Origin: Heliomicrobium modesticaldum Ice1
GTDB lineage: Bacteria; Bacillota; Desulfitobacteriia; Heliobacteriales; Heliobacteriaceae
Direction: 5' to 3'
DNA: 64,000 nt
Assembly (NCBI RefSeq): GCF_000019165.1
Contig: NC_010337.2
Span: forward strand, 2,070,501-2,134,500
The notes beneath the pieces were generated by a model. It had not been told where the DNA came from. It was given only the letters and a program-made list of their open reading frames with translations, and ran no database searches. The position numbers were made by a program, and so were the translations under genes. Positions 1 through 64,000 of the stretch are shown here, piece after piece. How positions within the stretch are numbered: position 1 is the stretch's first letter; every line of letters begins with the position of its first letter.

Positions 1-1
1 G

Positions 2-2014
2 ACCCTTGCCGTGCTGAAGGCGCTCAAGGGGCGCTACAACGGCAACGTCTTCTCTGTGGAAGATGTCCAGGACATGGTGGAGAAGGTGCTCATCGAGAAC
101 GGCCATGCTCGGACAGCGAAAGCGTACATAATCTACCGTAATTCGCGGACCAGGATCCGCGATGCTAAGTCTGACCTGATGGACGCTGTTCAGGAGATCC
201 TCAAGGAGACCAACCGTGAAAACGCCAACGTCTCTAACAGCCCTTCAGCCAAGGTGTTGCAGATCTCCGAGGTGGCCTCGGTCAACTACTACCTGAACCG
301 GGTCATCCCCGAGGATGAAGCGGTGGCTCATCGCGAGGGCGACATCTATATCCACGACCTGGCTTGGTACGGAAAGACGTTGACCTGCCTGCAGATCCCC
401 CTTGGTCGGTTGCTTTCTGAGGGCTTTGACAACGGCCATGGCTACATCCGCCCCCCCAAGAGCATCAAGACGGCGGCGGCGCTGGCCGCCATCATCCTTC
501 AGTCAAACCAGAACGACATGCACGGCGGTCAGTCCTTCGCCTATTTTGACCGCGACATGGCGCCCTATGTCAAGGCAGAGTACGCCCGCCAGGAAAAGGA
601 TCTGCGGGCTGCCCTAGCCGCGCTGGAGATAGAAGTGGACGAGGAGAAGCTGCAAGCGCTGGTCATGGAGCGCGTGGAGAACGAGACCTACCAGGCTATG
701 GAGGGCTTTATCTACAACCTGAATACGATGCACAGCCGCGCCGGCGCCCAGGTGCCCTTTTCTTCGATCAACTTCGGCACCGACACCTCCTGGCAGGGGC
801 GGATGGTCACGCGGACCTTCCTGCAAGCCTATGAAAAGGGACTTGGCAAGGGTGAAGCGCCCATCTTCCCCAACGTCTGTTTTAAGATCAAAAAAGGGGT
901 CAACTACGAGGCAGGCGATCCTAACTATGATCTGTTCCAACTGTCCATGCAGGTGGCCTGCAAGCGCCTTTTCCCCAACTTCGCCTTCCAAGACGCCTCC
1001 TTCAACCGGCCCTACAACGAACGAGGCGAGGAAGTGGCCTACATGGGCTGCCGCACCCGTGTCATTGGCAATGTCAACGGTCCAGAAGTGACCGACGGTC
1101 GGGGAAACCTCTCCTTCACCAGCATCAACCTGCCCCGTCTGGGCCTGCGCGCCGCCGGGAATATGGATGTTTTCTGGCGAATTCTCGATGAGACGATCGA
1201 CCTGGTCATCAAGCAACTGCTTACCCGTTACGACGTGCAGAAGAACCTGCGTGTCAAGGACTTCCCCTTCCTGATGGGGCAGCGGCTGTACCTGGACAGC
1301 GAGAAGCTGAGCCGGAACGACCGGATCGAGCCTGTGATCAAACACGGCACCCTCTCTATGGGTTTCATTGGACTGGCCGAGTGTCTTGTCGCCTTGACCG
1401 GTAAGCACCACGGCGAATCACCGGAGGCGCAGGACCTGGGCCTCAAAATCGTCCGTCACATGCGTCATCGGATGGAAGAGGCCTCTGAAAAGCATGGGCT
1501 GAACTTCACCCTGCTGGCCACGCCGGCGGAAGGTCTTTCCGGCAAGTTTACGAAAAAGGACCGGGAAAAGTTCGGCCTCGTCAAAGGCGTCAACGATAGG
1601 GACTGGTATACCAACTCCTTCCACGTTCCCGTCGAGTACAAGATCAACGCCTTCGAGAAGATCGCCATTGAAGGCCCCTACCACCAGTACACCAACGCCG
1701 GCCACATCTCCTATGTAGAGCTCCCGTCGGCGCCGCTACACAACCTGCAAGCCTTTGAAGCCCTCGTCAAGGCCATGTACGAGGCGGACATGGGCTATGC
1801 CGCCGTCAATTTTCCTGTCGATATCTGCAAGGCCTGCGGCCTTAACGGCGTCATCGACGGCGAGATGTGCCCGAAGTGCGGCAGCGACCGCATCTCCCGG
1901 GTTCGCCGCATCACCGGCTACCTCTCCACGCTGGACCACTTCAACGACGCCAAAAAGGCGGAGGAGTCAAACCGGCGGGTGCACTACTACCCGAAGTCTT
2001 ATGGCTGCCATTGA
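2..2014 (+). CDS. nrdD: Anaerobic (class III) ribonucleoside-triphosphate reductase, 5' end cut by window edge
   Basis: Glycyl-radical enzyme that reduces ribonucleoside triphosphates to deoxy forms without oxygen. The frame is open from the first base. The visible N-terminus (GNVFSVEDVQDMVEKVL) is already inside the second half of the ATP-cone regulatory domain, so the true start lies upstream and the GTG at 11 is not it. The large catalytic barrel follows, including HSRAGAQVPFSSINFGTD near residue 245. The C-terminus has the four-cysteine zinc site (CKACG...CPKCG) and the glycyl-radical loop RRITGYLSTLDHF, where the Gly of ITGYL is the expected radical site. The activase nrdG is not next to it but 6.5 kb downstream. 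A bidirectional terminator follows. Identification is secure; only the missing start is uncertain. Confidence 0.95.
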   Translation, partial: TLAVLKALKGRYNGNVFSVEDVQDMVEKVLIENGHARTAKAYIIYRNSRTRIRDAKSDLMDAVQEILKETNRENANVSNSPSAKVLQISEVASVNYYLNRVIPEDEAVAHREGDIYIHDLAWYGKTLTCLQIPLGRLLSEGFDNGHGYIRPPKSIKTAAALAAIILQSNQNDMHGGQSFAYFDRDMAPYVKAEYARQEKDLRAALAALEIEVDEEKLQALVMERVENETYQAMEGFIYNLNTMHSRAGAQVPFSSINFGTDTSWQGRMVTRTFLQAYEKGLGKGEAPIFPNVCFKIKKGVNYEAGDPNYDLFQLSMQVACKRLFPNFAFQDASFNRPYNERGEEVAYMGCRTRVIGNVNGPEVTDGRGNLSFTSINLPRLGLRAAGNMDVFWRILDETIDLVIKQLLTRYDVQKNLRVKDFPFLMGQRLYLDSEKLSRNDRIEPVIKHGTLSMGFIGLAECLVALTGKHHGESPEAQDLGLKIVRHMRHRMEEASEKHGLNFTLLATPAEGLSGKFTKKDREKFGLVKGVNDRDWYTNSFHVPVEYKINAFEKIAIEGPYHQYTNAGHISYVELPSAPLHNLQAFEALVKAMYEADMGYAAVNFPVDICKACGLNGVIDGEMCPKCGSDRISRVRRITGYLSTLDHFNDAKKAEESNRRVHYYPKSYGCH

Positions 2015-2033
2015 CTCTGAGGGTAAAAAATAC

Positions 2034-2060
2034 GCCGAGGCGCACAGCCTCGGCTTTTTT
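2034..2060 (+). terminator. Rho-independent terminator between nrdD and the convergent DUF4397 gene
   Basis: An 8-bp stem GCCGAGGC/GCCTCGGC with a 5-base loop is followed by six T on the plus strand. An A-run lies on its left, so it can also stop the convergent minus-strand gene. Confidence 0.85.
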
Positions 2061-2063
2061 GAT

Positions 2064-2783
2064 TTAGGGCGTTGGTGTGGGGAAACTGGTCAAGGGGAGG
2101 TAGGTGTTGCCGTCGAGGGGAATCAGTGCCCGAAGGGGCGGGCGGCCGCCGGCTAGACCAACAGCATAGACAGTTAGGAAGCGGTTAGGGAGAAGCCGCA
2201 CATTGGGCACCGTCAAGACGACCTGGGTCGAGCCAGCGGGGCGCACCTGCAGGGTATAGGTGCCGGGTGGAACAGGGATGTAGTCGGTCACCTGGCGGAA
2301 GGAGACATTTCGGAACAACACCGTGCCGTTAGGCAAGGTGACGTCGACGGCAGGCGCGTCAGGAGACAGGTGGGCGAAGCGGATATAGACCGTGTCCGGT
2401 CGACGGGGCAGACGCGGGTCGGCGATGGGCAGGAGGCTGAGGTTGGGGAGGACGCCGACGGCGGCAGCGGTAATGATGGCCCGATCCGGGATATCGACGA
2501 CGGCGACGATGACAGGCGTCGTCCGGGTCCCTGTCGGGAAGACCTCGATCCGGTAACGACCGGGCAGGACAGGGAAGTATTGGGTGAAGCGGCTGTAGGG
2601 CAGTCTCCGGATGATCAGGACGTTATTGGCATAGATGTCGACAGGCGGCGCGTTGGGGGCGGCATGGAGCACCCGTAGGTAGGACCGACCGTCGACTGAC
2701 GCAGAGAATCCATCGTGGGGGGACTGAAACGGAGCATCATACACGTCTATGTCACCCTTTCCACCGATATGGGCATTCTTCAC
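2064..2783 (-). CDS. DUF4397 domain protein with two domain copies
   Basis: Two DUF4397 units lie in tandem. The first begins at SYLRVLHAAPNAPPVDIYAN (about residue 33) and the second at VYIRFAHLSPDAPAVDVTLP (about 132). Each has the typical 'R-hAspdAPavDv' opening and a 'PG.Y...V.P.G' core. The domain is a beta-sandwich often found in exported or envelope proteins, but no catalytic role is known to me. No signal peptide or membrane segment is visible, which is odd for the family. The GTG at 2783 has no clear ribosome site. A GTG at 2744 (residue 14) has a better one (GGAAAGGG) and may be the true start. It is transcribed toward nrdD and is probably a single-gene unit. Confidence 0.75.
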   Translation of the reverse strand: MKNAHIGGKGDIDVYDAPFQSPHDGFSASVDGRSYLRVLHAAPNAPPVDIYANNVLIIRRLPYSRFTQYFPVLPGRYRIEVFPTGTRTTPVIVAVVDIPDRAIITAAAVGVLPNLSLLPIADPRLPRRPDTVYIRFAHLSPDAPAVDVTLPNGTVLFRNVSFRQVTDYIPVPPGTYTLQVRPAGSTQVVLTVPNVRLLPNRFLTVYAVGLAGGRPPLRALIPLDGNTYLPLTSFPTPTP

Positions 2784-3014
2784 TCATAGATTTATGCGGC
2801 GGTAGCGGAGAGGGTGAATTGCTTTGCGCGCCAGGATAGGCAAAGGCTCCTGGTTTCTGGAAATAAATGGGCGGAAGGAGTCTTGACGTTCCTCTCCCCC
2901 CATACTACACTTAAATAAGTTTGCGAATCCCTGTGATAAAGCGATGATGGCCTCCCTTCATCGGCTTTTTCAATAAGAGTTGGCTTTGTGGATGACAAAA
3001 TGGGGTCGGTCAAC

Positions 3015-3749
3015 ATGCAGATTATCTTCGTCCGTCACGGGCAAACGGATGAAAACATCATACCGCTCGGGGCGCGCTTCACCATCGACACCTTTAATGC
3101 CATGATGGCCGGCTCTCCGTCGACGGTGCGGCTCAACGCGACAGGGATTCGTCAGGTTGAGGCGGTGGCTCGCCAGTTGAAGCCGGTTCCCCTATTGGTG
3201 GCGAGTCATTTTCAGCGCGCCCAGGAGACGGCGGCTATCCTGGCAAGGGCCTGGGGCGCTGAGGTCGTCACCTTGGAGAGCCTGGGCGAGATCGTTCTGG
3301 CCAAATTTCCGGGGCGGGGCGCTCGTCAGGCTTTCCCCTTCTGGCTGCTCATCGCCATGACCGTCTGGCGCCACGCCTGGCCCTTTACGGAAGGAGAGGA
3401 GACGCTGTACCAGGCCTTCCGGCGCGCCCGGATCGCCTGGGCGCAACTGCTGGAACTGGCGTCGAAAGGGGGTCCCATTGTCGTGATCTCTCATCAGGGC
3501 TTTTTGCGGATCCTCCTGTGGTATCTCCGCTTTCAGCGAGGTTGCCGGGTGTGGAAAAAGGACTTGTCCAATGGAGGCGTCTCCATCGTGGAGGTGGAAG
3601 AACCGACCGGGAGCGCAGTCGGCGATCGGGCATACGGTGCGGCAGAGGTACAAAGGCGGCGATTCATGATGCCGAAAGAGGAAGAACCGGCTGATGAAGC
3701 TGCTGCGGCGGTGGAAGGCGTCGCTGTATTGGGCAGGGACCTGAGATGA
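3015..3749 (+). CDS. Histidine phosphatase (phosphoglycerate mutase-like) family protein
   Basis: The N-terminus MQIIFVRHGQTDEN carries the RHG motif whose His (residue 8) takes the phosphate. The second conserved block is SHFQRAQETAAILA, and the second catalytic His lies in VVISHQGFLRILLWYLRF. Length (about 244 aa) is slightly above the usual 200, with a charged C-terminal tail (KEEEPADEAAAAVEG). The substrate cannot be told; relatives include cobalamin-pathway CobC/CobZ-type phosphatases, and a B12-riboswitch-controlled gene lies just downstream, but this gene is outside that riboswitch. Upstream GTG 2988 and ATG 3000 are in frame. I chose ATG 3015 because it opens directly on the conserved strand. 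Confidence 0.8.
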   Translation: MQIIFVRHGQTDENIIPLGARFTIDTFNAMMAGSPSTVRLNATGIRQVEAVARQLKPVPLLVASHFQRAQETAAILARAWGAEVVTLESLGEIVLAKFPGRGARQAFPFWLLIAMTVWRHAWPFTEGEETLYQAFRRARIAWAQLLELASKGGPIVVISHQGFLRILLWYLRFQRGCRVWKKDLSNGGVSIVEVEEPTGSAVGDRAYGAAEVQRRRFMMPKEEEPADEAAAAVEGVAVLGRDLR

Positions 3750-3937
3750 ACAGTTTGGCCTTCTCGGCACGCTGCCCCGCGCTTTTCGATGGGAACCGTA
3801 CTGACACCCTTGAGCGAACAGACCGGTTTTTCTTAGGGCATATCGACTGTTGGACCCTTTCTTGCTCCCTTCATCATCGACGGTGTGCGCGCGCCGTCAA
3901 GGTGAAGGACAGTCGGCGGCCCTCTGCGACAACCGTC

Positions 3938-3966
3938 TTTACAGACCGCCCTTTCGCGATTAAGAT
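3938..3966 (+). promoter_or_regulatory. Sigma-A-type promoter for the cobalamin riboswitch transcript
   Basis: TTTACA at 3938-3943, a 17-base spacer, and TAAGAT at 3961-3966, placed about 20-30 bases before the start of the riboswitch fold. The stretch 3750-3937 upstream holds no convincing gene. Confidence 0.6.
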
Positions 3967-3984
3967 AATAAGCGCAACCACTCT

Positions 3985-4160
3985 ATCACATAGTCACGTT
4001 CACAGGTGCCCGCGAGGGAGAATAGGGAACCGGGTGTGAATCCCGGGCGGTCCCGCCGCTGTATGGGGGAGCCTGCTGCAAGATGCCACTTCACATGAGG
4101 GAAGGCGCAGCCGGTGAGGAACCTGAGCCAGAAGACCTGCCTGTGAACAGTCAAGGGTCT
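3985..4160 (+). promoter_or_regulatory. Cobalamin (adenosylcobalamin) riboswitch
   Basis: The outer stem pairs GTTCACAGG (3998-4006) with CCTGTGAAC (4140-4148). The core contains the typical GGGAA..GGTG.GAATCCC..GC.GTCCCGCC stretch (4017-4060) and the B12 box GAGCCAGAAGACCTGCC at 4125-4141. It is followed by a strong terminator, so it fits transcriptional OFF control by cobamide. Confidence 0.95.
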
Positions 4161-4197
4161 CTTTCCCGGCAAAGGAGACTCTTCGTGGGATGATGGC

Positions 4198-4236
4198 AAA
4201 GTCCCCGGATCCGTCTGGATCTGGGGACTTTTTTTC
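4198..4236 (+). terminator. Riboswitch expression-platform terminator
   Basis: AAAGTCCCC (4198-4206) pairs with GGGGACTTT (4223-4231), and the T-run continues to 4235. It lies between the B12 box and the ribosome site of the ThiC paralog. Confidence 0.9.
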
Positions 4237-4282
4237 TTGCCGGGCAGCCGGTGACGGCGAAGAAAAAAGGAGGCTGAACGGA

Positions 4283-5680
4283 GTGGAACTTACCCAGCGT
4301 GAAGCGGCCCTGCGGGGACTGATCACACCGGCCATGGCCGAAGCGGCCGAGCGGGAGCAGGTGGAGGCCGAGGTGATCCGGCGCGGGCTGGCGGAGGGGA
4401 CCATCGTCTTGCCCTGCAACCGCAGGCGGGCCGAGGGGCGGCAGGCCGTCGCCTTTGGCAAGGGATTGCGCACCAAGGTCAGCGCGTCCATCGGGCTCCC
4501 CCTCGATGGCGGGTCGGAGTCGGAAGAGCGGAAGAAATTGGAGGTCGTGCTGGCAGCAGGGGCCGACGCGGTGCTCGACCTGTCCATCGGAGTCGGCACT
4601 GATCGGGTGCGGGAGCCGGATGCCCAGCTGGGTGATTATTTGGCCCTCTTCCGCCGGCATGTGCTTTCCACCTCGACGAAACCTGTCGGGACGTTGCCCC
4701 AGTACGAGGTGTTCGCTTGCCGGCGCGACGAGAAGCGAGGCGGCATCCTGGCGACGACCGTAGAGGAAATGTTCGAAGCGATGGAGCGTCACGGCGCCGA
4801 CGGCGTCGACTTCTTCGGCTTGCACTCGGCCATGACCTTGAAGGCGTTGGAACTGGCGCGGCAGCAGGGGCGGTTGACCCATATGGTCAGTTGGGCTGGC
4901 GCCTTGCTGGCCGGGTGGATGATTCATCACAAACGAGAAAACCCTTTCTACAGTCATTTTGACCGGGTGCTGGACATCTGCCGGCGCTATGATGTGACTC
5001 TCAGCCTGGCTGACGGGCTGAGACCCGGATCAGGACAGGATTCCCTCGACCGGGCGCAGGTACAGGAGATGGTGATCTTAGGCGAGCAGGTCCGGGCGGC
5101 TCGTGACGCCGGGGTGCAGGTGATGGTCAAAGGCCCCGGCCATGCGCCCCTGCACCACTGCCGCGCAACGGTGCAGTTGCAGAAACAACTCTGCGAGGGG
5201 GCGCCCTACTTCATTTTCGGCCCCTTGGCTACCGACGCCGCCCCTGGGTACGACCACATCACCTGCGCTATCGGCGCCGCCCTGGCCGCCTCCGCCGGGG
5301 CCGACCTGATCTGCTATGTCACGCCGGCAGAACACGTCCGCTTCCCCACCGTCGAAGACGTCCGCACCGGCGTCATCGCCGCCCGCATCGCCGCCCATGC
5401 CGCCGACGTAGCAAAGGGGATCCCCGCCGCCGTCGAACGCGACGCCGCCCTTTCCCGAGCGCGAGGCTTGCAGGATCGGGTGACGGAGCGGAAGCTGGCG
5501 CTAGATCCGGATGCCCTTACGGGGACCGGCAGCGTCGACGGGACGGTTGCTCCTGCAATGGAGGAAGGCATAGAAGAGGGAAAGGCCCCGAAAGAAGCGG
5601 GCGGCTGTCACGCTTGTGGCGACAGCTGTTCCCGCCGAGTGCTGGCGGAGTACTTCGATGCTCCGATTGAGTACTGTTAG
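4283..5680 (+). CDS. bzaF: ThiC-family radical SAM enzyme, probable 5-hydroxybenzimidazole synthase
   Basis: 465-aa ThiC paralog. The family rearranges aminoimidazole ribotide (AIR) by radical SAM chemistry; BzaF/BzaA-BzaB members make 5-hydroxybenzimidazole, a precursor of the cobamide lower ligand. The C-terminal cluster motif is intact (C442, C445, C449). Several positions that are near-invariant in ThiC differ: SRGG is SWAG (203-206), the Glu of VEGPGHVP is Lys (K284 region, VKGPGHAP), and DLSTGGD is replaced by DLSIGVGTD. A 35-residue Glu/Gly-rich linker precedes the cluster. GTG 4283 follows AAAAGGAGG at ideal distance; the frame is open further up but would run through the terminator. 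Control by the B12 riboswitch supports a cobamide role. It could instead be a BzaA- or BzaB-like half of a two-protein system, but only one such gene is here besides canonical thiC. Confidence 0.8.
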   Translation: MELTQREAALRGLITPAMAEAAEREQVEAEVIRRGLAEGTIVLPCNRRRAEGRQAVAFGKGLRTKVSASIGLPLDGGSESEERKKLEVVLAAGADAVLDLSIGVGTDRVREPDAQLGDYLALFRRHVLSTSTKPVGTLPQYEVFACRRDEKRGGILATTVEEMFEAMERHGADGVDFFGLHSAMTLKALELARQQGRLTHMVSWAGALLAGWMIHHKRENPFYSHFDRVLDICRRYDVTLSLADGLRPGSGQDSLDRAQVQEMVILGEQVRAARDAGVQVMVKGPGHAPLHHCRATVQLQKQLCEGAPYFIFGPLATDAAPGYDHITCAIGAALAASAGADLICYVTPAEHVRFPTVEDVRTGVIAARIAAHAADVAKGIPAAVERDAALSRARGLQDRVTERKLALDPDALTGTGSVDGTVAPAMEEGIEEGKAPKEAGGCHACGDSCSRRVLAEYFDAPIEYC

Positions 5681-5775
5681 GGCACATAAAGGCTGCGAAC
5701 AAAAATGATGGGTTTCTAAAAAGTCGACTGATAAAAAAGCGATTTTGCCCGAGTGCTATTGCCATTTCACGAATA

Positions 5776-5962
5776 GGTAAGTCCTGGGTGTATTGGCGCA
5801 GCGAGCGGTTTGGGCGGAGCGGCGTGATGAGCGCCGGTTGCGAAGCGGAAAAGCGCGCCATGGACATGCAGAAAAGCCCTAGAGGTTTGGCGCGCCCGCG
5901 GAGCAACCCAGCGAACAGCCGCAGAGCCCTTAGCGAGCGGAGCCAATACACCCCGACTTACC
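5776..5962. repeat. 187-bp near-palindromic element, possible structured RNA or miniature mobile element
   Basis: The ends GGTAAGTCCTGGGTGTATTG (from 5776) and its near-perfect reverse complement (5942-5962) form a 21-22-bp arm with one mismatch and one bulge. Inner segments also pair, for example GGTTGC with GCAACC and GCGCGCCA with TGGCGCGC, leaving a loop around 5862-5890. The octamer GCGAGCGG occurs as a direct repeat at 5801 and 5933. No ORF inside it has coding character. It fills most of the 380-bp gap between the two ThiC-family genes. I see no TPP or cobalamin riboswitch motif in this gap. Confidence 0.75.
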
Positions 5963-6060
5963 GCAAATGCAACGTTCCGTCACGATAAGCCTTTCGCGAC
6001 GATACCCCCTAACGTCGACGGGATCCAAACCAAGCTGAACATAACGAAGGAGGAACCCCC

Positions 6061-7371
6061 ATGACCAAACTGACCCAAGCCGAATCGGCCCGCAACGGCA
6101 TCATCACCGCCCAGATGGAATACGTCGCCCGCCGCGAAAAGGTCTCCCCCGAAACGATCCGCCGCGCTATCGCTGAAGGAACCATGGTCATTCTGGCCAA
6201 CAACAACCGCCCCAACGTGGATCCCGTTGCCATCGGCAAGGGCATCCGCACCAAGGTCAACGCATCGGTCGGCTCCTCACCGGACCTGATGGAGAGCGAA
6301 GGCGAACTGGATAAACTACGCGCCGCCGAGAAGGCCGGCGCTGACACGATCATGGACCTCTCCTCGGGCGGCGACATCGACGGTTTCCTGCGCCGCACCC
6401 TCGCCAGCACCCGCCTGCCTGTGGGCACCGTGCCCTTGTACCAAGTCGCCAAGGAAGCCATCGAGCGCTACGGCTCCGTCGTGGCTTTGACAGAGGAGGA
6501 TATCTTCACTGCCATCGAAAAACACGCCGAGGCCGGTGTCGATTTCATGGCCTTGCACTGCGCCCTGAACATGGATGTCATCGAACGCTTGCGCCGCCAG
6601 GGGCGGGTGACGGACATCGTCTCCCGGGGAGGCGCCTTCATGACCGGGTGGATGCTTCACCATGGCAAGGAGAACCCGCTCTACGCCCGCTTCGACCGCG
6701 TGCTGGAGATCGCTAAAGGCTATGACATCACCCTTTCCATCGGCGACGCCATCCGACCCGGCGCCATCGCCGATTCTCTCGACCGCGCCCAAATCCAGGG
6801 ACTGATCCTGGTAGGGGAACTGGTCCAGCGGGCGCTGGAGGCCGGCGTCCAGGTGATGGTCGAAGGGCCAGGACATGTGCCGGCCCACCATATCGCGACA
6901 ACGATCCAGATGCAGAAACAACTCTGCCATCAGGTCCCCTACTTCGTCCTGGGCACAGTGGTGACAGACATCGCCGCCGGCTACGACCATATCTCCTCTG
7001 CCATCGGAGCGACAATGGCCACCATGGCTGGCGCCGATTTTATCTGCTATGTCACCCCGGCAGAACACCTGCGTCTGCCGACGGCGGAGGATGTCCACCA
7101 GGGCGTCATCGCCGCCCGCATCGCCACCCATGCCGGCGATATCGCCAAGGGAATCCCCGGCGCCGCCGAATGGGATCTGGAGATGTCTCGCGCCCGCAAG
7201 GCCCTGGACTGGCGCCGGCAGATCGAACTGTCGATCGATCCGGAACATGCCCGGCAGGTCCGGGCGGCCCGCAACGCCGATGACGCACCGGCCTGTTCCA
7301 TGTGCGGGGAACTCTGCGCCATGAAGGTGGTCAGTCAGTACCTGGGGAGCGACGCCGTCGAGGGCTGTTAA
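6061..7371 (+). CDS. thiC: Phosphomethylpyrimidine synthase ThiC
   Basis: Converts AIR to 4-amino-5-hydroxymethyl-2-methylpyrimidine phosphate for thiamine, using SAM and a [4Fe-4S] cluster. 436 aa, the short form lacking the N-terminal extension of enterobacterial ThiC. The canonical motifs are intact: IVSRGGAFMTGWML (187-200), LSIGDAIRPG (225-234), MVEGPGHVPAHH (266-277) and the C-terminal cysteines C412, C415, C419. Spacing of the last pair is one residue shorter than in long ThiC, a trait shared with its neighbour. ATG 6061 follows AAGGAGGAA. It shares about half its residues by eye with the B12-controlled paralog upstream, suggesting an old duplication. I find no TPP riboswitch in front of it. 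Confidence 0.9.
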   Translation: MTKLTQAESARNGIITAQMEYVARREKVSPETIRRAIAEGTMVILANNNRPNVDPVAIGKGIRTKVNASVGSSPDLMESEGELDKLRAAEKAGADTIMDLSSGGDIDGFLRRTLASTRLPVGTVPLYQVAKEAIERYGSVVALTEEDIFTAIEKHAEAGVDFMALHCALNMDVIERLRRQGRVTDIVSRGGAFMTGWMLHHGKENPLYARFDRVLEIAKGYDITLSIGDAIRPGAIADSLDRAQIQGLILVGELVQRALEAGVQVMVEGPGHVPAHHIATTIQMQKQLCHQVPYFVLGTVVTDIAAGYDHISSAIGATMATMAGADFICYVTPAEHLRLPTAEDVHQGVIAARIATHAGDIAKGIPGAAEWDLEMSRARKALDWRRQIELSIDPEHARQVRAARNADDAPACSMCGELCAMKVVSQYLGSDAVEGC

Positions 7372-7407
7372 CAAGAACAGGAGAATTCGAGGCAAGCCTG
7401 TCGAATA

Positions 7408-7652
7408 ATGGACAGCGTGGAGAAAAACCGCGAAGCCATCCAAAAGGTGGTCGCTGCCTACGGCGAAGCCGGCCAGGCGCTCACGTCCTGGTCACCCACA
7501 GCATCGAGGAGGCGGCTTTTTTCGGTCAACGCATCCTCATCCTCGACGGCCCGCCCTTGCGGATCATAGGCCAAGTGAACCAACAGCAGCGCCGGCGCCT
7601 CAGATTATCGCCGGCAAAAGGGTTGCAGGCGGCCGAACAGAAAATGGAATAA
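7408..7652 (+). pseudogene. Decayed ABC transporter remnants (binding-protein-like and ATPase C-terminus)
   Basis: Two short coding relics in different frames are joined. From 7408 one frame reads MDSVEKNREAIQKVVAAYGEAGQ, resembling the C-terminal helix of NMT1/THI5- or SsuA-type substrate-binding proteins. From about 7479 another frame reads HVLVTHSIEEAAFFGQRILIL, the D-loop/H-loop region of SsuB/TauB/ThiZ-type ATPases (the switch His is in VTHSIEEA), and continues to a stop at 7652. The Walker A, signature motif and the whole permease are missing. Position just after thiC suggests a former thiamine-pyrimidine transporter, but this is inference. Confidence 0.65.
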
Positions 7653-7665
7653 AATGGATGTCGGA

Positions 7666-7695
7666 TTGACAACGCTTTTTACTTTCGGCTAAAAT
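7666..7695 (+). promoter_or_regulatory. Sigma-A-type promoter for the YugP-family gene
   Basis: TTGACA at 7666-7671, an 18-base spacer, and TAAAAT at 7690-7695. The coding start is 60 bases downstream. Confidence 0.7.
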
Positions 7696-7755
7696 ACTGG
7701 ATGTACAGCCATCGCTTTGCTCCATGTTCAACGAAGGGAAAGGAAAGGTGAATCC

Positions 7756-8442
7756 ATGTTCTTTACCCCTTATGACATGATCGTGTTGCCCTTCTTTTTC
7801 CTGGCTTTGTATGCCCAGTACAAGGTGTCCAGAACCTTCAGCAAGTACGCCGAGGTGCCGACACGAGGCGGCAACACAGGCGCCCAGGTGGCCAGAGCGC
7901 TGCTCGACGCCAACGGTCTCTATCATGTGCCGGTCGAGATGGTCCATGGCAAGCTCTCTGACCATTACGACCCCCGGGCTCGTGCCGTTCGGCTGTCTCC
8001 CGATGTCTATCACGGTTACTCTGTCGCGTCGCTCGGCGTAGCCGCCCACGAGGTGGGCCACGCCATCCAGCACTCCAGCGGATATGCCCCCTTGGCGCTC
8101 CGTCACGCTTTTGTCCCTGTCGCCAATATCGGCTCCATGGCGGCTTTTCCGCTTTTCTTTCTCGGGTTGCTGATGAAGTGGAGCGGATTGATCCTACTTG
8201 GAATCATCCTCTTCAGCGCCGCCGTGCTCTTCCAGTTGATCACACTGCCGGTCGAGTTCAACGCCTCGAACCGGGCCATGCAGATGCTCGCCCACTACAA
8301 TTACGTAGGCCGCGACGAGGTGGGCCAGGTGAAAAAGGTCCTCAGCGCGGCAGCCCTGACCTATGTGGCCTCGGCGCTTGTGTCGGTGGCTGAACTGGTT
8401 AAGTATGTGTTAATCTTTTCATCGGCCAACCGAGAAGAGTAG
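7756..8442 (+). CDS. YugP-family membrane zinc metallopeptidase
   Basis: 228-aa integral membrane protein of the YugP family. Zinc-metallopeptidase signature HEVGHA with H98, E99 and H102. An N-terminal membrane segment (residues 7-22) and three further hydrophobic segments (about 112-128, 130-160, 195-222) place it in the cytoplasmic membrane. The family is widespread in Clostridia and Bacilli; its substrate is not known to me, though membrane-protein quality control is plausible. ATG 7756 follows AGGAAAGGTG; the in-frame upstream start at 7717 has no ribosome site. It has its own promoter and is followed by nrdG from a separate promoter. Confidence 0.88.
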   Translation: MFFTPYDMIVLPFFFLALYAQYKVSRTFSKYAEVPTRGGNTGAQVARALLDANGLYHVPVEMVHGKLSDHYDPRARAVRLSPDVYHGYSVASLGVAAHEVGHAIQHSSGYAPLALRHAFVPVANIGSMAAFPLFFLGLLMKWSGLILLGIILFSAAVLFQLITLPVEFNASNRAMQMLAHYNYVGRDEVGQVKKVLSAAALTYVASALVSVAELVKYVLIFSSANREE

Positions 8443-8483
8443 AAAAGACCTGTTTTGTAAGCCCTCCGCCGCCAGCGGGGGGA

Positions 8484-8512
8484 TTTTCACTTTCTGCGCC
8501 TTCACCTATAAT
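8484..8512 (+). promoter_or_regulatory. Probable promoter for nrdG
   Basis: TTTTCA at 8484-8489, a 17-base spacer, and a perfect TATAAT at 8507-8512, 35 bases before the nrdG start. Confidence 0.55.
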
Positions 8513-8546
8513 TGAAACAGGCAATACACCACAGGTGGGAAAGACG

Positions 8547-9050
8547 ATGAAAATACGCCTAGCCGGTATCGTCACAGACAGTTTCGTCGACGGCCCCGGA
8601 ATCCGCGCCACCATCTTCGCCCAGGGCTGCCCCCACAGGTGTGCCGGGTGCCACAACCCCCATACTCACGACCCACTCGGGGGTGTTGAAATGGAGCTGG
8701 AGGCGGTCTTAGCTGAGATCGGCAGAGCCCGTCATATCCAGGGAGTAACCTTTTCCGGCGGAGAGCCCTTTGAACAGGCGCAGGCTTTCGCCGAGCTGGC
8801 TCGCCGTTTGAAAACGAAGGATACACACCTGGTCATTTATTCAGGGTACACCTTCGAAACCTTATACGCCCGTAGCCGGAGCGACGGCGCTGTGTTCGAC
8901 CTCCTTTCCCTGGCTGACTGGCTCGTCGACGGTCCCTACGTCGAGTCACTGCGGGACTTGTCACTGCCTTTTCGGGGGTCGAGGAACCAGCGGATCCTGT
9001 TGTGCAAAGAATCGATGGCCGCAGGCCGCGCCTTACAAGCTATGGCATAG
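8547..9050 (+). CDS. nrdG: Anaerobic ribonucleotide reductase activating protein
   Basis: Radical SAM activase that generates the glycyl radical on NrdD. 167 aa. The cluster motif CPHRCAGC gives C28, C32 and C35 (Cx3Cx2C). The entry motif DGPGIRATIFAQGC and the SAM-binding GGEP (TFSGGEPF) are intact. The start ATG 8547 is preceded by AGGTGGGA at good spacing; an in-frame GTG at 8535 overlaps that site and is less likely. It has its own promoter and is separated from nrdD by the ThiC-family block and the YugP gene, which is unusual since nrdD and nrdG usually adjoin. Confidence 0.93.
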   Translation: MKIRLAGIVTDSFVDGPGIRATIFAQGCPHRCAGCHNPHTHDPLGGVEMELEAVLAEIGRARHIQGVTFSGGEPFEQAQAFAELARRLKTKDTHLVIYSGYTFETLYARSRSDGAVFDLLSLADWLVDGPYVESLRDLSLPFRGSRNQRILLCKESMAAGRALQAMA

Positions 9051-9080
9051 CTTGATTTTTTTATACGGAAGGAGATGTCA

Positions 9081-9905
9081 ATGGCCAAGCCTGCCCGCTG
9101 GGAATTGATAGATAATGGAACAACAGCCTACTACCGCTTCAATTGGCCCGCCGGTGCCGTTCACGCCTTTTCCAGTCGATTGGGCGGCTTCAGCGACCCG
9201 CCTTATCATGGGTTGAACTTGGCTCTCCACGTGGGCGATGACGCCGGGCGGGTCCGGCAAAATCGCCAGGCTTTCTCCCATGCGCTGGGGCTGCCGGCAG
9301 TCGACTGGGCATGTGTCAATCAGGTACATGGTGACCGGATCGTCTGGGTCGGTCCGGGGGAGGATATGGACGAGGCCTCTTTTACCGCGGCCGTTCATGC
9401 CGATGGTTTGGCCACCGACTTGGCCGACGTTCCCCTCGCTGTCTTCGGCGCCGACTGCGGCTTGTTGCTCTTCTACGACCTGCAGGGGCGGCGCGTCGGC
9501 GCCGTCCATGCCGGATGGCGGGGAACGGCAGCCGGTCTGCCACGGAAGATGGTGGAGGCCTTCGTTGCCCGGGGCAGCCGCCCCGGCGATATCCTGGTGG
9601 CCCTTGGCCCCCAGATCGGCCCGTGCTGTTACCCTGTCGGGGAGGATGTGGCTGCGGCCTTCAGTCAGCGGTGGCCTTTCGCCGAAGTGGTCCTTGGCCC
9701 ATGCAGCGCCGAAGGCAAGCGGACTCTCAACCTCGCCTTGGCCCAGCGCCTGCAGTTGGAGATGGCCGGGATCGCCGGCGAACATATCGGCGAATTGGGC
9801 TTGTGCACATCTTGTACGGAGGCGCTCTTTTCCTACCGCCGCGACGGCGGGCGGACCGGCCGCCAGGCAGCCGTCATCATGTTGAAAATTGAGGGTCACC
9901 GATAA
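9081..9905 (+). CDS. pgeF: Peptidoglycan editing factor PgeF / purine nucleoside phosphorylase (YfiH, LACC1-like)
   Basis: Family formerly called polyphenol oxidase or DUF152. In E. coli the homolog removes wrong residues from peptidoglycan precursors, and several members act on purine nucleosides. The metal or active-site triad is visible: H83 (NQVHG), C126 (GADCGLL) and H143 (AVHAGWRGT), followed by GPQIGPCCYPVG and the C-terminal SYRRDGG..GRQAAVI block. 274 aa, normal length. Start ATG 9081 lies 7 bases after GGAGAT; ATG 9075 overlaps that ribosome site. It sits 9 bases before phoP, so probably shares its transcript. Confidence 0.88.
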   Translation: MAKPARWELIDNGTTAYYRFNWPAGAVHAFSSRLGGFSDPPYHGLNLALHVGDDAGRVRQNRQAFSHALGLPAVDWACVNQVHGDRIVWVGPGEDMDEASFTAAVHADGLATDLADVPLAVFGADCGLLLFYDLQGRRVGAVHAGWRGTAAGLPRKMVEAFVARGSRPGDILVALGPQIGPCCYPVGEDVAAAFSQRWPFAEVVLGPCSAEGKRTLNLALAQRLQLEMAGIAGEHIGELGLCTSCTEALFSYRRDGGRTGRQAAVIMLKIEGHR

Positions 9906-9914
9906 GGAGGACAT

Positions 9915-10613
9915 ATGGCGAAGATCCTGGTAGTGGAAGACGATCAACACATTTTGGAACTGGTCCGCTTCAACCTGGAAAAAGAGGGCCACACCGTCCA
10001 GGTGGCCGTCGACGGAGAGGCCGCCCTGGCCTGCCTTCAGGAGGAGCTTCCGGACCTGATCATCCTCGATCTGATGTTGCCGCGCCTGGACGGCCTCGAG
10101 CTGTGCCGGCGCGTGCGCTCGCGGAATCACTCCGCCCATCTGCCTATTCTCATGCTGACAGCCAAAGGGGAAGAGGTGGACAAGGTGATCGGCCTGGAGA
10201 TGGGCGCTGACGACTACATGACCAAACCCTTCAGCCCTCGCGAACTGGTTGCTCGCATCAAGGCCTTGTTGCGCCGTGCCACCCGCAGCGATGTCCGCCT
10301 CGGCGGTCCTATGCAGGTGGGCGAGTTGACCATCGATGCCGACCGCTATGAGATCCGCGTGGGCGGCGTCAAACAGGACATGACGCCGAAGGAATTCGAA
10401 CTGCTGCGTTGGCTCGCCTCCCATCCGGGCAAGGTCTTCACCCGCGAATTTCTCTTAGAGAAAATCTGGGGATACGACTTTTTCGGCGACAGCCGGACGG
10501 TAGATGTCCATATCCGCCACCTGCGGCAAAAGGTCGAAAAGGATCCGGGAAACCCTCGTTACATTGAGACGGTTCGCGGTGTCGGTTACAAGTTTCGCGA
10601 TCCGGAGGCCTGA
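9915..10613 (+). CDS. phoP: PhoP/PhoB-family response regulator
   Basis: OmpR-type regulator, 232 aa. Receiver domain residues 1-118 with acidic pocket D9-D10, phospho-acceptor D52, T82 and K104. A C-terminal winged helix (about 130-228) ends in the RTVDVHIRHLRQKVEKDP...VRGVGYKF signature. It lies two bases ahead of the kinase gene and upstream of pstSCAB-phoU, so phosphate-starvation control is the likely role. RBS AAGGAGG is placed well before ATG 9915. Confidence 0.92.
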   Translation: MAKILVVEDDQHILELVRFNLEKEGHTVQVAVDGEAALACLQEELPDLIILDLMLPRLDGLELCRRVRSRNHSAHLPILMLTAKGEEVDKVIGLEMGADDYMTKPFSPRELVARIKALLRRATRSDVRLGGPMQVGELTIDADRYEIRVGGVKQDMTPKEFELLRWLASHPGKVFTREFLLEKIWGYDFFGDSRTVDVHIRHLRQKVEKDPGNPRYIETVRGVGYKFRDPEA

Positions 10614-10615
10614 TC

Positions 10616-12049
10616 ATGGTCAACAACCGAGAGGCGGAACATCGTCCATCAGGTCTGGCGGGTCTGCTGGCGCTGCGGTACAGCTTGCAGTGGCGGATCA
10701 CCGCCGCCTTTGTCGTCCTTGTGTTGTTGCCGATCAGCTGGCTCTATTTTTTTACGCTCGATGTGATGGAGACCCATCCGGGCCTGCTCGCCACCCTCTT
10801 TTTCTTCTTCGCCTTTTCCACAGGCGTTGTTTTTTACTGGTCGGGGCAGCTTGCGAAGACGCTGGAGGAATACACCCGCGTCGTCCATCGGCTGGAAGCA
10901 GGCCATGGCGCCTGCCACTACCTGATGGACCAGCCCGATGAGTTGGGTCGGCTGGCCAGGGCGATCCATCAGACCGTCGAGACCGTTCGGACTAAGATTC
11001 ACCAACTGAGCCAAGACAAGACCAAGTTTGAGACGATCCTGGAATCGATGATCGAAGGGGTCGTCGGCTTCGATCACATGGGCCGCATCCTGCTGATGAA
11101 CAGCGCCGCCGAGCAGATGCTGCGCGTCCAGTCGGAGCGCGTCCGGGGCAAGCTCCTCCTCGAGGCTTTTCGCCATCGCGAACTGGAGGGCTTGTTGACA
11201 CAGGCGTTAAACACAGGGAAAGCGCAGAAAAAGCAGATGCAGCTCTGGCCGAACAAGCCGCAGACCTTCCGGGTGCAGGTCGTTCCCGTCTGGACCGATC
11301 AACGGCGGCTCCTCGGCGCGGCCATGGTCATCGACGATGTGACCGAGGTGCGCCGGCTGGAACAGATGCGCACCGAGTTTGTCGCCAATGTCTCCCATGA
11401 GTTGCGGACGCCCCTCACATCGATCAAGGGCTTTGTGGAGACGCTGTTGGACGGCGCCCTCGATGACACTAAGGTGGCGAGGCGGTTCCTCTCCATCATC
11501 AACGAGGAGACCCAGCGACTGCAGCGCCTGATCGAAGACCTGTTGCAACTGTCGCGGATCGAGAGCCAGTTGGGACGGGTCGTCGAGGGTCAGTCTTACC
11601 TCGAACCGGAGATCCAGCGGGTGCGCAACCTCCTGGAGCCTATCGCTGCCGACAAGCGGATCGCGCTGCAGGTCGATGTGGAAACCAACCTGCCCCTGCT
11701 GCCGCTTTCACCGGACAACCTGAAGCAGGTGCTCGTCAACCTGACGGAGAACGCGATTAAGTACACCCCCGAAGGCGGGCAGGTGAGTGTCCGGGCCACC
11801 CGTGGGTGCGATAGCGTCATCCTGGAGGTGCAGGACACGGGCATCGGCATCCCAGAGGAGAGCCTCCCGCGGATCTTCGAGCGCTTCTATCGCGTTGACA
11901 AGGCTCGTTCGCGCGAGTTGGGCGGCACCGGACTGGGGCTGGCTATCGTCAAGCACATCATTGAGCGGAGCGGCGGGAGGGTGACGGTTCAATCAAAGGT
12001 TGGCGTCGGATCGACCTTCACCGTTACCTTTCCTGTGGCAGAAGAATAA
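10616..12049 (+). CDS. phoR: PhoR-family sensor histidine kinase
   Basis: 477 aa. Two membrane helices (about 29-48 and 54-77) enclose only a very short outside loop, so direct phosphate binding outside the cell is unlikely; signals probably come through PstSCAB-PhoU. A HAMP-like segment follows (to about 130), then a PAS domain (135-245), a HisKA domain with phospho-His H261 in FVANVSHELRTPLTS, and an ATPase domain with N box (LVNLTENAIKYT), G1 (DTGIGIP) and G2 (GGTGLGLAIVKHI). It is the partner of the regulator two bases upstream. Confidence 0.92.
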   Translation: MVNNREAEHRPSGLAGLLALRYSLQWRITAAFVVLVLLPISWLYFFTLDVMETHPGLLATLFFFFAFSTGVVFYWSGQLAKTLEEYTRVVHRLEAGHGACHYLMDQPDELGRLARAIHQTVETVRTKIHQLSQDKTKFETILESMIEGVVGFDHMGRILLMNSAAEQMLRVQSERVRGKLLLEAFRHRELEGLLTQALNTGKAQKKQMQLWPNKPQTFRVQVVPVWTDQRRLLGAAMVIDDVTEVRRLEQMRTEFVANVSHELRTPLTSIKGFVETLLDGALDDTKVARRFLSIINEETQRLQRLIEDLLQLSRIESQLGRVVEGQSYLEPEIQRVRNLLEPIAADKRIALQVDVETNLPLLPLSPDNLKQVLVNLTENAIKYTPEGGQVSVRATRGCDSVILEVQDTGIGIPEESLPRIFERFYRVDKARSRELGGTGLGLAIVKHIIERSGGRVTVQSKVGVGSTFTVTFPVAEE

Positions 12050-12072
12050 GGGGACCAATCGCAATATATAAA

Positions 12073-12089
12073 TTAACAATAAAATAACA
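12073..12089 (+). promoter_or_regulatory. Candidate Pho-box direct repeat
   Basis: TTAACA (12073) and ATAACA (12084) are 11 bases apart, matching the TT(A/C/T)ACA repeats with 11-bp period bound by Gram-positive PhoP. Further repeats downstream (TTTATC at 12095) are weak, so only two good half-sites are seen. A terminator lies between it and the next gene. Confidence 0.3.
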
Positions 12090-12117
12090 CGTCCTTTATC
12101 TGTTGATAAAACATAGG

Positions 12118-12155
12118 TCTTACCCTTCCGTATAGGGGGGTAAGATTTCTTTTTT
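12118..12155 (+). terminator. Terminator after phoR
   Basis: TCTTACCC (12118-12125) pairs with GGGTAAGA (12138-12145), followed by TTTCTTTTTT. Confidence 0.8.
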
Positions 12156-12234
12156 AACGCCGTCTAAAAATGAGCAGAGGATATTGTTTCTCAGGCTGCT
12201 TTGTGAAACACCGTGAAGGGGAGAAACGAAGGCT

Positions 12235-12549
12235 ATGACAATGGAGCGCATGGGCGTAGAAAAAGCACTCTCGGTGACCCGCTCCATCGCTGCGTTGCCG
12301 ATCGGCCGCTTTGCCGAACCAGTTCAGATGATGGAGGCCATCGACAGTACGGGAGAACATGCGGAGAGTTTTTACGACTTATCTGGAGAGATTTCAGCCA
12401 GTTCAGCCCACCTGTTGATAGTGATTCAGTTTTTCGCCCAAGAGGCAAAAGCGACAGCCGGTCTGGAGGCAGGCGCTGATGACAGCGCCCTTGTGCTCCG
12501 TCACGAATCGAGCAGGAGGCAGACCGGATGGGACCGTTCGATATGCTAG
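12235..12549 (+). CDS. Small hypothetical protein, translationally linked to the GGDEF-EAL gene
   Basis: 104 aa, start ATG 12235 (or ATG 12241) preceded by GAAACGAAGG. Its end overlaps the start of the cyclic-di-GMP gene by 22 bases, and the downstream ribosome site AGGAGG (12513-12518) lies inside it, suggesting coupled translation. I do not recognise the family. The sequence is mostly helical with a hydrophobic stretch SSAHLLIVIQFF, somewhat like the last helix of chemoreceptor signalling domains, so it may be a relic rather than a working protein. No signal peptide. Confidence 0.5.
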   Translation: MTMERMGVEKALSVTRSIAALPIGRFAEPVQMMEAIDSTGEHAESFYDLSGEISASSAHLLIVIQFFAQEAKATAGLEAGADDSALVLRHESSRRQTGWDRSIC

Positions 12550-14870
12550 AGGGTTGGTTGAAAAGCCTCGGTCAGCCCTTTTCCCAGGAGGTTAGCTTTT
12601 ACCCCTCCACCGTCTCCAGTGCTGAGGTGCTCAAGCAGATTGAGCGCGGTTTAGAAAATGAAAATGGCGTCGGTCTCGTCTTTCTTGATATCGTCGGGTT
12701 CACCGCCATCGAGCGGAGTTATGGCTTTTCCGTCTGTAAACAGGTGCTGTCCACCCTGAGCCAGGCGATCATGGAGGCAAAGCCCATCCTCGGTGCGGGG
12801 CGAGGCCTGTTCGTACATAACCTCAACGGCGATGACTTCGCCGTTTACTATTCCCTGCCGCCGGGCGATATCGACACGGTGCTGGACTTTTTGGAACGTC
12901 TGGCGGAAGACCTGCGCAGCCAGTCGCTGGCTGTGGTCAACGAGACCTTGAGCGGTCTTTTGCGGGAACCACTCGACCTGCACCTGGGTTGGGCGATCCT
13001 GCGACCAACCTCCGGGTTGAGCCTGGAAAGCCTCGTCTACAATGCCCTTAAGGAAGCGACGGCGATCGCCAAGGGGCACAGCGACGCCAAATGGTCTCGC
13101 CGCATCTGGGAATTGAAGGAAGCTATGGCGGAGGATCGGTTCCATGTGGTCTATCAGCCCCTGCTCAGCCTGGAGAAGGGTGAGATCATCGGCTATGAAG
13201 CCCTCTGCCGCGGTCCTGTCGACAGTTATTTCGCTTCCCCCAGCGTCCTCTTTCCCTTGGCCGAAAAGGCTGACCTGCTGTACCCTCTGGAGCGGCAGAT
13301 CCGGGAAAAAGCCATCGCCGAGTGCGGCGAGCTGCTGCGCGATCAGCTTCTCTTCCTCAACATCAGCCCGTCGGTCGTGAAGGATCCCGAATTCGCTCAG
13401 GGCAACACGCGCCGCCTGATCGCCGAGCATGGCTTGCGGCCTCACAACATCGTCTTCGAGATCACGGAACGGACGGCCATCGACGACTTCGGTAGCTTCC
13501 GGAAGACCCTTAAACATTACCGAGAACAGGGATTTCGGGTGGCTGTCGATGACGCCGGCGCCGGATATTCGAGCCTGCAAGCCATCGCCGAACTGCAGCC
13601 CGACTTCATCAAGATCGATATGTCCCTCGTCCGGGATATCGACACATCGTCGATCAAGCAGGCCCTCATGGAAACCTTTGTCACCTTCGGGCGCAAGATC
13701 GGTGCGAAGATCGTGGCTGAGGGCATCGAGACGGAAAAAGAGCTGCGCTTTTTGTCCCAGATCGGTGTAGACATCGGGCAGGGCTTTTTTATCGGCCGGC
13801 CCCTGCCCAAAAGAGAGGGCCCCAGCGCCGAGGCCATCGCTGTCCTGGCAGACAAAAAGAACCGCCTCCGGGCGGAACCGCTGCATGCCGTCACTGTCGG
13901 CAGCCTGGTGGAGGAGTGCCATGGCCTGCAAAAGGATCAGTTGACCCGTGAGGCGATGAGACACTTTCAGCGCCACGCCGACTGCAACAGCTTGGTCATT
14001 CTCGATGGCGAAATGCCGGTGGGGTTGGTCATGCGGGACAAGATGTATAGCCACCTGGCCAACCAGTACGGTGTTGCCCTCTATGCCGACCGGCCTGTGT
14101 CCCTGGTCATGGACCACGACCCGTTGATCGTCGACAGCGCCACCCGGTTGGAAAAGGTGTCCCAGATGGCCACGTCACGTCAGCTGCAGCGCCTCTATGA
14201 CCACATCATCGTTACGGATAAAAACCGTTGCACCGGTGTCGTCTCAGTTCGGACGCTGCTGGATCACATGACCCGGATCCAGATGGAGTATGCCCTGGCG
14301 GCCAATCCCTTGACTGGATTGCCGGGGAACCCGCGCATTGAACAGGACATCCTGCGGCGCTTCGAATGGAATCAGGCTTTTACGGTCATCTACATCGATC
14401 TGGACAATTTTAAGGCCTTCAATGACCGCTACGGTTTTGAGCGCGGCGACCAGGCGATCAAGCTGCTGGCCGGCATCGCCGGCGACGTCGTCCGTGCCAA
14501 GGGTCGCACCGATGATCTGCTGGCCCACATCGGTGGCGACGATTTCATCATCCTGACGGGAAACCCCTACGAAGCCATCTGTGAAGGGATCATCGCCGCC
14601 TTTGACCGGGAGATCGTTGAGCTTTATTCGGCAGAGGATAGAGAGCGCCGCTGCATCTGCTCGAAAGACCGACAAGGCAACACCTGCTTTTTCCCGATCA
14701 TGTCGGTCTCCCTGGCTGTCGTGGAGTGCTGGCCGGGACGCTTTGACCACCCCATGGAACTGGGCGAGGTGGCCGCCGAGGTGAAAAAAGAGGCCAAGCG
14801 GCAGAGCGGCAGTGTCTACATTATTGATGAGAAAAGCCGAAGGCAAAAAGATTCGTTAACAGAATCTTAA
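12528..14870 (+). CDS. Cyclic-di-GMP protein with GGDEF-EAL-CBS-CBS-GGDEF architecture
   Basis: 780 aa, cytosolic. Residues about 45-185 form an N-terminal GGDEF-like fold with NGDDF at 100-104 in place of GGDEF. An EAL phosphodiesterase domain (about 200-435) keeps its catalytic signature: YEALCR (223-228), LNIS, FEITER, DDAGAG (341-346), KIDMSLV and AEGIE (398-402), so activity is expected. Two CBS domains (about 455-582) could sense an adenine nucleotide. A second GGDEF domain (about 590-770) has an intact GGDDF at 669-673 and an inhibitory-site RTDD (660-663) exactly five residues before it, so cyclic-di-GMP synthesis with product inhibition is possible. It lies between phoPR and pstS, hinting at phosphate-linked control of cyclic-di-GMP. 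RBS AGGAGG before ATG 12528. Confidence 0.88.
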   Translation: MGPFDMLEGWLKSLGQPFSQEVSFYPSTVSSAEVLKQIERGLENENGVGLVFLDIVGFTAIERSYGFSVCKQVLSTLSQAIMEAKPILGAGRGLFVHNLNGDDFAVYYSLPPGDIDTVLDFLERLAEDLRSQSLAVVNETLSGLLREPLDLHLGWAILRPTSGLSLESLVYNALKEATAIAKGHSDAKWSRRIWELKEAMAEDRFHVVYQPLLSLEKGEIIGYEALCRGPVDSYFASPSVLFPLAEKADLLYPLERQIREKAIAECGELLRDQLLFLNISPSVVKDPEFAQGNTRRLIAEHGLRPHNIVFEITERTAIDDFGSFRKTLKHYREQGFRVAVDDAGAGYSSLQAIAELQPDFIKIDMSLVRDIDTSSIKQALMETFVTFGRKIGAKIVAEGIETEKELRFLSQIGVDIGQGFFIGRPLPKREGPSAEAIAVLADKKNRLRAEPLHAVTVGSLVEECHGLQKDQLTREAMRHFQRHADCNSLVILDGEMPVGLVMRDKMYSHLANQYGVALYADRPVSLVMDHDPLIVDSATRLEKVSQMATSRQLQRLYDHIIVTDKNRCTGVVSVRTLLDHMTRIQMEYALAANPLTGLPGNPRIEQDILRRFEWNQAFTVIYIDLDNFKAFNDRYGFERGDQAIKLLAGIAGDVVRAKGRTDDLLAHIGGDDFIILTGNPYEAICEGIIAAFDREIVELYSAEDRERRCICSKDRQGNTCFFPIMSVSLAVVECWPGRFDHPMELGEVAAEVKKEAKRQSGSVYIIDEKSRRQKDSLTES

Positions 14871-14972
14871 ACGTCGCGTAATTCTTGTCTAACATTCAAC
14901 ATGTATAGTTGCATATGGAAATGCGGACATGCTCCGGCATGACGCCAAAAATCGAGGAGGTATTACCACTTC

Positions 14973-15875
14973 ATGAACTCGCTGAAGAAGTTCTCCAAGG
15001 TTGTGGCCCTGGCCGCTGTCGTCGGTCTGCTGGGCACTGTGGCCGTCGGTTGCGGCGGCAATGCGCCGAAACAGGATGCTGCCAAGCCTGCCGCAGAATC
15101 CGGCGTGAAAGGCTCCATCCAGGTGAAAGGTTCCGACACGATAGTCAACCTGAGCCAAGCCATGGCAGAAGAATTCATGAAGAAAAACAAAGACGCCAGC
15201 ATCGCTGTCACCGGTGGCGGATCGGGCACCGGCATCAAAGCACTTGTGAACGGCACGGCTGATCTGGCCAACTCCTCCCGGGATATGAAAGCGGAAGAGA
15301 AAAATGAGATCAAAGAAAAGACCCAGAAAGATGTCAAAGAGTTCGTCATCGCCAACGACGGCATCGGTTTCATCGTCAACAAGGACAACCCTGTCAAGGA
15401 ACTGACCATGGAACAACTGGCCGACATCTACACCGGCAAGGTGAGCAACTGGAAAGAGCTCGGCGGCAATGACGAGAAGATCGTCGTCTACGCTCGCGAA
15501 ACCTCTTCCGGCACCCATGTCTTCGTCAAAGAACATGTCATGAAGAACAAGGAATATCGCAGCGATGCCCTGCTGCAAAGCTCCAGCGCCGCTATCGTCA
15601 AGGAAGTGGAAGGCAACAAAGGCGCCATCGGTTATGTCGGTCTCGGTTATCTGAAAGACTCCGTCAAAACCATCGCTGTCAAGAAAGACGCCGGCTCTGC
15701 CGCTGTGCTGCCCTCTGAAGCCTCTGTCAAAGATAAATCCTACCCTGTCTCCCGTCCGCTCTTCGTCTACTCGGCTGGTGAGCCCCAAGGTGTCGCCAAG
15801 GCCTTCGTCGACTTCATGCTGAGCAGTGAAGGCCAGGCCATCGTCAAGAAGATGGACTTTGTGCCGGTCAAGTAA
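14973..15875 (+). CDS. pstS: Phosphate ABC transporter substrate-binding lipoprotein
   Basis: 300 aa. Lipoprotein signal with a hydrophobic stretch (residues 10-24) and lipobox ending at C27. The binding fold starts KGSIQVKGSDTIVNLSQAMAEEF. The phosphate-binding signatures GSDT, GGSGTGI and ARETSSGTHVF are present. It delivers phosphate to PstCA-PstB at the outer face of the membrane. RBS GAGGAGG lies about 11 bases before ATG 14973. It is followed by an attenuator-like terminator before pstC, as expected for a protein needed in excess. Confidence 0.93.
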   Translation: MNSLKKFSKVVALAAVVGLLGTVAVGCGGNAPKQDAAKPAAESGVKGSIQVKGSDTIVNLSQAMAEEFMKKNKDASIAVTGGGSGTGIKALVNGTADLANSSRDMKAEEKNEIKEKTQKDVKEFVIANDGIGFIVNKDNPVKELTMEQLADIYTGKVSNWKELGGNDEKIVVYARETSSGTHVFVKEHVMKNKEYRSDALLQSSSAAIVKEVEGNKGAIGYVGLGYLKDSVKTIAVKKDAGSAAVLPSEASVKDKSYPVSRPLFVYSAGEPQGVAKAFVDFMLSSEGQAIVKKMDFVPVK

Positions 15876-15915
15876 GAGACAAAACAATCCAGAGCCGGAA
15901 TAATCTAAAAAGTAG

Positions 15916-15949
15916 AATGGGCAGAGTGTATGAGTGCTCTGCCCATTTT
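15916..15949 (+). terminator. Terminator/attenuator between pstS and pstC
   Basis: An 11-bp perfect stem AATGGGCAGAG/CTCTGCCCATT with a 10-base loop, then TTTT. Partial read-through would give more PstS than permease. Confidence 0.75.
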
Positions 15950-15980
15950 CCTGCGATGAAGGACCAAGGGGGATGGTGCC

Positions 15981-16940
15981 ATGAGTCCAAACGGCGAAAA
16001 TACAGCCATCACAACTGAATTCGTAGTGCGCAAAGAATCGTTAAGCAAAGGCGCTTCAAAAAAACGAAGAATTTGGGACGTCGCCGAAAAAATGACCGAG
16101 GGTCTCCTCTTTCTCAGCGCCTTTATCGGCGTCGTCACGATCATCCTCATCTTCTTGTTTCTTTTTAAGGAAGCGATTCCTTTGATGACCGATCCGGCTG
16201 CGGGCACGCTGCTTTCTAAGAAATGGTACCCTATCTCCAGTCCGCCTGTTTTCGGCCTGCTGCCGCTGATCGCCGGTTCCATCATCGTCACCTTCGGCGC
16301 CATTGTCATCAGCGTGCCTTTAGGTGTCGGCGCCGCTATCTACCTGGCCATGGTGGCCAGTCCTGTTGTGCGGGAAACGCTGAAGCCAGCCATTGAGGTC
16401 CTCGCCGGCATCCCGTCGGTCGTGGTCGGTTTTTTCGGCCTCGCCGTCCTGGCGCCCTTGATCAAAGACTTATTTAACCTGCCGACCGGCCTGACGGCGT
16501 TGACAGGCGCCATCACCTTGGCGCTGATGGCCTTGCCGACGATCACCTCCATCTCGGAAGACGCCATCTCCTCGGTGCCTCGGCGCTATATGGAAGCGTC
16601 CCTCAGCCTGGGCGCCACCCGTTGGCAGGCGATCAAGACGGTCATTGTGCCGGCGGCCCTTTCCGGCATCACGGCGGCGATCATGCTGGGCATTGGCCGC
16701 GCCATCGGCGAGACGATGACAGTGTTGATGGTTACCGGCAACGCCGGCGTCATTCCAGACACTTTCCTCGTCCCTGTCCGGACCATGACGGCCACCATTG
16801 CCGCCGAGATGGGTGAAGTAGCCCGGGGCAGCGACCATTACTATGCCCTGTTCCTCGTCGGCGCCGTACTCTTTTTGATGACCTTTTTGATCAACCTCGT
16901 GGCCGACATCGTCAGCCGTCGCATGAAGGAGGTGGAGTAA
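15981..16940 (+). CDS. pstC: Phosphate ABC transporter permease PstC
   Basis: 319 aa inner-membrane permease with six hydrophobic helices: one near 40-60, then the transporter core from about residue 93. The cytoplasmic EAA loop reads YMEASLSLGATRWQAIKTVIVPAALSGI (near 196-223). It pairs with PstA and PstB. ATG 15981 follows AAGGGGGATGG. The next gene starts directly after its stop codon. Confidence 0.93.
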   Translation: MSPNGENTAITTEFVVRKESLSKGASKKRRIWDVAEKMTEGLLFLSAFIGVVTIILIFLFLFKEAIPLMTDPAAGTLLSKKWYPISSPPVFGLLPLIAGSIIVTFGAIVISVPLGVGAAIYLAMVASPVVRETLKPAIEVLAGIPSVVVGFFGLAVLAPLIKDLFNLPTGLTALTGAITLALMALPTITSISEDAISSVPRRYMEASLSLGATRWQAIKTVIVPAALSGITAAIMLGIGRAIGETMTVLMVTGNAGVIPDTFLVPVRTMTATIAAEMGEVARGSDHYYALFLVGAVLFLMTFLINLVADIVSRRMKEVE

Positions 16941-17786
16941 GTGTCTCCGAAGGTTGCTGAAAAAGTCGCCTTCCATATCCTGCGGGCAATGGCGGCCTTG
17001 ATCGTGCTGGTCCTCGTCGTCGTGCTCTGGGACCTCTTTTCGAAGGGCTTTCCGGCGCTGACCTGGGAGTTTATCACGGAGAACCCGCGCAAGGGGATGA
17101 CGGAAGGTGGTATTTTTCCTGCCATTGTGGGTACCTTCTACCTCGTCCTGGCCACGATCCTCTTTGCTTTGCCCGTCGGCGTGATGACAGCTGTCTACCT
17201 CGTCGAGTATGCCCGTGAATCCTGGGCGACGCGCATCATCCGTCTTGCTGTCGTCAACCTGGCTGGTGTTCCTTCCGTCGTCTTCGGTCTCTTTGGACTC
17301 GGTTTCTTCGTCCTCTTTCTAGACTTCGGCGTCTCCATCCTCTCCGGTTCGCTGACGTTGGCCTTGATGATCCTACCGGTCATCATCACCACTACGGAAG
17401 AAGCGTTGCGGGCCGTTCCCAACGGCTACCGGGAGGCCAGCCTCGCCCTTGGCGCGACGAAACTGCAGACGATCCTGCTCATCGTTCTGCCGAACGCCAT
17501 GCCGGGGATTTTGACGGGCTCCATCCTGGGCGTCGCCCGGGCGGCTGGTGAAACGGCGCCCATCCTGCTGACGGCGGCTGCCTTTTTCTTGCCGCGCCTG
17601 CCAAGTAGTGTTTTCGATCAGGTGATGGCCTTGCCCTATCACCTGTATGTCATCGCGACTCAGGTGCCCAACGCCGACCCGAAGATTCCCTACGGAACGG
17701 CGACGGTCTTGATGATCCTCGTCCTTGGCCTGAATCTGGTGGCCATTCTGTTGCGCTCGTACTTCCGTCGCATGCGCAGAGTGTAG
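16941..17786 (+). CDS. pstA: Phosphate ABC transporter permease PstA
   Basis: 281 aa. GTG start immediately after the pstC stop, with GGAGGTGG inside the end of pstC. Six hydrophobic segments; EAA loop YREASLALGATKLQTILLIVLPNAMPGI and the conserved GAARAAGETAPIL-like block (GVARAAGETAPIL). Second membrane half of the phosphate transporter. Confidence 0.93.
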   Translation: MSPKVAEKVAFHILRAMAALIVLVLVVVLWDLFSKGFPALTWEFITENPRKGMTEGGIFPAIVGTFYLVLATILFALPVGVMTAVYLVEYARESWATRIIRLAVVNLAGVPSVVFGLFGLGFFVLFLDFGVSILSGSLTLALMILPVIITTTEEALRAVPNGYREASLALGATKLQTILLIVLPNAMPGILTGSILGVARAAGETAPILLTAAAFFLPRLPSSVFDQVMALPYHLYVIATQVPNADPKIPYGTATVLMILVLGLNLVAILLRSYFRRMRRV

Positions 17787-17795
17787 GAGGAAAAC

Positions 17796-18554
17796 ATGGC
17801 GAAGACAAAAATTTCCGCAGAAAACGTAAATCTTTACTACGGAGACTTTCAAGCCTTGAGAAACATTACCGTCGCCATCGGCGAGGGAGACGTGACCGCC
17901 CTGATCGGTCCCTCAGGCTGCGGCAAGTCGACCTTCTTGCGCTGTCTCAACCGGATGAACGACATCATCCCCAGCTGCCGCGTGGAAGGCAAGCTGATGT
18001 TCGAAGACACCGACATCTACCACCCGGACACGGATGTGGTGGCCTTGCGCAAGCGGGTCGGCATGGTCTTCCAGGCGCCCAATCCCTTCCCCAAGACGGT
18101 CTATGAGAACGTAGCCTATGCGCCGAAGCTGCATGGCCTCAAAGACAAGCGCAAGCTTGATGAGATCGTGGAGACGACGTTGCGCCAGGCGGCGCTGTGG
18201 GATGAGGTGAAGGACCGCCTGCACAAACCGGCCCTCGGCCTGTCCGGCGGCCAGCAACAGCGCCTCTGCATCGCCCGCGCCCTGGCCATCCAGCCAGAAG
18301 TTCTTTTGATGGATGAGCCCACCTCTGCCCTCGACCCGATCTCGACCTTGAAGATCGAAGAATTGATCCGAGAACTGAAACAGCACTACACCATCGTCAT
18401 CGTCACCCACAACATGCAGCAGGCAGCGCGCATCTCCGACAAGACGGCCTTCTTCCTTGTAGGCGATCTCGTCGAATTCGATGATACAGAGGTCATCTTC
18501 ACCAATCCGAAAGACCAGCGCACCGAAGACTACATCACGGGACGCTTCGGCTAA
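17796..18554 (+). CDS. pstB: Phosphate ABC transporter ATP-binding protein
   Basis: 252 aa. Walker [10 protein letters not shown] (38-46), signature LSGGQQQR, Walker [13 protein letters not shown] and switch His in VTHNMQQA are all intact. PstB hallmark LNRMNDIIP follows Walker A. It powers phosphate import and is thought to pass the phosphate signal to PhoR with PhoU. RBS AGGAGG 7 bases before ATG. Confidence 0.95.
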
Positions 18555-18653
18555 GGCTGTACGCTTCGCTCCGCGGCCTCAGGGGAAACCTAACCTTTCG
18601 ATCAGCCTTGCTTCTGATTGAACACCCAAGGATAAGGAAAGGGCGGATGGCTC

Positions 18654-19313
18654 ATGACGACGCGTTCGGAATTTGACGTGTCTTTGAAAAATTTACAACA
18701 GGATCTGCTTCGCATGGGCGCCCTGGTAGAGGAACAGATCGAAAAGGGGATCGAGGCGCTGGTCCGGCAGGACGTGGCCTTGGCCGATGCAGTCGTCGCC
18801 AACGATGACGAGATCGATCGCATGCAGCTGACTATTGAGGACCGCTGCATGAAGCTGATCGCCATGCAACAGCCGATGGCCAAGGATCTGCGCCGGATCA
18901 GCGCCGCTTGGCGGATCACCATTGACTTGGAGCGGATGAGCGACAACATCGTCGACATTGCCAAAGCCGTACGTAGGTTGGCCCAGGAGGATTATTTCAA
19001 ACCCCTGGTCGTCATCCAGAAGATGGCGCAGATCTGCCAGTGCATGGTCAAAGACGGCCTGGACGCCTACGTCTATGAAGACGAGGAACTGGCTATCCGC
19101 ATGAGCGAACTGGATCATCAGGTCGACGCGCTGTATAAGGAGGTTCTGCAGGAACTTCTGGCGATCATGATCAAGGATCCGCAAAAGATCACTCAGTCGA
19201 CGCATCTGCTTTTCGTGGCCCGCTACCTGGAGCGGTTCGGCGATCACGCAACCAATATCGCAGAAACCATCGTCTACCTTGTCTCGGGGAAGCGGAAGGA
19301 TCTGAATGAGTAG
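18654..19313 (+). CDS. phoU: Phosphate signalling protein PhoU
   Basis: 219 aa, two three-helix PhoU repeats. The metal-binding motif appears as E/DxxxD in each half (for example DDEIDRMQLTIEDRC and LDHQVDALYKEV); the C-terminal hallmark ARYLERFGDHATNIAE is intact. It links transporter state to PhoR and prevents phosphate overload. It lies 100 bases after pstB with RBS AAGGAAAGGG, and ends the phosphate cluster before a strong terminator. Confidence 0.93.
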   Translation: MTTRSEFDVSLKNLQQDLLRMGALVEEQIEKGIEALVRQDVALADAVVANDDEIDRMQLTIEDRCMKLIAMQQPMAKDLRRISAAWRITIDLERMSDNIVDIAKAVRRLAQEDYFKPLVVIQKMAQICQCMVKDGLDAYVYEDEELAIRMSELDHQVDALYKEVLQELLAIMIKDPQKITQSTHLLFVARYLERFGDHATNIAETIVYLVSGKRKDLNE

Positions 19314-19314
19314 C

Positions 19315-19330
19315 GACGAAACGTTTCGTC
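19315..19330. repeat. Perfect 16-bp palindrome just after phoU
   Basis: GACGAAACGTTTCGTC starts two bases after the phoU stop codon and is followed by TTT. It may be an operator or a small hairpin. Confidence 0.6.
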
Positions 19331-19373
19331 TTTGAACATCCGATTCGGAGAAATCAAGAGGGTGGACCCATAT

Positions 19374-19424
19374 GAAAACAAACAGGGGCTCCCAGCAGTT
19401 GACTGGGAGCTTGTTTGTTTTCCC
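19374..19424 (+). terminator. Strong terminator ending the pst-phoU cluster
   Basis: A long stem pairs GAAAACAAACAGGGGCTCCC (from 19374) with a stretch ending at 19422. The loop is CAGTTGA between CTCCCAG and CTGGGAG. The T-rich right arm TTGTTTGTTTTC suits termination. Confidence 0.75.
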
Positions 19425-19493
19425 CTCATGGACGGGAGCAGACAAGGACAGGCTAAAAATGCGATAATGTCCCGAAGAGACCTCTCGAAGGGT

Positions 19494-19521
19494 TTGAAAA
19501 AGATGTGCCTTTTGCTATCAT
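19494..19521 (+). promoter_or_regulatory. Probable promoter for the uracil permease gene
   Basis: TTGAAA at 19494-19499, a 16-base spacer, and TATCAT at 19516-19521. No PyrR-binding loop is seen between it and the gene. Confidence 0.5.
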
Positions 19522-19606
19522 GGGACAAGAGGGCAGAAGCGAGCGGTTTTCATTGGAACTCCGACGCTTATGCATGGAAGACGCAAAACGAGGAGAGACG
19601 CGCATC

Positions 19607-20896
19607 ATGAAACGAGAGATCCAAGTCGATGAACGACTGCCGCTGTTGCAAACGATTCCGCTCAGCATCCAACACCTCTTCGCCATGTTTGGCGCAACCG
19701 TCTTTGTCCCCATCATGTTTGATGTCAATCCCGCCACCGTTCTCCTCTTTAACGGTATCGGCACCTTGCTCTACCTGTGGCTCTGTCGGGGCAAGATTCC
19801 AGCCTATCTGGGTTCCAGTTTCGCCTTCATCTCGCCGGTCTTCATGGTCCTTCCCAAATACGGCTATGAAGCCGCTTTGGGCGGTTTTATCGTCGTCGGC
19901 CTGATCTTCATTATCGTTGCCTTGATCATCAAGGTGACCGGCACCGGTTGGCTCAATGTGATCTTCCCGCCGGCGGCCATGGGCGCCATCGTCGCTGTCA
20001 TCGGTTTAGAATTGGCCCCGGTAGCTGCCGGGATGGCGGGACTCGTTCCCGATCCGACGGGTGCGACGCCCCTCAACGTCAAGGCGATCACCCTTTCCCT
20101 CTTCACCCTGGCGGTAACCCTGATCGGCTCCGTCGTCTTCCGCGGCTTCCTGGCCATCATCCCCATCCTCTTCGGCGTGCTCGCCGGCTACGCATTGGCC
20201 GGTTTTATGGGTATGGTCGATTGGACGAAGGTGGTGGAGGCATCCTGGGTGGCCGTACCGAAATTATACTCGCCGCGCTTTGACTTAGGCGCCATCGCCA
20301 TCATCGCCCCGGCGGCGCTGGTCGTCATCGCCGAGCATGTGGGCCACCTGATTGTGACCGGCAATATCGTCGGCAAAGACCTCTCCCGCGACCCCGGTCT
20401 GGACCGCTCTCTCCTTGGCAACGGTTTGTCGACGATGCTCTCCGGCTTTTTCGGCTCGACGCCGAATACGACCTATGGGGAAAACATCGGCGTGATGGCC
20501 ATCACCAAGGTCTACTCCACCTGGGTGCTCGGCGTTGCGGCCCTCATCGCCATCGGCCTCTCCTTTGTAGGCAAGCTCTCTGCGGCCATCCAGGCCATCC
20601 CCGCACCGGTCATGGGCGGCGTCTCCCTGTTGCTCTTCGGCGTCATCGCCGCCTCAGGGGTGCGCATGCTCGTCGAGTCGAAGGTCGATTACTCTAAGGC
20701 GACGAACCTGATCTTGACCTCTGTCGTCTTGCTCATCGGCGTCAGCGGCGCTCAGATTCAGTGGGGCGCCATCGCTTTGAAGGGCATGGCATTAGCGACG
20801 GTGGTGGCGATTTTCTTGAGCCTGCTCTTTCGGCTTTTTGAAGTTACCGGGCTCTCCAACGAAGCGTCGGCGGAAAAGCGGCGGGAGTCTCACTAA
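19607..20896 (+). CDS. uraA: Uracil permease / NCS2-family nucleobase transporter
   Basis: 429 aa, about 14 hydrophobic segments. The start MKREIQVDERLPLLQTIPLS and the HLFAMFGATVFVP block match uracil permeases (PyrP/UraA). The NCS2 motifs include the AEHVGHL helix and GSTPNTTYGENIG. It imports uracil by proton symport and thus feeds the salvage route. ATG 19607 follows ACGAGGAGAG; an in-frame upstream ORF start at 19505 lacks a ribosome site and adds non-homologous residues. Substrate by family resemblance only; xanthine or uric acid relatives differ in these blocks. Confidence 0.85.
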   Translation: MKREIQVDERLPLLQTIPLSIQHLFAMFGATVFVPIMFDVNPATVLLFNGIGTLLYLWLCRGKIPAYLGSSFAFISPVFMVLPKYGYEAALGGFIVVGLIFIIVALIIKVTGTGWLNVIFPPAAMGAIVAVIGLELAPVAAGMAGLVPDPTGATPLNVKAITLSLFTLAVTLIGSVVFRGFLAIIPILFGVLAGYALAGFMGMVDWTKVVEASWVAVPKLYSPRFDLGAIAIIAPAALVVIAEHVGHLIVTGNIVGKDLSRDPGLDRSLLGNGLSTMLSGFFGSTPNTTYGENIGVMAITKVYSTWVLGVAALIAIGLSFVGKLSAAIQAIPAPVMGGVSLLLFGVIAASGVRMLVESKVDYSKATNLILTSVVLLIGVSGAQIQWGAIALKGMALATVVAIFLSLLFRLFEVTGLSNEASAEKRRESH

Positions 20897-20957
20897 AAGT
20901 TACCCGGTTTCCCAAATTCGCTCTTTTCAATCTTGTTAGGTGCTGGGGGGAAAAGGC

Positions 20958-21947
20958 ATGTCCCGGCTGACGATGGTTCCGGTGGGAAAAGAGGCTTTGC
21001 GGCAGCGGAGACGGCAGGCTCTCCTGCGCCTGGCGGCGCTTATGTTGTTGCTGGCCGTCGCAGCGGCCGGTCTCTGGTGGATGAAAGACAGGATCACCGG
21101 CTATCTCGTCAAGGTCACTGTAGAACTGCAGGCGGCCAAGATGGGACAACTGGCGGAGACGCGTGAACTGCCCGGATGGGTGATCCGCGACGAGCGAATA
21201 GTCCATGCGTCGATGGCGGGTCACGTGCAACGGCTGGTGAAGGATGGCGATCGCGTCCGTGTCGGCGCGCCTGTCGTTCGGCTGAAGGGCTTAAGCCCGG
21301 TCGGGGAAGAGATGGGCAGCTATCAAGACCTGCCCTCGCCGAGAGCCGGCTTGATCGTCTACCGGCTCGACGGTCTGGAAGAGGTGCTCAATCCCCGGGT
21401 GCTTGACGAATTGAGCACAGAACAGCTGAACACCCTGGCGGAGAGACCGCAGGAGATTCCACCTGATGGACTGGCCCAGGCGGGGCAGGGGCTGTTCAAG
21501 GTGATCGACAATGTGGAGAAAGCCTACTTCCTGACTCATTACGACGTGAAAGACCTGGGCGAACCGTTGGTGCCGTCGCGGCGGTTGACGCTCGCCCTCA
21601 ACGCGGCAGGGCCGAATTTTTACGGCAAAGTCCTGCAGGTCCGCGGGACCGACGATGTATGGGCTGTCATCCAGTTGGTCAACCCGCCGGCAGAGGTGTT
21701 CAAAAGGCGCCAGTTGCCCTTGCAGATCGTGGACAAGATCCATAAGGGCATCCTCCTGTCCAAGGACACGCTGATTGAGCGAAACGGCGAAAAAGGGGTT
21801 TGGCTGGCGGTGAAAAACCGGGCCGAATGGCGACCGATACAGGTAAAAGCGACCATCGGCGACCAGGTGATCATCGATGGGGTTGCCGAAGGGGAATTGG
21901 TTGTCCAAAACCCGGCTCTTCTTCGGGAAGGGCAGGAAATTAAATAA
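20958..21947 (+). CDS. HlyD-family membrane-fusion-like protein
   Basis: 329 aa. One N-terminal membrane helix (about 22-41, LLRLAALMLLLAVAAAGLWW) after a basic segment, then an outside part with a biotinyl-lipoyl-like hairpin (VHASMAGHVQRLVKDGDRVRVGAPVVRL) and a C-terminal half resembling HlyD-type adaptors (DTLIERNGEKGVWLAV...VKATIGDQVIIDGVAEGELVVQNP). No cognate ABC or RND pump gene is near. Similar proteins often precede yggS-sepF in Clostridia, so a role in the cell envelope or division region is inferred. ATG 20958 follows GGGGGGAAAAGG; in-frame GTG 20940 is less likely. Confidence 0.75.
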   Translation: MSRLTMVPVGKEALRQRRRQALLRLAALMLLLAVAAAGLWWMKDRITGYLVKVTVELQAAKMGQLAETRELPGWVIRDERIVHASMAGHVQRLVKDGDRVRVGAPVVRLKGLSPVGEEMGSYQDLPSPRAGLIVYRLDGLEEVLNPRVLDELSTEQLNTLAERPQEIPPDGLAQAGQGLFKVIDNVEKAYFLTHYDVKDLGEPLVPSRRLTLALNAAGPNFYGKVLQVRGTDDVWAVIQLVNPPAEVFKRRQLPLQIVDKIHKGILLSKDTLIERNGEKGVWLAVKNRAEWRPIQVKATIGDQVIIDGVAEGELVVQNPALLREGQEIK

Positions 21948-22041
21948 AAAACTTGGCAATAGGTAAGAATTCAAGGTAAGAGTAGCAGGATTTCCCTGTC
22001 GAACGGCGAAATACGAAGCGTGGTGAAGGGATTGAGCGATC

Positions 22042-22731
22042 ATGGGCCATTTGCAGGAAAATTTGGGCCGTGTGCGCCAACGAATCCGTGATGCCGCCAT
22101 GCGCGCCGGTCGCGAACCGGAAGCGATCCGGTTGCTGGCGGTGACCAAGACGGTGCCGGTGGAGCAGATCCAAGAGGTTGTTGACGCCGGTGTCGACCTG
22201 CTGGGGGAGAACCGTGTGCAGGAACTATTGGCGAAGCATCGCCAGGTGCGTGGTTCGGTCCGCTGGCATATGATCGGCACGCTGCAGACGAATAAAGTAA
22301 AGTACATCTACGACAAGGTGGACTTGATCCATTCACTGGACAGGCTGTCCCTGGCCCAGGCGATCAACCGCTATGCCGCTCGGTTAGGTCGTCCCATCGA
22401 TTGCCTGGTAGAGGTCAACGTGGCGGGGGAGAAGAGCAAACACGGCGTCGACAGGCGCGATTTGATCTCCTTTATCCGCGACGTGACGGCCTTCGAGGGC
22501 ATACATATCCGTGGATTGATGACGATGGCGCCTTACGTGGACGATCCGGAGGAGACGCGCCCCTTTTTTCGCGATCTCTATCACCTATCCCGCGAAGTGG
22601 ATGAATTAGGGCTACAAAGGGTAGAGATGAGGCATCTTTCCATGGGCATGTCCAACGATTTTGAAGTTGCAGTCGAAGAAGGAGCGACCATCGTCCGGAT
22701 TGGCTCCAGCCTGTTCGGCGGTCGTTCGTGA
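22042..22731 (+). CDS. yggS: PLP homeostasis protein (YggS/YlmE family)
   Basis: 229 aa, alanine-racemase-like barrel without racemase activity; binds pyridoxal phosphate and balances free vitamin B6. PLP lysine K36 in LLAVTKTVP; signatures GENRVQELLAK, WHMIGTLQTNKVKY and LSMGMSNDFEVAVEEGATIVRIGSSLFG. Conserved neighbour of sepF, as in many Gram-positives. Confidence 0.92.
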   Translation: MGHLQENLGRVRQRIRDAAMRAGREPEAIRLLAVTKTVPVEQIQEVVDAGVDLLGENRVQELLAKHRQVRGSVRWHMIGTLQTNKVKYIYDKVDLIHSLDRLSLAQAINRYAARLGRPIDCLVEVNVAGEKSKHGVDRRDLISFIRDVTAFEGIHIRGLMTMAPYVDDPEETRPFFRDLYHLSREVDELGLQRVEMRHLSMGMSNDFEVAVEEGATIVRIGSSLFGGRS

Positions 22732-22750
22732 GAGAGGAGGATGGATTTCG

Positions 22751-23242
22751 ATGGCCAAATTGGTAGAGAAGTTTTACAGCATCATGGGGCTTGGCGATGA
22801 GATCGAGGAGATGAATGATGCGTCGGTGGCGCCCCACTCTGGTGAGGAACGGGAATCGGCCTTTTCCCGGCGGAGCGCCGAACGGGCTGAGCGGACCGAA
22901 CGGCCGACGGCGCCTGTTGTCAGTCTGGTGACAGAGCGGCAAAAGAAGGAGTTGAAGGTTGTGGTTTGCGAACCGAAGACCTTTGATGAGGCGAGAGCCA
23001 TTGCCGACCACCTGAAAAACCGGCGGCAGGTGATCCTCAATCTCGAAAAGGCCGATCGGGAGATGGCCCAGCGGGTCATTGACTTCATCAGCGGCACCAC
23101 TTATGCGTTGAATGGATCCATGCAGAAGGTGGGCGCCAACATCTTCGTCTTCGCGCCGAGCAACGTGGATATCTCCGGCGAGGTGACCGGCGACGACCTG
23201 TCTTCTGTCCGTTCCCCCTTGGCATGGGCCAATAAAGGCTAG
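22751..23242 (+). CDS. sepF: Cell division protein SepF
   Basis: 163 aa. N-terminal amphipathic membrane anchor MAKLVEKFYSIMGLGD, an acidic/charged linker (20-65), then the DUF552 dimer domain with KVVVCEPKTFDEARAIADHL and the RVIDFISGTTYALNGSMQKVGANIFVFAP core. Anchors and bundles FtsZ. ATG 22751 follows GAGAGGAGG; the longer frame upstream runs into yggS and is not used. Confidence 0.92.
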   Translation: MAKLVEKFYSIMGLGDEIEEMNDASVAPHSGEERESAFSRRSAERAERTERPTAPVVSLVTERQKKELKVVVCEPKTFDEARAIADHLKNRRQVILNLEKADREMAQRVIDFISGTTYALNGSMQKVGANIFVFAPSNVDISGEVTGDDLSSVRSPLAWANKG

Positions 23243-23256
23243 GAGGTCCGGCATCA

Positions 23257-24087
23257 TTGAAAGTTTCCCAACTGGAAGGGCGCCGGATCGGCTTCATCGG
23301 CGGCGGGGCCATGGCCGAGGCGCTGTTGCGAGGTCTCCTCGTTAACGTCCCGGCTGATCGCCTGACTGTTTCCGATGTATCGCAGGCGCGCCTCGACTCG
23401 CTCCATGCGCAACTGGGCGTCATCGTCACCCCTGACAATGAGGAAGTCTGCCGTCGTTCCGACATCTTGGTGCTGGCCGTCAAGCCTCAGGTGCTGCCGG
23501 CTGTGCTGGCGCCGCTCAAAGCGGCGGGGGCAATTCTTCCCCGGCACCTGGTCATCTCCATCGCCGCCGGCATCACCCTGGCCCAACTGGAGGACTGGCT
23601 CTCTCCAGAGATCCCTGTGGTGCGGGTGATGCCCAACACGCCGGCCCTCGTCGGCATGGGCGCGTCGGCCCTGTCGGGCGGGCGAAGCGCCTCAACGGCC
23701 GATGTGGAGATGGCCCGTCAGCTCTTGGAGGCTGTCGGTCTGGCCGAGGTGCTGCCGGAGTCGTATCTGGACGCCGTGACGGCTTTGAGCGGGAGCGGCC
23801 CGGCTTATGTGTACCTCTTCATCGAGGCATTGATCGATGCCGGGGTCAAAGAAGGGCTGCCGCGCGACCTGGCTCGCCGGTTGGCCCTGCAGACGGTCAT
23901 CGGTTCGGCTGAGATGATCCGCCGCACTGGCAACCATCCCGCTGTGGAGCGCGATAAGGTGACCTCGCCCGGCGGCACCACCATCGCCGGCGTCCAGGCG
24001 CTGGAGGATGGCGGATTCCGTTCCTCTGTCTTCGCCGCTGTTCACGCGGCTACCCGCCGCGCCCGCGAACTGTCAGGTTCCCGATGA
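23257..24087 (+). CDS. proC: Pyrroline-5-carboxylate reductase
   Basis: 276 aa. Last step of proline synthesis. Rossmann motif GFIGGGAMAEALL near residue 12, VKPQVLPAVL, MPNTPALVG, and the signature block ALSGSGPAYVYLFIEALIDAGVKEGLPR plus VTSPGGTTIAGVQALE. Start TTG 23257, with AGGAGGT 9 bases ahead; no ATG fits. Lies 14 bases after sepF in a conserved yggS-sepF-proC-yggT order. Confidence 0.93.
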   Translation: MKVSQLEGRRIGFIGGGAMAEALLRGLLVNVPADRLTVSDVSQARLDSLHAQLGVIVTPDNEEVCRRSDILVLAVKPQVLPAVLAPLKAAGAILPRHLVISIAAGITLAQLEDWLSPEIPVVRVMPNTPALVGMGASALSGGRSASTADVEMARQLLEAVGLAEVLPESYLDAVTALSGSGPAYVYLFIEALIDAGVKEGLPRDLARRLALQTVIGSAEMIRRTGNHPAVERDKVTSPGGTTIAGVQALEDGGFRSSVFAAVHAATRRARELSGSR

Positions 24088-24137
24088 AATGACCCGGCCC
24101 TTCTGCCGGGTTCTTGCGTGAAATGGAGGTTGACGAG

Positions 24138-24404
24138 TTGGGAATCGGCGAGACCTATCAGATCATCAACATCGCCTTTGAGGTGCTGAAGTTTCTCATC
24201 GTCATCAGGGTGATCCTCTCCTACTTCCCCCACAACCCGGACGGGACGATCATCCGCTTCATCTACGACCTCACCGAACCGCTCCTGTCGCCGCTGCGGC
24301 GGATCATCCCTGTGCCGGCCTCGCTTCCCCTCGATTTTTCCCCCATCGTCGCCTATATCCTGTTGGAGGTCCTGGAGCGTCTGTTGCTCCAATTGCTCTT
24401 CTAG
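24138..24404 (+). CDS. yggT: YggT family membrane protein
   Basis: 88 aa with two hydrophobic segments (about 8-28 and 68-88) flanking the family motif RVILSYFPHNPDG...TEPLLSPLRRIIP. The function is unclear; linked to osmotic and division phenotypes in other bacteria. Start TTG 24138 lies 8 bases after GGAGG. In-frame ATG 24123 and TTG 24114 sit on or before that ribosome site, so they are less likely. The stop abuts the next ATG. Confidence 0.85.
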   Translation: MGIGETYQIINIAFEVLKFLIVIRVILSYFPHNPDGTIIRFIYDLTEPLLSPLRRIIPVPASLPLDFSPIVAYILLEVLERLLLQLLF

Positions 24405-25196
24405 ATGGACGCTGCCCGTGAACGACGATTCTCGCACCTGCCGCCGGGGGAGGGACGGGAAAAGCTGGCCCGGATCGCCGATCAGGCGGCACAGTGCCGG
24501 CGGACGCACCGCCAGCAGGTGACCGATTTTCTGGAGCCCTACCTGCGCAAGGCGGCTCAGGAACTGCTCCGCGGACCCGGTGGGGTTCTCTGTGTCGCTG
24601 ACGGGGGATATGAGGGCGCTGAGCGCCAGCGGCTCGTCCTCTTGCCTGACGAAGAGGACAGGCCCGACAGCCGCATCTGCTGGGTCCTGGCAGAGCCGGT
24701 CAGGAAAGGGGAAAGGATCGGCCACCGCGACTACCTCGGCGCCTTGCTCGGATTGGGGATCCGCCGGGAAAAGGTGGGCGACCTGAAACGGACCGAGCGG
24801 GGCTGTGCCGTCGTGCTCGATTGTGACGTCGCCCGCTATGTGGAGGCCCAGTGGCGTCAGGTCCGCCAGTCCGCCCTGACGGTCCGCGTCATCGACGACG
24901 GGACGGTCCACGCCTTCATCGATGAGGGGGAGGAGCGGACGATCACCGTCGCCTCCCTGCGATTGGATGCGCTGATCGCCGCCATCTGGCATCTATCCCG
25001 TTCGCGGGCTGATGAGGTCATTGGGCGGGGATTGTTGAAGGTGAACGGCCTTGAGATGACCGACGGGAGCAAAAGCGCCGACGAGGGGGACATCCTCTCG
25101 CTGCGCGGTTTTGGACGAGCCATCCTGCGTGCTGTCGGCGGCGAGACGAGGAAAGGACGCATCCGGCTCACGGTCTGGCAACCGGTCGACCGCTGA
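24405..25196 (+). CDS. ylmH: YlmH-type S4-domain RNA-binding protein
   Basis: 263 aa. Middle region YlmH-like (IGHRDYLGALLGLGIRREKVGDL), C-terminal S4 domain (SLRLDALIAAIWHLSRSRADEVIGRGLLKVNG). The family binds RNA or stalled 50S subunits and takes part in ribosome-associated quality control (RqcP2-like role reported for B. subtilis YlmH), which is notable because rqcH is also in this window. ATG directly after the yggT stop. Confidence 0.88.
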   Translation: MDAARERRFSHLPPGEGREKLARIADQAAQCRRTHRQQVTDFLEPYLRKAAQELLRGPGGVLCVADGGYEGAERQRLVLLPDEEDRPDSRICWVLAEPVRKGERIGHRDYLGALLGLGIRREKVGDLKRTERGCAVVLDCDVARYVEAQWRQVRQSALTVRVIDDGTVHAFIDEGEERTITVASLRLDALIAAIWHLSRSRADEVIGRGLLKVNGLEMTDGSKSADEGDILSLRGFGRAILRAVGGETRKGRIRLTVWQPVDR

Positions 25197-25292
25197 GGGC
25201 AGACTGTTGAAGAGACCGACCGTTGAAGGGGTTACGGTGAATTGGCTGACAGGTCAGGGGCCGCCGGTAAACGCCGGTGAAGGAGGTTAGCG

Positions 25293-25823
25293 ATGCTGAC
25301 ACCGCTTGATATCCACCAGAAGGAGTTTCGCAAGGGCGCCTGGGGCTACAAGACAGAAGAGGTGGACGAGTTCCAACGCCAGGTCGCCCAGTCCTTCGAA
25401 GAATTGTATAAAGAGAACATCCTTTTGAAGGAACAGGTGGCTCGCTGCGAGGAAAACCTGCTCCGTTACCGTCACTTGGAAGAGACTTTGAACAATACGC
25501 TGGTGCTGGCCCAGAAGACAGCCGACGAGCAACGGGCTTCAGCCGAGCGTGAAGCCGAGTTGCGGCTGAAGGAGGCGCGGCTCCAGGCGGAACAGATCGT
25601 CGCGGCGGCCTGGGCGAAACAGCAGGAGATGGAGCGCCAGTACGAACACATGCGCAACCAGTTTCGCCAGTTCCGCGTCCAGTTCCGAGCCATGCTGTTG
25701 TCCCAACTGGAGACGGTCAAAGGAGAAGATTGGGAAGAGATGGCCAACATGGATGAGCCCTTTGCCGACGCCAGGCCCTGGTCCCCTGCCGCTGTCTCGA
25801 CCGGCGAGGGTCAGGCCGGCTGA
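25293..25823 (+). CDS. divIVA: DivIVA domain cell-division/polarity protein
   Basis: 176 aa. N-terminal lipid-binding domain LTPLDIHQKEFRKGAWGYKTEEVDEFQRQV, then long coiled coil (about 35-140) rich in Glu, Gln and Ala. Binds curved membrane at septa and poles. RBS GAAGGAGG 7 bases before ATG. Confidence 0.9.
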   Translation: MLTPLDIHQKEFRKGAWGYKTEEVDEFQRQVAQSFEELYKENILLKEQVARCEENLLRYRHLEETLNNTLVLAQKTADEQRASAEREAELRLKEARLQAEQIVAAAWAKQQEMERQYEHMRNQFRQFRVQFRAMLLSQLETVKGEDWEEMANMDEPFADARPWSPAAVSTGEGQAG

Positions 25824-26113
25824 TGGGTTGGATTCAGGAACAGCCCGGCGGCTCGATTCGTTTCAGGATCCGGGTGCAGCCGCGGGCATCGAAAAACGAG
25901 GTCTGCGGTCTTTTAGACGATGCCTTGAAGGTCCGCCTGACGGCGCCGCCTGTCGACGGTGAGGCGAACGCCGCTTGCCTGCAGTTTATTGCCAAGACCC
26001 TCGGCCTCTCCCGCAGCCAGGTGCGTCTGGTGGCGGGGGAGACGTCGCGCTTGAAGACACTTGAGGTGGAGGGAGTCAGTGCAGAGGATTTGCGCAAGAG
26101 GTTTGACATCTGA
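25823..26113 (+). CDS. DUF167 (YggU) family protein
   Basis: 96 aa. Family signature RVQPRASKNEVCGLL...VRLTAPPVDGEANAACLQFIAKTLGLSRSQVRLVAGETSRLKTLEV. Small alpha/beta protein of unknown role. Its ATG overlaps the divIVA stop by one base (ATGA-like coupling). The promoter of the ileS leader lies in its last codons. Confidence 0.88.
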   Translation: MGWIQEQPGGSIRFRIRVQPRASKNEVCGLLDDALKVRLTAPPVDGEANAACLQFIAKTLGLSRSQVRLVAGETSRLKTLEVEGVSAEDLRKRFDI

Positions 26114-26132
26114 ACCAGTTTTTCAGTATAAT
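26103..26132 (+). promoter_or_regulatory. Promoter of the ileS T-box leader
   Basis: Consensus TTGACA (26103-26108), an 18-base spacer, and consensus TATAAT (26127-26132). It overlaps the end of the DUF167 gene. Confidence 0.85.
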
Positions 26133-26138
26133 ACTCTT

Positions 26139-26530
26139 GCACTTTTTGCGCAGCAATCATCGAGCGTCAAGGACCGTTGATGCGAACAACGGTTGATCGC
26201 TGATACATCAAACAGCATTGATCGGGACAGGTGCGTGTAGACCGACTTGACAGCGAACCTGGGAGGGTGGAAGCCAGGGCAAGGGCGCTACCCGCATATC
26301 CCCCGGGAGCTGCGCCGCCGAACAAGAGTAAGCGGCGCCGGCAAGCGGCCGTTATGCGCATACAAGAGGTGTTTGCCCGGCAGGAACGCTGATCTCTAAA
26401 GCCTTGCAGCGCTGTAGCGAGCAGCTTTATGTCCGAAATGCAGCAGTTTTACCTGCCGGAGCGGAACGATCAAGGGTGGCACCGCGAGGGAACTCTCGCC
26501 CCTTACCAGATATGGGGCGAGGTTTTTAGT
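26139..26530 (+). promoter_or_regulatory. ileS: T-box leader of ileS
   Basis: The T-box sequence AAGGGTGGCACCGCG lies at 26472-26486, followed by the terminator stem CTCGCCCC (26495-26502) and GGGGCGAG (26514-26521) with a T-run to 26527. Upstream, GGGTGGAAGCC (26264-26274) resembles the stem I apical loop. A possible Ile specifier ATC is at 26298-26300, but I could not fold stem I with certainty. Uncharged tRNA-Ile would promote antitermination. Confidence 0.88.
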
Positions 26531-26551
26531 TTTAAACGAGGTGAGAGGCAA

Positions 26552-29362
26552 GTGAACGGGAAGGAAAGTCCCGACTACGGCAAGACGCTTAACCTGCCCC
26601 GGACGGAATTCCCCATGCGGGCGAACCTGCCGAAACGGGAACCGGAAATCATCAAGTTCTGGGAGGAGATCGACCTCTATCGAGAGGTGGCTAAGGCCAA
26701 CGCCGGCAAGCCCAAGTTTATCCTCCATGACGGCCCGCCTTACGCCAACGGCGAGATCCACCTTGGCCACACGCTGAACAAGGTGCTCAAGGACTTCATC
26801 GTCAAGTTTCACTCCATGGACGGCTTTGATGCGCCTTACGTGCCCGGCTGGGATACCCACGGTCTGCCTATCGAGCAGCAGGCCATCAAGACCCTGGGCC
26901 TCAATCGCCATGCCGTCTCCACCGTCGAGTTCCGCCGCCGTTGCCAGGAATACGCCTTGAAGTATGTCGACGTCCAGCGCGAAGGCTTCAAGCGGCTCGG
27001 CGTGCGCGGCGATTGGGAGAACCCCTATATCACGCTAAAGCCCGAGTTTGAGGCCGCCCAGATCGGCGTTTTCGGCGAGATGGCCAAAAAAGGCTACATC
27101 TACAAGGGCTTAAAACCGGTCTACTGGTGCGCCTCCTGTGAGACCGCCCTAGCTGAGGCGGAGGTGGAGTACGCCGACAAGGAATCGCCCTCCATCTATG
27201 TCAAGTTCCCCGTCAAGGATTTGAAAGGCCTCTTCGACGCCAAAGACGCTTATGTGGTCATCTGGACGACGACGCCCTGGACGCTGCCGGCCAACGTGGC
27301 TGTCACGGTTCACCCTGAATTCGCCTATGTCCTCGTCCGCTTCGGCGGCGACCGGCTGATCGTGGCAAAAGAACTGTTGGCCAAGTTTATGGCCGACACC
27401 GGTCTGGAAGGCGGCCAGGTGGAGCAGACCTTTATCGGCAAGGATCTGGAGCGCCTCGTCTGTCAGCATCCCTTCTTCGAGCGCGACTCGCTGCTGATCC
27501 TGGGCGAGCATGTCACCCTGGAACAGGGCACCGGCTGCGTCCATACGGCGCCCGGTCATGGTGTCGAGGACTTTCAGGTCGGCAAGGCCTACGGTTTAGA
27601 GGTCATCTCACCTGTCGACAACCGGGGCAAGTTTACTGCCGAAGGCGGCATCTTCGCCGGCATGACGACGACCCAGGCCAACCCGGCCGTCATCGAAGAA
27701 CTGAAGCAGCGGGGCCTTCTGATCCGTGCCGGCAAGATCAAGCACCAGTACCCCCACTGCTGGCGCTGCAAGCATCCCATCCTCTTCCGGGCTACCGAGC
27801 AGTGGTTCGCTTCCATCGACGGCTTCCGCAAAGAGGCGCTCGAAGCGATCGACAAGGTGCGCTGGATCCCGGCTTGGGGCCGCGACCGCATCTACAACAT
27901 GGTCGCCGATCGGGGCGATTGGTGCATCTCCCGGCAACGGACCTGGGGCGTGCCGATCCCCATCTTCTACTGCGCCGACTGTGGCGCGGCGATCATCAAC
28001 GACGAGACGATCAGCCATATCCAAGGCCTCTTCCGCGAGCACGGCTCTGACGTCTGGTTCGCCCGTGAGGCCGATGACCTCGTACCGCCAGGCCTGACCT
28101 GCGGCCACTGTGGCCATGGCAAGTTCCGCAAAGAGGCGGATATCATGGATGTCTGGTTTGACTCCGGCTCGTCCCATGCGGCCGTGCTGGAGACGCACAA
28201 GGACCTGCATTTCCCTGCCGACCTCTACCTGGAAGGCTCCGATCAGCACCGAGGCTGGTTCAACTCGTCCCTCTCCACGGCAGTGGCCACCAAAGGGACG
28301 GCTCCTTACAAGGCCGTCCTCACCCACGGTTTCCTCGTCGACGAGCAGGGTCGCAAAATGTCCAAATCCCTCGGCAACGGCGTCGAGCCTCAGGATGTGA
28401 TCAAGGACATGGGCGCTGACATCCTGCGCCTCTGGGTCGCCTCCGTCGACTACCGGACTGATGTGGCCGCCTCGCCGAACATCATGCGCCAGACGGCCGA
28501 CGGCTACCGCAAGATCCGCAACACCTTCCGCTACTTCTTGGGCAACCTTTACGACTTCGACCCGAAAGCCGACGCCGTGGCCTACGAAGATATGATCGAA
28601 CTGGACCGCTGGGCCATGATGCTGCTGCACAAATTGATCCAGCGCGTCACCGCCGCTTGCCGCAACTACGAGTTCCACCTGGTCTACCATGCCGTTCACA
28701 ACTTCTGCGCCGTCGACATGAGCGCTATCTACCTCGATATCATCAAAGACCGCCTCTACGCCTCGCCGGCCAAGTCGCAGGCCCGCCGGTCGGCTCAGAC
28801 GGTCCTCTACCATACGGCTGACGCCCTCGTGCGGATGCTGGCGCCCTTCATCAGCTTCACCGCCGAAGAGGTCTGGGGCTACCTGCCTGGCGCTAAGGAA
28901 CGGGCCAAGACGGTCCAGACGGCCGGCTGGCCGGAAGCCGACAGCCGCTATATCGACGCCGCTCTGGCCGATAAGATGGAGCGTCTCCTCGACATCCGTG
29001 CCGTCGTCTCGAAAGCCCTCGAAACAGCCCGCCAGGCCAAGGTCATCGGCCATTCCCTGGAAGCCCAGGTGCGGTTGTTTGTCGACGCCGACCTGCGGAG
29101 CTTCCTGGAAGGGGAAGACCTGGCCACCTTCTTCATCGTTTCCTCCGTCGTACTGGCAGATGCGCCTGTCGGCGCCTTCAGCGAGGCCGATGTGGCCGGA
29201 TTGGCCGTCGAGGTCGCCAAGGCGCCGGGCCAGAAGTGCGAGCGCTGCTGGATCTACAGCGAAGCGGTAGGCGCCAACAAAGCGCGTCCGACCATCTGCC
29301 CGCGCTGCGCCGCCGCGCTGGAAGAGGAAATTCCACAAGCTACCGCCCCGGTGCACTCATAG
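26552..29362 (+). CDS. ileS: Isoleucyl-tRNA synthetase
   Basis: 936 aa class I synthetase. HIGH motif as HLGH (70-73) in YANGEIHLGHTLNK; KMSKS intact near residue 602 (GRKMSKSLGNG). The editing domain spans about 200-390 (VIWTTTPWTLPAN, EQGTGCVHTAPGHG). C-terminal zinc site CERCW...CPRCAAAL. GTG 26552 after the terminator is the logical start; the longer open frame would read through the T-box. Confidence 0.96.
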   Translation: MNGKESPDYGKTLNLPRTEFPMRANLPKREPEIIKFWEEIDLYREVAKANAGKPKFILHDGPPYANGEIHLGHTLNKVLKDFIVKFHSMDGFDAPYVPGWDTHGLPIEQQAIKTLGLNRHAVSTVEFRRRCQEYALKYVDVQREGFKRLGVRGDWENPYITLKPEFEAAQIGVFGEMAKKGYIYKGLKPVYWCASCETALAEAEVEYADKESPSIYVKFPVKDLKGLFDAKDAYVVIWTTTPWTLPANVAVTVHPEFAYVLVRFGGDRLIVAKELLAKFMADTGLEGGQVEQTFIGKDLERLVCQHPFFERDSLLILGEHVTLEQGTGCVHTAPGHGVEDFQVGKAYGLEVISPVDNRGKFTAEGGIFAGMTTTQANPAVIEELKQRGLLIRAGKIKHQYPHCWRCKHPILFRATEQWFASIDGFRKEALEAIDKVRWIPAWGRDRIYNMVADRGDWCISRQRTWGVPIPIFYCADCGAAIINDETISHIQGLFREHGSDVWFAREADDLVPPGLTCGHCGHGKFRKEADIMDVWFDSGSSHAAVLETHKDLHFPADLYLEGSDQHRGWFNSSLSTAVATKGTAPYKAVLTHGFLVDEQGRKMSKSLGNGVEPQDVIKDMGADILRLWVASVDYRTDVAASPNIMRQTADGYRKIRNTFRYFLGNLYDFDPKADAVAYEDMIELDRWAMMLLHKLIQRVTAACRNYEFHLVYHAVHNFCAVDMSAIYLDIIKDRLYASPAKSQARRSAQTVLYHTADALVRMLAPFISFTAEEVWGYLPGAKERAKTVQTAGWPEADSRYIDAALADKMERLLDIRAVVSKALETARQAKVIGHSLEAQVRLFVDADLRSFLEGEDLATFFIVSSVVLADAPVGAFSEADVAGLAVEVAKAPGQKCERCWIYSEAVGANKARPTICPRCAAALEEEIPQATAPVHS

Positions 29363-29423
29363 GGACTGCCTGCCCCCGGTCATCCTACAGGATGGAGGAT
29401 GATGACAGAAGGGGCTGAGGCCT

Positions 29424-30008
29424 TTGTTCGATGCAGCAAAAAAAGAGGTCACCGTGGGCGTTTCCAACCGGCATCTGCACTTGTCTGAGGCGGACCTAAT
29501 CCGGCTCTTCGGCGAAGGATACCAGCCCGAACCGATGAAGGATCTGTCTCAGCCGGGGCAGTTCGCCGCCAAAGAGACATTGACCTTGATGGGCCCTAAG
29601 GGACTGATCGAGGGTGTTCGCCTGCTCATGCCGCTGCGCAAACAATCTCAGGTCGAGGTATCGGTAACGGACTGCTATAAACTGGGGATCCCGCCGGTCA
29701 TCCGCGACTCGGGCGATCTGGCTGAGACACCGGGGATCACCCTGGTGGGACCGCAAGGGCAGGTGTCCCTTAAGGAAGGGGCCATCGTGGCCGCCCGCCA
29801 CATCCACTTCAGCACCGGCGAGGCGGCCCAACTGGGGCTCAAAGACAAGGACCGCATCGCCGTCGAGGTGGGCGGCTTCCGGGGCTTGCGCTTCGACCAT
29901 GTGTTGATCCGCGTTCACGAGACCTTTGCTGCCGAGATGCACGTAGACACCGACGAGGCCAACGCGGCGGTGATCAAGAATGGGCAGATCGTCAAAATGC
30001 TGATTTGA
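29424..30008 (+). CDS. pduL: PduL-type phosphate acyltransferase (phosphotransacetylase)
   Basis: 194 aa. Two PduL halves with zinc-binding His residues: VGVSNRHLHLSEAD (first), AARHIHFS (second) and EMHVDTDEANA near the end. Transfers acyl groups between CoA and phosphate, linking acetyl-CoA to acetyl phosphate. No N-terminal encapsulation peptide and no microcompartment genes nearby, so it is likely the free cytosolic type used in acetate or pyruvate metabolism. Start TTG 29424 after GCTGAGG; no ATG fits. Confidence 0.85.
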   Translation: MFDAAKKEVTVGVSNRHLHLSEADLIRLFGEGYQPEPMKDLSQPGQFAAKETLTLMGPKGLIEGVRLLMPLRKQSQVEVSVTDCYKLGIPPVIRDSGDLAETPGITLVGPQGQVSLKEGAIVAARHIHFSTGEAAQLGLKDKDRIAVEVGGFRGLRFDHVLIRVHETFAAEMHVDTDEANAAVIKNGQIVKMLI

Positions 30009-30033
30009 GATGGGTCAGTGCCCAAAGCCGGAT

Positions 30034-30160
30034 AGCGGCGGTGAGAGAGATGCCTCTTTCACGCCGCTATTTGCGGTTCGACAAAAACAAGCAGGAGATG
30101 ACGGCGCCGCCCCGAATAATAAGGAAATACCTCGAAATGGGTATTCCCGGGGGCGGCGCC
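30034..30160. repeat. Two hairpins between pduL and the ACT-domain gene
   Basis: The first hairpin (30034-30068, AGCGGCG..GTGA with TCAC-GCCGCT) ends in ATTT and may terminate pduL. The second is a long imperfect stem (30103-30160): GGCGCCGCCCC pairs with GGGGCGGCGCC, with an inner AATACC/GGTATT. It lies just ahead of the next ribosome site. Confidence 0.55.
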
Positions 30161-30186
30161 CCTGATTTGCAAGGAGTGGAAAAATC

Positions 30187-30477
30187 ATGCCAGAGAAAAA
30201 GGACAACCGTGTCATCGTCACCGTCATCGGCGCGGACCGGGTGGGGATCATCGCCAGCGTCGCCACCATCATCGCTGACGCCGGCGCGAATATCCTCGAT
30301 ATCAGCCAGACGATCTTGCAAGGCGAATTTTTTACCATGATCATGGTCATCGACATGAACGACGCCAAAGCCAGCTTCGAACAACTCCGCAAGTCCCTCG
30401 AAGAGAAGGGCCAGGAACTGGGTGTACAGATCATGGCCCAACACGAGGACATCTTCAAGTTCATGCATCGCATCTGA
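30187..30477 (+). CDS. ACT domain protein (UPF0237 type)
   Basis: 96 aa, a stand-alone ACT domain plus short C-terminal part: VIVTVIGADRVGIIASVATIIADAGANILDISQTIL. Such proteins bind small ligands, usually amino acids, and are almost always paired with the DUF711 gene that follows here. The ligand is unknown. RBS AAGGAGTGG before ATG. Confidence 0.9.
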   Translation: MPEKKDNRVIVTVIGADRVGIIASVATIIADAGANILDISQTILQGEFFTMIMVIDMNDAKASFEQLRKSLEEKGQELGVQIMAQHEDIFKFMHRI

Positions 30478-30564
30478 TAGAGGCATCGCCATATCAATGG
30501 AAAGCGTCTGTGATTGACGGATTCATCGTTTATTTGTACTTAACCGGTCGGGAGGGTTTTGCTC

Positions 30565-31932
30565 ATGCCCCTTTCCATATCACCTCAAGAAATTATGGAG
30601 ACGATCCGCATGGTCCAGATGGAGAACCTGGACATCCGCACCATCACCATGGGGATCTCTCTGCGCGACTGTTGCCGCACCGACGCGGCATCGACAGCCA
30701 AAGCCGTCTATGACAAGGTGACCCGCATGGCCGGCGACCTGGTCAAGACCGGAGAAGAGATCGAGGGCCGCTACGGCATCCCCATCATCAACAAGCGCAT
30801 CTCCGTCACCCCCATCTCCTTGATCGCAGAGAGCATGGGCCTGGACGACTACGTCACTGTCGCCAAAGCCCTCGATGACGCCGCCAAGACGGTGGGCGTC
30901 AACTTCATCGGCGGCTATTCGGCCCTCGTTCATAAGGGAATGACCCCCGGCGATCGGGCGCTCATCGAGTCGCTACCGAAAGCCTTGGCTGTCACCGAGC
31001 GCGTCTGCGCCTCGATCAACATCGCCACCACCAAGGCCGGCATCAACATGGACGCCGTGGCGCTCATGGGCCGCATCGTCAAGGCTACCGCCGAGGCGAC
31101 AGCCGACCGCGACGGTCTGGGTTGCGCCAAGCTGGTCGTCTTCTGCAACGTCCCTGAAGACAACCCCTTCATGGCGGGCGCATTCCACGGCGTCGGCGAG
31201 CCGGAGTGTGTCATCAACGTAGGCGTCAGCGGCCCCGGCGTCGTCCTGAACGCCGTCCGCAAAAAGCCGGGCTGCGACTTCGGCGAACTGGCCACGATCA
31301 TCAAGCAGACGGCCTTCAAGATCACCCGCATGGGCGAACTGGTCGGACGGGCCGCTTCGGAACGGCTCGGCGTGCCCTTCGGCATCGTCGACCTCTCCCT
31401 GGCGCCGACGCCGGCCATCGGCGACAGTGTGGCCGACATCCTGGAAGCGATGGGCTTGGAGCGCTGTGGCACTCACGGCACGACGGCCGCCCTGGCCCTG
31501 TTGAACGATGCCGTGAAAAAGGGCGGCGCCATGGCCTCCTCCTATGTGGGCGGCCTGTCGGGCGCCTTCATCCCTGTCAGCGAAGACGCCGGCATGATCG
31601 CCGCCGTCGAGGCGGGCGCGCTGACCCTGGACAAGCTGGAAGCGATGACCTGTGTCTGCTCTGTCGGCCTCGACATGATCGCCGTCCCCGGCGACACGCC
31701 GGCCGAGACGATCTCGGCCATCATCGCCGACGAAGCGGCCATCGGCATGATCAACCGCAAGACGACGGCCGTCCGCATCATCCCCGTGCCCGGCAAAAAG
31801 GTGGGCGACCATGTGGAGTTCGGCGGACTCCTCGGCCATGCGCCGGTCATGCCGGTCCATGGCTTTAGCGCCGCCTCCTTTGTGGCCAGGGGTGGCAGGA
31901 TCCCGGCGCCGTTGCAGGCGTTGAACAACTAG
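30565..31932 (+). CDS. DUF711 / UPF0210 (PFL-like) family protein
   Basis: 455 aa. Family blocks: [45 protein letters not shown], and the Gly-rich [17 protein letters not shown]. The fold is related to formate-lyase barrels but has no glycyl-radical motif. The enzymatic role is not known to me. It is coupled in all likelihood with the ACT gene as a regulated pair. ATG 30565 follows GGGAGGG at 9 bases; TTG 30559 is in frame but closer to the ribosome site. Confidence 0.88.
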
Positions 31933-32040
31933 GCGGAAAGTGCTTCCCCCAATTCATGCTCGGCGAACAAGCGGCTGCCTTAAATGTCTTTCATGGGCAG
32001 TAAAATCATGGCACATACTATGCCCAGGCAGGTGGGCAAA

Positions 32041-32352
32041 ATGGAAAGAGAAGAACCGCAGGTCGACAGGCGGCTCGTCGAATCGCTCAATGAGCGGATC
32101 GCCATGCTGGCCCTGGATATGGAGAAGATCCGCGTGGCCGAGTACGTGGACCTCTTTAACGACCCGAAACGCCTCTTATACCTGAACTTTTTAGCCGGAC
32201 TGGCGCGCGGTCTGGGCATGACCGTCGGCTTTACAGTCCTCGGCGCCGTGGCTGTGCTGATCCTGCGCGAATTGGTGGTGCTCAACCTGCCGCTCATCGG
32301 CGGGTTCATCGCCGAGGTGGTCCGCATGGTCCAGACCCAATTGGGCATGTAG
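32041..32352 (+). CDS. DUF5665-type small membrane protein
   Basis: 103 aa. A charged N-terminal half (MEREEPQVDRRLVESLNERIAML) with LFNDPKRLLYLNFLAGLARGLG, followed by one or two hydrophobic segments (about 57-85) ending in IAEVVRMVQTQLG. The layout matches DUF5665 proteins of spore-formers; function unknown. ATG 32041 follows CAGGTGGG; in-frame starts from 31984 lack a ribosome site. Confidence 0.7.
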   Translation: MEREEPQVDRRLVESLNERIAMLALDMEKIRVAEYVDLFNDPKRLLYLNFLAGLARGLGMTVGFTVLGAVAVLILRELVVLNLPLIGGFIAEVVRMVQTQLGM

Positions 32353-32432
32353 ATAAGGATCCAACACTGAGGGCCGCACAGGCAGTTTGCCCTTTTTCAA
32401 ATGAAAACGAAGAGGGGAAAGAGGGGATACCG

Positions 32433-33149
32433 ATGCCGGACAGCCATGAGGCCGCCTGGTGGCGGCTGAACGCGATGGAGACGGACATCCGGGACCAATT
32501 GACCCACATGACCCAAGATGCCCTGGGGGAATCGATGGGCGAATCGATCCAGGAACTGAGCCTTTACGACAACCATCCCGCCGATGTAGGCAGCGAGGTT
32601 TATGAGCGGGGCAAGGACCTGGCGACGCGGGATCGCTTCAGCCGGGAATTGGATGAGATCGCCAAGGCCAAACGGCGCATCAGCGAGGGCATCTACGGGA
32701 TCTGCGAAAGATGCCATCAAAAAATCCCTGATGCGCGGATGGCGGCCATGCCGACGGCAACGCTCTGCATTGAATGCCAGAGCCATGAAGAGGAGTTGCA
32801 CCCAGACCGCCACCCTCGGCCCATCGAAGAGGACGCGGCGCCCTACCCTTGGGGAGGGAACTCAGACAACCTCTTTTCTATCGGCGAGCATGGGACGGAC
32901 CGCGACAGAAAGGATCCCACCATGTTCGATGGCGAGGACACCTGGCAGATCCTGGCTCAGTACGGCAGCTCCGATGGGCCGAGCGATATCGAGTTTACGC
33001 CTGAGTACCCCAAGATCGTGCCCAACCACTTCGAGCGGGTCGGAGGGACGGAGGCCATCGAGATGATCCCTGTCGAAAAGGGGAAAGATGGTGTCTTTTA
33101 TCAGGATATGGATGGCGTCGATGACGAAGAGGGACCCCGTCGCCTGTAA
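32433..33149 (+). CDS. TraR/DksA-type C4 zinc-finger protein (YteA-like)
   Basis: 238 aa. A helical N-terminus with QELSLYDNHPADVGSEVYERGKDLA is typical of YteA proteins. The zinc finger is ICERCHQKIPDARMAAMPTATLCIECQ (about 90-116) with four Cys. A long acidic C-terminal part (about 130-238) carries further conserved pieces (DTWQILAQYGSSDGPSD). Such proteins are linked to sporulation in Bacilli and Clostridia; binding to RNA polymerase is inferred from DksA. Confidence 0.85.
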   Translation: MPDSHEAAWWRLNAMETDIRDQLTHMTQDALGESMGESIQELSLYDNHPADVGSEVYERGKDLATRDRFSRELDEIAKAKRRISEGIYGICERCHQKIPDARMAAMPTATLCIECQSHEEELHPDRHPRPIEEDAAPYPWGGNSDNLFSIGEHGTDRDRKDPTMFDGEDTWQILAQYGSSDGPSDIEFTPEYPKIVPNHFERVGGTEAIEMIPVEKGKDGVFYQDMDGVDDEEGPRRL

Positions 33150-33171
33150 GCCGGCCTTGTGCCGGCTTTTA
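33148..33171 (+). terminator. Terminator after the YteA-like gene
   Basis: AGCCGGC and GCCGGCT (7 bp) with a CTTGT loop, overlapping the stop codon, followed by TTTT. Confidence 0.75.
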
Positions 33172-33222
33172 TGTTTCTAAAATCATCCCAACGCTGTCAC
33201 GGCATGGACAGCGCGGCAAGGA

Positions 33223-33251
33223 CTATGGTTTTTAACAGGAGCTTCATAATA
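33223..33251 (+). promoter_or_regulatory. Sigma-G-like sporulation promoter of the SASP gene
   Basis: CTATG (33223-33227; consensus GYATR) and CATAATA (33245-33251; consensus CATNNTA) are separated by 17 bases. Sigma-G drives SASP genes in the forespore. Confidence 0.55.
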
Positions 33252-33314
33252 TGAAGAGGACTTCGGTGAGACATGCTATGCCTAGACCAGTACGGGAGGA
33301 GGTGAAGAACAGGA

Positions 33315-33596
33315 ATGCCGAACCGGAACAAAGCCGTATTCCCTGGGGCGCAAAGCGCGCTGGACCGCTTCAAGTATGAAGTGGCCGCCGAAATCGGCCT
33401 AGCTAACAAGGTTCAAAGCGCCGGCTGGGAAAACATGACCACACGTGAAGTTGGCTCCATCGGTGGTTTCATGACCAAGAAGATGGTCCAACTGGCCGAG
33501 CAGCAACTCGCCCAGAGCAACGGCGTTTCCGCGACCCTGGCCCGTTCTGCCGGAGCCGACGCCCAACAAGGTGCGCTTCAAGATTCCGGCCGATAG
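33315..33596 (+). CDS. Alpha/beta-type small acid-soluble spore protein
   Basis: 93 aa. Core signatures ALDRFKYEVAAEIGL and GWENMTTREVGSIGGFMTKKMV match alpha/beta SASPs, which coat and protect DNA in dormant spores. The N-terminal MPNRNKAVFPGAQ and Gln/Ala-rich tail (QNNGVSATL-like) are extra. The germination protease site would lie near the YEVAAEIG block. ATG 33315 follows GGGAGGAGG. Shows that the organism forms endospores. Confidence 0.92.
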   Translation: MPNRNKAVFPGAQSALDRFKYEVAAEIGLANKVQSAGWENMTTREVGSIGGFMTKKMVQLAEQQLAQSNGVSATLARSAGADAQQGALQDSGR

Positions 33597-33610
33597 GTTT
33601 TACCATACAG

Positions 33611-33637
33611 AGGTCAGCCGCAAGGCTGGCCTTTGTC
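33611..33637 (+). terminator. Probable terminator after the SASP gene
   Basis: AGGTCAGCC and GGCTGGCCT with a short GCAA loop, followed by a weak TTTGT. Confidence 0.55.
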
Positions 33638-33713
33638 GCGCTTGGTTGCACCCCTGGCCCCAGCGTGCTAAAATGTTTCAGATTGGGCACTCTGGAAAAG
33701 GAGGGACCGGACT

Positions 33714-34229
33714 GTGCGCCACGAACCATCGAGACGAATCGGCAATGGCCTTTTCTGGATTATTTTGCTGGCCACGATCGCCGTTGATCAACTGACGAAG
33801 ATCATCGTGCAGATGAAGATGGTAGAGCACGAATCGATTCCGCTGCTCCCCAACATATTTCACCTCACTTACATCCTCAATCCTGGCGCCGCCTTTGGCA
33901 TGCTGGCCAACAAGACCTTCTTTTTCATCGCTGTCACGGTGCTCGTCGTCGCCGCCATTTTATATTTTTACCGCCGCGTGCCGGAGGATCAGATCTGGCT
34001 GCGCCTGGGTCTCGCCCTACAGGCCGGCGGCGCTGTAGGTAACCTGATCGACCGGTTCCGCACGGGCCTGGTCATCGATTTTTTCGACTTTCGCGTCTGG
34101 CCTGTCTTTAACGTGGCCGATACGGCCATCTCTATAGGCGTGGCGTTGATCATGCTCAGTCTGTTGCTGGCGCCGGATGAGGAGAAAAAGCCTGTGCCAT
34201 CCAGCGAGTCGACAGGCTCCGGCGAATAA
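33714..34229 (+). CDS. lspA: Signal peptidase II (prolipoprotein signal peptidase)
   Basis: 171 aa with four membrane helices. Catalytic aspartates D113 (GNLIDRFR) and D136 (FNVADTAIS); N-terminal hallmark DQLTK and NPGAAFGML. Cuts lipoprotein signal peptides such as that of PstS. GTG 33714 follows AAAAGGAGGGA. Next to rluD, a very common pair. Confidence 0.93.
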   Translation: MRHEPSRRIGNGLFWIILLATIAVDQLTKIIVQMKMVEHESIPLLPNIFHLTYILNPGAAFGMLANKTFFFIAVTVLVVAAILYFYRRVPEDQIWLRLGLALQAGGAVGNLIDRFRTGLVIDFFDFRVWPVFNVADTAISIGVALIMLSLLLAPDEEKKPVPSSESTGSGE

Positions 34230-34325
34230 TTTAGAAAAAACAGTCGGGCTTCGCGTCATAGATAAGATGCGGACTCGAGTTGCCTAAGGGAGTGCTGGAT
34301 TCTAGAGGAATGGAGCCCGAACACC

Positions 34326-35435
34326 ATGTCTTTTAAAAGGATAGAATCTCCAAAAAGCCAGGACCTAAATTCCCCGGACCTGGCGACTGAGGAACTGGAC
34401 ATCGAGGTAGAATCCCGACGGCCCGAATTGGTCCGTCTTACCGTCACGCCGGCAGAGGCCGACAGCCGCGTCGATGTTTGGCTGGTGCAGAAGGGGCTTG
34501 TGCCTTCGCGCTCCCATGGCCAGAACTGGATCAAAGAGGGCCTTGTCACCCTGGACGGGGGGCCGTTGAAAGCCAACTACCGCCTGCGTCCCGGCGATGT
34601 GATCGAGGTGGCGCCGCCTGCGCCGGAAGCAGTGGAGATCCTCCCGGAGGATATCCCGCTGGAAATCATCTTCCAGGATGCTGATATCGCCGTGATCAAC
34701 AAACCGGCCGGTCTCGTCGTTCACCCGGCTGAGGGTCACTGGTCGGGCACGCTCGTCAACGCGCTGCTCTACCACATCAAAGACCTGTCGGGGATCAACG
34801 GCGAGCTGCGGCCCGGCATCGTCCACCGCATCGACAAGGATACCTCCGGCCTGCTGGTGGTCGCGAAAAACGATCGCGCCCACATCCACCTGACAGAGCA
34901 GGTGAAGGACCACCGGGTGCGCCGCGAGTACCTGGCCGTCGTGCACGGTGTCATCGGCGCCGAAACGGGTCGCGTCGAGGCGCCGATCGGCCGCGATCCG
35001 AAAGACCGTCAGCGCATGGCCGTCATCGCCGGCGGAAAAAGCGCCATCACCCATTTTCGCGTCCTGGCTCGTTATCCGGAACAGGGCTTCAGCCTGCTCC
35101 ACTGCCGTTTAGAGACGGGTCGGACCCACCAGATCCGTGTCCACCTGGCCCATATCGGTCATCCCGTCGCCGGCGACCCGAAGTACGGCCCCCGCAAAGC
35201 CGCTTTTGGTCTCACCGGGCAGGCGCTCCACGCTTGGAAGCTGGAATTCGTCCATCCTCGCAGCGGCGAGCCGATGCGGTTTCAGGCGGATCCGCCAGAA
35301 CCCTTCGTACAGGTGCTTCAAGCGCTTCAGATGACCCCAACAAATCAAAGGGACCAAGCGAATCAATCGGACCAAACAAATCGAACGACTCAAGGGCTCG
35401 CTGTTGACAAAATTCGACCTCTCGAGGTATACTGA
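34326..35435 (+). CDS. rluD: Ribosomal large-subunit pseudouridine synthase RluD-type
   Basis: 369 aa, longer than the usual 300-310. S4 domain at about 45-95, catalytic domain with D170 in RPGIVHRIDKDTSGLL and GRTHQIRVHLAHIGHPVAGDPKYG. Extra parts: a 35-residue N-terminal lead and a C-terminal tail (335-369) rich in Asn, Gln, Thr and Asp (NQRDQANQSDQTNRTTQ) encoded by short degenerate direct repeats. The pyr promoter sits inside the last codons. The ribosome site before ATG 34326 is weak. Confidence 0.9.
   Translation: MSFKRIESPKSQDLNSPDLATEELDIEVESRRPELVRLTVTPAEADSRVDVWLVQKGLVPSRSHGQNWIKEGLVTLDGGPLKANYRLRPGDVIEVAPPAPEAVEILPEDIPLEIIFQDADIAVINKPAGLVVHPAEGHWSGTLVNALLYHIKDLSGINGELRPGIVHRIDKDTSGLLVVAKNDRAHIHLTEQVKDHRVRREYLAVVHGVIGAETGRVEAPIGRDPKDRQRMAVIAGGKSAITHFRVLARYPEQGFSLLHCRLETGRTHQIRVHLAHIGHPVAGDPKYGPRKAAFGLTGQALHAWKLEFVHPRSGEPMRFQADPPEPFVQVLQALQMTPTNQRDQANQSDQTNRTTQGLAVDKIRPLEVY
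35404..35433 (+). promoter_or_regulatory. Promoter of the pyrimidine operon
   Basis: Consensus TTGACA (35404-35409), an 18-base spacer, and TATACT (35428-35433), lying within the end of rluD. Confidence 0.85.
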
Positions 35436-35439
35436 TCAG

Positions 35440-36193
<754 letters not shown>

Positions 36194-36205
36194 TGGTTCG
36201 CCAGT

Positions 36206-36246
36206 CGCCTCGCGGCATGCACCGGGAGGCTTTTTTGCGGACATTT
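36206..36246 (+). terminator. Terminator-like hairpin between pyrR and pyrB
   Basis: GCCTC(GCGG) pairs with (CCG)GGAGGC around a CATGCA loop, followed by six T. No PyrR loop is seen beside it, so it may only reduce read-through. Confidence 0.6.
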
Positions 36247-36331
36247 TGCAGACAACCTGTCGGCAAGGCCAGCGCCGAGGGCCGGGCTATTGACAGGGCC
36301 ATCGATAACGGATAAGGGGGACAGAACAACC

Positions 36332-37270
36332 ATGGCATGGCAGCACAAAGACCTGCTGGGCCTGCGCGGCTTAGCGAAGCAGGAGATCGAGCTGATTCTG
36401 GATACGGCGGCGCCGATGAAAGACATCATCGGTCGCGACATCAAGAAGGTCCCCACACTGCGCGGCAAGTCGATCGTCTGTCTTTTTTACGAGGCGTCGA
36501 CGCGGACCCGCACCTCTTTTGAACTGGCCGGCAAGTTCATGAGTGCCGACACGGTGAACATCGCCGCCGCCAGCTCCTCTGTCGTCAAAGGGGAGTCGCT
36601 CATCGATACGGGCAAGACCTTGGATGCGATGGGCACTGATATCATTGTGATTCGACATGCCGCTTCCGGGGCGCCCCACCTGCTGGCCAAGCATGTGAAG
36701 GCCCGCGTCGTCAACGCCGGCGACGGCGCTCATGAGCACCCCACCCAAGGTCTGCTCGACCTGTACACCATCAAGGAACGCAAAGGCCGCCTGGAAGGCT
36801 TGACGGTGACCATCCTGGGCGACGTCCTCCACTCGCGGGTGGCCCGTTCGAACATCTGGGGACTGCGGACGATGGGCGCCGAGGTCCGCCTTTGCGGACC
36901 TTCGACCCTGCTGCCGCCGGAACTGGCGATCACCGGGGTGAAGGTCTTCACCCGCATCGAGGAGGCCCTCGAAGGCGCCGATGTGGTCAACGTGTTGCGG
37001 TTGCAACTGGAGCGGCAGAAGAAAGGACTCTTCCCGACGATCCGCGAGTATGCCCGCCAGTTCGGCCTCAACCAGGAGCGGCTCAAGCGCTGCAAGAGCG
37101 ATGTGCTCGTTCTCCATCCGGGGCCGATGAACCGGGGCGTCGAGATCGCCGACGATGTGGCCGATGCCGATTTCGCGGCCATTGAGGAGCAGGTGACCAA
37201 CGGGGTGGCTGTGCGCATGGCCATACTCTACCTGATGATGGGAGGAAGCGGCAGTGGCGCTGTACATTAA
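36332..37270 (+). CDS. pyrB: Aspartate carbamoyltransferase, catalytic chain
   Basis: 312 aa. Carbamoyl-phosphate loop [13 protein letters not shown], then [12 protein letters not shown], the [12 protein letters not shown] block and [11 protein letters not shown] at the C-terminus. First committed step of pyrimidine synthesis. ATG 36332 after AAGGGGGAC; the in-frame ATG at 36290 is not preceded by a ribosome site. No regulatory chain pyrI is present. Overlaps pyrC by 17 bases. Confidence 0.95.
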
Positions 37271-38549
37271 AGGCGGGCGGGTCATCGACCCGGCCAACGG
37301 CATCAACAAGATCGCTGATGTTAAAATCGAAAAGGGCATCATCGCCGGCATCGACGATTATTCCGGTGCGATCACCGAAGCGGATGAGGTCATGGAAGCG
37401 GCAGGCAAACTGGTCGTTCCCGGCCTGATCGATATCCACTGCCACCTGAGAGAGCCGGGCCTGGAGGCGAAAGAGACCATCGCCACCGGCACCCGGGCGG
37501 CGGCCCGCGGCGGTTTTACCGCTCTCTGCGCCATGCCGAACACGAAACCGGTCTGCGATTCCCAGACGGGCGTCGAGTTTGTCATCAACCGCGCCAAGGC
37601 GGCTGGCCTCGTCCGCGTCTACCCCGTCGGCGCCATCACCAAGGGCTCGGAAGGACAGGAGCTGGCCGAGATGGCTGACATGGCCGCCTGCGGCGCCGTG
37701 GCTTTCTCCGATGACGGCAAACCGGTGCCCCGCTCCGACATCATGCGGCTGGGGCTGCAATATGCCCAGATGGTCGGCAAGGTGATCATCAGCCATTGCG
37801 AAGACCCCGAACTGGCCAAAGACGGCGTCATGCACGAAGGCTACTGGTCGACGGTGCTCGGCTTGCGCGGCATTCCGGCGGCGTCCGAGGCGATCATGGT
37901 CGCCCGCGACATCCTCCTGGCAGAGAGCGTCGGCGCTAAGCTGCACATCGCCCATGTCTCGACGGCCCGCTCGGTCGAACTCATCCGCCAAGCCCAATGG
38001 CGCGGCGTCAACGTGACCGGCGAGGTCTGTCCCCATCACCTGGCCCTCACTGACGCCGACGTGGAAGGCTTCAACACAGCGACGAAGGTCAACCCACCCT
38101 TGCGGACCGACCAGGACCGCGAGGCCCTTCGCTCGGCCTTGAACGACGGCACCCTGACCATCTTGGCGACAGACCACGCGCCCCATACAGCCGAAGAAAA
38201 GGCCTGTGAATACAACTACGCCCCCTTCGGCATCTCAGGCCTGGAGACGGCCTGGCCGCTCTTTTGGCGTGAACTGGTTGAATCGGGCGTGATGACCCTG
38301 CCGTCCTTCGTCGCCGCCATGACGGTGGCCCCGGCCAAGCGCCTCGGCCTGCCTGGCGGCACCCTCTCGACGGGCGTGGCGGCCGATGTGACCATCATCG
38401 ACCCCGAATACACCGAAACGGTTACCCTGGAGAACTGGCAGTCGAAAGGCAAGAACACACCCTTTGTCGGCCAGACACTGCGCTCCTGGCCGGTGGCGAC
38501 GATCGTCGGCGGGCGCGTGGTCATGCGGGATCGCCAGGTGATCGGTTAA
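37254..38549 (+). CDS. pyrC: Dihydroorotase
   Basis: 431 aa, class I type. Metal-binding [10 protein letters not shown] (His pair), [22 protein letters not shown], the LHIAHVST block and catalytic D in [13 protein letters not shown] 37254 lies inside the end of pyrB after GGAGGAAGC, suggesting coupled translation. Confidence 0.95.
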
Positions 38550-38654
38550 ACCTGTCAAGATACAGACTGAGAGATTAGAGGCTCTCTTAGACTACACTTC
38601 TTAAGGCCGGCCAACCGGCCTTACGCTAGCGCGGCGGCAGTACAGGAGGTTTAT

Positions 38655-39740
<1,086 letters not shown>

Positions 39741-39742
39741 GC

Positions 39743-42964
<3,222 letters not shown>

Positions 42965-42975
42965 GGGCGGAGGGA

Positions 42976-44007
42976 GTGACGAAGGTGCCTGCTGAAAGCA
43001 ACGTGCTGTCTGAGTCTAAGGCCCCCTCTGAACTGAACAGATCTGCTGAAACGAAGGGGTCAGCGAAAAGAATTTCCTCTACCAACAGTTCTGCCGTGCT
43101 GGCCGACGCCGCCATCTTATCTCAAGAACTACTGAAGCCGGGCTTTTTCCGCCTTGTTCTCTCCGCGCCGGAACTGGCCCGGCGCTGCCAGCCCGGCCAG
43201 TTTGTTCAGGTTCGCGTCAGTGACGGCATCGACCCGCTGCTGCCTCGTCCGATCAGCATCCACGGTTTCGACGGGGAGCAGGGGACCCTCTCGCTGCTCT
43301 ACCATGTGGCCGGACAGGGGACGGGCAAGCTGTCTCGTCTCGCCGCCGGAGCGTCGCTAAAGGTCTGGGGACCCCTCGGGAGAGGGTGGGTCATGCCCGA
43401 TCATCTTACCAAAACTTCCTCTCTTCGCGATGTCGACAACCGAATCAGGGGTTCCGAAGATCTTGTCGGCGGCCCTGAAGATATTCAGACTGACGCTCCT
43501 GGTGATGCAGGTAAAATCTTGCCCCTCTTCGTCGCCGGCGGCATCGGCGTCGCGCCGCTGCCGCCGCTGGCCAAGGCCTGGCGCGACTTGGGGGCGGAAG
43601 CGATCCTGCTCTACGGCGCCCGTTCTGCCGACCAGACCGTCACCGCCGACGAGTTCGCCGCCATGGGCGTCGATGTGCGCATCGCCACGGAAGACGGCTC
43701 AGCGGGCGTGACCGGCCGGGTGACGGAACTGCTCAAAGGCCTCCATACCGGCGACAAGCTGCCGCTTCTCTACGCGTGCGGTCCCAAGCCCATGCTGAAG
43801 GCGGTGGCTCAACTGGCTGACGAACGGGGCTGGCCCTGCCAGGTCTCTTTGGAGGAGCGCATGTGCTGCGGCCTCGGCGCCTGCCTCTCCTGTGTCTGCA
43901 AGAAAAAGGCGGACGACGGAAAGGACGGCGGCAAAGGTTGGACCCATGCCAAGGTCTGCACCGATGGACCGGTCTTCTGGAGCAGGGAGGTGGTCTGGAA
44001 TGGGTAG
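42976..44007 (+). CDS. pyrK: Dihydroorotate dehydrogenase electron-transfer subunit, enlarged
   Basis: 343 aa against about 255-265 for typical PyrK. FAD domain with [10 protein letters not shown] (RPxS at 91-94), NAD-domain [10 protein letters not shown] (187-195), and a [2Fe-2S] site with C298, C303, C306 and C328 ([10 protein letters not shown]...KVCTDGPVF). Extra parts: a Ser-rich N-terminal lead of about 40 residues and a 39-residue insert (141-179, [20 protein letters not shown]) just before the nucleotide-binding half. GTG 42976 or GTG 42985 are both possible. It passes electrons from PyrD to NAD. It overlaps pyrD by 8 bases. Confidence 0.9.
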
Positions 44008-44929
44008 CCTGAACTTGCAGGTCAACCTGGGCGGATTGACCATGAAAAACCCCGTCACCACCGCATCGGGCACCTTCGGCTTCGGCCTCGAATTCGCACC
44101 CTTTATCGACCTCAGCCGCCTCGGGGCGATCGTTGTCAAAGGGACGACCTTGGAGCCGCGGGAGGGAAACCCGACGCCGCGCATGGCCGAGACGCCGGCA
44201 GGCATGCTCAACGCTATTGGCCTGCAAAACCCTGGGGTAGAGGCTTTCATTCGCGACTATCTGCCGCCGCTGCGGCAGATCGACACACCGGTGATCGTCA
44301 ACGTCAGCGGCAACAGCGTGGAGGACTACGGCCGGTTGGCGTCCATCCTGGACGAGGCGGACGGTGTAGCCGCCCTGGAGGTCAACATCTCCTGCCCCAA
44401 CGTCAAAGAGGGGGGCATCCAGTTCGGCACCCTGCCGGCTTCAGCGGCGGCGGTGACCCGGGCCGTCCGGGAGAACACGCAAAAACCGGTCATCGTCAAG
44501 TTATCGCCTAATGTGACCGACATCACCGAGATGGCCCGGGCTGTCGTCGACGCCGGCGCTGATGCCCTGGCCCTGATCAACACGCTGCTGGGCATGGACA
44601 TCGACATCTGCACCCGCCGACCTGTGCTGGCTAACATCTTCGGCGGCCTCTCCGGTCCTGCCATTAAACCGGTGGCGTTGCGCATGATCTACCAGGTGTA
44701 CAGAGCCGTCCATGTTCCCATCCTGGGAATGGGCGGTATCATGAACAGCCAGGACGCCATCGCCTTTATGCTGGCCGGCGCAACGGCCATCGCCGTGGGG
44801 ACGGCCAACTTCACCAACCCCCGGGCCACCATGGACATCCTTGAAGGGATCGAGGAATACTGCTGTCGTGAAGGCGTGCGAGACGTCAATGAACTGATCG
44901 GCGCTGCTCATTCCCATCTGACCGGGTGA
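44000..44929 (+). CDS. pyrD: Dihydroorotate dehydrogenase, catalytic subunit (class 1B)
   Basis: 309 aa. FMN barrel with [18 protein letters not shown]; catalytic Cys C132 in [12 protein letters not shown] marks the 1B type that works with Pyr[13 protein letters not shown]-like ([12 protein letters not shown]) and [29 protein letters not shown] near the end. ATG 44000 follows GGAGGTGG. Last gene of the visible operon; pyrE and pyrF do not follow. Confidence 0.95.
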
Positions 44930-45009
44930 CTTTCCTGCAAGGCAGCCTGATGCTTTGCCATTCGAGCCACCGTCACAAGCCTAGATTCTTTCGACAAATC
45001 AGCTTCCCA

Positions 45010-45038
45010 TTTACGACAGCATTCTTTTCGGATATCAT
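45010..45038 (+). promoter_or_regulatory. Probable promoter of the phosphatase-superfamily gene
   Basis: TTTACG (45010-45015), a 17-base spacer, and TATCAT (45033-45038), 69 bases before the start codon. Confidence 0.6.
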
Positions 45039-45106
45039 ATAGCTGTGTGTCTCACCGATAATCAATCTCTTTTGTCCCTTTCAATGCAGCAGGAGGTGGG
45101 GGAGCA

Positions 45107-46585
45107 GTGCGCCGGAAGAAAGTGATCATGTTCATCATCGATTCCTTGCATCCGAAGGTATTCGATGACGTGACTCAGGACGGTTCCGCGCCTGTCCTCG
45201 CCTTTTTGCGCAAAAAGGGCATCAGCCACTCGCGGGTCGTCTCGGCTTTTCCCACCATGACCCCTACTGCCTTGAGTTCAATCGCCACCGGGGCCTATGC
45301 GGACAAGCACAAGGTACCCGGGTTCATTTGGTTTTCCGAGATGAGCCAGCGGCTCGTCAACTACGGCGCCACGCCGGGAGCCATCCTCAAATTGGGCGTC
45401 TTTCAGACCGTCAAAAACCTGCTCTACAACCTCAACCAGGAACATATCAACCCCCGCATCGAGACCTTCCACGAGATCCTGGAAGACCGGGGGTACACGT
45501 CTGGCAACATCAACTTCTTCATCTACCGGGGACGTAAAAAAAGGGAGCCGCACCTGCCGCTGCTGATCCGCCTGGCCGCCTGGCTGCGCCTGCGCGGTCC
45601 CGTCTTCGGCCCTGAGAACCTGGTCCTCGGTGAGTGCTGTCTCTCACCGAGCCTGCAAGGCTTTCGCGGTCCTGCCGGTCCCTTCAACAAGTTTGGCTTC
45701 AATGACCGCTACTCGTGCCTGGCTGCGTCGGAGTTGATCCGCCGGGGTAAACAGCCTGACTTCATGATGGTCTACCTGCCCGACAATGACGGTTACTCCC
45801 ACCGGGTGGGCCCCCTCAACGCCCATCCCTGTGTCCGCAAGGCTGATCGGATGATCCAGACGGTGCTCAACGCCTTCCCCTCCTGGGAACATGCCCTGGA
45901 GGAGAACGCCTTTCTCGTCGCCGGCGACCATTCCCAGTGCCCGGTCGGCCCCAGTCACACGACGGTGCTGCTCGACAGGATGCTCTCTCGTTTTCGACGG
46001 ATGGAGATGCTCTCCTGGGGCGCTGCGCGGCGCTATGATATCACCATCTGTCCCAACGAGCGGATGGCCATCGTCTATGTCCTGCGCAACCAGGAGTCGG
46101 TGCTGCCGGCTGTCGTCGACACCCTGTCCGGCGATGAGCGCATCGCCCAGATCATGTGGCGGGAGGGGGAACGCATCCGCGTCATTCAGGGCGGTTCGCG
46201 CAAATCGCTTACCTTCTGGCGCGAAAAGACCTATAAAGACACCTTCGGTGTAGACTGGAACTTCAACGGCGACCTCTCCGTCGTAGACGGCGAGGTCCGC
46301 GACGGCCTCCTCCACTTTGGCGAATATCCGGACGCTTTCTCCCGCATCGCTTCGGCCTTGGAGAGCCAGGTGACACCTCGGGTGCTCCTCTCTGCCCGGC
46401 CCGGCTTTGAGTTTTACGCCGATGACTCGCCCATCTACCCTGGGGGCGGCAGTCACGGATCGCTCCATGAGAGCGATTCCATCGTTCCCGCCGTGCTGGC
46501 CGGCACCGATCACGACCTGCCTAACCTGCGCGTGAGCGACTTTTTCCATTGGTTGATGGAAATGCTGCCGGCGCCGTCGCGGTAG
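45107..46585 (+). CDS. Alkaline phosphatase superfamily (phosphodiesterase/nucleotide pyrophosphatase-like) protein
   Basis: 492 aa. Metal-site Asp D12 in MFIIDSLHP; likely nucleophile Thr in FPTMTPTALSSIATG (T50 or T52); further metal ligands in YLPDNDGYSHRVGP and VAGDHSQCPVGP, and a late His in GGGSHGSLHESD. The substrate is unknown. No signal peptide or membrane segment is visible, so a cytosolic role is likely, unlike most family members. GTG 45107 follows GGAGGTGGGGG. It is probably monocistronic. Confidence 0.82.
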   Translation: MRRKKVIMFIIDSLHPKVFDDVTQDGSAPVLAFLRKKGISHSRVVSAFPTMTPTALSSIATGAYADKHKVPGFIWFSEMSQRLVNYGATPGAILKLGVFQTVKNLLYNLNQEHINPRIETFHEILEDRGYTSGNINFFIYRGRKKREPHLPLLIRLAAWLRLRGPVFGPENLVLGECCLSPSLQGFRGPAGPFNKFGFNDRYSCLAASELIRRGKQPDFMMVYLPDNDGYSHRVGPLNAHPCVRKADRMIQTVLNAFPSWEHALEENAFLVAGDHSQCPVGPSHTTVLLDRMLSRFRRMEMLSWGAARRYDITICPNERMAIVYVLRNQESVLPAVVDTLSGDERIAQIMWREGERIRVIQGGSRKSLTFWREKTYKDTFGVDWNFNGDLSVVDGEVRDGLLHFGEYPDAFSRIASALESQVTPRVLLSARPGFEFYADDSPIYPGGGSHGSLHESDSIVPAVLAGTDHDLPNLRVSDFFHWLMEMLPAPSR

Positions 46586-46755
46586 GCGTTAGGGCGCAAA
46601 ATCAACATCGGAGAAAGAGGTCTTTCGTCGAAAGGCAATTCGGCGAGGGGCTTTTTTTTTTGCAGGTCAGGGCCGTTAGCATGGGAGAAAGAACCTCTGC
46701 ATAAGGTGGCTATGCATGATGAAAGCATGCTCTTTGTTGCAGGAAGGGAGGCATC

Positions 46756-47580
46756 ATGATGACTGTGGCACCGACACAAGGGCAAAGACGCGCGAAAGGA
46801 ATAGGCCGTTCGCTTGCCCATGTGTGGAGCGACTGTCGCGAAGGGCGGGAGAGGGTGACCCAAGGCTGGTTGGGTAGTCTCGTGGAGTTTGCAGATAGCT
46901 TAGAAATTGCGGAACCAGGCTGGCGAAAGATCCGCCTTCCGGATCAAGGCGGGTATGAAGGTTGGGTGCGAGAAGACGATCTGGTTCCGGTTTTGTTCGC
47001 AACAAATAAGGTTCTGCCGCTGGCTGTTATTGCGCAACCGTTTATCGAAATCGAGAGAGGCGGCTTTCTTCAGGATAGGGGTTGGCTGCCCATGGGCGCC
47101 CGCTTTCCTCTGCTTGATCGAAAAGAAGGATTCGTAGCGCTTCAGATGCCCCAGGGCACTCCATGTTGGATTCCCGAAGAAGCGATCAGAGCTTGGCCCA
47201 GTGATGTTCAGACAGGTGAAGAGGCCCTTCTGTTGGCCGCCAAGTTTCTCGGTCGACCCTACCTCTGGGGCGGTATGGGCTGGCCGGGCATTGACTGTTC
47301 CGGCCTTGTTTTTATCGCTTTTTGGACGTTAGGGATTATGCTACCCAGAGACGCCAAGGACCAGTGGGCTCTGCTGGAGGCAGTTGATGAAGCGAACGCT
47401 CGTCCAGGTGATCTTATTTTCTTCTCTCGTCGCCCGCCGCTGGTGGATCATGTCGGCTTGGTAGCAGGTAAGGGCGTTTTTCTTCATGCTTCAAGCAGCC
47501 TCGGCGGGGTAGCGTATTCAGATTGGCGGGAACAAAGGTGGAGGGAGCGTCTGTTCGGATTTCGACGCTCACCTGTCTAG
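46756..47580 (+). CDS. NlpC/P60 (C40) cysteine peptidase with SH3-like N-terminal part
   Basis: 274 aa. Residues about 40-145 look like two SH3-like modules (GWRKIRLPDQGGYEGWV; GFVALQMPQGTPCWIP). The peptidase domain has C181 (GIDCSGLVFIAFW), H232 (VDHVGLVAG) and H244 (FLHASS). It would cut peptidoglycan stem peptides, in the manner of YkfC-type dipeptidyl peptidases. No signal peptide is seen, so it may act on imported muropeptides. Two adjacent ATG codons at 46756 and 46759; GGAAGGGAGG ahead. GC is lower than in the neighbours. Confidence 0.87.
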   Translation: MMTVAPTQGQRRAKGIGRSLAHVWSDCREGRERVTQGWLGSLVEFADSLEIAEPGWRKIRLPDQGGYEGWVREDDLVPVLFATNKVLPLAVIAQPFIEIERGGFLQDRGWLPMGARFPLLDRKEGFVALQMPQGTPCWIPEEAIRAWPSDVQTGEEALLLAAKFLGRPYLWGGMGWPGIDCSGLVFIAFWTLGIMLPRDAKDQWALLEAVDEANARPGDLIFFSRRPPLVDHVGLVAGKGVFLHASSSLGGVAYSDWREQRWRERLFGFRRSPV

Positions 47581-47669
47581 AAAAACAAGGAAATAGGAGA
47601 CCGAATTCGTCCAATTTCGACAGGAGCTAGTGGTAAAATAGAGACAACAAGGTGTAGGAGGGTAGTACG

Positions 47670-47969
47670 GTGCACTATATTGAGCATGAGGGACAGCAGG
47701 TAAGGGTCCGCCTAGAAGGGAGTTTTACATTTTCAACGGCTAATAAACTCAAAGATGATATTTTGAAACTTATCGATGAAGGGAGGCATTTTGTCACGAT
47801 CGACATGAGCGGGGTAGATTTGATCGATAGCCTTGCCCTTGGTTCGCTGGTGGCTGTATTAAAGCGCACACATGGCTATGGCGGTAATGTGCGATTACAA
47901 AAACCGCAGGAGTTTGTCCGGGAGGTCTTGACGATTACGAAGCTGAATCAGCTGTTTGTCATCGATTGA
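47670..47969 (+). CDS. STAS-domain anti-sigma factor antagonist
   Basis: 99 aa single STAS domain. Phosphorylatable serine S54 in VDLIDSLALGSLVAVLKR matches the SpoIIAA/RsbV position, though 'DSLALGSL' differs from the common 'DSSGLG'. A partner anti-sigma kinase is not nearby, so the pathway cannot be named. GTG 47670 follows GTAGGAGGG. Confidence 0.85.
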   Translation: MHYIEHEGQQVRVRLEGSFTFSTANKLKDDILKLIDEGRHFVTIDMSGVDLIDSLALGSLVAVLKRTHGYGGNVRLQKPQEFVREVLTITKLNQLFVID

Positions 47970-47986
47970 AGAGGATAGAGGGAAAA

Positions 47987-48023
47987 AGCCTTTGAGCGGG
48001 AAGGGGTCTCAAAGGCTTTTTTG
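47987..48023 (+). terminator. Terminator after the STAS gene
   Basis: An 11-bp perfect stem AAGCCTTTGAG/CTCAAAGGCTT followed by six T. Confidence 0.88.
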
Positions 48024-48050
48024 CGTTTTTTGAAGAAAGCCTTTATAATG
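48022..48050 (+). promoter_or_regulatory. Probable promoter of the broken chemoreceptor gene
   Basis: TTGCGT (48022-48027), a 17-base spacer, and a perfect TATAAT (48045-48050). It starts inside the T-run of the terminator. Confidence 0.5.
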
Positions 48051-48141
48051 GAAAGAGATCAATGATATCGGCAGCGCAGCGAAGCTGAAAAGGCGTCTTT
48101 TTAATTTTTATGACGATGATAAACGGGAAAGGTGTGTACCG

Positions 48142-50113
48142 ATGACAGTCAAAGGAAAGTTCAGCTTGATGAATGGGTTGGCCGTACTTTTCACAGCCTT
48201 AGCCGTTGCCGCGAGCATCTTTTTTGTGTTTTTCCAAGATGAGATGGACGATACCCAAAGTGCCGTGGAGATGATGGCCGATTCGTTGAAGCAGGAGTTT
48301 GCGACCGATATCCGCGAGATAAAGCGTGCAGGGGTCACAGAAGCTTCTTTTCCGGAACTCCGCAGCCCTGATCGGCAAGCGGTAGAAGAAGAGTTGGCCT
48401 TGATGTTCCAACAGGCCGACGATCTTTATGAGAACCTATTTATTTTAGATCGTCAAGGAACGATGACCGCTATCTATCCGCCATCTCCGTCCCTCCTCGG
48501 CACAGATTTTTCCGATCGCGCCTACTTCAAGGGTGTCATGGCGACAGGAAAGCTACAGATGTCGAGTGTTGTCAAAAGCCGCAACACGGGCAACCCCATC
48601 TTTGTGATTGCCCACCCGATGAGGGATGAGGCTGGTCAGATCGTCGGCCTTTTCGGGCAGGCCGTGCGATTCTCTGTGTTGCAAGGGCGGATTTCGGAAG
48701 TGACTGTTGGAAAAACAGGCTTTGCGACCATCTTCGATGCAGAAGGGAAGCTCATCGCCCATAAAGATGATGAAATGGTTTTGTCGGGAAAACATACACC
48801 GCCGGCCGTGTGGGAAGCTGCAAAATCAGGAAACCTCCATGTCTTTGAATTTACCAATCTCTATGGCGAAGTAAGTCTCGGTACCGTGCGGCCGATCGAG
48901 GGAACACCGTGGTACCTGGCTGTTGTGGTGCCGAAAGCGGAGATGCTGCAAGGCTTTATATCGGCTGCTGTATGGGCGGCGATGATCACCGGTGCCATCC
49001 TTATTGGTTTTACGGCGTTCCTATGGTGGCAGATCGGAAAACAACTGTCGCCGCTTGAGCAGATGGCAGGTGCAGCCCGGCAGGCCGGTGAGGGCGACTT
49101 GACGCGCCGCCTTGAACATGACGCGAAAGATGAATTCGGGCAACTGGCAGGCGCCTTCAATTCGATGCAAGAGAACCTGCGTCGGTTGATCCAGCAGGTG
49201 GCCGGCAATGCGGCGCAATTGGCTGCCGCCAGCGAAGAGATGACGGCCAACGCCCACGAATCGGCTGATGCGGCTGGACAGGTGGCTCAGTCGATCAGTC
49301 AAGTGGCTGTTGCTGCCGACGATCAGGACAAGATCTTTACGGGGGCCCTTGAAAAAATCGCTCATCAAGTCGAGCAGGTCCATCAGGTGGTGGAGGACGC
49401 GAAAGGCCATCACCGCCCGAGCGATGGAAGCGGTGAAAGCGACGGAGGCGGGCAAGACCGATATGCAGCGAATCGAAGGGACGATGGAGACAATTGCTGC
49501 GGAAAGCCACAAGGTCTCTGAGAGCATGGATCAATTGGCCAAGAGCTCGCAACAGATCGGCCATATCGTTGAGCTCATCGCTGGCATTGCGAACCAGACG
49601 AACCTGCTGGCCTTGAATGCAGCCATCGAAGCGGCTCGTGCCGGTGAACAGGGGCGCGGTTTTGCTGTTGTGGCTGATGAGGTGCGCAAATTGGCCGAAC
49701 AGTCACAGCAGGCAACGTTGCAGATCGCCGATCTCATTCAGCAAAATCAGTCGAGCATGGAACAGGCTGTCGCTGCGACGGAAAGCAGTGTCAACACGGT
49801 TAGGCAAGGCGCGGCGACGGTGCAGACAGCGGGCCAGCGTTTTCAAGCGATTGGACAGATCGTGGAAGAGGTTCATCGGGCGCTGCAAACTACCTCCGCG
49901 ACGATTGTCGAGGTGGGCGAAGGCAGTCAACAGGTGAGCCACCTCTTTGAATCGTTGTATGGGCTAAGTCAAAAGATCGCTGCCGAATCGCAAAACGTAT
50001 CAGCGGCGGCACAAGAGCAGAGCGCCTCGATGGAAGAGATCGCTTCGGCGAGCCAGGTCCTTGCCCGATTGGCCGAGGAACTGGAGGTGGAAGTGCAGCG
50101 TTTTGTGGTATAA
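48142..50113 (+). pseudogene. Methyl-accepting chemotaxis protein interrupted by a +1 base frameshift
   Basis: Frame 1 (48142 to about 49404) codes an N-terminal helix (residues 8-33), a Cache-type sensor (to about 265), a second helix (270-297), a HAMP domain (298-350) and the start of the signalling coiled coil. Reading then moves to frame 2 to 50113, which holds the tip [41 protein letters not shown]. The shift is explained by one extra G in GCGAAAGGCCATC at 49405-49406; removing it restores [13 protein letters not shown]. The whole would be about 656 aa. It may be a real mutation, a sequencing error or recoding. As written, the first product ends at 49521 with 38 wrong residues. RBS GGGAAAGG before ATG 48142. 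Confidence 0.85.
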
Positions 50114-50630
50114 GCGTTTCAGAAAAAGTGCATCTGTTGTGGAAATACCCACGACAGACTGTAAGGTCCTGCTTAGATCAACGGAAAAACCGGTTACCGC
50201 CAAAATCGGCAATTCACAGGAATAAAAATGTGGGAATACAGCGAAGGAAGCAGCAAAGCCGTCTCATGCGAATATCATGCGCAGGAGGCGGCTTCTTCAT
50301 CGTTATGGTGGAGGCGCTCTCACCGGCATATCCACTGCAAAGTTGCAGCCATCTGCGCGATTGCGCAGGATAAGGCATCCCTTCGATCGAATTGTCGCCG
50401 TATTATCTCCTCATAAGAAGGTTTCCTAAGATTTACAGATTTGTTACGGTCATGTGATAAATGGCAGGTAACCAGATTAACTAAAAAATAACTGTAATTT
50501 ACTCAATCCTTGATATAATGAGAGTAAGCGAAGAAAATCGAAAAATGTCGAAACAGAACTATAGTGGGTCGAGTTTTCTGGTTGATTTTCTCCACCTGAT
50601 AGCTCGATAGCGTATGGGGGAGGGCATGTC
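50114..50630 (+). other. 517-bp AT-richer intergenic region between chemoreceptor genes
   Basis: No convincing gene; small frames here lack family features. It contains a hairpin-like pair AAGCCG (50257-50262) and CGGCTT (50289-50294) preceded by CACAGG...GCAAAGCC, which vaguely recalls a cyclic-di-GMP-I riboswitch but lacks its core, and an extended -10 promoter near 50514. Confidence 0.6.
50511..50519 (+). promoter_or_regulatory. Extended -10 promoter of the intact chemoreceptor gene
   Basis: TGATATAAT: a perfect TATAAT at 50514-50519 with the TGn extension. No good -35 box; start codon 112 bases downstream. Confidence 0.55.
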
Positions 50631-52697
50631 ATGTCACAAAAAAGCGTTTTCTCATTCAACAGTATTGCGGCCAAAACAATGCTATCGATCCTGCCGTTGA
50701 CCATCCTTGCCTTGGTGGCTTTATCGTCGGTCAGTTTTTATTATGCCAAACAGATCATCTATCAAGATGTTGATGATGAAATGAGCCAACAGCGTAACTA
50801 CGTTATTCGTGATATCAGCGCCCGCTTGACGGCCCATGCGAAACTTGCTGACGTCGTGGCGCGCAATATGGAAGCGTACGGTGAGACACTCAGCAAAGAC
50901 TTGTTTGAACAACAACTGATCAACACGGTGACGGCCAACGAGGAAACCTTTGGCGTAGGCGTTTTCTTTGAGCCGAACCGGTACAAGCCGGATCTGAAGT
51001 ATTTTGGTCCCTATGCCTATCGGGATAAGGACAAGATTGTTCCCACCTGGGATTACAGCAATGATACATATGATTACTTCCAGTATGATTGGTATAAAAA
51101 TGGCGCCAACACCAAAGCGAGATACGTCTGGAGCGATCCCTTCGCCGATACCGTGACCGGCGTGGTCATGGTGACGACGACAGCCCCTTTTTACGACGAG
51201 CAGAAGCGGTTCATGGGTGTCGCGACAGCTGACATCGATTTGACCAGTTTGCAAAAACTGATGAGAGAAACCAAGGTCGGTGACCAGGGCTGGGCCTTCT
51301 TGCTGGACAAGCAGGGCACATACCTCTCCACCAACGATGAGAAGAAAAATATGAAAGTGAAGATGGCGGAGGAAGAAAACAGCAGCCTCGTCGCCTTGTA
51401 CAAAGAGATGGAGTCTCAGAAACAGGGCAGCGGCGTCTTTCGAGACGGCGGTGCTGCCTACCGGGTGTATTACGATGTTGTTCCCGAAGTCGGTTGGACC
51501 GTAGGCCTCGTCATCCCCGAAGAAGAATTGGCGGCGTCGTTGAATGCCTTGATGAGCAAAATCGTACTCATCGCCGCAGCCTCCATCCTGTTTGTCGCTC
51601 TTGTCGTCTATTTCTACAGCCGCTCGCTCACCGGCAACATCAAAAAAATCCATCAGCTATCCGAGCAGATGGCAGCTGGTGATTTCACGGGAACCGTAAC
51701 AGTGACATCTCGCGATGAGATCGGTGAGCTGGCCGATAACATCAATACGATGGCCGAAGCGGTGCGAAGGATCGTTCATAAGATCAGCCTGAGCGCCAAA
51801 GATGTGCACACTTCGGCGGAGAGCCTCCGCAGCGGAGCGGAGCAGAGCGGAAAAGCGGCGGAGACGATCAGCGCGTCTATTCAGCAGGTATCGAGCGGCA
51901 TCGATCAACAGGCGGCCAACATCAACGCCAACAACCAGACGGTCGCCGAAATCTCGGCACAAATCGGGACGGTCAGCAGCACCATGGCCGCTGTAGCCGG
52001 CGCTGCGGAAAAAACGCTGAATCAGGCCGCTGGCGGCAATGAGGCCGTGAAAGCGGCGGTCCAGCAGATCAATCGGATTGACGAAAAGGTAAACAGCATG
52101 GCCGGCGTGGTCAACGCCCTTGGCGATAAATCAGACGAAATCGGCCAAATCGTTTCCCTGATCACCAGCATTGCCGAACAGACCAACCTGTTGGCCCTAA
52201 ACGCCGCTATCGAAGCCGCCAGGGCGGGGGAAAACGGCCGGGGCTTTGCTGTCGTTGCCGGTGAGGTGCGCAAATTGGCGGAGCAATCGGGACAAGCGGC
52301 AGGACGGATCCGTCAACTGGTCGGTGAGATCCAAGGGGAAACGGCTAATGCGGTTGAGTCGATGCAAGATGGAATGACTGCGGTGCAGGAAGGCATCGTC
52401 ATGGTGAATAAAGCCGGCGGCGCTTTCCACGAGATCGTCGATGCCGTGCATCTGTTGTCACAGCAAGTGAAGGACGCCGCTGCCGTCGTCGGCGAGATCC
52501 ATGAAGGCGCCGTCACCATGGTGGATTCGATGGACCAGGTGACCAAGATCGCCCGTGAGTCGGCTAAAAGCCTGGAAGACGTGGCTGCAGCCACGGAGGA
52601 GCAGGCCGCCACGGCCGAAACGGTGACCTTTGCCGCCAATCAACTGGCTGGCATGGCGGCAGAATTGGACCAGTCGGTCCGAATGTTCAAGGTATGA
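50631..52697 (+). CDS. Methyl-accepting chemotaxis protein with dCache sensor
   Basis: 688 aa. First membrane helix at about 18-38, an outside double-Cache domain (40-300) with [26 protein letters not shown], the [22 protein letters not shown] block and [21 protein letters not shown], a second helix (about 307-327), HAMP (328-380), and a signalling domain with the tip [42 protein letters not shown]. The ligand may be an amino acid or organic acid; not determinable here. RBS GGGGGAGG before ATG 50631. Its 3' end overlaps a truncated receptor by 4 bases. Confidence 0.93.
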
Positions 52698-52939
52698 TGA
52701 GAGATTTGAGACAAGTCGTCCGGAGAGGAACGCGGCTGCTGGCCGCCTTCCTTCCCATTACCATTGTGGCTATGCTGGCGCTCTCTCTCGTCAGCTATCA
52801 CCATGCAGACGCCATTGTCCGGGAGCAGTTGGAACGGCGGATGACGGATATCCTTCGGGATATCCATTCAGAAATCTCGCACAAACTGGATCTGCATAAA
52901 AGGATTGCTACTGCCTGGCAGGCAATATTGAGAGCTTAG
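52694..52939 (+). pseudogene. Truncated chemoreceptor: N-terminal fragment only
   Basis: 81 aa: a membrane helix (LLAAFLPITIVAMLALSLVSYHHADAIV) followed by EQLERRMTDILRDIHSEISHKLDLHKRIA, which resembles the first 70 residues of the receptor just upstream ([23 protein letters not shown]...). It then stops, with no sensor, HAMP or signalling domain. It begins with ATG overlapping the upstream stop (ATGATGA). Probably the relic of a tandem duplicate, cut at the border with rqcH. Confidence 0.7.
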
Positions 52940-52959
52940 GTGATGAACTGACGCTGGAA

Positions 52960-54846
52960 CTATACTTCTCTCGGCCTCACCCAGACCGTCTGCTGATGAT
53001 CATAAATCACAAACCCCGGCTTCGCCCCCGAGGGCTTGCGCACGTACCGTCGTTCCGTGTAGTCTACCGGCACCTTGTCCGCCTCGCGGGCGCGGCTGAA
53101 GTGGGCGGCGTAAGAGGCCGCCAGTTCCAGCACCGCGTCGGGCAGGGGGCGCTGGTCGCGGATGGGGATGACCACGTGGGAGCCGGGGATGTCCTTCGTG
53201 TGCAGCCAGATGTCTTTGTCGCGGGCCATCTTCATCGTCAGGTAGTCGTTCTGGCGGTTGTTGCGGCCGATCCAGATCGTCCAGCCATCATCGGTCGAAA
53301 CTGTCAGCGGTTTCGGCAAGTCAGAAGCGCCGCCCCTGTCACCTTTGTTGCCTTTACCGCCGGCGCCTTTTCCACCCTTGCCACCCTTGGCCCCTGCTTT
53401 TCCAGCCTTACCGCCAGCACCAGCGCCCTTCTCACCACCAGATTTCCCGCCAGCGCCACCGCCTTTTCCAGCCTTTCCCTTGCCGCCCTCATCCGGCAAA
53501 TAGCCGCTCGTCACCAATTCCTGGCGGATCTCCTCCAGGTCCCCTGGCGTCTCGGCTTGTTCTAAGGCGATCAGCACCGTATCCAGGTAGGCCACTTCCT
53601 GAGCGGTGTTTTCTTTTTGCTCCGTCGCCAGCAGCACCGTTTGGCGGGCTTTGTTATAGCGGCTGTAGAAGGCCTGCACGTTTTCCGAGGGTGAGAGGGA
53701 GGGGTCCAGTTCGATCACATGGGTCTTTTCGGGGTCGGTCAGATCGGCCACGGTGATCGCGCCGTCGCCCGGCTGGACGCGGTAGAGGTTAGCCAGCAGC
53801 AGGTCGCCCCAGGTGCGGCAGATGAGGTCTTTTTCCGCCGTAGCGATGTCTTTTTCCTGGCTCGTCTTGCGCCGCTGCGCCCGCTCCCATTCGGCGGCGA
53901 TGCGCTTGACCAGGGCGGCCCGCTTGGCCGCCAGTTTTTCCAGTTCGTCCTTGCTGTGGTAGAAGCGGTCGGCGGCCTCGTTGACGCTGTCCAGCTTTTC
54001 CCGCCGCAGGGTCGGATCCAGGTGGGTCAGCGGCCAGGGGGCGAAGGTCTTCGGGGCGTCTGTGTTCGTTTGCCAGACGATCTCCGGCGTCGGCTCTTTG
54101 CGCTCCACCAGGGATATCAGTTCCCGCAAGGCCAGGGCGAGGCGGCTGAATTCGTAGCGGCCGCATTCGCCGGCGAGGTTGTCGCGGCCCAAGCCGGCGC
54201 GGTGGCAGATCTCGCGCGCCGTTTCCGGGCTGATGCCCATCAGGTTTTGCTGCAGCGCTTTTTCTAGGGGCGTATTTTCGTCGTGCTTCCATATAAGTTC
54301 CGCCAGGGTCTCGTCGGTCACCGCCGACGGGGCTTTTTTATCCGGAACGGGTGGGGCGATGTAGGTCCGGCCGGGGAGGACCTCCCGGTGACGGCTGACA
54401 GCGTGGCTGTAACGGCGGATGCCGTCGATGATCGTCTCTGTGGCGTCGTCGACGAGGATCAGGTTCGAGTGTTTGCCCATGATCTCCAGAATCAGGCTCT
54501 TTTCCGACCGGCCGCCCAGTTCGTCGCTGGCATCGAAGCGTAGGCGGACGATCCGTTCCCAGGGCGATTGCTCGACGGCGCGGAGGCGCCCGCCCTCTAG
54601 GTGTTTGCGCAGGACCATGCAGTAGAGAGGCGGTTGGGTCGGGTTGGGCTTGTTTTTTTTCGTCAGGTGGATGCGTCCGGTCACGGGGTGGGCCGAGAGC
54701 AAGAGGCGCCAGTTGGTGTGGCCGGTGCGGCCGATCAGGTGTATCTCTTCCGGCAGGGGCTGGACGATGCGGTCGATCCGACCGCCCACGAGCGCCGGTC
54801 TCAGCTCATCGATGATGGTGGTCAAGGTGAGTCCGTCGAGTGCCAT
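52960..54846 (-). CDS. rqcH: Ribosome quality control protein RqcH (NFACT family) with a Gly/Lys/Ala-rich linker
   Basis: 628 aa. NFACT-N domain at the start (ALDGLTLTTIIDELRPALVGGRIDRI), helix-hairpin-helix near 200-230, coiled coils (about 290-450), and NFACT-R (DUF814) at 510-628 with IGRNNRQNDYLTMKMARDKDIWLHTKDIPGSHVVI. In B. subtilis RqcH adds alanine tails to stalled chains on the 50S subunit. Odd feature: residues 452-509 (DNA 53320-53493) are almost only Gly, Lys and Ala (KGGKGGKGAGGKGNKGD), sitting exactly at the linker between coiled coil and NFACT-R. The rest of the gene looks normal. It is convergent with the chemoreceptor relic and divergent from the ATPase gene. Confidence 0.93.
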   Translation of the reverse strand: MALDGLTLTTIIDELRPALVGGRIDRIVQPLPEEIHLIGRTGHTNWRLLLSAHPVTGRIHLTKKNKPNPTQPPLYCMVLRKHLEGGRLRAVEQSPWERIVRLRFDASDELGGRSEKSLILEIMGKHSNLILVDDATETIIDGIRRYSHAVSRHREVLPGRTYIAPPVPDKKAPSAVTDETLAELIWKHDENTPLEKALQQNLMGISPETAREICHRAGLGRDNLAGECGRYEFSRLALALRELISLVERKEPTPEIVWQTNTDAPKTFAPWPLTHLDPTLRREKLDSVNEAADRFYHSKDELEKLAAKRAALVKRIAAEWERAQRRKTSQEKDIATAEKDLICRTWGDLLLANLYRVQPGDGAITVADLTDPEKTHVIELDPSLSPSENVQAFYSRYNKARQTVLLATEQKENTAQEVAYLDTVLIALEQAETPGDLEEIRQELVTSGYLPDEGGKGKAGKGGGAGGKSGGEKGAGAGGKAGKAGAKGGKGGKGAGGKGNKGDRGGASDLPKPLTVSTDDGWTIWIGRNNRQNDYLTMKMARDKDIWLHTKDIPGSHVVIPIRDQRPLPDAVLELAASYAAHFSRAREADKVPVDYTERRYVRKPSGAKPGFVIYDHQQTVWVRPREV

Positions 54847-55042
54847 CGGGGTATGCCCTCCTTATCACGTTCGCCCCCATCATAGCATGGCGGCCCCTTG
54901 GCGGCAATTGGAGGGGGAGGCATTGTCAGGCCTTTCCAATCATAGAAATAGGACAAGGGGGGAGCCCGTCCATTTTCGGGGGCGGCCCGCGAATCCAGCA
55001 TGCCGGCGCGGCATGCGATTACAAGGAAACGGGGGAACGGAG

Positions 55043-57934
55043 ATGAAACGTAAAGGCCATGATCGTTCGGGACCGAAGACGGTCGCCGCCCCGGACAAGC
55101 CCTGGCACCAGCTCACCTATGAGGAGCTGTGCCGGGCGCTGATCGCCGGCCCGCAAGGGCTCAATCGGCGCGAGGCGGAAGAGCGGTTGGGGCGCTTCGG
55201 GCCGAACGCCCTTCGGGCGGCCGAGGCGGTGCCCTTGTGGCGGCGGCTCTTGGCGCAGTTCACCGACTTTATGATCCTGGTCCTCTTGGCGGCGACGGCC
55301 ATTTCCGTTTTTCTGGGTGAGATGGCCGACGCCATCACCATCCTGGTCATCGTGGTGATGAACGCTGTCCTCGGCTTCGTTCAAGAGTATCGAGCCGAAC
55401 AGTCTTTGGAGGCCCTGAAAAAACTGACGGCGCCGGAGGCGAGGGTGCTCCGCGAAGGCCACGAGATGCGCGTGGCGGCCCACACGATCGTCCCGGGCGA
55501 TCTGGTGCTCTTGGAGGCGGGCGATCGGGTACCGGCTGACCTGCGCCTCTTAGAGGTCCACGACCTGGAGATCGATGAGTCGCCCCTCACCGGCGAGTCC
55601 CTGCCGGTCTGCAAGCAGCCGGAGCCGATCACCGCCGCCGGTGTGGGCATCGGTGACATGGACAATATGGCTTTTTCGGGGACAAGCGTCACCCGCGGCC
55701 GCGGGTGCGGCCTCGTCGTGGCGACAGGGATGCAGACGGAGATGGGCCGCATCGCCCACCTGATCGAATCCGTCGGCGACGACATGACGCCCTTGCAGCG
55801 CCGCCTCGATGAACTGGGTAAGATCCTGGTCGTCCTCTGCCTGGCCATCTGCCTCGTCGTCGTCGCCATCGGCCTTTACCAGGGTGAGCCGGTCTACCGC
55901 ATGGTCCTCACCGGCGTCAGCTTAGCCGTGGCGGCCATCCCTGAGGGGCTGCCGGCTATCGTCACCATCGTTCTCGCCATCGGCGTGCAGCGGATGATCC
56001 GCAGCCGCGCCATCATCCGCAAATTGCCAGCCGTGGAGACGCTCGGTTGCGCCACGGCGATCTGCTCGGATAAGACAGGCACACTGACTCAGAACCGGAT
56101 GACGGTCCGCCAGGTCTGGTTATCGGGTGAGCGCGTCGATGTGAGCGGTCAGGGGATTGAGCCGGTGGGCGAGTTTTTCGCAAAGCGGCATCTATTCACA
56201 GTGGAGGCAGGAGGCGCCGCCGTTGGAACAGCCAGGGGGACCGGAACCGCCGCAACCGGGACAGGCTGGGCCGATCTGGACGATCTGCTTCGCGCTTCCG
56301 TGCTCTGCAACAACGCCCGACTCACCGGCGGCGAACCATCCCGATCGCGCAAGGATGTTCCCTTCTGGGGCAGACGCAAGAAGAACGGAGGGGAGGTCCC
56401 GGCGAGCGACTGGAACCTCATGGGCGATCCCACCGAAGGGGCGCTCCTGGTCTTGGCTGCCAAAGGAGGATTTCTCCATCAAAACGTCGAAGCTGACTTT
56501 CACCGTGTCGAGGAACTGCCCTTTGACTCCGACCGCAAGCGGATGACCGTCATCGTGCGGGATCAGAAGGGGCAGATGATGGCTTTTGTCAAGGGCGCGC
56601 CTGAAACGGTCCTCTCTCGCTGCGCCTTCGTTCGCTGGAACGGATCGGATGTGCCCCTCGATGACGACCGCCGCCGCCGCATCCTCGATGCAAACGAGCG
56701 CATGGCCGATGAGGCCTTGCGGGTGTTGGCTCTCGCTTGCCGCCCCCTCCCGGCGGAGATGCCCGTCGAGAAGCTCATGGAGATCGCCGAGGAGGATCTG
56801 ACCTTCCTCGGATTGGTCGGCATGATGGATCCGCCCCGGCCCGGCGTCCGCCAAGCCGTAGAGCGTTGCAGCCAGGCCGGCATCCGCACAATCATGATCA
56901 CCGGCGACCATCCCGCGACGGCGCTGGCCGTCGCCCGCGAACTGGGCATCAGCAGCCGTTCCGATGAGGTCCTTACCGGCGCCTGTCTCGACGAACTCAA
57001 TGACAGGCAACTGGAGGATAAGGTGCCCCGCGTCGCCGTCTACGCTCGCGTTTCGCCGGCCCACAAGTTGCGCATCGTCCGCGCCTTGAAGTCGCGGGGC
57101 CATGTGGTGGCCATGACGGGTGACGGTGTTAACGACGCCCCGGCTGTCAAAGAGGCCGACATCGGCGTGGCCATGGGCAAGGCCGGCACGGACGTGACGA
57201 AAGAGGCCTCCGCCATGGTCCTCTCCGACGACAACTTCGTCACCATCGTGACCGCCGTCGAACAGGGCCGCGCCATCTATGACAACATCCGCAAATTTAT
57301 CCGCTATCTTTTGTCCTGCAACGCCGGTGAGGTGCTGGTGATGTTCCTGGCCAGCCTCATGGCCTTGCCCTTGCCGCTCTTGCCGGTCCAACTGCTCTGG
57401 GTCAACCTGGTCACCGACGGCCTGCCCGCCATGGCCCTCGGCGTGGACGCGCCCGATCCTGACGTGATGCGCCGGCCGCCGCGCCACCAGAAGGAGAGCA
57501 TTCTCGCCGGCGGATTGGGACGAAACATCCTGATCTGGGGAACCTATTGCGGGTTGGCGACGCTGGCCGTCTTCGCCTGGGGGATCTATTTAGGCGACCT
57601 GCCCCTGGCACGGACGATGGCTTTTTGCACCTTGACCTTCTTCCAACTCTTTTATGTTTTTGACTGCCGGTCTGAGCGCTACTCCATCTTTGAACTGGGC
57701 TGGTTTACCAACCCCAGCTTGATCGGGGCCGTCTGTCTCTCGGGCTTGATGCAGTTGGCTGTCGTCTACCTGCCGCCGCTGCAGCGGATCTTTCAGACCG
57801 TTCCCCTGGAGCCCACCCACTGGCTCGTCATCCTCTGCTTTTCCGGCGGCTGGCTGCTGCTGACCGGGCTGCGTCACTTCATCCTGCGGCCTTTTGGGCA
57901 GCGTGACGGAGGGCGGGCATTGTACGGGCAATAA
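55043..57934 (+). CDS. P2A-type cation-transporting ATPase, probably calcium
   Basis: 963 aa. Order: N-terminal cation-ATPase domain ([26 protein letters not shown]), helices 1-2, actuator domain with DESPLTGES, helix 4 with [11 protein letters not shown], the phosphorylation site D343 in [15 protein letters not shown], the nucleotide domain, [20 protein letters not shown], and helices 5-10 with NAGEVLVM and [29 protein letters not shown] plus NAGE and [10 protein letters not shown] resemble SERCA-like calcium pumps. A Gly/Thr/Ala-rich stretch ([19 protein letters not shown]) is inserted soon after D343. ATG 55043 after GGGGGAACGGAG; the longer frame from 54644 is antisense to rqcH and not real. 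Confidence 0.9.
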
Positions 57935-58077
57935 CAGAATGGACGGCAACAAGAGGCCGGCAGCTGAGCATCCCTGATTTCGAGAATCTCTAACATAGAG
58001 GCACTCTGCTTTTGAGTCACTCCTTTTTTGAGGCACCATACAAGGAAAGATTGAATCCCGGAAAGGTGGCATCGTCG

Positions 58078-58923
58078 ATGGAATTCGTAAAAATGCACGG
58101 CCTCGGCAATGACTTCATCGTTGTCAACGCCATGGAACCGCCCCTGTTGGACCGCGAGGACTGGGAGGAGATCGCCGTCCGCATCTGTGACCGCCACTAC
58201 GGCATCGGCGGCGACGGTCTGATCCTCCTCTTTCCCTCTGACAAGGCCGACATCCGCTGGCGCATCCTCAACTCTGACGGCTCCGAACCGGAGATGTGCG
58301 GCAACGGCATCCGCTGTCTGGCCCGTTATGTCTACGAGCGGGGCATCGTCGCCAAGCGCCGCATCGAGGTGGAGACCTTGGCTGGGATCATCGTCCCCGA
58401 GATCATCACCGACGCGGCGGGCGCTGTCACCGGCGTCTGTGTAGACATGGGTGAACCGCGCCTGCAGCGTCACCAGATCCCCATGGTCGGCCCCGAAGGC
58501 CCCGCTGTCAATCAGGAACTGGTCGTCGGCGATGCGGTGGTCCGGGTGACGGCCTTGTCCATGGGTAACCCCCACTGCCTCATCTATGTCAACGACATTG
58601 ATGAAGCGCCAGTCACGACGCTCGGTCCCAAAGTGGAGGTCCATCCGGCTTTTCCGGCGAAGACGAACGTCGAATTCGTTCAGGTCGTCGCGCCTGACGA
58701 GGTGCAGATGCGCGTCTGGGAGCGCGGCGCCGGCCCCACGCTGGCCTGCGGCACCGGGGCTTGCGCCACCGTCGTCGGCTCTGTCCTCAACGGCTACACC
58801 GACCGCAAGGTGACAGTCCACCTGGCCGGCGGTCCGCTCCATATCGAGTGGCGCGAGGAGAACAACCGCGTCTACATGACCGGCCCCGCCGTAGAGGTAT
58901 TCCGAGGAGAGCTTCCGCTTTAG
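58078..58923 (+). CDS. dapF: Diaminopimelate epimerase
   Basis: 281 aa. Two catalytic cysteines: C74 in [11 protein letters not shown] and C224 in [11 protein letters not shown]. Start motif [12 protein letters not shown]; also [11 protein letters not shown] and [11 protein letters not shown]. Makes meso-diaminopimelate for lysine and peptidoglycan. ATG 58078 follows GAAAGGTGG; the in-frame TTG at 58012 is less likely. Confidence 0.95.
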
Positions 58924-58991
58924 TATCACTGGTGTCCCCTCTGGGTAGGCTATTGCCGCATCGCCTGTCAATTAACCCTGAAAAACCCTGC

Positions 58992-59018
58992 GGGGCCGGG
59001 CGACCGGCCCCTTTTTTT
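58992..59018 (+). terminator. Terminator after dapF
   Basis: GGGGCCGG and CCGGCCCC with a GCGA loop, then seven T. Confidence 0.9.
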
Positions 59019-59143
59019 CGATCAGAAAAAGGAATTGACGGAACAAAGTCGAAGTAATCAGGCGAAAATGATGGCGCGGAGACGATTGTCAGGCCTAATC
59101 GCCTGTAACCAATCGCCGGTTACCGCGCAAAGGAAGATGTATC

Positions 59144-60022
59144 GTGATCAAGAGCATGACCGGCTATGGTCGGGGAGAAGCCTGTGGGGCGGGAAAGCGC
59201 GTCACTGTCGAGGCGAAGGCGGTCAACCATCGCTATTCCGAAGTGGTCGTTCGCTTGCCTAAAGCCTATATGGTCTTGGAAGATTCGATCAAGAAGATTT
59301 TTTTGCAGGGCATCTCTCGAGGGAGGGTCGATGTGTTCGTCAACTTGGAAACTGACGGGGAAGTCACCCGACAGGTAAAGGTTGACAAACAATTGGCCCT
59401 TCGATATTATAAATCGTTGAGAGACTTGGCGCAGGAGCTGGAATTGTCTTGTGATGTGGGCATAAACGCCCTCTACAGCCTCCCGGAAGTGATCACCCTC
59501 GATGAGCCGGAAGAGGATATGGATGAGGTGGCCCGCGTCGTCGATGCGGCGGCGCGGCAGGCCCTGGACGGGATGATGGGTATGCGCATCCAGGAAGGAA
59601 GCTCCCTGGCGGAGGATCTCTTTTTGCGTTTAACGGCATTGCGCCGCCGGATCAAGGCGGTGGAGGAGCGCTCGCCCTTCGTCGCCGCTGACTACTCGCA
59701 CCGGCTGCAGGAGCGGATCAAGGAACTGTTCGGCCAGACGCCTGTCGACGAGCAGCGCTTGGCCATGGAAGTGGCCCTTTTCGCCGACCGCTCCAACATC
59801 ACTGAGGAACTTGTTCGTCTCAACAGCCATCTGGAACAGTTTCAAAAGGCGCTGGCCTCTTCCGAACCGGTGGGACGAAAGCTCGATTTTCTCGTCCAGG
59901 AGATGAACCGTGAAGTCAATACGATCGGCTCGAAGAGCAACGACCTGGAAATTTCTCGTCATGTAGTCGATTTGAAGAGCGAAATGGAAAAAATACGTGA
60001 ACAGGTGCAAAATGTAGAATAA
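59144..60022 (+). CDS. yicC: YicC/YloC family endoribonuclease-like protein
   Basis: 292 aa. N-terminal SMTGYGRGEACGAGKRVTVEAKAVNHRYSEV and C-terminal DFLVQEMNREVNTIGSKSNDLEISRHVVDLKSEMEKIREQVQNVE are the family hallmarks. E. coli YicC is an endoribonuclease. GTG 59144 follows AAAGGAAG. First gene of the gmk-rpoZ cluster. Confidence 0.92.
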   Translation: MIKSMTGYGRGEACGAGKRVTVEAKAVNHRYSEVVVRLPKAYMVLEDSIKKIFLQGISRGRVDVFVNLETDGEVTRQVKVDKQLALRYYKSLRDLAQELELSCDVGINALYSLPEVITLDEPEEDMDEVARVVDAAARQALDGMMGMRIQEGSSLAEDLFLRLTALRRRIKAVEERSPFVAADYSHRLQERIKELFGQTPVDEQRLAMEVALFADRSNITEELVRLNSHLEQFQKALASSEPVGRKLDFLVQEMNREVNTIGSKSNDLEISRHVVDLKSEMEKIREQVQNVE

Positions 60023-60052
60023 GTCGTGCCTGCAATCTTAGGAGGATCATGG

Positions 60053-60361
60053 ATGGCGGTTCCCACGCTCACAGCTGAACAAAAATCGGAAGCCCTGAAA
60101 AAAGCCCATGCTGTGCGCAGCCAGCGCACGCAGCTGCGCAACCAGTTGAAGACCGGCGCCGTCTCCGTCGAGGCCGTTTTGAACCGGATGGACGATGAGG
60201 TCGTCCGGGGGATGAAGGTCCTTTACCTGCTCGAATCGCTGCCCAAAGTCGGCAAGCGGACGGCCCGCCGCATCATGGCCGACATCGGCATCGACGAGTC
60301 GCGGCGCCTGCAGGGGCTGGGCAGCCGGCAACGGGATGCGCTGGTGGCGAAATTGACCTAG
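60053..60361 (+). CDS. mihF: Actinobacterial-type integration host factor (mIHF-like) DNA-binding protein
   Basis: 102 aa. Starts [18 protein letters not shown]; the H2TH-like DNA-binding part is [43 protein letters not shown]. This is the mIHF family of Actinobacteria, a nucleoid protein required for phage integration and chromosome packing there. It occupies the same place as in actinobacteria, just ahead of gmk and rpoZ. ATG 60053 lies 7 bases after GGAGG; ATG 60049 is out of frame. Confidence 0.85.
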
Positions 60362-60374
60362 GAGGAACCAGGAT

Positions 60375-60650
60375 ATGGATATCAAACTGATCAATATCGG
60401 CTTTGGCAACATCGTATCCGCCAGCCGGATTGTCGCCATCGTCAGTCCTGAGTCGGCGCCGATCAAGCGCATTATTCAGGAAGCCCGGGATCGGGGCATG
60501 CTGATCGACGCCACCTACGGGCGGCGTACCCGGGCCGTTATCATTACCGACAGCGATCACGTCATCTTGTCAGCCGTCCAGCCGGAAACGGTGGCGCACC
60601 GCCTGTCGGCCAAGGAGTCGGTCCATCATGGAGACGAGGCAACCGAATAA
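60375..60650 (+). CDS. remA: Extracellular matrix regulator RemA (DUF370)
   Basis: 91 aa. Conserved [68 protein letters not shown]. In Bacillus it is a DNA-binding activator of biofilm matrix and osmoprotection genes; the role in Clostridia is not established. RBS AGGAGGAACC. Its end overlaps gmk by 23 bases. Confidence 0.93.
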
Positions 60651-61266
60651 AGGCGTTCAGATCCTCCAATCCTACCTGGCTCGCATGGGCCGCGGCGTCC
60701 TGCTGGTCATGTCCGGCCCTTCGGGGGCGGGCAAGGGGACCCTCAGCCGCCGCCTCTTGAACGAACTGCCGCAACTGACCTTATCCATATCTGCCACGAC
60801 CCGCAAGCCCCGCGAGGGCGAGCGGGAGGGGGTTCATTATTATTTTCTGCGCAAAGAGGACTTTGAACGGCAGATCGGGGAAAACCGTTTTCTCGAGTTC
60901 GCCCAAGTCTACGATAACTACTACGGGACACCCTTGGCACCGGTGCAGGCAGCGCTGGCTTCCGGGAAGGATGTCCTTTTAGAGATCGATATCCAGGGGG
61001 CGCTGCAGGTCAAGGAGCGCTACCCCGAAGCGGCGCTGATCTTTATCGCGCCTCCCTCGCTGGAAGAGCTGGCCCGGCGGATCTACGGCCGAGGCACCGA
61101 CAGCCAGGAGGTCATTGAAAAACGGTTAAGCCTGGCTTCGCAGGAGTTGGAGTTCATCAACCGCTACGACTACTGCGTCATCAACGACGACGTGGACCGG
61201 GCGCTCACCCGCCTGCGGGCGATTGTGGAGGCCGAGAAGTCGCGCATCTACCGTAAGCTGGAATAA
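60628..61266 (+). CDS. gmk: Guanylate kinase
   Basis: 212 aa. P-loop GPSGAGKGT (30-38), GMP-binding [21 protein letters not shown] and the [32 protein letters not shown] block. ATG 60628 (AAGGAG 13 bases ahead) adds 20 residues before the usual start; ATG 60688 would match the family length better but has no ribosome site. Conserved order remA-gmk-rpoZ-coaBC. Confidence 0.95.
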
Positions 61267-61307
61267 GCCCTTCAACTTTCTCCACATTTTGGGGAGGTGT
61301 GAAGACC

Positions 61308-61517
61308 ATGAACCAACCGTCGCTGGACAAATTGATGGAAAAAGTGGACAGCAAGTACACCCTGGTGGTACTGGCGGCCAAACGTGCCCGCGCGCTCGTC
61401 GAAAAACAAGCTCCCCTTGTCAGCGTGGCCAAGTCCGCCAAGCCGGTCAGTATTGCGTTGCATGAGATCGTCGATGGCAAAGTATCTTACCGGCAAGCGA
61501 AGGGTGGCATCAAGTGA
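61308..61517 (+). CDS. rpoZ: RNA polymerase omega subunit
   Basis: 69 aa. QPSLDKLMEKVDSKYTLVVLAAKRARAL is the omega signature; KPVSIALHEIVDGKVSY follows. Aids assembly of RNA polymerase. ATG 61308 is 8 bases after GGGAGGTG; GTG 61299 is part of that site. Overlaps coaBC by 4 bases (GTGA). Confidence 0.93.
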   Translation: MNQPSLDKLMEKVDSKYTLVVLAAKRARALVEKQAPLVSVAKSAKPVSIALHEIVDGKVSYRQAKGGIK

Positions 61518-62848
61518 GATTGACGCAAGCGGGACATTCTAATGAGAGCATCCTAAAGGACAAGTTCATCGCCGTCGGCGTCTCCGGCGGCATTGCCGCC
61601 TACAAGGCCTGTGATCTGGTGAGCCGCCTCGTCAAGGCCGGCGCTCAGGTCCAGGTGATCCTGACGGCTTCGGCGACCCGTTTTGTAGGTCCCTTGACCT
61701 TTCAAACCCTTTCGGGCCGGCCCGTCATCACCGAGATGTTTGACGAGCCGAAGCAGTGGAACGTCGCTCATGTGTCTGTCGCCGACGCGGCAGACCTTTT
61801 TGTCTTGGCACCGGCGACGGCCAACATCATCGGCAAGCTCCGCTGCGGCATCGCTGACGATTTTCTCTCGACGACGCTGCTGGCCATCGGCGCGCCTCTG
61901 GTCATCGCGCCAGCTATGAATGTGAACATGTTCCATCACCCGGCGGTGCAGGAAAATCTGGCCGTCCTTCAGTCGCGCGGCGCTGTCATCGTCGAGCCTG
62001 ACGAGGGTCGGCTCGCCTGCGGCGTCACGGGGAAAGGGCGGCTCGCTGAGGTGGAACGGATCCTGGCGGCGATCACCGAGACGCTGGCAGGGCGGGAAAG
62101 GGCATCGGAGAAGGCTGACTCCAGTAGACGAGGCGAGCCCGAAATCGCCGCTAGCGCAGGCAAGTCGATAGAGACGGGAGCTGGTTGCTCTGAACTTGCC
62201 GGTTACCGTGTCCTGATCACCGCCGGCGGGACCCGCGAGCCCATCGACCCGGTTCGCTACATCAGCAACCGCTCTTCGGGCAAGATGGGCTACGCCCTGG
62301 CCCGCGAGGCGCTTCGGCGAGGGGCAGAGGTGATCCTGGTGACGACTCCGACAGGGCTGCCCCTTCCGGAGGGCGCTGAGGTGGTTCACGTCGAGTCAGC
62401 CGACGAGATGTACGAGGCGGTGATGTCCCGCTTTGACGCCGTCGATGTGGTCGTCAAGGCCGCCGCCGTCGCCGATTACCGCCCTGCCGCGCCGGCGGAG
62501 CAAAAGATGAAAAAACAGGCCGACCGTCTCTTTCTCGAACTCGTCCGGACGCCGGATATCCTGGCGGAACTGGGACGGCGCAAAGAGAGACAGGTGCTCG
62601 TCGGTTTTGCCGCCGAGACAAACGACCTGGAGACCTATGCCCTGGACAAGCTGCGGCGCAAGAATGTCGACCTCATGGTGGCCAACGATGTGACCCAGAC
62701 GGGGGCCGGTTTTGGCGTCGATACGAATATTGTCACCATCTTTGACGGCCGGGGCGGCAAAGAGACGCTGAAGCTCATGGCGAAAGAAGAAGTGGCTAGT
62801 CGAATTTTTGATCGGGTTATTCAAATCTTATCGAACAGTTGTGATTAA
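61514..62848 (+). CDS. coaBC: Bifunctional phosphopantothenoylcysteine decarboxylase / synthetase
   Basis: 444 aa. CoaC half: VGVSGGIAAYKACDLVSRL, catalytic His in QWNVAHVSVADAAD, then PAMNVNMFHHPAVQENL. CoaB half from about residue 230: VLITAGGTREPIDPVRYISNRSSGKMGYALA and VKAAAVADYRP. The linker (190-232) is longer than usual and rich in Ser, Glu and Ala. Two steps of coenzyme A synthesis. GTG 61514 overlaps the rpoZ stop. Confidence 0.94.
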   Translation: MRLTQAGHSNESILKDKFIAVGVSGGIAAYKACDLVSRLVKAGAQVQVILTASATRFVGPLTFQTLSGRPVITEMFDEPKQWNVAHVSVADAADLFVLAPATANIIGKLRCGIADDFLSTTLLAIGAPLVIAPAMNVNMFHHPAVQENLAVLQSRGAVIVEPDEGRLACGVTGKGRLAEVERILAAITETLAGRERASEKADSSRRGEPEIAASAGKSIETGAGCSELAGYRVLITAGGTREPIDPVRYISNRSSGKMGYALAREALRRGAEVILVTTPTGLPLPEGAEVVHVESADEMYEAVMSRFDAVDVVVKAAAVADYRPAAPAEQKMKKQADRLFLELVRTPDILAELGRRKERQVLVGFAAETNDLETYALDKLRRKNVDLMVANDVTQTGAGFGVDTNIVTIFDGRGGKETLKLMAKEEVASRIFDRVIQILSNSCD

Positions 62849-62853
62849 TGCCC

Positions 62854-62882
62854 TTGTATTTCTCCACCGTCCTTGATAATCT
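62854..62882 (+). promoter_or_regulatory. Possible promoter of metK
   Basis: TTGTAT (62854-62859), a 17-base spacer, and TAATCT (62877-62882). No S-box (SAM-I) motif is visible in the 110 bases before metK. Confidence 0.45.
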
Positions 62883-62959
62883 AGGAAGGAAAGCCAATCA
62901 GGGGCATTATCGTCCAGACTCGAACTTTTTCAGCGAAAGCCGCGAAGGAGGAAACAGAT

Positions 62960-64000
62960 TTGAGCCGTAAACGTCTCTTTACGTCGGAATCTGTCACCGA
63001 AGGCCATCCCGATAAGGTGGCTGACCAGATTTCGGACTCCGTACTTGATGCCATCCTTGCACAAGACCCCATGGCGCGGGTGGCCTGTGAAACATCGGTG
63101 ACGACCGGCTTGGTGCTGGTTGCCGGCGAGATCACCACCAAGTGCTATGTTGATATTCCCAAAGTCGTGCGCCAAACGATCCGCGAGATCGGCTATACCC
63201 GTGCGAAATTTGGTTTTGACTGTGAAACCTGCGCCGTCCTCACCTCCATCGACGAGCAGTCGCCTGACATCGCCATGGGCGTTGACAAGGCGCTGGAAGC
63301 CCGCACCGGCGAGATGAGCGAAAGTGAAATCGAAGCCACCGGCGCCGGCGACCAGGGGATGATGTTTGGCTACGCCACCAATGAAACCGAAGAGTACATG
63401 CCCATGCCCATCTCTCTGGCTCACAAGTTGGCCCGCCGCCTCTCCGAGGTCCGCAAGACGGCGGAACTGGAATACCTCCGACCTGACGGCAAGACCCAGG
63501 TCACTGTCGAGTATGACGGCGATAAGCCGGTCCGCGTCGACACCGTCGTCATCTCGGCCCAGCACTCGCCGGAAGTTTCTCTGGACACGATCAAGCAGGA
63601 TCTGATCGAGCGAGTCATCCTGCCCATCATTCCCCCGGGCCTGCTCGACGATAAGACCCGCTACTTCATCAACCCCACCGGTCGATTCGTCATCGGCGGA
63701 CCTCAGGGTGACGCCGGTCTGACAGGTCGCAAGATCATCGTCGACACCTACGGCGGCATGGCCCGTCACGGCGGCGGCGCTTTCTCCGGCAAGGATCCCA
63801 CAAAGGTGGACCGCTCAGCGGCCTATGCGGCTCGGCATGTGGCCAAGAACGTCGTCGCCGCCGGTTTGGCAGATCGCTGTGAGATTCAGTTGGCTTACGC
63901 CATCGGCGTCGCCCATCCTGTCTCGGTATTGGTCGAGACCTTCGGCACCGCCAAGGTAGACGAAGCCTCCATTGAAAAATGGGTCAAAGAGGTCTTCGAC
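62960..64000 (+). CDS. metK: S-adenosylmethionine synthetase, 3' end cut by window edge
   Basis: 347 codons are visible; the last part of the C-terminal domain is missing. Signatures: [22 protein letters not shown] at the start, [36 protein letters not shown] and [27 protein letters not shown]. Makes SAM, the cofactor for the ThiC-type enzymes and NrdG in this window. Start TTG 62960 follows GAAGGAGGAAA; no ATG fits. Confidence 0.95.

Follow-up and report, generated by a model that had tools for sequence, protein, structure and literature searches.

A RapA-type EAL-CBS-GGDEF protein with a predicted PhoP box between phoPR and pstS in Heliomicrobium modesticaldum

In Pseudomonas fluorescens, RapA, which is induced through PhoB when phosphate is low, draws down c-di-GMP and releases the biofilm (PMC3032545). 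PA3258 is a RapA homologue with the domain order EAL-CBS-GGDEF (PMC12900916). For CBS domains in general, AMP, ATP or SAM are the supposed ligands (PMC8846402). In the literature we found, RapA-type phosphate control of c-di-GMP is described in Pseudomonas. Here we analyze a gene of the same type in a 64-kb stretch of the Heliomicrobium modesticaldum genome (the window; Table 1). On balance, we read its product as a Pho-induced phosphodiesterase of the RapA/PA3258 type that carries an additional, degenerate GGDEF domain N-terminally and whose activity would be set by its CBS pair together with its C-terminal GGDDF domain. Judged from sequence, its most likely function would be to lower c-di-GMP under phosphate limitation.

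Table 1. Features of the locus, numbered from the first nucleotide of the window
Feature	Position	Strand	Basis or remark
phoP-type response regulator, OmpR family	9915-10613	+	Response_reg and Trans_reg_C (Pfam)
phoR/PnpS-type sensor kinase	10616-12049	+	NCBIfam PnpS 441 bits, cut-off 400
Predicted PhoP box before remnant/enzyme pair (four direct repeats of 11 bp)	12073-12111	+	24.1 bits
Terminator-like hairpin and U run, end of phoPR transcript	12115-12155	+	Fold -17.7 kcal/mol, z -3.9
Leader element GTTTCTCAGGCTGCTTTGTGAAAC, 24 nt	12186-12209	+	Identical in three species
104-aa ORF, ends of a CBS-MCP gene joined by in-frame deletion	12235-12549	+	Junction about 12335/12336
Ribosome-binding site of enzyme gene, AGGAGG	12514-12519	+	Within 104-aa ORF; read from sequence
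RapA-type GGDEF*-EAL-CBS-GGDEF protein, 780 aa	12528-14870	+	ORF list, Pfam, alignment
Degenerate GGDEF-like domain, N-terminal, residues 23-190	12594-13097	+	Alignment, structure matches
EAL phosphodiesterase domain, residues 195-425	13110-13802	+	Pfam; catalytic residues complete
CBS pair, residues 455-590	13890-14297	+	Canonical ribose-binding Asp absent
GGDEF domain, C-terminal, residues 593-770	14304-14837	+	GGDDF; RTDD at I-site position
Predicted pstS PhoP box, overlapping 3' end of enzyme gene	14856-14894	+	-10 TATAGT at 14904
pstS	14973-15875	+	Profile matches
pstC, pstA, pstB	15981-18554	+	ORFs; heliobacterial order conserved; names by pst-operon position
phoU	18654-19313	+	Pfam

Domains and conserved residues of the enzyme

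The domain order in the original prediction (NGDDF, EAL, CBS pair, GGDDF) agrees with Pfam and with structure alignments. Pfam matched the EAL domain (residues 195-425, 4e-59), the C-terminal GGDEF domain (residues 594-681, 7e-21) and a single CBS domain above the cut-off (residues 527-581, 4e-7); the other CBS domain, the first of the pair, scored below threshold. Pfam gave no clear match to the N-terminal domain because of its degeneracy. Residues 23-433 align with the GGDEF-EAL structures PA0575, MorA, RbdA and DosP, the NGDDF domain falling on their GGDEF part. Its guanine-contact positions, where N and D are expected, are occupied by E62 and K71 and the contacts are lost, so the domain departs from the canonical signature of an active cyclase (GG[DE]EF plus guanine contacts). 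The predicted structure of the protein (mean pLDDT 85, pTM 0.52) leaves the arrangement of the domains unfixed.

The EAL catalytic set (E-A-L, N, ExxE, DD, K, E, Q) is complete (E224, N278, E311, E314, D341, D342, K362, E398, E401 and Q418), and its residues are retained in 32-34 of 34 relatives. This domain is intact in every variant examined, whereas the C-terminal GGDEF domain is lost or swapped in some. Heliobacterium chlorum has lost it through a frameshifting deletion (L126:7878-9683, a draft assembly). In Treponema porcinum (L102:5992-8097) SpoIIE takes its place, giving an EAL-CBS-SpoIIE protein encoded directly before pstSCAB-phoU. Because of these two cases, and because its dN/dS is the lowest of the four domains (0.061), we regard the EAL domain as the core of the protein, which favors a Pho-induced phosphodiesterase.

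The C-terminal domain offers a different reading. It carries GGDDF and retains its metal and guanine contacts; about 30 of 34 relatives share D624, K629, N632, D633, D641 and GGDD, which leaves room for cyclase activity. The protein could then be a bifunctional switch or net cyclase in which the GGDDF domain makes c-di-GMP under I-site feedback and the CBS pair decides between the activities; low phosphate could then raise c-di-GMP. The RxxD site described as intact in the original prediction is indeed present, as RTDD at the I-site position, and two sister species have RSDD, in keeping with feedback inhibition. Among heliobacterial relatives, however, RxxD at the exact I-site spacing is confined to these three species, and it is missing from nearly all other relatives and does not count as a family feature. 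Moreover, the fourth residue of the GGDEF motif is Asp almost throughout the relatives, the domain is lost in H. chlorum, and the known homologue RapA works as a phosphodiesterase (PMC3032545). We consider a bifunctional switch or net cyclase rather unlikely.

The nucleotide sensing proposed in the original prediction fared poorly. It would have the CBS pair bind AMP or ATP and relay phosphate status through cell energy, in line with the ligands thought to bind CBS domains (PMC8846402), and the conserved Arg, Tyr and Asp residues of the region (R503, Y514, R522, D529 and D558) do suggest a charged ligand. However, the ribose-binding motif T/S-x-x-D that marks an AMP/ATP pair is missing from both halves, which read MRDK and SVRT, and its Asp is poorly conserved across the enzyme family. 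A PDB sequence search with the pair returned no close match among solved CBS pairs. An adenine-nucleotide sensor thus seems improbable.

Phosphate signals at the locus and among relatives

As predicted originally, the gene lies between phoPR and pstS; the flanking genes are phoP, a PnpS/PhoR-type kinase, pstSCAB and phoU, and other heliobacteria have the same arrangement. The best NCBIfam relatives of the phoP product are YycF and PhoB, below the equivalog cut-offs. Synonymous divergence from the relative G001 is patchy over 9915-19313 (about 0.25 for phoP and phoR, 0.79 for the enzyme gene, 0.91 for phoU), which suggests recombination blocks.

Each of the eight heliobacterial gaps on the pstS side contains four 11-bp TTAACA-like repeats. 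Six of these gaps served to build a repeat-unit model, with which both strands of the window were scanned. The pstS box, a training sequence, ranked first (29.7 bits), the box upstream of the remnant/enzyme pair second (24.1 bits) and a site at 50477 third (19.4 bits). In the sister species G001 and G002, and also in H. mobile and H. chlorum, the second-ranked site lies at the matching position, and the box scores were reached in 0 of 500 dinucleotide shuffles. Genome-wide, where the statistics consist of one pattern search, a TAA-N8 repeat pattern matched only at the upstream box and at pstS, compared with four matches for the reversed control pattern. Two repeats of the upstream box are good and two are weak. 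The third-best site (50477-50515, + strand) precedes a chemoreceptor gene (50631-52697) by about 115 bp, in a low-GC stretch. Second strong boxes also occur in the pst regions of two other heliobacteria (L124:7848 and L123:5018), apparently before a further pst-region gene.

A weak -10-like sequence, TACCCT at 12121, lies 9 bp from the upstream box, the same spacing as for the pstS -10, and may be the -10 of a remnant/enzyme promoter. It falls within the 5' arm of the terminator-like hairpin; the hairpin could therefore end phoPR transcripts yet spare those that start at this promoter. The leader element GTTTCTCAGGCTGCTTTGTGAAAC is unique in the H. modesticaldum genome and is bounded by an inverted repeat (GTTTC/GAAAC). 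Given that the pstS box overlaps the enzyme gene at its 3' end, the pst genes have a promoter of their own; with this Pho box lying downstream, the enzyme gene probably stands beside, rather than within, the pst transcription unit. No c-di-GMP riboswitch was found near the enzyme gene at the Rfam gathering threshold in the window and four relatives. The sole Rfam match in that set was a cobalamin riboswitch (3987-4158, + strand, 109.6 bits).

The family was compared in 29 stretches from related Clostridia that contain a homologue, with EAL genes, mostly from the same genomes, as controls. Genes of pst or phoU neighbored 14 of the 29 homologues and none of 31 control EAL genes (p 4e-6), and an upstream box of at least 18 bits preceded 17 of 29 homologues and 1 of 30 controls (p 3e-6); these p-values overstate independence, since many of the genomes are close relatives and many come from one genus. 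The remaining 12 of 29 relatives lack a box of 18 bits. An MCP gene was immediately adjacent to 17 of 29 homologues and to 0 of 31 controls. Most of these neighbors encode a membrane 4HB-MCP and come from one genus-rich clostridial group, which we take to be Desulfosporosinus-like; the MCP gene there often lies 15 bp downstream. Outside the clostridial set, pst or pho neighbors occur in Pelotomaculum, other Bacillota, Humidesulfovibrio, Desulfomicrobiaceae and Treponema.

Homologues from Pseudomonadales, the order of Marinobacterium, have about 600 residues and lack the N-terminal domain. A PhoB-like box, CTGTCAT-N4-CTGTCAT matched at 11 or more of 14 positions, lies upstream of 19 of 24 of them; such a match occurs in 17 of 460 random windows. 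Full-length homology to the heliobacterial enzyme (34% identity over 595 residues) is shown by an EAL-CBS-GGDEF protein encoded on a P. aeruginosa plasmid. Its gene has PhoB-like repeats at the start and adjoins a gene for a C-terminal processing protease; on this gene order we provisionally take the copy to be PA3258. The upstream box, the shared heliobacterial arrangement, the boxes and pst neighbors in other phyla and the RapA-type homology together make the phosphate link of the enzyme gene well supported at the sequence level. The phosphate half of the proposed switch thereby gains weight.

The 104-residue reading frame and its chemoreceptor relatives

Both predicted reading frames, of 104 and 780 residues, are present with the 22-bp overlap that had been described. 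At the same place G001 has an intact 406-residue gene that likewise overlaps the enzyme gene by 22 bp, and intact versions of 404-446 residues occupy the matching place in six heliobacteria (G001, G003, G006, G007, H. mobile and H. chlorum). The intact gene encodes a CBS pair followed by an MCP signaling domain and is, to judge by these domains, a soluble chemoreceptor (CBS-MCP). The 104-residue frame retains only the two ends of this protein, both domains being deleted, and had no significant match in Pfam or NCBIfam. A separate, different in-frame deletion has likewise removed the CBS and MCP domains in the sister species G002. What had been called a small unknown protein thus reads as an in-frame deletion remnant of the CBS-MCP gene. 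A search of the rest of the H. modesticaldum genome for an intact CBS-MCP gave none with clear homology; a weak CBS match (25%) lies in a 655-residue frame elsewhere in it.

The original prediction had cast the small protein as a partner of the enzyme. A working partner would account for the reading frame being preserved after two different deletions, in H. modesticaldum and G002, and the ORF keeps its own start, a ribosome site and the overlap with the enzyme gene. However, it consists of just two chemoreceptor ends without a CBS or signaling domain and carries substitutions at conserved sites (R to I, L to F and Q to E in LLRVIQFLAQQA), and translational coupling explains the retention of the frame. 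We regard a partner role as very improbable. The retained codons have a low dN/dS against G001 (0.05); most of the history behind this value may predate the deletion.

In a CBS tree, the chemoreceptor pair is sister to the pair of the heliobacterial enzyme with modest support (SH-aLRT 81), and duplication of a CBS module followed by fusion to two outputs is therefore suggested. The H. modesticaldum genome encodes flagellin, chemoreceptors, CheW and one PilZ protein. It has 23 MCP-domain matches, compared with 58 and 63 in two relatives of the genus; in view of these, flagellin and CheW, we rejected the idea that the organism has lost chemotaxis altogether. At 48142-50113 (+ strand), overlapping ORFs of 459 and 281 residues in different frames, the latter with an MCP signaling domain, look like one frameshifted chemoreceptor gene. 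G001 showed no such pair at the equivalent position.

Proposed function and comparison with known systems

The mechanism that we infer for a Pho-induced phosphodiesterase, including its induction, net direction, ligand and output, would run as follows. Under phosphate limitation, PhoP~P would bind the predicted upstream box, and the remnant and enzyme gene would be transcribed together, beyond the terminator of the phoPR transcript. Hydrolysis of c-di-GMP by the EAL domain would lower its level and tip the cell toward swimming rather than staying put. This activity would be set by the CBS pair and by the C-terminal GGDDF domain, which may bind GTP and could, but need not, synthesize c-di-GMP. 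Possible outputs are the flagellar system, the chemotaxis system and the PilZ protein. For most heliobacteria, the soluble chemoreceptor with its related CBS pair would be a further product of this transcription unit, whereas in H. modesticaldum the remnant would mainly preserve the translational link to the enzyme gene.

The new element is the recurring neighborhood with pho and pst genes, often with a chemoreceptor in addition. The sequences suggest Pho control of the RapA-type family in Clostridia and a place near pst for it in sulfate reducers and treponemes, where as in Clostridia a chemoreceptor gene is often its neighbor. We tentatively raise the idea of a cross-phylum, Pho-controlled module for leaving when phosphate runs out, in which genes for a RapA-type phosphodiesterase and a chemoreceptor have repeatedly come together in operons, the receptor being a cytosolic CBS-MCP in heliobacteria and a membrane 4HB-MCP in Desulfosporosinus-like bacteria. 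If this is true, one phosphate-related ligand would set c-di-GMP and chemotaxis together in heliobacteria, since both proteins carry sister CBS pairs. These comparisons make a general connection between phosphate starvation and motility testable.

The heliobacterial enzyme shares the EAL-CBS-GGDEF order with RapA of strain Pf0-1 and PA3258, the homology having been measured against the P. aeruginosa-type protein, and, as in that type, a Pho box (identified by sequence) stands in front of the gene and the protein has a GHIGGDDF-type motif. Unlike them, it has the additional degenerate GGDEF domain, and its gene is placed between phoPR and pst with a chemoreceptor gene, here a remnant, before it; unlike RapA, it is not known to act with a Lap system. 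Residues 23-433 resemble the GGDEF-EAL arrangement of RbdA (PA0861), RmcA (PA0575) and MorA, whose GGDEF domains are degenerate or regulatory, whereas the heliobacterial protein contains, in addition, a CBS pair and another GGDEF domain and has no PAS or membrane part. The P. aeruginosa phosphate chemoreceptors CtpL and CtpH (PMC4926252) likewise tie a chemoreceptor to the Pho/Pst system, as at the heliobacterial locus; CtpL works through periplasmic PstS, whereas in the heliobacterial CBS-MCP the CBS pair is the only recognized sensor domain.
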